From positions 1-22,817 of the IMG/VR virus record IMGVR_UViG_3300035034_000198: a DNA stretch of 22,817 nucleotides. One strand, written 5' to 3'. The notes under the pieces were generated by a model. That model was not told where the DNA came from, ran no database searches, and was given only the letters and a program-made list of their open reading frames with translations. The stretch comes from a virus. The translations under genes and the position numbers were made by a program. Each line of letters opens with the position of its first letter. Within the stretch, counting starts at the first letter, position 1. This document shows, piece by piece, positions 1 through 22,817 of the stretch.

Positions 1-514
1 ATCCATCTATTCCTGAAGATCCTGAGGTTCCATCTTCACCGGATGTACCAGCTCTACCCGGAGCACCTGCTAGGTTAGCACACCAAGATGAATAAGTACC
101 TACTCCTTCTGAAGATGTTACTTCAATTACGTATTCACCTGTTGAGGGATCATAAGAAACTAATTCCCCTCTAAAAGTCTTTTCTAGATCATGTGCTACA
201 ATTATTGTTTGTCCAACAGTCCATGATAAAGCGGGAGATCCATCTATAGTTATTTCTGTTCCTGGAGTTACTGGTAGGGTAACAGGGGTTACTATTGTAC
301 AATCTGTATAAACATCCCCATTTATTCCCGATGTACCATCAACCCCAGAAGAACCTGAAGTTCCATCAGATCCGGGACATATTGGGTACTCAGAACCATC
401 AGGGAATGCTGCCCATATTTTCTGATCTACATTACTTGCATATAGAGTAGTAAATCCTGGTGCTGGAGTAGTTCCTCCTGATCCACCTTGTTGTATAGTT
501 ATAGATCCTGGCAT
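1..514 (-). CDS. Collagen-like fibre protein, 3' end outside window
   Basis: The frame opens with ATG at 514 (MPGSITIQQGGSGG...) and stays open to the window edge, giving 171 codons without a stop. Two stretches of Gly-X-Y triplets are visible (GSDGTSGSSGVDGTSG at about residues 51-66, and GAPGRAGTSGEDGTSGSSG near the window edge), separated by a non-collagen block of about 75 residues rich in Thr, Val and Ser. Collagen-like triplets in phage proteins normally form trimeric fibres or appendages, so a virion surface fibre is inferred. It starts 2 nt after the stop of the upstream membrane-protein gene and lies at the distal end of the structural operon, a usual place for host-contact proteins. 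No receptor-binding domain can be seen because the C-terminal part is missing. Confidence 0.7.
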   Translation of the reverse strand, partial: MPGSITIQQGGSGGTTPAPGFTTLYASNVDQKIWAAFPDGSEYPICPGSDGTSGSSGVDGTSGINGDVYTDCTIVTPVTLPVTPGTEITIDGSPALSWTVGQTIIVAHDLEKTFRGELVSYDPSTGEYVIEVTSSEGVGTYSSWCANLAGAPGRAGTSGEDGTSGSSGIDG

Positions 515-516
515 TT

Positions 517-933
517 TTAGTCTTGTTTTTTATCTAAATTATCTTTAGCTTTATCTAATTGCTTTTGAGCTAAATCTATTTGATCCTGGGTATTTTCTAT
601 CCCCTTTTCTGAAGTAGTATAGGTTGAATTAACCTTATCTATTTTTTCAGATATTATTTTATCAAAAGTATTTTGTTGGAGTATTCTATGAAGAACATCT
701 TCAGCTTCAAGCTCTCTAAGTATTTGCTCCTTTATTGGCTCTTTAATTTTCTTAATCTCACTGTAAATTTTAAATATAGTAAATATTATAGTTAATATAC
801 CCACTATGATCTTAACTAAAAGTTCTATATTTTCCGCGTCAAGAACGAATATAGTACCTATATTTAGTAGAAATACTTTATCAGTAAAAATACTAACTAA
901 AAAATGTGGTATTAGATTCATTCTAGTTATCAT
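517..933 (-). CDS. Membrane protein with C-terminal coiled coil
   Basis: This 138-residue protein has an N-terminal hydrophobic stretch, one clear transmembrane helix at about residues 41-57 (KIIVGILTIIFTIFKIY), and then a charged helical tail that ends in a coiled-coil-like segment rich in Gln, Lys and Asp (DQIDLAQKQLDKAKDNLDKK). I do not recognise the family. The start at 933 overlaps the end of the adaptor gene by 11 nt; Met5 is an alternative. It lies between the head-tail adaptor and the collagen-like fibre. A one-helix membrane anchor with a coiled-coil tail could be a lysis accessory protein (holin- or spanin-like) or a membrane-bound virion factor, but nothing in the sequence decides between these. 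Confidence 0.6.
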   Translation of the reverse strand: MITRMNLIPHFLVSIFTDKVFLLNIGTIFVLDAENIELLVKIIVGILTIIFTIFKIYSEIKKIKEPIKEQILRELEAEDVLHRILQQNTFDKIISEKIDKVNSTYTTSEKGIENTQDQIDLAQKQLDKAKDNLDKKQD

Positions 934-1531
934 AATTTTCGTTTGTTCGGTGTGTCCAGTTAATTGGTCTATATCCTCTTAGGTAAATATTAGAAGCGAA
1001 GTTATTTCTAGAGTCTGGTCTTATAGTTCTGTCATCAGCAGTATTAGGATTAGCATACTCTGGAAGATCCTTTTCGAATTGCTCACAATATGAACTTATC
1101 CTGTTTAACCAATACTCACCAGTCTCCGTATTTTTCTCTGCCATATACTTTATAGTATTCAGATCAGAAGGGGTTGAAAGTTCATTATCAGATTGTTGAA
1201 GACCTTTTTGTGTTATCTTATAAGATAAAGAAACTACCAAATATGATATAGCATAAGGGATAATGGCCTGTTGTATTTCTCCGTCTAATAAAGTTTTATA
1301 TACTTCATTAGAAGAATCAGTAATATCTCCAGAAACTATTAGTGCCTCTATCTTATTATAAAGGTCAGAACCAATCACTGGTAGTACATTAATTCTTTGC
1401 GCCTTTAGTATAGCGTTTCTTACAAATTTAGCATCTACATTTTCGATTAAATCTGAGTTTTGCTTTATTTTAGCTTCTGATATGAAAAGTACATCATTCA
1501 TAGTTTTATATAGTATTATTTTCGTTATCAA
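923..1531 (-). CDS. Head-tail adaptor protein (gp6-like / DUF6712-type)
   Basis: The protein has 202 residues from ATG 1531, or 192 from Met11 at 1501. The stretch MNDVLFISEAKIKQNSDLIE, followed by NVDAKFVRNAILKAQRINVLPVIGSDLY, is the N-terminal pattern I associate with the mostly helical neck proteins of Bacteroidota phages (DUF6712-type), which occupy the place of HK97 gp6 connectors: a ring between the portal and the tail. It directly follows the portal gene, overlapping its end by 26 nt if 1531 is the start. The 1531 start has the purine-rich leader AGAAGAAGA. The 1501 start would lie 4 nt past the portal stop and fits the family N-terminus better, so the start is unsettled. The adaptor role rests on this similarity plus adjacency to the portal. 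Confidence 0.65.
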   Translation of the reverse strand: MITKIILYKTMNDVLFISEAKIKQNSDLIENVDAKFVRNAILKAQRINVLPVIGSDLYNKIEALIVSGDITDSSNEVYKTLLDGEIQQAIIPYAISYLVVSLSYKITQKGLQQSDNELSTPSDLNTIKYMAEKNTETGEYWLNRISSYCEQFEKDLPEYANPNTADDRTIRPDSRNNFASNIYLRGYRPINWTHRTNENYDN

Positions 1532-2723
1532 TAGAGTCTTCTTCTATAGTAGACTCAGATTCTGCTAGAGGTTCGTAAGAGATAAGATCCCTAAGTTCGT
1601 TTTGAGTTAGTATTTTTTCCATTACGGATTCAGAAAAAGCAAAAGAAACTGGTGAAGAATCTACAAATTCTGGTTGGAAATCTAATTTTAGTACATTTTG
1701 TAGGGTCTCTCCTATTTGCTTCTGTACGGGATCGATCTCTGTTGACATAGTGATCTCAAAAGATGTTGCCAATTCATTAGACCCTCCAAGCTGCCCTGGA
1801 GTTTTAATACCATAAAGTATAGGCGAAACTACTGAATGTCCTATAAGTATCTGATCCTGTACTATACCCATAAGGTCTTTATACCTAGTATCTGAGTCGT
1901 TAGCATTTATTGGGGTTACCTCTATACCGTTTTCTTTATCTCTAGCGAACATTAAGAAGATCTCTCCAGCATTTGAAGTTCCTTGATATTGCTTCTTAAG
2001 GGATTCGTAGATATAGTCTCTCTCTTCTTGAGAATCTGGCATATCATGCATTGTGATCATCATTGAAGGAGCAAATCCATTCTGAGCATTATTTAAATGG
2101 AAGTTAGATATCTCATAATCTAAAGCCATATAATTAGCTGCACCATAATATGAAGGTTTTGAATAGAAAGAGCACCCAGAAGAATATCCTCTATAAACAA
2201 ATATTTGAGAACCTATAGGATTTCTTGGATCATAAGCTTTTTTAGGAACTGGTTTATTTTCCTGTTTCCTGTAGTTTTTCCAGTCATTAGAGAAGAACCA
2301 ATCTTCTATCTTTCCTAAAGGATTCTTTTTACCAGCTCTTAACTTGGACATATCTATATGTTCTGCATGAGCTATAGATCTACCATCCTTAGACCAAACT
2401 ACATTCATAGCCCACATACCATATAACCAGTAATCGTCTATGATAGCTTTTAGAGTTTCTTTTTCACCCAACTTAAATTGGGGAATCTCCTGTCCTTCTG
2501 CTAAACCATTCCCATAAGTATACAAAGATCTTTTCTGAAGAATAGCGTTATGTGTACCTGAATTCTCTTTTAGAGATATTAGATACTCTGGCATTAGGTT
2601 CTTATCTCCCCAAGAGATATAGGGCTTACCACTGATTTTAAACTCCGTCCAATTAGGAGGTTCAGTAAAACCTTTACCGAATGTATAGGCTAGTTTATTA
2701 GTTCCTTTTTCCATTTTATTCAT
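1506..2723 (-). CDS. Phage portal protein
   Basis: This 405-residue protein fits a portal, the dodecameric ring at the capsid vertex through which DNA is packaged. Supporting features are the N-terminal region with Trp-Gly-Asp-Lys-Asn and NAILQKRSLYTYGNGL (the 'all positions refer to active repeat sites' helix region typical of portals) and the late segment LIGHSVVSPILYGIKTPGQLGGSNELATSFE, in which a Pro, a Leu-Gly-Gly and Asn-Glu resemble the portal clip and wing signature. Its length is at the short end for the family. The next gene overlaps its end, and its own start overlaps the preceding gene's end by 8 nt (2716-2723), which suggests coupled translation. It is unusual that the portal lies about 13 kb downstream of the large terminase rather than next to it. 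Confidence 0.8.
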   Translation of the reverse strand: MNKMEKGTNKLAYTFGKGFTEPPNWTEFKISGKPYISWGDKNLMPEYLISLKENSGTHNAILQKRSLYTYGNGLAEGQEIPQFKLGEKETLKAIIDDYWLYGMWAMNVVWSKDGRSIAHAEHIDMSKLRAGKKNPLGKIEDWFFSNDWKNYRKQENKPVPKKAYDPRNPIGSQIFVYRGYSSGCSFYSKPSYYGAANYMALDYEISNFHLNNAQNGFAPSMMITMHDMPDSQEERDYIYESLKKQYQGTSNAGEIFLMFARDKENGIEVTPINANDSDTRYKDLMGIVQDQILIGHSVVSPILYGIKTPGQLGGSNELATSFEITMSTEIDPVQKQIGETLQNVLKLDFQPEFVDSSPVSFAFSESVMEKILTQNELRDLISYEPLAESESTIEEDSIDNENNTI

Positions 2724-3183
2724 TATATGTTGTGTACTCTTCTTCTGTTGTATATACCGTATTATAAATTGGTCCGTCTATTCTTAGATAAGTAGCCCAG
2801 ATAAGTTCATTATCTATAGAAGCTATATCTCCAAATACCGTATCCTCTTCAGCCCTAAGTGTTGCAGTTAAAGTTGCAGGATCACAGTCATACCAAGTAG
2901 AAAGCACTATAACTGTTGGTTCGTTAATATCACAATTCTCGGAATCAAGGGGAATACCCTCAAATATCTCTGCTCTATATTGTCCTTGATCTAAATCTAG
3001 AGTAGCGAACTCGAACGTAGAGTAAGCATCAGAGGGTGAAATATCTACTAAACTGTAATAAATGAAAGCTAGATTATCAGATTTAGTTATTTTAAGATAG
3101 ATGTTTGGGTTGTATCTAGTGAACTTATCCCTCAAAATACATGTAAATTGTGCCGTAGTCTCTCTATTATCCCCTATAATCAT
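2716..3183 (-). CDS. Beta-rich virion structural protein, unknown
   Basis: This 155-residue protein is acidic and rich in alternating hydrophobic/polar residues of beta-strand type (for example AFIYYSLVDISPSDAYSTFEF). It ends in a short Thr/Glu/Tyr-rich tail (TTEEEYTTYNE). It contains a Cys-Asp-Pro and Cys-Asp-Ile pair that could be chance. No family is recognised with confidence. It lies between the tail-tube-like gene and the portal and overlaps the portal start, so a neck or minor tail role is likely. A terminator at 3244-3276 lies just upstream, so this gene heads a separate, probably less expressed, segment with portal and adaptor. Confidence 0.55.
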   Translation of the reverse strand: MIIGDNRETTAQFTCILRDKFTRYNPNIYLKITKSDNLAFIYYSLVDISPSDAYSTFEFATLDLDQGQYRAEIFEGIPLDSENCDINEPTVIVLSTWYDCDPATLTATLRAEEDTVFGDIASIDNELIWATYLRIDGPIYNTVYTTEEEYTTYNE

Positions 3184-3198
3184 CCGGATTGTTTAGAG

Positions 3199-3218
3199 TA
3201 AGTATGAAAATGTCCCGT
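3199..3218 (-). promoter_or_regulatory. Candidate shared upstream motif, copy 1
   Basis: On the minus strand this site reads ACGGG, 4 nt, TTTCATACTTA, and ends 15 nt before the ATG of the 3183 gene. Similar ACGGG...TTT-CATA sequences precede the scaffold gene and the HNH gene. It may be a phage promoter or operator element; this is inferred only from recurrence in gaps before start codons. Confidence 0.3.
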
Positions 3219-3243
3219 TTTTCTTGATATGTTCTACCCAAAC

Positions 3244-3276
3244 AAAAAAGGTCTACCTCCTAAGAAGTAGACCTTT
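3244..3276 (-). terminator. Rho-independent terminator after tail-tube gene
   Basis: A perfect 10-bp stem (3267-3276 with 3247-3256; AAAGGTCTAC in the minus-strand RNA) with a 10-nt loop is followed on the minus strand by a run of six T. It lies 20 nt past the stop of the 3297-3836 gene and before the next gene, so it should cut transcription between the abundant capsid/tail-tube proteins and the portal segment. Confidence 0.8.
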
Positions 3277-3296
3277 CAGTAATTTGAGCTTTCCTC

Positions 3297-3836
3297 TTAA
3301 GCGTTAACTAAAGAAGGGAAAGTATCAGTAATGAATGTAGCATCTAAAGTTAGAGGCGGATCTAAATCGATCGCTCTAAAATCAAGTTGCGCACCGTTTC
3401 GGTCCCCTGCAGCTACACCAGAACCACCAGCTCCACCTGAAATATCAAGTCCTCCTGATTGTCCTATGTAAACGTATTCTCCTGTTTTCATGACAGCAAC
3501 AGCTACCAAGTTATTTTCAGAGAGTGTTTTAATAGTGTATCTAAGAGAAGCATCATAGTTAGTGAATACTAATGTTAGTATATTCTCGTAGAAAAGTGAT
3601 CCATTCTGAACATTCGCTGTTGGCGTAGCCGTGAATGAAGACGTTTCTTGTATTTGGGCGAACTCGTAAAAGGGAGTACCTGATGACGTGATTGAATTTA
3701 TAACTTCAGTTTCATTAGCACCAGTAGTTCCTACTGCTGTGATCATGTCTGAATTTGCTAGATAAACTTTCTCAACACCACCGATAATCTTACATCCTAC
3801 GCTTCCTCTCCCAGTTGTTAAATTTGAACAAGCCAT
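3297..3836 (-). CDS. Probable major tail tube protein
   Basis: This 179-residue protein has a Cys-containing start (MACSNLTTGRGSVGCKIIGG), then VEKVYLANSDMITAV, a central beta region, and a C-terminal segment with a Gly-rich turn (LDISGGAGGSGVAAGDRNG) before LDFRAIDLDPP. This pattern (IGGVxKVYLAN early, a 'VAVAVMKTGEYVYIG' strand, then SGxxxxSGxxxGDRNGxxLxF) is what I recall of tail-tube-type proteins in Bacteroidota phages and prophages. It follows the major capsid gene with a stable hairpin in the gap and is closed by a strong terminator, which fits a high-copy structural protein. An alternative is a head-decoration protein. No tail sheath is encoded nearby. Confidence 0.6.
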   Translation of the reverse strand: MACSNLTTGRGSVGCKIIGGVEKVYLANSDMITAVGTTGANETEVINSITSSGTPFYEFAQIQETSSFTATPTANVQNGSLFYENILTLVFTNYDASLRYTIKTLSENNLVAVAVMKTGEYVYIGQSGGLDISGGAGGSGVAAGDRNGAQLDFRAIDLDPPLTLDATFITDTFPSLVNA

Positions 3837-3870
3837 AATTTTTCGTGTGTTTTTTTATTTTTTATAATAG

Positions 3871-3894
3871 CCGGCTGAGGTTTCCCTCAGCCGG
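3871..3894 (-). other. Very stable GAAA-loop hairpin between capsid and tail tube genes
   Basis: A perfect 10-bp GC-rich stem (CCGGCTGAGG paired with CCTCAGCCGG) closes a TTTC loop on the plus strand, which is a GAAA (GNRA-type) tetraloop in the minus-strand RNA actually made here. On the minus strand it is followed by CTATTATAAAAAA rather than a T run, so simple intrinsic termination is doubtful. mRNA processing or protection of the capsid transcript is possible. Confidence 0.7.
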
Positions 3895-3923
3895 TTTTAA
3901 TTTAATTTTTCTTTTGTTACTTC

Positions 3924-4883
3924 TTAGAAGTTACAAACGAAGTAGTTACCAAATAGGTGAGCTACCCCTACTTTATATCTAGCGATGAATCTAACGTCGT
4001 CGTTATCTGCAGAGTAAAATAATCTGAAAGAAGAGTAGTCAGATACTAGGTCTGTTCCCCAATGTAGGAATTTAGCAGAACCAAGTACTACTGCATCTCC
4101 AGCTGCAGAAGCTTCAGCGTGTGCAGAAGATCCGGCAAGACCAAAAGTTCTAACGATTCTAACGTTTGTTCCAGGGAATATAAATTCTCCGTTTACAGTA
4201 ACATCTGAATTTACGTGGAAGTAATTTCCAGTAAATAAAGCGTTAGATAGAGTTCTGTAGAATTCTGGTGACATGAACATTACCAAGTCATCTTCTCCAA
4301 GAACGTCAGCATCTAAAGCTGCGATCATTTCTTGTACAGAACCTATGATGTTAGCTGCGTTAAAGTCGTTAGCTTGATCAGCTGCAGTAACTCTATTAGC
4401 ATCAGCTTCTAGGTCAGTAATAAACCCGTCGTTCAATTGGTATGCACCAGTTGCACCAGATTTGTTACCTTGCCATACTTGCTTAGCTACAGTTTTAGCA
4501 ACTTGCTTAGCTTTCTCTTCAGAGATTGCTTGCTCGAAAGGAACCTCATCTAAGATAGATCCAGGCTTAAGAGCCATTTGAGTATACTTGTCCTCAAGTG
4601 CATAAGGGTCTAAGATCTCGTTGATTTTCATTTTGTCAACAGAAAGAGTTACTTTCTCTAGATCAGTTGTACCAGCTGCAGAGAATCCTGCAGATCCAGC
4701 TTGGATTGTTAAGGGATCCGATCCTATAGTGTGAATATCTTTTGCAGATTTTACATCAGCATCGATAGTTACAAAGTTTGCGGTTGGGTCTTCAAGAATT
4801 GCTCTTGAAATAAGGTCTAATGAATTCTGATCTACATAATCATTAAGTCCCGTTACGTCCCAGTTAAATTTAAGATTTTTCAT
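3924..4883 (-). CDS. Major capsid protein
   Basis: The protein has 319 residues. It begins MKNLKFNWDVTGLNDYVDQN; the middle part has FVTIDADVKSAKDIHTIGSD and KMKINEILDPYALEDKYTQM; the C-terminal part has DLVMFMSPEFYRTLSNAL and NVRIVRTFGL. These correspond to the usual order of an HK97-fold shell protein (N-arm, E-loop region, spine helix, P- and A-domain), though the fold assignment is inferred. It directly follows a scaffold-like gene in transcription order and precedes the tail tube gene. Its position between scaffold and tube, its length and its composition (Ala, Asp, Val-rich, no Cys before the end) support the call. Self-assembled shells of this type are cut by the protease encoded two genes upstream. 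Confidence 0.8.
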   Translation of the reverse strand: MKNLKFNWDVTGLNDYVDQNSLDLISRAILEDPTANFVTIDADVKSAKDIHTIGSDPLTIQAGSAGFSAAGTTDLEKVTLSVDKMKINEILDPYALEDKYTQMALKPGSILDEVPFEQAISEEKAKQVAKTVAKQVWQGNKSGATGAYQLNDGFITDLEADANRVTAADQANDFNAANIIGSVQEMIAALDADVLGEDDLVMFMSPEFYRTLSNALFTGNYFHVNSDVTVNGEFIFPGTNVRIVRTFGLAGSSAHAEASAAGDAVVLGSAKFLHWGTDLVSDYSSFRLFYSADNDDVRFIARYKVGVAHLFGNYFVCNF

Positions 4884-4906
4884 TTTTATAATTTTTTCTT
4901 TTTCTT

Positions 4907-5569
4907 TTAGTTTTTAGAAGCTCTCATAGCTTTAATTCTAGCAATTCTGTCTTCCATAGCACTTAGCTTTTCGCCTTCTGCATGAAATTCTAATTCAGAA
5001 ATTGCTTTATCAGAAGGAGATTTCTTGAATGCTTCAAATTCTAGATTCGATTTTTCTTGTTCTTTAGCCATTTCTAGCATAAGAGCTTTTAAATCTTCGA
5101 ATTTAGAAGCCATCACTTCTTCTACTTCCTTAATTTTTTCAGATATTAATTCGGTAACTGCCTCTGAAATAACAGCAGAATCTTCAGCGCTTACAGCTTC
5201 AGGAGTAATTTCATCTACTAGTTCAGAAACTTCTTGAACCACTTCTGCAGACTTAACTACATCTCCGGCTTCCATTTCTTCTTCAGTAGAGTCTTCACCT
5301 TCGGCTACTTCTTCTGATTCTTCCATACCTAAAATTTCTGTTACAATTCCAAGTTCATCAACTACGAATTCTGTACCATCGGATAGTTTGTAGGTACCCG
5401 CATCGAGCAATCCTTCAGACCCATCTTCCATGACAACAAAAACGCTAGTTCCAACTTCCATAGATTCAGTAGATGTTTTTATCATTCTACCATCCTCTAG
5501 ATCAGCTTCCATGAATTCTTGATTTTGATCAACAAAAACTAAGTTTTTAATTTTTTCTAAGATATTCAT
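4907..5569 (-). CDS. Capsid scaffolding protein
   Basis: This 220-residue, strongly acidic protein has two parts. Residues 1 to about 80 form a small beta domain with repeated Asp-Gly turns (EDGRMIKT, EDGSEGLLDAGTYKLSDGTE, DELGIVTEI). The rest is a long Glu/Ser-rich, helical, coiled-coil-like stretch ending in a basic tail (MEDRIARIKAMRASKN), the usual contact for the capsid protein. Acidic helical proteins encoded just before the major capsid gene are typically internal scaffolds that shape the procapsid and are then degraded or expelled. The gap to the capsid gene is 23 nt. A hairpin and a possible regulatory motif lie upstream. The cut sites of the protease cannot be assigned from sequence. 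Confidence 0.75.
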   Translation of the reverse strand: MNILEKIKNLVFVDQNQEFMEADLEDGRMIKTSTESMEVGTSVFVVMEDGSEGLLDAGTYKLSDGTEFVVDELGIVTEILGMEESEEVAEGEDSTEEEMEAGDVVKSAEVVQEVSELVDEITPEAVSAEDSAVISEAVTELISEKIKEVEEVMASKFEDLKALMLEMAKEQEKSNLEFEAFKKSPSDKAISELEFHAEGEKLSAMEDRIARIKAMRASKN

Positions 5570-5604
5570 TTTGTAAATTTATTTTTATGTGTACTTTAGG
5601 TTCA

Positions 5605-5620
5605 TAAGTATGAAACCCGT
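5605..5620 (-). promoter_or_regulatory. Candidate shared upstream motif, copy 2
   Basis: On the minus strand it reads ACGGG directly followed by TTTCATACTTA, 35 nt before the scaffold start codon. The same TTTCATACTTA 11-mer precedes the gene starting at 3183. TTCATA-AG-TATGAA here is also a small inverted repeat (5601-5614). Confidence 0.3.
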
Positions 5621-5643
5621 GTTTTTTTCCTTTTTTAATAAAA

Positions 5644-5669
5644 TGGGGTCATCTAAAAAGACATCCCCA
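5644..5669 (-). terminator. Hairpin, possible weak terminator before scaffold gene
   Basis: An 11-bp stem (TGGGGATGTCT with AGATGACCCCA in the minus-strand RNA) has one A-A mismatch, two G-U pairs and a TTTT loop, and is followed by ATTTTATTA. It lies 7 nt after the stop of the 66-aa gene. It may reduce read-through into, or set off a new transcript for, the scaffold, capsid and tail tube genes. Confidence 0.45.
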
Positions 5670-5675
5670 GTTAAA

Positions 5676-5876
5676 CTATGCTATAATCTTAGCTATTTCT
5701 TTCTTAGTAAAGAATATAGTGGTACCATCTCCGATAGCCAAACCATATTCTAACCTTTCTGCAGCTCTCTTTAGATTTATGATACCCTCGTGTCCTGTCT
5801 TAAGTCTAACTACCTTATTCATTAGGGGATCAGGATTTAAGAGGTTCTTAGCAGTTTCGTCACAACCACATCCCAT
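5676..5876 (-). CDS. Small conserved-looking protein with MGCGC start
   Basis: This 66-residue protein begins MGCGCDETAKNLLNPDP, with three cysteines or near-cysteine positions at the N-terminus (Cys3, Cys5), and continues with a basic/hydrophobic alternating body (NKVVRLKTGHEGIINL) and a helical end (FTKKEIAKIIA). No family is recognised. Its start is 1 nt after the protease stop, and it lies between protease and scaffold, so it probably belongs to the head module. The clustered N-terminal Cys could bind a metal or cross-link. Coding status is supported by tight packing and by the absence of any competing frame with similar context. Confidence 0.6.
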   Translation of the reverse strand: MGCGCDETAKNLLNPDPLMNKVVRLKTGHEGIINLKRAAERLEYGLAIGDGTTIFFTKKEIAKIIA

Positions 5877-5877
5877 A

Positions 5878-6552
5878 TTACTTTCCTTTTTTCTCTTCTA
5901 GAATTAATAACCTTATTATAGAGTCTAATTTTAATTTGTCCTTAGGATCCTTCAATTCAGAATAAAGGTGTGAATAGTCAGTTCTATTAAATAACATAGA
6001 TTCGTGGTGTTCGTCACCAGATAGAAAGTCACCTTGAACTGATAGACCTTTAAAGGTTCCATCTTTAACTCCTTCCCAAACAACATCATCTAAGATTCTC
6101 ATTTTAACGAACCATGTACCTATTGGGGTTTTTCTAAATCCGTACTTATTAGATTTATCAAAAGTATCCTCTTTAATCCAGCTCTCCATTACGTAGAGAT
6201 CATTAGACCAATTATCTTGATGGTCAGTATTCTGGTGGGAAGCTCTATCTAGTTTTAGGAATAGTTCGGCTGCTTTAGCTATTGTTTCCTCTGAAAAGAA
6301 TACACCATATACCTCTCCAGTTTTCTTGTCGACCCTTGGGATTCTAATATTAGGAATCATCGCTGGTCCAATAACTATTCTTTGATCCTCGTCCTCTATA
6401 GAGAATGTATGCGTTTTAGCTTTATCAAAGAACTGGAAGTCTACTTCTACAGCTGGTCTATCAACTAGAGATATAGATTCTAAAACTGCACCGCCCTCCT
6501 CTTCTATAAGGAGTTCGATTATTTTGGTCATTTGTTTAAACATAATTTTCAA
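5878..6552 (-). CDS. Prohead serine protease, XkdF type
   Basis: This 224-residue protein carries the pattern of XkdF-like head maturation proteases, which cleave scaffold and capsid N-termini inside the procapsid. Visible features are ISLVDRPAVEVDFQFF near residues 27-42, His106 and His111 within SHQNTDHQDN followed by YVMESWIKED (Glu123), GTWFVKMRI, and the serine motif GTFKGLSVQGDF with Ser171. His plus Ser171 are the likely catalytic residues; which of the two His acts is not decided. It follows the tape measure gene by 1 nt and precedes a small gene and the scaffold. Met8 at 6531 is an alternative start nearer the conserved region. In most siphoviruses this gene follows the portal, but here it follows the tape measure. 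Confidence 0.75.
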   Translation of the reverse strand: MKIMFKQMTKIIELLIEEEGGAVLESISLVDRPAVEVDFQFFDKAKTHTFSIEDEDQRIVIGPAMIPNIRIPRVDKKTGEVYGVFFSEETIAKAAELFLKLDRASHQNTDHQDNWSNDLYVMESWIKEDTFDKSNKYGFRKTPIGTWFVKMRILDDVVWEGVKDGTFKGLSVQGDFLSGDEHHESMLFNRTDYSHLYSELKDPKDKLKLDSIIRLLILEEKKGK

Positions 6553-6553
6553 T

Positions 6554-8914
6554 TTAATTTGTTATTGATGCTCTTCTTTTTAGGAATGCATCAGTGTCTA
6601 GTCCTTCTCTTATCTCAGAAGATACTACATAAGCTTTAGGAGGGGTAGCTAACCTTTGGTCTATCTTTCTAAGTACTGCATTCATTTCTGCATCCCTAGA
6701 AGCCATACCCCCTGTTGCAAATCTTTGAGGTCCACTATTTATCTGTTCTAGTAGAGGAAGGAATCTTTCAGTAGAAGCAGCGTTAATTACGAACTCTCCA
6801 TTAGACAATCTAGCGTTAATAGAATCTGAGGTACCCGTACCAGGTCCTTCTACAAGTCCACCGTCTGCAAACTGGGTTCTTCCTGAGTTACCTCCACCTC
6901 CGCCACCTCCGGATCCACCTCCGCCACCTTTAGCTGCAGATACTGCAGTAGATCTAGCTTTAGCTGCAGTTGCCAATTGAACTGCACCAATACCAGCCAT
7001 AATTGCAGCTGTACCAATACCTGCTGGGAATCCACCAGCAGCAGCAAAAGATGCAGCTATAGCTGATGCTGTAGATGATACAATATTACCGACATCAAGT
7101 GCAAACTTTACATTAGCTGCTTTAATAGCTAGTTTCTCTTCTTCCCTAGCTCTCTTCTGTTCCAATCCAATTAACTTCTGTTCCTTCTGAGCTTCTAGAG
7201 ATGCTATCTTTTCTGCATTACCTTCAGCAGCTGCTATTTGGTCAGCATAATTAGCTTCTATATTCTCTGTAAGATTATCGTATCTAACGCCTATAGCATC
7301 TAGTTCTGCACCTATCAGTCCATTAGCTAATCCTCCAGCAATTTGTAAACCTTCGTTTATACGGGCTGTAACTTCTGCGAAATTCTCTATAGATTGCTGT
7401 GTAGTAAAATTCTGAAGTGCTAGTTCATCTTGTATTTCTACAGTTCTTAATAGAATCTGTTGGTATTCAGTTTCTAGTTCGAGTTTTTCTAATGTACCTT
7501 CTTTAGCGAATTCTATTTGCTTAGCTAAAGCTTCTGTTGTTCTATTAGCAGCTTCTAGTTCTAATCCTAACCTTGCTTGGGTTGATTTTCTAACAGCTTC
7601 CTCAGAAGAATCTCCGGCCTCTAAGAATAGTCTTTCTTGTTCTAAAAGCTTAGCTTCTATTACTTCTAAAGTCTTATCCAGTTCGTCAGCTATAAATTGT
7701 GGGCCGGGGAGAAATTCCTCAAATACTTCCTCTGCTTCGAAATCTAAACCTTGACTGAGCCTTTCACCAAGCCTATCTATTTCTTCTTCTCTTTCCTTAT
7801 TGGCTTTATCTCTAAGATCTTTTTGTTTAGCATTATATTCAGTAGTAAGAGCTAATAGATCTACCTGAAGATCCTTATAAGCATCTGTTTCTTTACCGTT
7901 CTGAAGTTCTTCAAGTCTTAACCTATCCTGTAGTGCTTTTCTTTTAGCGTTAAATATAGCAGATTCTCCTGATTGTAATGCTTCTAATCTCTTTACGTTT
8001 CTCTCGTTTTCCTTCTCTATAGACTGAAGGTCAGCTATCTCATTTTCTTTAGCTTCTGCCTCCCTAGATTCTTTTACCGCTTTTACAGCTTCTTCCTTTA
8101 GGATACTGAATCCTTGGGCGATCGCAGCCTTAAGTGCATCAAAGTCTAACTCAAATATAGCCGTAAAAGCATCTCCTATAGAAGAAGCTATATCAGAGAA
8201 TCGGGTGAAGAATGCAGTGAATGCACCTATAGCACCATCGAATACTTGATCCCATCCACCAATAGATTCAGCGAAAGCATCTGCTGTCCTTATAACAATA
8301 CCCAATGGGCCTAATAGAGTTAGAATAGTATCCCCAATATTCTCTAGAGTACTATTAGATCCTTTTACGGACTTTGTTAGATTATCCCAGTTAGCAACGA
8401 GTAAACCTATACCAACAACGATCGCACCAATACCGGTAGACACTAACGCTAACCTAAATAACTTAAGAGCGCCTGTGGACGAGCCTACTACTGCTGCGTA
8501 TGCTCCTTGAGCAACTGCAGAAGCCTTAGTTGCTACAGTAGAAGCTAGAGTTGCTGCTGCGGCTACACCCTCTGCTGCTGCACCGAGTGCTAAAATAGCG
8601 TTAGTCTTTTGTAGGGTTTTTTCTAGTTCCTCGTTCTCCCCTGCAAATGTAGAAATGGCGATCCCAGCTGCACCTACTCCTGCTGCAAGTTTGCCAACAT
8701 TACCAGCTACCTCTCCTACATCTAGTTTTTGAAGTGAAGCTGAAGCCTTGTCTACCTGACCCTGTGTTTGTCTTATCTCTTTAGATAACTTCTTAAATTC
8801 TGCGGAGTTAACCCCTACTTCCTTTATCTGAGCGTTTAGACTTTCTAACTTAGTCTCCAGTTGACCTAGGGTGGTCGATTGTACGTTAATTTCTATATTT
8901 GCTTGTCCAGCCAT
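6554..8914 (-). CDS. Tail tape measure protein
   Basis: The protein has 786 residues. The N-terminal segment is heptad-rich (QLETKLESLNAQIKEVGVNS, then KLSKEIRQTQGQVDKA). Several hydrophobic segments follow, including LVSTGIGAIVVGIGLLVANW and a second Ala/Gly-rich one near residues 610-650, with a long charged coiled coil at about residues 270-500. It ends in a Gly-rich linker and a segment containing FADGGLVEGPGTGTSDSINA and LSNGEFVINA, a C-terminal pattern shared by many tape measure proteins. It fixes tail length; at the commonly used figure of about 0.15 nm per residue the tail would be near 0.12 micrometre (inference). It lies after the two large tail proteins in transcription order and directly before the head protease gene, an unusual junction. 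Confidence 0.88.
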   Translation of the reverse strand: MAGQANIEINVQSTTLGQLETKLESLNAQIKEVGVNSAEFKKLSKEIRQTQGQVDKASASLQKLDVGEVAGNVGKLAAGVGAAGIAISTFAGENEELEKTLQKTNAILALGAAAEGVAAAATLASTVATKASAVAQGAYAAVVGSSTGALKLFRLALVSTGIGAIVVGIGLLVANWDNLTKSVKGSNSTLENIGDTILTLLGPLGIVIRTADAFAESIGGWDQVFDGAIGAFTAFFTRFSDIASSIGDAFTAIFELDFDALKAAIAQGFSILKEEAVKAVKESREAEAKENEIADLQSIEKENERNVKRLEALQSGESAIFNAKRKALQDRLRLEELQNGKETDAYKDLQVDLLALTTEYNAKQKDLRDKANKEREEEIDRLGERLSQGLDFEAEEVFEEFLPGPQFIADELDKTLEVIEAKLLEQERLFLEAGDSSEEAVRKSTQARLGLELEAANRTTEALAKQIEFAKEGTLEKLELETEYQQILLRTVEIQDELALQNFTTQQSIENFAEVTARINEGLQIAGGLANGLIGAELDAIGVRYDNLTENIEANYADQIAAAEGNAEKIASLEAQKEQKLIGLEQKRAREEEKLAIKAANVKFALDVGNIVSSTASAIAASFAAAGGFPAGIGTAAIMAGIGAVQLATAAKARSTAVSAAKGGGGGSGGGGGGGNSGRTQFADGGLVEGPGTGTSDSINARLSNGEFVINAASTERFLPLLEQINSGPQRFATGGMASRDAEMNAVLRKIDQRLATPPKAYVVSSEIREGLDTDAFLKRRASITN

Positions 8915-8944
8915 AAGATTAAATATGTTTTCCTATCATTTTTC

Positions 8945-11641
8945 TTATCCTGTCCCGATAGGAGAATCAGGACCATCAGGGAATTCCACCCCTACTTGAT
9001 TAAAGTTAAAGTCATAGAACTCTTTATTGAAAGTAAGCAGAGTTACATCATAAGGTCCAGGTGAGGTGGGATCATAATCTATAGAATCCACAATAAAGTA
9101 GGAAGAATCCCCTGAGGGTAAATCTATAAATACAGGATCTCTAAAAGAAAACTGAGCTATATCTGCAGCATTTAGTTTTACCTTAGCTTTAAATATTCTT
9201 TGTGAATCTAGGTTTTGGTAGAAAGAACTGAAATATCTTTCATATGCAGAATCTAAATCTGAAAATACGGGAGGGGTATCTGAGGAACCAAACATATTTT
9301 GTCTAGTTGCTCTGAAGTTTATATCAACCCCTGGTGCTTCAAAAGAGGATATACCCCAAATATGGGATCCTATAGATTCGTCAGCATCATTTCTAACATA
9401 CTCTACTGTACCTGGATCCCCTGGTATTGCGTACCAAGCGAACATATCTTGACCAAGAGTTGCGTGAAACGTTCTAACATTTGAGTTCTTGTAAGCTAAG
9501 TACATCTCAGATTCTTCCTTAATCTCCCTTTCCCCTGAGTCATTTCTAGAAAATAGAGCGGGGTTAGGTACATTCCAGCTTAAATCGTTACCTCCGATAG
9601 TCTGTTCTGTTACTACCCTAACATTACTAAGGGGTCCGGAGGTAGAAAGGTCCGGGGTAAGGGATGCAAACTGAGACTTAATCTCTAGGGTTTCTGAATC
9701 CCCGTTCTCTAGAAGTTGTCTAAAAGATCCGTATTCTAACTCATCCATATTAGCTCTTTGAGATGCAAGATCATCTACATTACCAGTTTTCTTCATTCTG
9801 GTTATAATAGTCTTTGGTGGTTCTCCACCCTCTATAGATCTAACTGAACTTAGGTCTATCTTTCGGGTCCAGTCCCTAATAGTGGATCCTTTGTAAAACT
9901 CGTCCCTACTCTCAAATGCTATATCCCTAGAATTTTGGGTTAGTTCAGTATAGACATTAAAGTGCTTAATGATAGATGTTAAGAACTCTTTCTGAGTTAC
10001 GTTAGGTAGAGTCTGTGACCAGTTATGGTATACTGGAGAAACGTCTATAACTCCATAGTCAATAGCGAACTGGTATTTCTTTTCTTGTTGTGGTAGAGGA
10101 GTACAACCAAAAGCATATTGGGCATCTTCATATCCAGAAGTATCCAAAAGTATCTTAAACTGGATTTCGTCCCCTGGTTGAACCAGAAGACCAAACAGAA
10201 TAAATTCATCAGTAGACCAAATATCAAATGATGCTTCCCATTGAAAGTGATTAGTACCTAATTTATTATAAGTAGAAGGGGAAGCTAAAGATTCAGAAGT
10301 TCTGATGGCAGAAGAGATATCTGCTGAAAGATAATCAACTCCGTTTCTGACTAGGATTATTTTGGATTGCGGTCCTACTAAAGGATGTGTTGCATGAGGA
10401 TACACGTTAGCATTAGGTATACCACCCGGACAGAATGCACCGTTACCATTAGCCTGTTGGTCCCAACCATATCTTATATCCAGTAGGGCTTTAAATCTAA
10501 TGTTATAGTTTCCACCCCTTCTGAAAGTAAGCTTCTGGGAACCTACATCAAATATCGTGAAAGGATCTTGTAGTTGTTCATTAGCGTTAAAAGGAGAACC
10601 TGAGGGTATGGTACCCTCGGAATCCAAAGCCTTTAATATTCTACTGGTAGAAATAGGTACGAAGGAAGTTACTATATCGTCAAAATATCCGCCCGAAGCC
10701 GGTGCAGACCCAAATAGCTTAATAGAGGTATTAGAGGGTAACTCCTTAGAATTATAATAGAGTAGTAAAAGCGACTTAAACTCTTGGGAGTTAAATAGAG
10801 TAGAAGAGTAAGTAAAATCTAGAACATCAAATATCTTATCTATTAAGTACTTAACAAAAGCGTATTGTGTATAATTGTAACATAGTTTTAACCCACACTC
10901 TGATTGATTGTTAGGTGCTTGGGAGTTAGTTCTCCACATACTTGTAGATCCTGTGGTAGATGTTATGTTTGGACTTGTAGCTGTATCTGAATCTGTATAC
11001 TCTTTAAATCCCCAATCTGGATAAGCTAGTGTAAATCCATTATATGTAGAAGACCCAGAAGTAAACTCTTCATCAGAATTAGTTGGGAAGAATAAAGGTC
11101 TTACTCTTTCCTCCGTATCTAGTAGAGGGGTAGGAAGAATAAGATCTGTCATAAGCTTAGCTTCTAATTCATCAAATATGTTAATAGAAGTAGCTAAAAA
11201 GTTAATCTCGAAAGAGTGTATTTCTCCCTCGTCCATAGTAGCTTTAGTTAGATCTACCTTACCCGAGAATACTAAAATACCATCTACGTATATCCTTGCA
11301 TCAGTAACAGGAAGGTGCCATTCTTCTAGACCTACTACTTTACCCCTTAGTTTTCTAAAAGGGGATGCATTAGATACCATATAAGGAAACCCGAAAGCTA
11401 AAGAGTTCCTCTTAGTTCCTGGTATCAAGAAGGATTTAGAAAACGGAGAGGTCTTCTTACTAGGATCTATAGCATCGTTAATCTCATAGGTAATAGGAAT
11501 AGTCTCGTCTTCGAAAAGATCAAGGGAGTATTCCTGAAGAGCGTCTACCCTAATGAGTCCACCTATTCCATTAACCCCAGAAGATGATGTACTGTATTCA
11601 TATACATTTACCTTGTTTACTAATAGAAGTTCTATATTCAT
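8945..11641 (-). CDS. Large tail protein, probable baseplate/distal tail component
   Basis: The protein has 898 residues. Its N-terminal third carries the stretch ETIPITYEINDAIDPSKKTS followed by PFSKSFLIPGTKRN, a signature I associate with large minor tail proteins of Bacteroidota phages. Later parts are beta-rich, with many Gly/Pro/Asp turns, and no enzyme motif is visible. It starts 2 nt after the stop of the preceding tail gene and is followed, after a 30-nt gap, by the tape measure gene. A role in the tail tip or baseplate is inferred from size, composition and context. In most siphoviruses such proteins are encoded after the tape measure, whereas here they come before it. Confidence 0.6.
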   Translation of the reverse strand: MNIELLLVNKVNVYEYSTSSSGVNGIGGLIRVDALQEYSLDLFEDETIPITYEINDAIDPSKKTSPFSKSFLIPGTKRNSLAFGFPYMVSNASPFRKLRGKVVGLEEWHLPVTDARIYVDGILVFSGKVDLTKATMDEGEIHSFEINFLATSINIFDELEAKLMTDLILPTPLLDTEERVRPLFFPTNSDEEFTSGSSTYNGFTLAYPDWGFKEYTDSDTATSPNITSTTGSTSMWRTNSQAPNNQSECGLKLCYNYTQYAFVKYLIDKIFDVLDFTYSSTLFNSQEFKSLLLLYYNSKELPSNTSIKLFGSAPASGGYFDDIVTSFVPISTSRILKALDSEGTIPSGSPFNANEQLQDPFTIFDVGSQKLTFRRGGNYNIRFKALLDIRYGWDQQANGNGAFCPGGIPNANVYPHATHPLVGPQSKIILVRNGVDYLSADISSAIRTSESLASPSTYNKLGTNHFQWEASFDIWSTDEFILFGLLVQPGDEIQFKILLDTSGYEDAQYAFGCTPLPQQEKKYQFAIDYGVIDVSPVYHNWSQTLPNVTQKEFLTSIIKHFNVYTELTQNSRDIAFESRDEFYKGSTIRDWTRKIDLSSVRSIEGGEPPKTIITRMKKTGNVDDLASQRANMDELEYGSFRQLLENGDSETLEIKSQFASLTPDLSTSGPLSNVRVVTEQTIGGNDLSWNVPNPALFSRNDSGEREIKEESEMYLAYKNSNVRTFHATLGQDMFAWYAIPGDPGTVEYVRNDADESIGSHIWGISSFEAPGVDINFRATRQNMFGSSDTPPVFSDLDSAYERYFSSFYQNLDSQRIFKAKVKLNAADIAQFSFRDPVFIDLPSGDSSYFIVDSIDYDPTSPGPYDVTLLTFNKEFYDFNFNQVGVEFPDGPDSPIGTG

Positions 11642-11643
11642 AA

Positions 11644-13380
11644 TTATAGCGTCTGAGATTTTCTGTTATATCCAACAGTGTAGGTAAACGAAGCTACCTT
11701 TAGTTTATCTTGTCTCACAAATTGAGAGTAAGAAGTAGTATTTATAGTTACTGGAATAAAGGTTCCATCGTCATTATGTACCTCATAAACATCGGGTGAC
11801 ATCATTAGAGATTCCAACCAGTCCAATTGATCTTGGGTAGTCCAGTTAGTGTTTACTTGTTTAACCTGAGTCCCTAGATTATTTGGATTTGATCTACCTC
11901 TATCACCTTTTGTATATCCCCTACCTAAGTAAGATCTAGCAGTTACTCTATCTACATTAAGCACTTTAGCAGATAGACAGTTAAAGGAATATGAATCATA
12001 CCCTCCTAGAGAGTTCAACCAAGTAAGCTGTACCTTCTCGCAGTTAGCGCAATTATTACAATCTTTGGTAAACGAGTAGGCCTGTGTAAGAGGTTCACCA
12101 GATCCTTGGATTATATCTATGGTGTAGTTAGAATTACTTTCACCAACTCCAAATGTACCAACATTAAGATACGCTAATCTATTACCTTCAATAACTCCAT
12201 ATCTAACTGGTAGTTCTACCCCCTCTATTACCTTTCTCCAGTAAATAGGATACTCCGTTTTGATAGTCCAAGACCATACTTTGGTAATAAGTAATTTCTG
12301 TTTACCAGCTTCTTTTTCAGCGAACCCTAATAGGGAGTAGTCATTAGCCATAACCTCACCAGTTATTCTTAGGGCAATGTCCCCACCGTTATCAAAAGGA
12401 ACAAAGAAAGCTATCTCCTCCCAGGTTCCACTAGTTCTCTTACCCCAAAGTGTTAGGTCATTTATGAATCCACCTAGGGTCCAAGATAAGGAAGTGTTTA
12501 TTTGGACATCTACTATATCTCCCGCATAAGCTGGTCCTATTCCAAACTCCGTTCCAGAGTCTCCTTCATAAGTTAGTATATTAGAGTATTCCGCAAATGC
12601 TATAGTATTAGAGCTTTGTATAGAAGTGGACGAAAACTGTGACCAAACTCCATTAGGTGCAGGGTTGTTTATCTGAGTCCACTGAGGTAAAATGGCAATA
12701 GGGATTGCTTGAAATATACTTATACCTTTAGGAAAAATCTGTATAGTACCCTTTGTATTAGATGCCTGAGAATAGATCATGTTATTCATTATAGAATAAA
12801 GGTTGTCATTCTCTAAAATACATCTTTCTTTTGGCCCGTCTGTTAGTAGTTGAGGGAGTAAAGCACCAGTTCCACCGTTATCATATATTATGAAGTTGTC
12901 TTGGTTATACTGAGGAAAGTCTGCATCTGGAATAGCAGAAGACCAAGAATAGAAATCTTCACCAGTAGCACCAAAGGATCCTGTAGGTCCTCCAGTTGGT
13001 CCTGGTATTACCCACTCTTCTCCATATAGGATTCTGAACTTTCTTATCCCGTCATTAGTTAGGGAAGCTGCAGTAGCGCCAGTAGCTGAAGAGAATTCTA
13101 GTCTAGGATAGACGTAGTTCTTTATAACTGAATTTGGAGAGAATTCACCTAGTCCTGTACTTGGTCTGGGTGGTACTCTAAAGATTCCTATCACGTCACC
13201 CCCGGTTGCACCAGTAGTACCAGTTGTCCCTGTAGTAAAGGCGTTATCTACTTCTGTTACTTGTACCTTGAATTTATAGGTGAATGAGTTCTGATCCTTA
13301 TTAGTTGAATCCGCTTCGAACCAAGAAATATTTTCTGAAGGTACGTACTGATTTGAAGGTTCTGTTATACTTATAGCCAT
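11644..13380 (-). CDS. Tail structural protein with CxxCxxC cluster and Gly-Thr patches
   Basis: The 578-residue protein is beta-rich throughout. Short Gly-X-Thr patches interrupt it (GTTGTTGATGGD at residues 51-62, SSATGATAASL, and GPTGGPTGSFGATGED), each in a place that looks like a loop. Near residues 441-447 the motif CNNCANC, followed by VQLTWLNSLGGYDSYSF, has three closely spaced Cys, suggesting a metal site or disulfide. The LTWLNxxGGYDxxxF phrase also occurs, as I recall, in tail proteins of Bacteroidota phages. It starts 1 nt after the HK97-gp10-like gene stop. A minor tail or tail-tip role is inferred; no catalytic motif is seen. Confidence 0.6.
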   Translation of the reverse strand: MAISITEPSNQYVPSENISWFEADSTNKDQNSFTYKFKVQVTEVDNAFTTGTTGTTGATGGDVIGIFRVPPRPSTGLGEFSPNSVIKNYVYPRLEFSSATGATAASLTNDGIRKFRILYGEEWVIPGPTGGPTGSFGATGEDFYSWSSAIPDADFPQYNQDNFIIYDNGGTGALLPQLLTDGPKERCILENDNLYSIMNNMIYSQASNTKGTIQIFPKGISIFQAIPIAILPQWTQINNPAPNGVWSQFSSTSIQSSNTIAFAEYSNILTYEGDSGTEFGIGPAYAGDIVDVQINTSLSWTLGGFINDLTLWGKRTSGTWEEIAFFVPFDNGGDIALRITGEVMANDYSLLGFAEKEAGKQKLLITKVWSWTIKTEYPIYWRKVIEGVELPVRYGVIEGNRLAYLNVGTFGVGESNSNYTIDIIQGSGEPLTQAYSFTKDCNNCANCEKVQLTWLNSLGGYDSYSFNCLSAKVLNVDRVTARSYLGRGYTKGDRGRSNPNNLGTQVKQVNTNWTTQDQLDWLESLMMSPDVYEVHNDDGTFIPVTINTTSYSQFVRQDKLKVASFTYTVGYNRKSQTL

Positions 13381-13381
13381 T

Positions 13382-13852
13382 TTATGCGTTTATATTTATT
13401 GGTTGTAGTGAATTTATAGTCCTCACTATTTCATCTTCTATTTCTTTAGGGAGATCCCTCTCTATGGACATAGCTGCCATTTGACCTATAGCATCTACTG
13501 CTGACTGAACCCAAGGTCTAGGTTTAAGACCAAACTTATAGATGTTCCTCCTTGCACCATAGGGTAGGTTACCCCCGATCATCTTAAATGCACCAGAGTA
13601 CTTAAAAGCCAACCCCTGGAATCCTCCTGCGGTTGAACCTCCAAGTGTACCTTGAACTCCCTCGTCCAAGAAAATACCATAATCATTAAAGGTTAAGTTG
13701 TATATGGGATCTTCTTCTGTTCCTTCTACTGTTACCCTTATTGAATTCATTAGAGCACCCGTTCTCCTACCAACTGGCGAGTTAGCCAAAGCTTCCATAG
13801 CTGCAGTCCTTAATAGGTTCGTATAGTCTTCTAAATTCAGTTTAATTAGCAT
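13382..13852 (-). CDS. HK97 gp10-like tail completion protein
   Basis: The 156-residue protein shows the layout of the HK97 gp10-like family: an N-terminal helix (DYTNLLRTAAMEALANSP), the turn GRRTGALMNSIRV, the segment NDYGIFLDEGVQGTLGG, and the family-typical ending with GLKPRPWVQSAVDAI, where an aromatic residue follows Arg-Pro. These proteins act at the head-tail joint or in tail completion. The start is 13 nt after the stop of the preceding gene; the next gene follows 1 nt after its stop. Confidence 0.72.
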   Translation of the reverse strand: MLIKLNLEDYTNLLRTAAMEALANSPVGRRTGALMNSIRVTVEGTEEDPIYNLTFNDYGIFLDEGVQGTLGGSTAGGFQGLAFKYSGAFKMIGGNLPYGARRNIYKFGLKPRPWVQSAVDAIGQMAAMSIERDLPKEIEDEIVRTINSLQPININA

Positions 13853-13865
13853 AGCTTATTCTTTA

Positions 13866-14348
13866 TTAACAAGGAGCAGGTGGCGGTGGTGGATCTGGTA
13901 GTGGTGCGAATGGTTTAGCGTCCAAGCAATTAGATTGGAATACATCCATAGAAACACTTAGGTTATTACCCGCCATAAAAGAGGAGAATCTCTCTTGAAA
14001 CGGAGTCATTAAAGAACCCGTAGCATTTAACCATGTACCTATCTTATCATCTTGATAAAGGAGGGCGGAGTAAATATCCATTAGAACCGAAGCCGTATCT
14101 GATATTATAGTTTCGAAGTTTGTCTTATCTGGAAAGAGTTCATCCATACAAATAAGGTTAAAAGAGAATCTGAATATGTTCTCCCTAGGTACAGATATAG
14201 GTTGGGGAACTATATAGATAATTATCCCATCAAAATCTGGTAGATCTTCAGTGTCTGCTAAGAATCCATATCTAACATCGTTTACCATCTTATGAGAAAG
14301 GCAAAGGGCTCTTAGTCTATCTAGAACTTGTAATTGAGTAGTTAACAT
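13866..14348 (-). CDS. Probable tail terminator / tail completion protein
   Basis: This 160-residue alpha/beta protein has the core LQVLDRLRALCLSHKMVNDV followed by strands (GIIIYIVPQPISV, IFRFSFNLICMDEL), a helix (ISDTASVLMDIYSALLY), and final strands (NNLSVSMDVFQSNCLD). This order resembles tail terminator proteins that cap the tail tube at the head side, though the match is at the level of pattern only. A proline-rich tail (PLPDPPPPPAPC) ends the protein. It lies between the chaperone-like gene and the gp10-like gene. The 30-nt gap upstream is AT-rich with no clear ribosome site. Confidence 0.5.
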   Translation of the reverse strand: MLTTQLQVLDRLRALCLSHKMVNDVRYGFLADTEDLPDFDGIIIYIVPQPISVPRENIFRFSFNLICMDELFPDKTNFETIISDTASVLMDIYSALLYQDDKIGTWLNATGSLMTPFQERFSSFMAGNNLSVSMDVFQSNCLDAKPFAPLPDPPPPPAPC

Positions 14349-14378
14349 AATTATAAATATATTCTTTACGTATTTTTC

Positions 14379-15211
14379 TTAAGTCCTATTATTAGACTTG
14401 TTTCTATTATTAATCTCGTCCACTTTCGCTTTCTGTACCAAGTAATTAGCTAGGGTAAGGAAAGTCATGTAGTTAGTCTCTAGTGTAGCATCTACTTTAG
14501 CCACTTCTTCATTAGAGAAAGACCAAACTAGTGGTAGCCACCCAAAGCCCTCTAACCTTGCTTCTGGTGATCCGATGTAATTTCCGTTAGACTCCTCTTC
14601 ATCTTCTTCAGGTGGGTCTTTAAAGAGGTCAGGGAACTTGTCTGTAACTCCCTTGATAAAATCAAAAAAAAAGTGACGACATGATGTCCGATATAAGCTG
14701 GAGAGTCTTTTATGATATCCAATCTGGATTCACATTTAAGAGGATCGTATTTCTCTATCTCAAAGTTTAGCGTGTTCATCCACTTTACCACCTTCTTTTG
14801 AAACCATGGGTGATTAACCCTAGCTCCGAACTTACCTACTATATTAAGCTTCACGGTAGACCAGAATGACATCTTCAGCACGGGTCTATATAGGTAAGAT
14901 ACTAAAAGGGTCAGGTGCTTAGCGGGTTCTGAAGCTAAAGATACCACGTCATCAAAAAGACCAAAGGGCATTTCATTTAAATCCTGAAGTCCGTATAGTC
15001 TCCCGTCCTTACCAACGAATATCTGAGCAACTGCCTTTCTATCTTGTGGCTTTATAGAACCAACCCTAAGTGTCGTAATCTCAGATAGGGTCATATCATT
15101 CTTAGACTTCCCAGTAAGTGCCCAAAGTAAATCCTCTGGTTTCTTAGAATCCCCGTTCTGCAGAAGTCTTGAATACTGTTCGGTTGTTAGGTTATCCCAA
15201 TTATAGATCAT
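14379..15211 (-). CDS. Predicted -1 frameshift fusion of the tail assembly chaperone (gpGT-like)
   Basis: If ribosomes slip back one base on the T9 run (minus-strand reading of 14672-14664), residues 1-182 join 95 further residues ending at the TAA at 14381-14379, for a total near 277. The extension begins F-D-F-I-K-G-V-T-D-K-F, has an acidic patch (PPEEDEEES), and contains LEGFGWLPLVWSFSNEEVAK followed by NYMTFLTLANYLVQKAKVDE. This resembles C-terminal domains I recall from Bacteroidota phage tail genes. The 0-frame beyond the run has no such character and the +1 frame stops at once. The exact slip codon is inferred. A one-base assembly error in the homopolymer would instead make the fusion the only product. 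Confidence 0.65.
14552..15211 (-). CDS. Tail assembly chaperone-like protein, unshifted short form (gpG-like)
   Basis: Read without frameshift, this gene gives 219 residues. Residues 1-182 look like a real globular protein (starts MIYNWDNLTTEQYSRLLQNG; later GKFGARVNHPWFQKKVVKWM). After the T9 run at codons 180-183 the frame continues for only 37 residues of unusual composition (Ser, Lys, Thr, Leu-rich). The -1 frame is open over this stretch and much further and has a more protein-like composition. This matches the gpG/gpGT logic of lambda-type tail chaperones, in which the short form is the majority product and chaperones the tape measure. The start overlaps the upstream membrane-protein gene by 4 nt (ATGA). 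Confidence 0.6.
   Translation of the reverse strand: MIYNWDNLTTEQYSRLLQNGDSKKPEDLLWALTGKSKNDMTLSEITTLRVGSIKPQDRKAVAQIFVGKDGRLYGLQDLNEMPFGLFDDVVSLASEPAKHLTLLVSYLYRPVLKMSFWSTVKLNIVGKFGARVNHPWFQKKVVKWMNTLNFEIEKYDPLKCESRLDIIKDSPAYIGHHVVTFFLILSRELQTSSLTSLKTHLKKMKRSLTEITSDHQKQG
14663..14674 (-). promoter_or_regulatory. Slippery site for -1 frameshifting (T9 run)
   Basis: The coding strand reads AC TTTTTTTTT G, with 0-frame codons ACT-TTT-TTT-TTG. Both tRNA positions can re-pair after a -1 slip (TTT to TTT). Slippage could be ribosomal or transcriptional. No clear downstream pseudoknot was identified by eye. Confidence 0.65.
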
Positions 15212-15603
15212 TTAATTTTCTTTTGTTTATATATCGGTTCTTCAAAACGTGTGTTTTCGTAGTCTTCCCCATCTGTAGCGGGTTCCTCCCTAGGGGATTC
15301 AGAATCTTCTCGAGGGTAAGGATCATAAGGGTCATAAGGATCATAGTGTGGTCTTCTTCGTCTTCTTCTCCTTGTTCCATTAGGGGATAGTATACCACTG
15401 AACTTCTCAGAAGCTACAAACCCAATACCAAAGATGACAAGGGTTATCATTCCATCCCACATGAACTCGTCTATAGTAAAGTCCATAAAAAGGTTCAGTA
15501 GGAAAGCTCCACTAATAAGCATAAACGCTATTATGGATATAGCTCTCTTAGACGAAAAGTTACCTTCTGAATCTTTAAGGATCTCATTTACCCATTTTCT
15601 CAT
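15208..15603 (-). CDS. Two-TM membrane protein with Arg7 and DPY repeats (holin candidate)
   Basis: This 131-residue protein has a short cytoplasmic-type start containing SEGNFSSKRAIS, two hydrophobic helices (AFMLISGAFLLNLFMDF and GMITLVIFGIGFVASEKF), then seven consecutive Arg and a triple Asp-Pro-Tyr repeat (DPYDPYDPY), with an acidic C-terminal half. Small two-helix phage membrane proteins of this shape with a DxxGxxSSKR start are frequent in Bacteroidota phages, and a holin or holin-like role is a guess. It overlaps the terminase stop by 4 nt and the chaperone start by 4 nt, so it is translated as part of the packaging/tail operon. The Arg run could bind nucleic acid or anchor at the membrane surface. 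Confidence 0.5.
   Translation of the reverse strand: MRKWVNEILKDSEGNFSSKRAISIIAFMLISGAFLLNLFMDFTIDEFMWDGMITLVIFGIGFVASEKFSGILSPNGTRRRRRRRPHYDPYDPYDPYPREDSESPREEPATDGEDYENTRFEEPIYKQKKIK
15318..15344. repeat. Triple 9-bp tandem repeat inside coding sequence
   Basis: Three copies of AAGGRTCAT in a row encode the Asp-Pro-Tyr triplets of the two-TM protein. Copy number changes in such a unit would alter the protein by three residues at a time without frame loss. Confidence 0.75.
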
Positions 15604-16862
15604 TTAGCGAAACTTGGTTTAGAAGAGGGGAATGAAAACTTAGGTTTACCCGAATTCTTAGACCAGTTAGATACACAAAGGGCGAGTGACATAATGATAT
15701 CATCATGAGCACCTGATATACCTTTATAGGATAGGAGGCCTGAGGGTAGGATCTTATAACCGAATGTCTGTATTTCATTATGTAACTCTGGCCAAAGGTT
15801 CTCTGTAGGTATTCGTATCTTCTCCTCTGCTATTTGAAGTTTAAGGTTCTCTATTGCATCACCCTTAGTCTTATTGGTTGTGGTAAAGGGTTGTACTAAA
15901 GAGCCTACTGCAGATCTAAGTTGTTCGAAGATAACTGACCCTATATTATTAAGCTCTACATAAGTCGAGCATCTCCAATGAAGTATCTTCTCTGTTACCT
16001 TCCCTATTATCTGTTCCCAAGATGTTTGCCTCTCTCTAAAGTAGTCTACCACATTACCTTTATCGTCCATTATAGTTAGTACAGTATAATCATCGGCAAT
16101 CGCTAAATCGAGGCCGGCTTTATATTTGACCCCGTCTTCTGGTTCTTTCTGAAACTTGGTGATTGTAGATATAGCTTCTATCCCTTCAAACACGGAAGAG
16201 CCCGAATCAGTAAACTCCCCTAAGTATTCTGAAGCGAATATATTAGCGGGGAGAAGCTTACGAGCCATACGGATCTCCTCCGGGTCAATATAAGGATTCT
16301 CGTCAGTCTTAATTGTATAGGAAGACCAGTCTTTCCATTCGGGGTCTAACCCAATATCGAATAGATCCTTAAAGTGGTTCTTCCCTCTAGGGGTAGAAAA
16401 GAAACAGATCTTCTTACCTTTAACGAGGGTAGCAGGCTTTAGGATCTCTGACCATAGGTTCTCTCTCTGATATGCATGCTCATCACATAGTAGGTAATCA
16501 AAAGTGTTACCCCTAAGAGAGTTATAGGCTTCCCCTGAAAAGAATGACATAGTAGATCCATTCTTAAAGTTAATAATTAGATCCTGAGCATTGTTAGATT
16601 TCACTATCATGACCGCCGAGTCCCCTAGAGATTTCAACATTTCTAGGTATAGTTTCTTAGCCTGTGGGAATACTGGGGATACTACCCCCGTCATTACGTT
16701 CGGGGTCTCGAGGGTAAACTTAAATGCTAGGTTAAGTATCATTAGGGACTTACCACACTGTCTCGATGAAGATATAACGTGGTGTTTGGCGGGTTTATTT
16801 AAGATGCCTCCTAGTATTCTTGTTTGAGCCCCGTAAGGTGTGAAATTAGTTGTTATATTCAT
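15600..16862 (-). CDS. terL: Terminase large subunit (packaging ATPase/nuclease)
   Basis: This 420-residue protein contains both terminase domains. ATPase: a variant Walker A, SSRQCGKS (residues 32-39); Walker B YLLCDE (123-128); coupling motif FFSTPRG (154-160). RNase H-like nuclease: AGLDLA with Asp252, YVELNN with Glu303, and GAHDDI with Asp387/Asp388. It drives DNA translocation into the procapsid and cuts the concatemer. It starts on the last base of the small terminase stop (TAATG) and overlaps the next gene by 4 nt, a tightly coupled arrangement. The length is typical of shorter TerL proteins. Confidence 0.93.
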   Translation of the reverse strand: MNITTNFTPYGAQTRILGGILNKPAKHHVISSSRQCGKSLMILNLAFKFTLETPNVMTGVVSPVFPQAKKLYLEMLKSLGDSAVMIVKSNNAQDLIINFKNGSTMSFFSGEAYNSLRGNTFDYLLCDEHAYQRENLWSEILKPATLVKGKKICFFSTPRGKNHFKDLFDIGLDPEWKDWSSYTIKTDENPYIDPEEIRMARKLLPANIFASEYLGEFTDSGSSVFEGIEAISTITKFQKEPEDGVKYKAGLDLAIADDYTVLTIMDDKGNVVDYFRERQTSWEQIIGKVTEKILHWRCSTYVELNNIGSVIFEQLRSAVGSLVQPFTTTNKTKGDAIENLKLQIAEEKIRIPTENLWPELHNEIQTFGYKILPSGLLSYKGISGAHDDIIMSLALCVSNWSKNSGKPKFSFPSSKPSFAK

Positions 16863-17188
16863 TAGTCTTCCTTCTTCTTCTTCTCTGGTGCTGTATTAAA
16901 CTTTACTACTATGTTTTCGAATAGGTCTCTACCCTCAGATCCTGTTATCTCTTGTCTCGCTAATTTAGGTATGAAGTATTCTGATAGTTTAATTATGGTA
17001 TCGAACCTCTTTGCGGGATCCTCTATCTTATTGAGCCACTTAGTGAACTCCGGAATGTTATCCTCGACAAACTTTTGGTAAGCTTCTCTTATCTCTTTTG
17101 TAGTCTTATTTGGACCTGGTGGTCTTCCCTTGGGATTCCCTGATTTTCCTTTTTCGAACATATTCTTGATGTGATTTGTTATCATCAA
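16862..17188 (-). CDS. Terminase small subunit-like protein
   Basis: The 108-residue protein begins with a basic segment, MFEKGKSGNPKGRPPGPN, the pattern found in many small terminase and DUF5681-like proteins, followed by a helical middle (TKEIREAYQKFVEDNIPEF) and an end of Lys repeats. Small terminases bind the packaging start site and recruit TerL; here the gene sits directly upstream of TerL and overlaps it by 1 nt. Met10 at 17161 is an alternative start that would place the family-like motif at the N-terminus. A terminator-like hairpin lies between this gene and the AP2-like gene, so the structural operon probably has its own promoter or read-through. Confidence 0.75.
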   Translation of the reverse strand: MMITNHIKNMFEKGKSGNPKGRPPGPNKTTKEIREAYQKFVEDNIPEFTKWLNKIEDPAKRFDTIIKLSEYFIPKLARQEITGSEGRDLFENIVVKFNTAPEKKKKED

Positions 17189-17222
17189 TAAGTATATTTA
17201 AGGATAGTATTTCTTAATCCAT

Positions 17223-17261
17223 AAAAAGACGGGGTGTTCACATTTGGAATACCGCGTCTTA
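17223..17261 (-). terminator. Terminator separating AP2-like gene and terminase operon
   Basis: A 14-bp stem (17226-17239 with 17247-17260) has two mismatches in the minus-strand RNA and a 7-nt loop. It is followed on the minus strand by TTTTT. It lies 51 nt after the AP2-like stop and 35 nt before the small-terminase start. Imperfect pairing suggests it may leak. Confidence 0.6.
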
Positions 17262-17311
17262 ATGGGGTTTAAATACAGGATTTGGGTAGTGGGGGTGTAG
17301 GTAACGGGGTG

Positions 17312-17482
17312 TTACCCTAGTAGGTAATCGGAGAGTGCTTTAGAAAGGGCTTCCTCGGCTTCTTCTTTAGTAGGGAAATATCCGAGTACTTGGAGATAGT
17401 TTTTAAGAACTATGTTAGCCTGAAAGACCTTTCTATTGTTATCGTATGATACTCCGTGTATAGGTTTCTTTATTCTGTCCAT
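17312..17482 (-). CDS. Small AP2-domain-like DNA-binding protein
   Basis: A 56-residue frame from ATG 17482 to TAA at 17312-17314. The protein contains GVSYDNNRKVFQANIVLK and then LGYFPTKEEAEEALSKAL. This follows the AP2/integrase DNA-binding pattern: G-V-x-Y, a short loop, F-x-A-x-I strand, then L-G-x-F-x-T-x-E-E-A and a C-terminal helix. AP2 domains in phages occur in homing endonucleases and as small stand-alone proteins, and a DNA-binding regulator is the likely role. It is preceded by a promoter-like repeat and a strong hairpin in the leader, and followed by a terminator, so it looks like an independently expressed small gene. The frame is short, but the domain pattern spans almost all of it. 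Confidence 0.65.
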   Translation of the reverse strand: MDRIKKPIHGVSYDNNRKVFQANIVLKNYLQVLGYFPTKEEAEEALSKALSDYLLG

Positions 17483-17493
17483 GCTATATGTAT

Positions 17494-17546
17494 AAAAGGA
17501 ACAGACCCTAAATGTGCTATGATAGAAGATCCGGTCTGTTCCTTTT
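17494..17546 (-). ncRNA. Leader hairpin (or short RNA) upstream of AP2-like gene
   Basis: A perfect 14-bp stem (AAAAGGAACAGACC and its complement) closes a 25-nt loop. It lies between the promoter-like box at 17562-17569 and the AP2-like start at 17482. The minus-strand stem ends in TTTT followed by ATAC, so it could act as a terminator yielding a short RNA of about 60 nt, or as an attenuator or binding site controlling the AP2-like gene. Confidence 0.55.
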
Positions 17547-17561
17547 GTAAATGATACTTTG

Positions 17562-17569
17562 CAAATATA
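17562..17569 (-). promoter_or_regulatory. Bacteroidota-type -7 box TATATTTG
   Basis: The minus strand reads TATATTTG, a perfect match to the Bacteroidota TAnnTTTG element. TTAG lies 18 nt upstream as a weak -33 candidate. It is partly inside the 35-bp repeat copy 17563-17597. Predicted transcription heads into the leader hairpin and the AP2-like gene. Confidence 0.6.
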
Positions 17570-17597
17570 AGACTTCTTATTTAGATCCTAACGATGA
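17563..17597. repeat. 35-bp direct repeat, copy 1 (promoter region)
   Basis: Identical over 35 bp to 17928-17962. It starts 8 nt after the lipoprotein stop in transcription order and overlaps the TATATTTG box, so it probably carries a promoter for the AP2-like gene. Confidence 0.85.
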
Positions 17598-17604
17598 AAT
17601 TAGA

Positions 17605-17901
17605 TTAAAATTGGGTTCTTCCTCCGTTAGGATCGTTTTGTCCATTACAATTCTCGTAGATTATCATATTGGGATAAGGTGCTTCAAAATCTTCATATAT
17701 TAAGTGCCCTTCCTTTCCACATAAATCTTCTCCTGACACTTCTTCTGATGATAACTCGTACCATCCCGTTCCATCTAGGAAATCTATATAGGAAACTATA
17801 TCACATGAACAATTCTGAATTGGTTTATCCTCTTCTTTAATGCAAGAGGTACTTAGTATTAATAAACCGATAGTGATAATAACGCCATTTAACTTTTTCA
17901 T
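17605..17901 (-). CDS. Small secreted lipoprotein (probable moron)
   Basis: The 98-residue protein has a typical lipoprotein signal: MKKLNGVIITIGLLILSTSC, with the lipobox STSC and Cys20 as the predicted lipidated residue. The mature protein begins C-I-K-E-E-D, and an acidic stretch after the Cys resembles the surface-export signal of Bacteroidota lipoproteins. The mature part is acidic and has five further Cys (in CSC, CGKEG, ENCNG contexts), so disulfides are possible. The purine-rich leader AATAAGAAGAAA precedes the ATG. The gene has its own promoter-like repeat upstream and lies outside the structural operon. Phage lipoproteins of this kind often block superinfection or change the host surface; that role is inferred. 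No homologue is recognised. Confidence 0.7.
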   Translation of the reverse strand: MKKLNGVIITIGLLILSTSCIKEEDKPIQNCSCDIVSYIDFLDGTGWYELSSEEVSGEDLCGKEGHLIYEDFEAPYPNMIIYENCNGQNDPNGGRTQF

Positions 17902-17927
17902 TTTCTTCTTATTGTTTTGTTACATGT

Positions 17928-17962
17928 AAATATAAGACTTCTTATTTAGATCCTAACGATGA
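17928..17962. repeat. 35-bp direct repeat, copy 2 (promoter region)
   Basis: Identical copy of 17563-17597, 27 nt upstream of the lipoprotein ATG. In the minus strand it ends in TATATTTA (one base short of the consensus box because the next base is A rather than G). A near-consensus promoter for the lipoprotein gene is likely. Confidence 0.8.
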
Positions 17963-18007
17963 TTAGGTTTCTTTATTTGGTCGGCCGGGTTTTTAGAATA
18001 GGCCACG

Positions 18008-18047
18008 AAAAAGCCCGGGCTTAATGGCGAAATCTTCTCCGGGCTTT
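18008..18047 (-). terminator. Rho-independent terminator after helicase loader operon
   Basis: A perfect 9-bp GC-rich stem (AAAGCCCGG with CCGGGCTTT) has a 20-nt loop and is followed on the minus strand by TTTTT. It lies about 120 nt past the helicase-loader stop. A second segment at 17985-17994 (CCGGGTTTTT on the plus strand) could pair with the same arm in an alternative fold. Confidence 0.75.
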
Positions 18048-18106
18048 AAGTGATATGTAGGGAATCCTACAATATCTAGATAATAAAAATTAGAACATTT
18101 GAACAA

Positions 18107-18125
18107 TGATTACCGTTTGTAATCA
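18107..18125. repeat. Small perfect inverted repeat
   Basis: TGATTAC and GTAATCA are 7-bp arms around a 5-nt spacer, located 45 nt beyond the end of the helicase-loader gene. It could be an operator or a short hairpin; no further support was seen. The rest of the 18048-18169 gap holds no gene. Confidence 0.4.
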
Positions 18126-18169
18126 GAACTATATATCATTCTCTGTTTAGAAAGTTTCGAAAAGGTCTT

Positions 18170-18766
18170 TTAATCCCTTCTTGAATCACCCTCAACAGAT
18201 ATAAAATTAAGCATTTCTTTCATTCTATCAAATAGATAATCATCATAACAAGATGATAGCTCTTCAAGAGACATATTGGAAGTACCATGAATTAATTTAG
18301 CCTGCACATATTTATATGTTGCATTTTCTAAACCTCTTTCCTTATAGAAATTTATGCAAGCTTTAAATCCCTCGTAATACTTTTCTAAAAGATCTACAAT
18401 AGGTTGCTCCTTATTCCCATAAATATTAATATCCTTGGACTCTCTACCAAGATCATCCAATAGAATACCATGGGAGAGATAATATTCCTGCATTTTTGTG
18501 TATGCGTTTTCCTCTTTTGAAGCCGCCGCTTTCTTAAGTTGTCTAACTAAAGTCTTAACATTTCCAGAGAATAAACCTTCTCTTGAGCCGAAATGGAGTT
18601 GTTTATCCAGTGTAGGTAGGAAACTATCAAGAAAGAATGTAGTCTTACCAGTTCCTATATTACCATGAAGGAGTAAACCTTTATACGGGTCTAGTCCTAA
18701 AGAAGACCAGTTTTTAATATCCAATAAGCAATCTAGATTGTTTTGTTTTAATTTTATTGAGTTCAT
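18170..18766 (-). CDS. DnaC/IstB-like helicase loader ATPase
   Basis: This 198-residue AAA+ protein has Walker A GNIGTGKT (35-42), Walker B ILLDD (101-105), a sensor-1 region GTSN (161-164), and an Arg-finger candidate in FDRMKEML (Arg181). This is the layout of DnaC-type loaders, which deliver the replicative helicase to the origin with an initiator protein. The gene directly follows the initiator-like gene (gap 28 nt, AT-rich), the usual initiator-loader pair of phage replication modules. The N-terminal helicase-binding part is very short compared with bacterial DnaC, so partner contacts may differ. No helicase gene is visible in the window. Confidence 0.82.
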   Translation of the reverse strand: MNSIKLKQNNLDCLLDIKNWSSLGLDPYKGLLLHGNIGTGKTTFFLDSFLPTLDKQLHFGSREGLFSGNVKTLVRQLKKAAASKEENAYTKMQEYYLSHGILLDDLGRESKDINIYGNKEQPIVDLLEKYYEGFKACINFYKERGLENATYKYVQAKLIHGTSNMSLEELSSCYDDYLFDRMKEMLNFISVEGDSRRD

Positions 18767-18794
18767 AGTTCTAATTTTTTTTTAAATATAATAA

Positions 18795-19808
18795 TTATTT
18801 TAATAATCCTTTCGCTCTAAGTTCAGCAACTATAGCATCCCCGTCTATAATATTTACAGTAGTTCCCGGTGGAGCTTTAGAATAATCCTTAGTTCCGTCA
18901 GGTCTAAGTGAACTTTGGAAACCATCCATTGCACGATGTCCAATATTCTTTTTTCTTTCTACTGAAGGTTTTATTGCCCTTATTTCCTCAATTAACGAAT
19001 TTGCTTCAGTATTATCCTTAAGGAGACTTGACATCCATGTTAAATATCTATTTTTCAAGATGGAGGGCTGAGCATTTTTAAGCTCTTGAATGATTCTCAT
19101 CCTATCATCTGGAGAGAACTTAAAGAATCTCTTTTTAGCTGTCCCCCTTCCGTTCTTATTTTTTAGACCCATATCCGCTTCTGAAGGATAAAGCTTTATG
19201 AAACTTGCCCATTCTAATTCTTTATCTATTTCTGATAGGGCAGCTTGCTCTTTAGGTTCTGTAAACTGATAATCACCTAAAGGATCCTTACTAATATCTT
19301 TTTCATTCTTTCCTGAAAGCTTATCAAGATTCTCAACACACAAATCCGGCTCGTCCGGTGCTTGTTGTTCTTTTACATTCTTTATTATATTCTTATTACA
19401 TTCTTGTATGTGGGTAGTCTGTTGGGTAGTCTGTTGGGTAGTCTGTTGGGTAGTGGGGACCTCTAAATTCTGATATTTTTCATAATTAACCACTGTTATA
19501 ATAGTAGTAGAGTTAGATATCTCTTGAGTAATCTGTTGGGTACTTTCTAGCTTTTTTAAGAAATTTCTTGTCGTTTTTCTGTTCCAATTCCAACGTTTAG
19601 AGAGTTCACCCTTAGACCTAACTAATTGACCTCTTTCCACTATAGTTATAATCCCGTTATTCATAAATTTAGAGGTAGAATGATTAGCTAGAAGTAGTAT
19701 TTCTAGCCAAGCTTCTCTCTTAGAAAGCTTTTCGCCTTTTGATAGTTTCCAGAAGTCAGAATCTAGTAGGTCTCTGTGTATCTTTATCCATCCTTGTTTT
19801 TTGCTCAT
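18795..19808 (-). CDS. Replication initiator-like winged-helix protein
   Basis: This 337-residue protein begins MSKKQGWIKIHRDLLDSDFW, a common opening of phage and prophage replication initiators (DnaD-like/O-like). The winged-helix region follows with VERGQLVRSKGELSKRW and NRKTTRNFLKKLE (about 57-88). Residues 119-132 are a TTQQ repeat coded by 12-bp tandem DNA units, followed by a Lys/Glu-rich linker and a helical C-terminal domain (FIKLYPSEADMGLKNK; MRIIQELKNAQPSILKNRYL) that may contact the helicase loader encoded next. The ATG shares its first base with the stop of the 114-aa gene (TAATG), and an AGGAG sequence lies close upstream. The internal repeats could form part of the origin. Confidence 0.75.
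   Translation of the reverse strand: MSKKQGWIKIHRDLLDSDFWKLSKGEKLSKREAWLEILLLANHSTSKFMNNGIITIVERGQLVRSKGELSKRWNWNRKTTRNFLKKLESTQQITQEISNSTTIITVVNYEKYQNLEVPTTQQTTQQTTQQTTHIQECNKNIIKNVKEQQAPDEPDLCVENLDKLSGKNEKDISKDPLGDYQFTEPKEQAALSEIDKELEWASFIKLYPSEADMGLKNKNGRGTAKKRFFKFSPDDRMRIIQELKNAQPSILKNRYLTWMSSLLKDNTEANSLIEEIRAIKPSVERKKNIGHRAMDGFQSSLRPDGTKDYSKAPPGTTVNIIDGDAIVAELRAKGLLK
19412..19454. repeat. 12-bp tandem repeats in initiator gene (iteron-like)
   Basis: The unit GGGTAGTCTGTT occurs three times in tandem and a partial fourth follows (GGGTAGT). A related TCTGTTGGGTAC occurs about 80 bp away (near 19535). In the protein it encodes TTQQ. Phage origins are often such iterons inside the initiator gene; an origin role is inferred. 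Confidence 0.7.
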
Positions 19809-19863
19809 TATCCTATTCTCCTATCGATTAGATCCTTAGCTGTTACATTATCGAGATATTCAA
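19802..19863. repeat. 62-bp direct repeat, copy A (end of 114-aa gene, start of initiator)
   Basis: 60 of 62 positions match 20146-20207. It encodes the 18 C-terminal residues EYLD(N/K)VTAKDLIDRRIG region of the upstream gene, its TAA stop, the AGGAG ribosome site, and the ATG plus second codon of the next gene. Confidence 0.9.
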
Positions 19864-20152
19864 TTACGGACGGGATTACGAGTAGATCGTCCTCCCAATA
19901 AGCCACTCCATAGTTGCAACATAGTTCGATCTTAGTTGCAACTGAGTCGGCTCTTAGTCGCAACATAGATGCAACATAGGAGTAACTAAGTTCCAACTTA
20001 TACTCACCTCTAATGTAACATTCATCTATTAAAAACCTGTACATATCTCTCACATCTGGTTTCATTGTAATAACTCTTGGATCTGTTCTCCAATCCTTAG
20101 GATAAAACGTATAGCCAAATCCATTCTGATTTTTTATTTTATTTCTGCTCAT
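19808..20152 (-). CDS. Small winged-helix-like replication protein
   Basis: This 114-residue protein contains FGYTFYPKDWRTDPRVITMK, then DMYRFLIDECYIRGEYKLE, a helix-turn-helix-like segment (LSYSYVASMLRLRADSVATKI), and a wing-like VAYWEDDLLVIPS. The start resembles DUF1376-like and initiator N-terminal domains, so it may be a replication or DNA-binding protein working with the next gene. The stop shares a base with the initiator ATG, and its own ATG shares a base with the HNH gene stop. Its last 18 residues are almost identical to those of the HNH protein because of the 62-bp repeat. Confidence 0.6.
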   Translation of the reverse strand: MSRNKIKNQNGFGYTFYPKDWRTDPRVITMKPDVRDMYRFLIDECYIRGEYKLELSYSYVASMLRLRADSVATKIELCCNYGVAYWEDDLLVIPSVIEYLDNVTAKDLIDRRIG

Positions 20153-20207
20153 TATCCTATTCTCCTATCGATTAGATCCTTAGCTGTTACCTTGTCGAGA
20201 TATTCAA
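20146..20207. repeat. 62-bp direct repeat, copy B (end of HNH gene, start of 114-aa gene)
   Basis: Near-identical to 19802-19863 (two mismatches at 20191 and 20194). It gives the HNH gene the same C-terminal end and the following gene the same ribosome site and start as in copy A. Confidence 0.9.
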
Positions 20208-20703
20208 ATGACCAATGAACCCTTTCAGATCTTCCCTCCTTAGCTAACCATTCTCTTATTGTTTTCAAAGCACAGCCAGTTATGGAAGAAGCTTCTTCCA
20301 TCGAGACGCATATATGAGATTCACCAGTTTTGTAGTTAGTACATTTTAGTGGTTTACATCTTTGTCTTCTAACGTTATCCTTAAATGATACCCATTGTAA
20401 GTTATCTACTCTATTATCTGTAGAGATGTTATTGATATGATCTACTATGTAGTCGTCTGCTGGTTGGGGTCCTATAAAATGCATTGCCACTAGTTTAGCA
20501 ATTGATATATTTTTAGGTCTACCATTAGAGGATTCCGAATTTCTTAACATAATAAAGTTGTAAATCTTCCCATTTTTATTTAGGATCTTCTTTGGAGAAA
20601 GAACTTTAGGACTAGTCTTTTTATAAGATTTGATGTTTCCTATATTAGATACCCAGTAATCTTTAAAACCTTTTAAGGTAATTTGTCTGTATTCTTCGTT
20701 CAT
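20152..20703 (-). CDS. NUMOD4/HNH homing endonuclease with copied C-terminal end
   Basis: The 183-residue protein has a NUMOD4-like opening (FKDYWVSNIGNIKSYKK), an HNH core (YIVDHINNISTDNRVDNLQW, with Asp-His and Asn-Asn-Leu), and a NUMOD1-type helix-turn-helix (SMEEASSITGCALKTIREWL). These are the parts of self-spreading HNH homing endonucleases common in phages. Its final residues (EYLDKVTAKDLIDRRIG) do not belong to that family: they are those of the downstream 114-aa protein, copied in the 62-bp repeat. A candidate regulatory motif and a short GC-rich inverted repeat lie upstream. The endonuclease is probably a selfish insertion in the replication operon. Confidence 0.85.
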   Translation of the reverse strand: MNEEYRQITLKGFKDYWVSNIGNIKSYKKTSPKVLSPKKILNKNGKIYNFIMLRNSESSNGRPKNISIAKLVAMHFIGPQPADDYIVDHINNISTDNRVDNLQWVSFKDNVRRQRCKPLKCTNYKTGESHICVSMEEASSITGCALKTIREWLAKEGRSERVHWSFEYLDKVTAKDLIDRRIG

Positions 20704-20726
20704 AATTTAAATTGTTTATTCTTATA

Positions 20727-20743
20727 TATGCAAACTCCCGTTT
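20727..20743 (-). promoter_or_regulatory. Candidate shared upstream motif, copy 3
   Basis: On the minus strand it reads AAACGGGAGTTTGCATA, 23 nt upstream of the HNH start, like the ACGGG...TTTCATA sites before the scaffold and 3183 genes. Its ACGGG overlaps the arm of a weak hairpin (20735-20754). Confidence 0.3.
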
Positions 20744-20777
20744 AGTTCCGGGGGTCTATTTAGGGTTTAACAAAAAT

Positions 20778-21479
20778 CTAACGAATGGGAACTCCACACA
20801 TAAGATCAAGCTCGATCTGGAGTTCCTTTAGGATATCAGATATTTCTTTCCTATCCTGGATATTATTCCTTAACTCTCTACCCAGATGGTTGTTAACATC
20901 TAGTATTATCTGTCTCTCTGAAACTCTTAGTGGCCTTCTCCTAAGACTTCTCTCTAGAATTGGGCAAAGTATAGAGCTAAATGATTCTGGTTCTTTTTGG
21001 ATCCAATCGGTTCTCCTTTTAAATGATGAACGTATTCTATCTAGTACAGACCAAATGTAGGATTTCTCGCAATCGTACTTATGAGTTATTTGTATGATAG
21101 TTAAACCCTTTTTGTAATAATCTACATATACGTTCTTATCTGATGGATAGAGAGATTCTACTAGATTATCAAGTATATCATAAGGAGAAGGAGAATCGTC
21201 AATTTCTATAGGGTCCTCCGACAAGAAAAAGGCATCATTAGGATCCATTAGAATGTCACTACGATACTTAGTCCAGAAAGGGGAAGTGTTGGATCTCCAT
21301 AAATTAGAAACTACTCTAACAACCCAGAATTTAAAATACCCTCTAACTTTGGTCCTTTTATCCTCCGGTAGTTCTAGAAATATTAGTGCCACTTCTTGTT
21401 CAAGGTCCTTCACTAAATTCTCCTGTCTACATATGTTGTTACATATTTCCTTAATAAGTGAATACTCTTGATTAGTCAA
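20778..21479 (-). CDS. Sigma-70-like factor, putative
   Basis: The 233-residue protein starts with NLVKDLEQEVALIFLELPED followed by GYFKFWVVRVVSNLWRSNTS (residues 21-65), which resembles sigma region 2 (core-binding/-10 helix). The middle carries YVDYYKKGLTIIQITHKYDC then KSYIWSVLDRIRSSFKRR (119-156), which fits a sigma region-4 helix-turn-helix. Such short sigma-like proteins are recurrent in Bacteroidota phages as I recall. The last 70 residues are Arg/Leu-rich and unassigned. It overlaps the upstream gene by 8 nt. If functional, it would redirect host RNA polymerase to phage promoters. Confidence 0.55.
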   Translation of the reverse strand: MTNQEYSLIKEICNNICRQENLVKDLEQEVALIFLELPEDKRTKVRGYFKFWVVRVVSNLWRSNTSPFWTKYRSDILMDPNDAFFLSEDPIEIDDSPSPYDILDNLVESLYPSDKNVYVDYYKKGLTIIQITHKYDCEKSYIWSVLDRIRSSFKRRTDWIQKEPESFSSILCPILERSLRRRPLRVSERQIILDVNNHLGRELRNNIQDRKEISDILKELQIELDLMCGVPIR

Positions 21480-22053
21480 ATCTGGATTTAAGTTCTTTTT
21501 TAATTCCCTTTTGAATTTCTCTAGGGTATAGAGAAGCTATCATAAAATCCTCTATTAACCTCATATCCTTTCTTTCGAATGCCTCTGGGATAAATTGATC
21601 CCTCATTCTTCTGATCCCTTCAATAGCACTACGGTAAATGAAATTGTTAAATTCCTTTTTATATTTTACCATGTCTAAATCTAAACATGTTATAAGATTT
21701 TCCTTACTAATATCTCTACAGTTATAATTCTTGAATCTTATGTGATGATTACCTAAATCTCTACCTTTGTAACATTCATATAAAACTCTATTTAAATTTT
21801 TTACTCCAGCATATCTATAACTTATTGGACCTTCTCCTCTTATATAATATTTAATAATATCGCTACCAATTACAGAGGTCCTCATTTTTTTGTCTGGATT
21901 ATCCTTTATCCTAAATTCATGACTTCCTCCTATATCATAAAGGTTTCCTTCTGAGTCTGCTTGTATAAAATTCATCCTTGGATGATTGAATCTTTCTTTA
22001 GATTTTTTTGGGATTGGGTAACTTAAATCAAAGTAAGTTTCTTTATGGGTCAT
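21472..22053 (-). CDS. HNH-like protein, possibly degenerate, unknown role
   Basis: The 193-residue protein has a stretch VLYECYKGRDLGNHHIRFKN followed by YNCRDISKENLITCLDLDMV, which follows the HNH order (His-His, then Asp/Asn-Asn-Leu-like NLI) without a full catalytic set. The N-terminal part is an unrecognised beta-rich region (MNFIQADSEGNLYDIGG) and the C-terminal part is helical. It heads the minus-strand early operon and overlaps the sigma-like gene by 8 nt. It may be a DNA-binding or nuclease-derived protein; the HNH reading is tentative. Confidence 0.45.
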   Translation of the reverse strand: MTHKETYFDLSYPIPKKSKERFNHPRMNFIQADSEGNLYDIGGSHEFRIKDNPDKKMRTSVIGSDIIKYYIRGEGPISYRYAGVKNLNRVLYECYKGRDLGNHHIRFKNYNCRDISKENLITCLDLDMVKYKKEFNNFIYRSAIEGIRRMRDQFIPEAFERKDMRLIEDFMIASLYPREIQKGIKKELKSRFD

Positions 22054-22070
22054 TTTTGTAATCTTTAATT

Positions 22071-22113
22071 ATATATCATTAGCAAAAAAACGCTTTTTTT
22101 CGATTTGATATAT
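22071..22113. promoter_or_regulatory. Symmetric divergent operator/promoter region
   Basis: The 43-bp sequence is laid out as 8-5-7-3-7-5-8: ATATATCA arm, 5-nt spacer, A7, CGC centre, T7, 5-nt spacer, TGATATAT arm. Outer arms and A7/T7 are perfectly complementary. It lies between the divergent starts (22053 minus, 22116 plus). TCGATTTG (22100-22107) matches 7 of 8 positions of TAnnTTTG, with TTAG 17 nt upstream. Dual promoters with an operator for a dimeric repressor are inferred. Confidence 0.6.
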
Positions 22114-22115
22114 AG

Positions 22116-22520
22116 ATGAATAAAAACTCAATTATGCAATACACATCATTTTATTCACTATATGACCCTAGAACGGGAGAAGACAAATTTGTAATAACAT
22201 CTAATAAAAACTCCCAGATCATGTTACAGGAACTAAAGCAGAGAGCTACTAGGGATGCTAAAGACGAATCAGACCTAATGGTATGGGTTAAAGATATTAT
22301 ATCAATTGGTAGATCTCCTAGGGTTAGAGATTACGGACAGTTCAAATTTAATTCTCACGAAATAGAAGAGAAGAAGAAAGGTCTAGAGATTAGTCTTGGA
22401 CTAAGGGAAGAAGATAAGACAGAAGAGGTTAAACCTAAACCTAAGGCTAAAAGAACTAGAAAGCCCAAAAAAACTGAACCAAAGAAAGATGATAACGGGG
22501 ATTCACGTAGTATCGGATAA
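22116..22520 (+). CDS. Lys-rich-tailed protein, unknown
   Basis: The protein has 134 residues from ATG 22116, or 128 from Met7 at 22134. The body (MQYTSFYSLYDPRTGEDKFV; MVWVKDIISIGRSPRVRDYG) is unrecognised; the end is a Lys/Pro/Arg-rich tail (KPKPKAKRTRKPKK) like a nucleic-acid-binding tail. The ATG at 22116 lies 2 nt from the operator palindrome, so the transcript start would nearly coincide with it. Met7 would leave an A-rich leader of about 20 nt and is the better candidate. It is the first gene of the plus-strand operon, and the next gene overlaps it by 32 nt. Confidence 0.6.
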   Translation: MNKNSIMQYTSFYSLYDPRTGEDKFVITSNKNSQIMLQELKQRATRDAKDESDLMVWVKDIISIGRSPRVRDYGQFKFNSHEIEEKKKGLEISLGLREEDKTEEVKPKPKAKRTRKPKKTEPKKDDNGDSRSIG

Positions 22521-22817
22521 GGTTAGAACAGAACCCAGAAAGAGCTGGGAGATTCTACTACAGATAGCATCCCTAAAATTATATCAGAACAACTTTGGTC
22601 CTATACATCTCTATTGTTGTGAAGAGGCCCATCATTTTTATGAATCTATAGGGGTTCTCCAGATGTATGATGAGGTACATAAATTAGACGAAAGTTTAAT
22701 AGAGGGTGTAGATCAGAAGAAATACTTCGCTACATCTAAGTTACTAGCCCAGCTTCAGTGCGATTTAGAAGAATGTATATTTATAGATACCGACCTTCTT
22801 ATAACTAACGCTTACGC
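22489..22817 (+). CDS. Glycosyltransferase-like protein, 3' end outside window
   Basis: The frame starts at ATG 22489, inside the end of the upstream gene, with AAAGAAAG just before it, and is open to the edge (109 codons). It reads MITGIHVVSDKVRTEPRKSW, later LYQNNFGPIHLYCCEEAHHF, and IFIDTDLLI near the edge. A Trp-containing helix, G-P-I-H-L-Y strand, then a DxD motif (Asp-Thr-Asp) inside a hydrophobic strand is the layout of GT-A glycosyltransferases, where DxD holds the metal-sugar nucleotide. Targets could be phage DNA, virion proteins or host surface glycans; the sequence here does not decide. The C-terminal half is missing. Confidence 0.6.
   Translation, partial: MITGIHVVSDKVRTEPRKSWEILLQIASLKLYQNNFGPIHLYCCEEAHHFYESIGVLQMYDEVHKLDESLIEGVDQKKYFATSKLLAQLQCDLEECIFIDTDLLITNAY

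Follow-up and report, generated by a model that had tools for sequence, protein, structure and literature searches.

Gene organization of the window

The window, that is, the whole stretch of DNA that was analysed, is a 22.8 kb virus record whose genes are arranged in the order TerS, TerL, a 131 aa gene, the slip gene, a 160 aa gene, a Neck1-like gene, a 578 aa gene, an 898 aa gene, tape measure, protease, capsid and portal (Table 1). Four genes (160 aa, Neck1-like, 578 aa and 898 aa) lie between the slip gene and the tape measure gene, and the original description of the slip gene as being next to the terminase instead of before the tape measure gene is correct for this window. A gene of size similar to the 160 aa one also lies 3' of the slip gene in four related loci (L009, L033, L034 and L055). 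Elsewhere in the window (19808-20703), two neighbouring ORFs, one of which is HNH-like, share the C-terminal peptide YLDxVTAKDLIDRRIG, representing a local duplication.

Table 1. Features of the slip gene and of its neighbours in the window
Feature	Position	Strand	Details
Zero-frame ORF	14552..15211	-	219 aa, ATG at 15211; putative short gpG-like product
T9 slip site	14664..14672	-	GTC ACT TTT TTT TTG ATT; in-frame T_TTT_TTT
-1 frame extension	14379..14672	-	95 codons and a stop codon with 14379 as its last base; W conserved in G[FYW]GW; predicted long gpGT-like product of 277 aa
Terminase large subunit (TerL)	15600..16862	-	phrog_2, E 4e-39
Membrane-protein-like gene (131 aa) separating TerL from the slip gene	15208..15603	-	weak PHROG match
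160 aa gene immediately 3' of the slip gene	13866..14348	-	ORF reading
Neck1/tail-completion-like protein	13382..13852	-	phrog_5, E 0.003
Tape measure protein	6554..8914	-	phrog_25241, E 8e-18

Based on ORF reading, the zero frame is composed of a 182-residue N domain, which ends with two Phe residues inside the T run, and a 37-residue tail, and in the +1 frame a TGA lies immediately 3' of the run. The original prediction, which had described a T9 run, a zero frame of 182 codons plus 37 and a -1 extension of 95 codons, proved correct in every detail.

A conserved -1 split in a widespread family

The original prediction proposed that the two domains be searched separately against phage proteins. 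With the two domains of the window itself as tblastn queries, GenBank phages gave no match, and an initial scan of genome contigs likewise found no relatives; these were reached later by a profile begun from the window and L004 (27% identical), which extended to phage contigs, to a large number of Bacteroidota genomes and to Nonlabens phages P12024S and P12024L. When L010 was used as the tblastn query against GenBank phages, a weak lead to P12024S was obtained, which was confirmed by the T9 split that P12024S itself possesses. Hosts are given as Bacteroidota because the searched groups were built around a genome recorded as an uncultured Flavobacteriaceae bacterium. The T9/-1 arrangement was not seen in any of five other cultured Bacteroidota phages inspected (11b, B124-14, P12002L, 6H and phi10:1). 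In Cellulophaga phage phi10:1 (L020, 36889), an A8 run is found at the position of gp085/gp086, 5' of a large structural protein gene and with an extension in the +1 or -2 frame, and may be a different frameshift site.

A total of 57 loci from phages and Bacteroidota genomes, with identities down to 16-30%, are divided at the same codon, as had been sought; both domains are present in two frames, and the second frame is always -1. The T run in these loci sits at two invariant Phe codons, and, among 13 diverse aligned sequences, the only invariant columns are M1 and the two slip-site Phe residues. When near-duplicates are counted, the junction runs comprise 26 T7, 5 T8, 24 T9 and 2 T10. Both isolate phages, Nonlabens P12024S and P12024L, also have T9. 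In P12024S (L013, JQ823122), gp38 and gp39 belong to the same family and, as in the window, have the same T9 and -1 extension directly after TerL, with the run in a codon phase other than that of the window; they are annotated as two separate hypothetical proteins and, on this comparison, are to be read as one slip gene.

Homologues in which both domains are unsplit in a single frame were also detected (L029/L032, L036, L037, L049, L059, L064, L122 and L123). L121, whose junction has T7 within one open frame of 273 codons, is closely related to L063, a locus that is split at T9. A -1 slip in L121 would meet TGA immediately and thereby generate the short form, the opposite of L063. Genome G005, a Flavobacteriaceae MAG, has three extension matches (L030-L032) with open frames of 221-231 aa, of which L032 was read as a fused homologue 3' of TerL.

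Considering that homopolymers are error-prone and that L121 and further homologues (L029, L036 and L037) are in a single frame, an indel or assembly error in the T run of a phage whose real gene is single-frame might be suspected. However, random indels would be expected to produce either frame, whereas dozens of genome assemblies, both isolate genomes and three metagenome contigs, which are independent of each other, all carry the -1 split and a long, conserved extension. The T9 run is identical in two other IMG/VR contigs, and the extension evolves as coding DNA past the zero-frame stop: between the window and L009, single-coding codons of the extension differ at 10, 6 and 30 sites in codon positions 1, 2 and 3, respectively. 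Together with the arrangement in 57 loci, these observations exclude an artefact in practical terms, and we regard such an error as extremely improbable. The possibility that the extension is a separate gene with its own start, as the annotation of P12024S gp38 and gp39 as two genes would suggest, is nearly as improbable. In the window, no ATG, GTG or TTG occurs in the -1 frame from the upstream stop to extension codon 54, and in L034 the first start codon is found only at codon 77, yet the part of the extension preceding these codons is conserved. An independent start was rejected on this ground, and the window extension, lacking a start codon in its first 54 codons, needs a frameshift to be translated. 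The split at the same codon in 57 loci, the coding evolution of the extension and the absence of an early start codon argue that the -1 frame transition is a conserved, functional feature of the slip gene. The originally proposed -1 transition on the T run that joins the two domains is thus strongly supported by these relatives, as well as by the single-frame fused homologues (L029 and L121).

Length, codon phase and surroundings of the T run

About 16 lineages, including the window, have a run of exactly T9, and outside a clade of T7/T8 loci nearly every run has exactly nine T's. T9 loci occur in all codon phases: phase 0 (CAG TTT TTT TTT), phase 1 (CTT TTT TTT TAT) and phase 2 (ACT TTT TTT TTG). 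On the tree, the phase of T9 changed at least five times with the length of nine kept, which places the two T's additional to T_TTT_TTT in different codons. Coding T runs of seven or more elsewhere in the same contigs (270 kb) comprise 22 T7, 3 T8 and 1 T9, compared with 15 T9 and 1 T8 among the junction runs. In many bacterial genomes, coding regions begin to show avoidance of A or T runs at a length of nine (PMC1088944), which is also the length of the RNA:DNA hybrid (PMC5574713).

The +1 frame, which would be the fate of a U8 transcript, closes within 0-10 codons, the sum being 47 codons over 15 lineages. Two null models expect sums of 165 and 126, and a third, drawn after Phe codons, has a mean of 9.7 codons per site; the probabilities of such early closure under the three nulls are 4e-5, 1.6e-3 and 4e-4. 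Part of the early closure is due to a T9-GA motif that recurs among the loci and that, read in the extension, specifies Asp/Glu as well.

No significant downstream RNA structure was detected in any lineage (z -1.3 to +1.2). The features looked for as signs of -1 ribosomal frameshifting are divided in the window: an in-frame X_XXY_YYZ heptamer is present, but neither a stimulatory structure (downstream z +0.40) nor a Shine-Dalgarno (SD)-like core upstream of T9 was found. Those looked for as signs of transcriptional slippage are a homopolymer of about nine T's on the coding strand and the occurrence of all codon phases among T9 loci, both of which are seen in the slip gene. A hairpin resembling an intrinsic terminator immediately 5' of T9 is striking in L004, L010 and L033 and is not general (combined p 0.04, mean z -0.18).

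A conserved upstream element at short runs

GGAGG is present no more than 40 nt upstream of the run in all 31 T7/T8 loci versus 1 of 26 T9/T10 loci (background 1.9%), a contrast that rests on only two independent short-run lineages. The corresponding Fisher p of 3e-15 overstates the link because the short runs represent two origins. One of them is a clade of 30 loci (L072-L120), outside which the T9/T10 members branch on the tree; its T7/T8 run lies at a fixed phase, with a conserved element, GGGTAACGGAGGC (also written GGGTAACGGAGGCRCTGCCC), 19 nt upstream of the run. The other, L061, is a separate T8 lineage with GGAGG 9 nt upstream. Synonymous constraint is evident in the element of the 30-locus clade, where GAG is used in 30/30 loci versus 30% elsewhere, and codons of the element are identical at 82% versus 51% among five clade members. 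A possible 5 bp stem (GGGTA/TGCCC) that would hold GGAGG in its loop can be paired in 87-100% of the clade's loci. Such a conserved GGAGG element is unexpected in a phylum with a sequestered anti-SD, as is normally the case for Bacteroidota ribosomes (PMC10783764).

RNA polymerase or ribosome slippage

Comparison of the loci establishes that the -1 split is conserved and coupled to the T run, and the question that follows is which machine slips. Our best explanation, held with slightly better than even confidence, is a gpG/gpGT-like chaperone pair in which the frame would be shifted at transcription by RNA polymerase slippage on T9. According to this model, RNA polymerase would slip on the T9 template and produce some mRNA with one extra U (U10), normal translation of which would give the fused protein, whereas a U8 mRNA would lead reading immediately to TGA. 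Two proteins with a common N domain would result, most of them the 219 aa zero-frame form and a presumed minority the 277 aa form with its C domain read in the -1 frame.

The principal competing explanation is a classical -1 programmed ribosomal frameshift by tandem tRNA-Phe slippage on U_UUU_UUU, for which the extra T's would merely broaden the site. Because every T9 run holds an in-frame T_TTT_TTT, as do all 57 loci, any locus of the family could use ribosomal slippage, and seven T's can evidently serve a slip gene, as seen in the T7 clade. The conserved GGAGG at fixed phase in the 30-locus clade and the GGAGG close to the T8 of L061 are also in its favour, and the published G/GT cases that we have seen are all ribosomal (PMC5009743). 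However, it leaves unexplained why a length of nine is found in three codon phases, why +1 stops are early and why the upstream element is lost whenever the run is nine or ten. The heptamer needs seven T's, whereas the two extra ones sit differently in each phase, and a downstream structure is found in no lineage. For these reasons, we consider ribosomal slippage throughout the family to be a serious but somewhat doubtful alternative.

A pure T9 may act by slippage of RNA polymerase and not of the ribosome, a possibility absent from the original prediction, and the comparative evidence leans toward this for the window phage. The data fit a division in which T9/T10 runs would use RNA polymerase slippage, and T7/T8 runs would use ribosomal slippage with an upstream stimulator. 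It is also conceivable, although we place it a little below even likelihood, that the level of decoding has switched at least two times, from an ancestral RNA polymerase slippage on T9 to ribosomal slippage on T7/T8 with a newly gained GGAGG.

A probable tail assembly chaperone

For the designation "tail chaperone-like" in the original prediction, support comes from the gene's architecture and its place in the tail module, but not from homology. No named family or known tail chaperone was matched in Pfam, NCBIfam or PHROGs, and a PDB fold search gave no match, so that similarity to a known chaperone in sequence, profile or fold was found in none of them. The N domain was modelled by AlphaFold2 with a pLDDT of 83.5, and its BFVD matches are only uncharacterised phage proteins, including Nonlabens phage P12024S gp38; the model of the extension is poor (pLDDT 59). 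PHROG 32199, whose function is unknown, is matched by 5 of 13 family members.

One of the features by which G/GT pairs are recognized, a conserved -1 shift that links two overlapping ORFs, is found in 57 loci; location directly upstream of the tape measure gene, another such feature, is not seen in the window. Predicted short and long products encoded in the tail module of a phage that bears a tape measure gene are best read, on the model of lambda (PMC5009743), as a candidate tail assembly chaperone pair. Alternatively, the slip gene may encode a real frameshifted phage protein other than a tail chaperone, such as a head-tail or baseplate factor, as the lack of profile and PDB matches and the intervening genes in the window might imply. 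This appears unlikely, since two products with a common N domain in the tail module are the G/GT signature and, next to the tape measure gene of the window, no alternative candidate is seen. In addition, L037 and L077, both fused homologues, precede a likely tape measure gene by one to three genes; this gene was assigned by a weak PHROG match in L037 (E 0.003) and by reading only, without PHROGs support, in L077.

Comparison with known systems

Frameshifted tail chaperones are already well known: lambda gpG/gpGT and other -1 frameshifted tail assembly chaperones were described by Xu, Hendrix and Duda and have been reviewed (PMC5009743). In the literature searched, we found no description of a phage tail chaperone with transcriptional slippage, nor of a Bacteroidota phage family built on T runs in which slippage is likely transcriptional and may have switched level. 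The genes reported here, probable tail chaperones of Bacteroidota phages, form a widespread and unnamed family whose members annotation divides in two. Its T9 members without, and T7/T8 members with, the upstream element offer a natural comparison for understanding when RNA polymerase or ribosomal slippage sets a protein ratio, and raise the question of whether elongating ribosomes can respond to an SD-like element where the anti-SD of the phylum is sequestered (PMC10783764).

Similar to lambda gpG/gpGT, the slip gene is one gene with two overlapping frames and a -1 shift near the end of the first, predicted to give a short and a long protein that share their N part, and it belongs to a phage structural module. 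It differs in that no sequence or profile similarity was found, in its pure T7-T10 run, in its location in the window after TerL and not immediately before the tape measure gene, and in the probable transcriptional slippage of its T9 lineages. Transcriptional slippage on nine A or T is used by Shigella mxiE, Thermus dnaX and IS elements (PMC1088944; PMC5009743). The slip gene, a candidate for such slippage, resembles these in having a coding-region run of nine where one extra base would open a second frame and, like dnaX, for which the level of decoding varies among bacteria (PMC1088944; PMC5009743), it may use different levels of decoding in different lineages.
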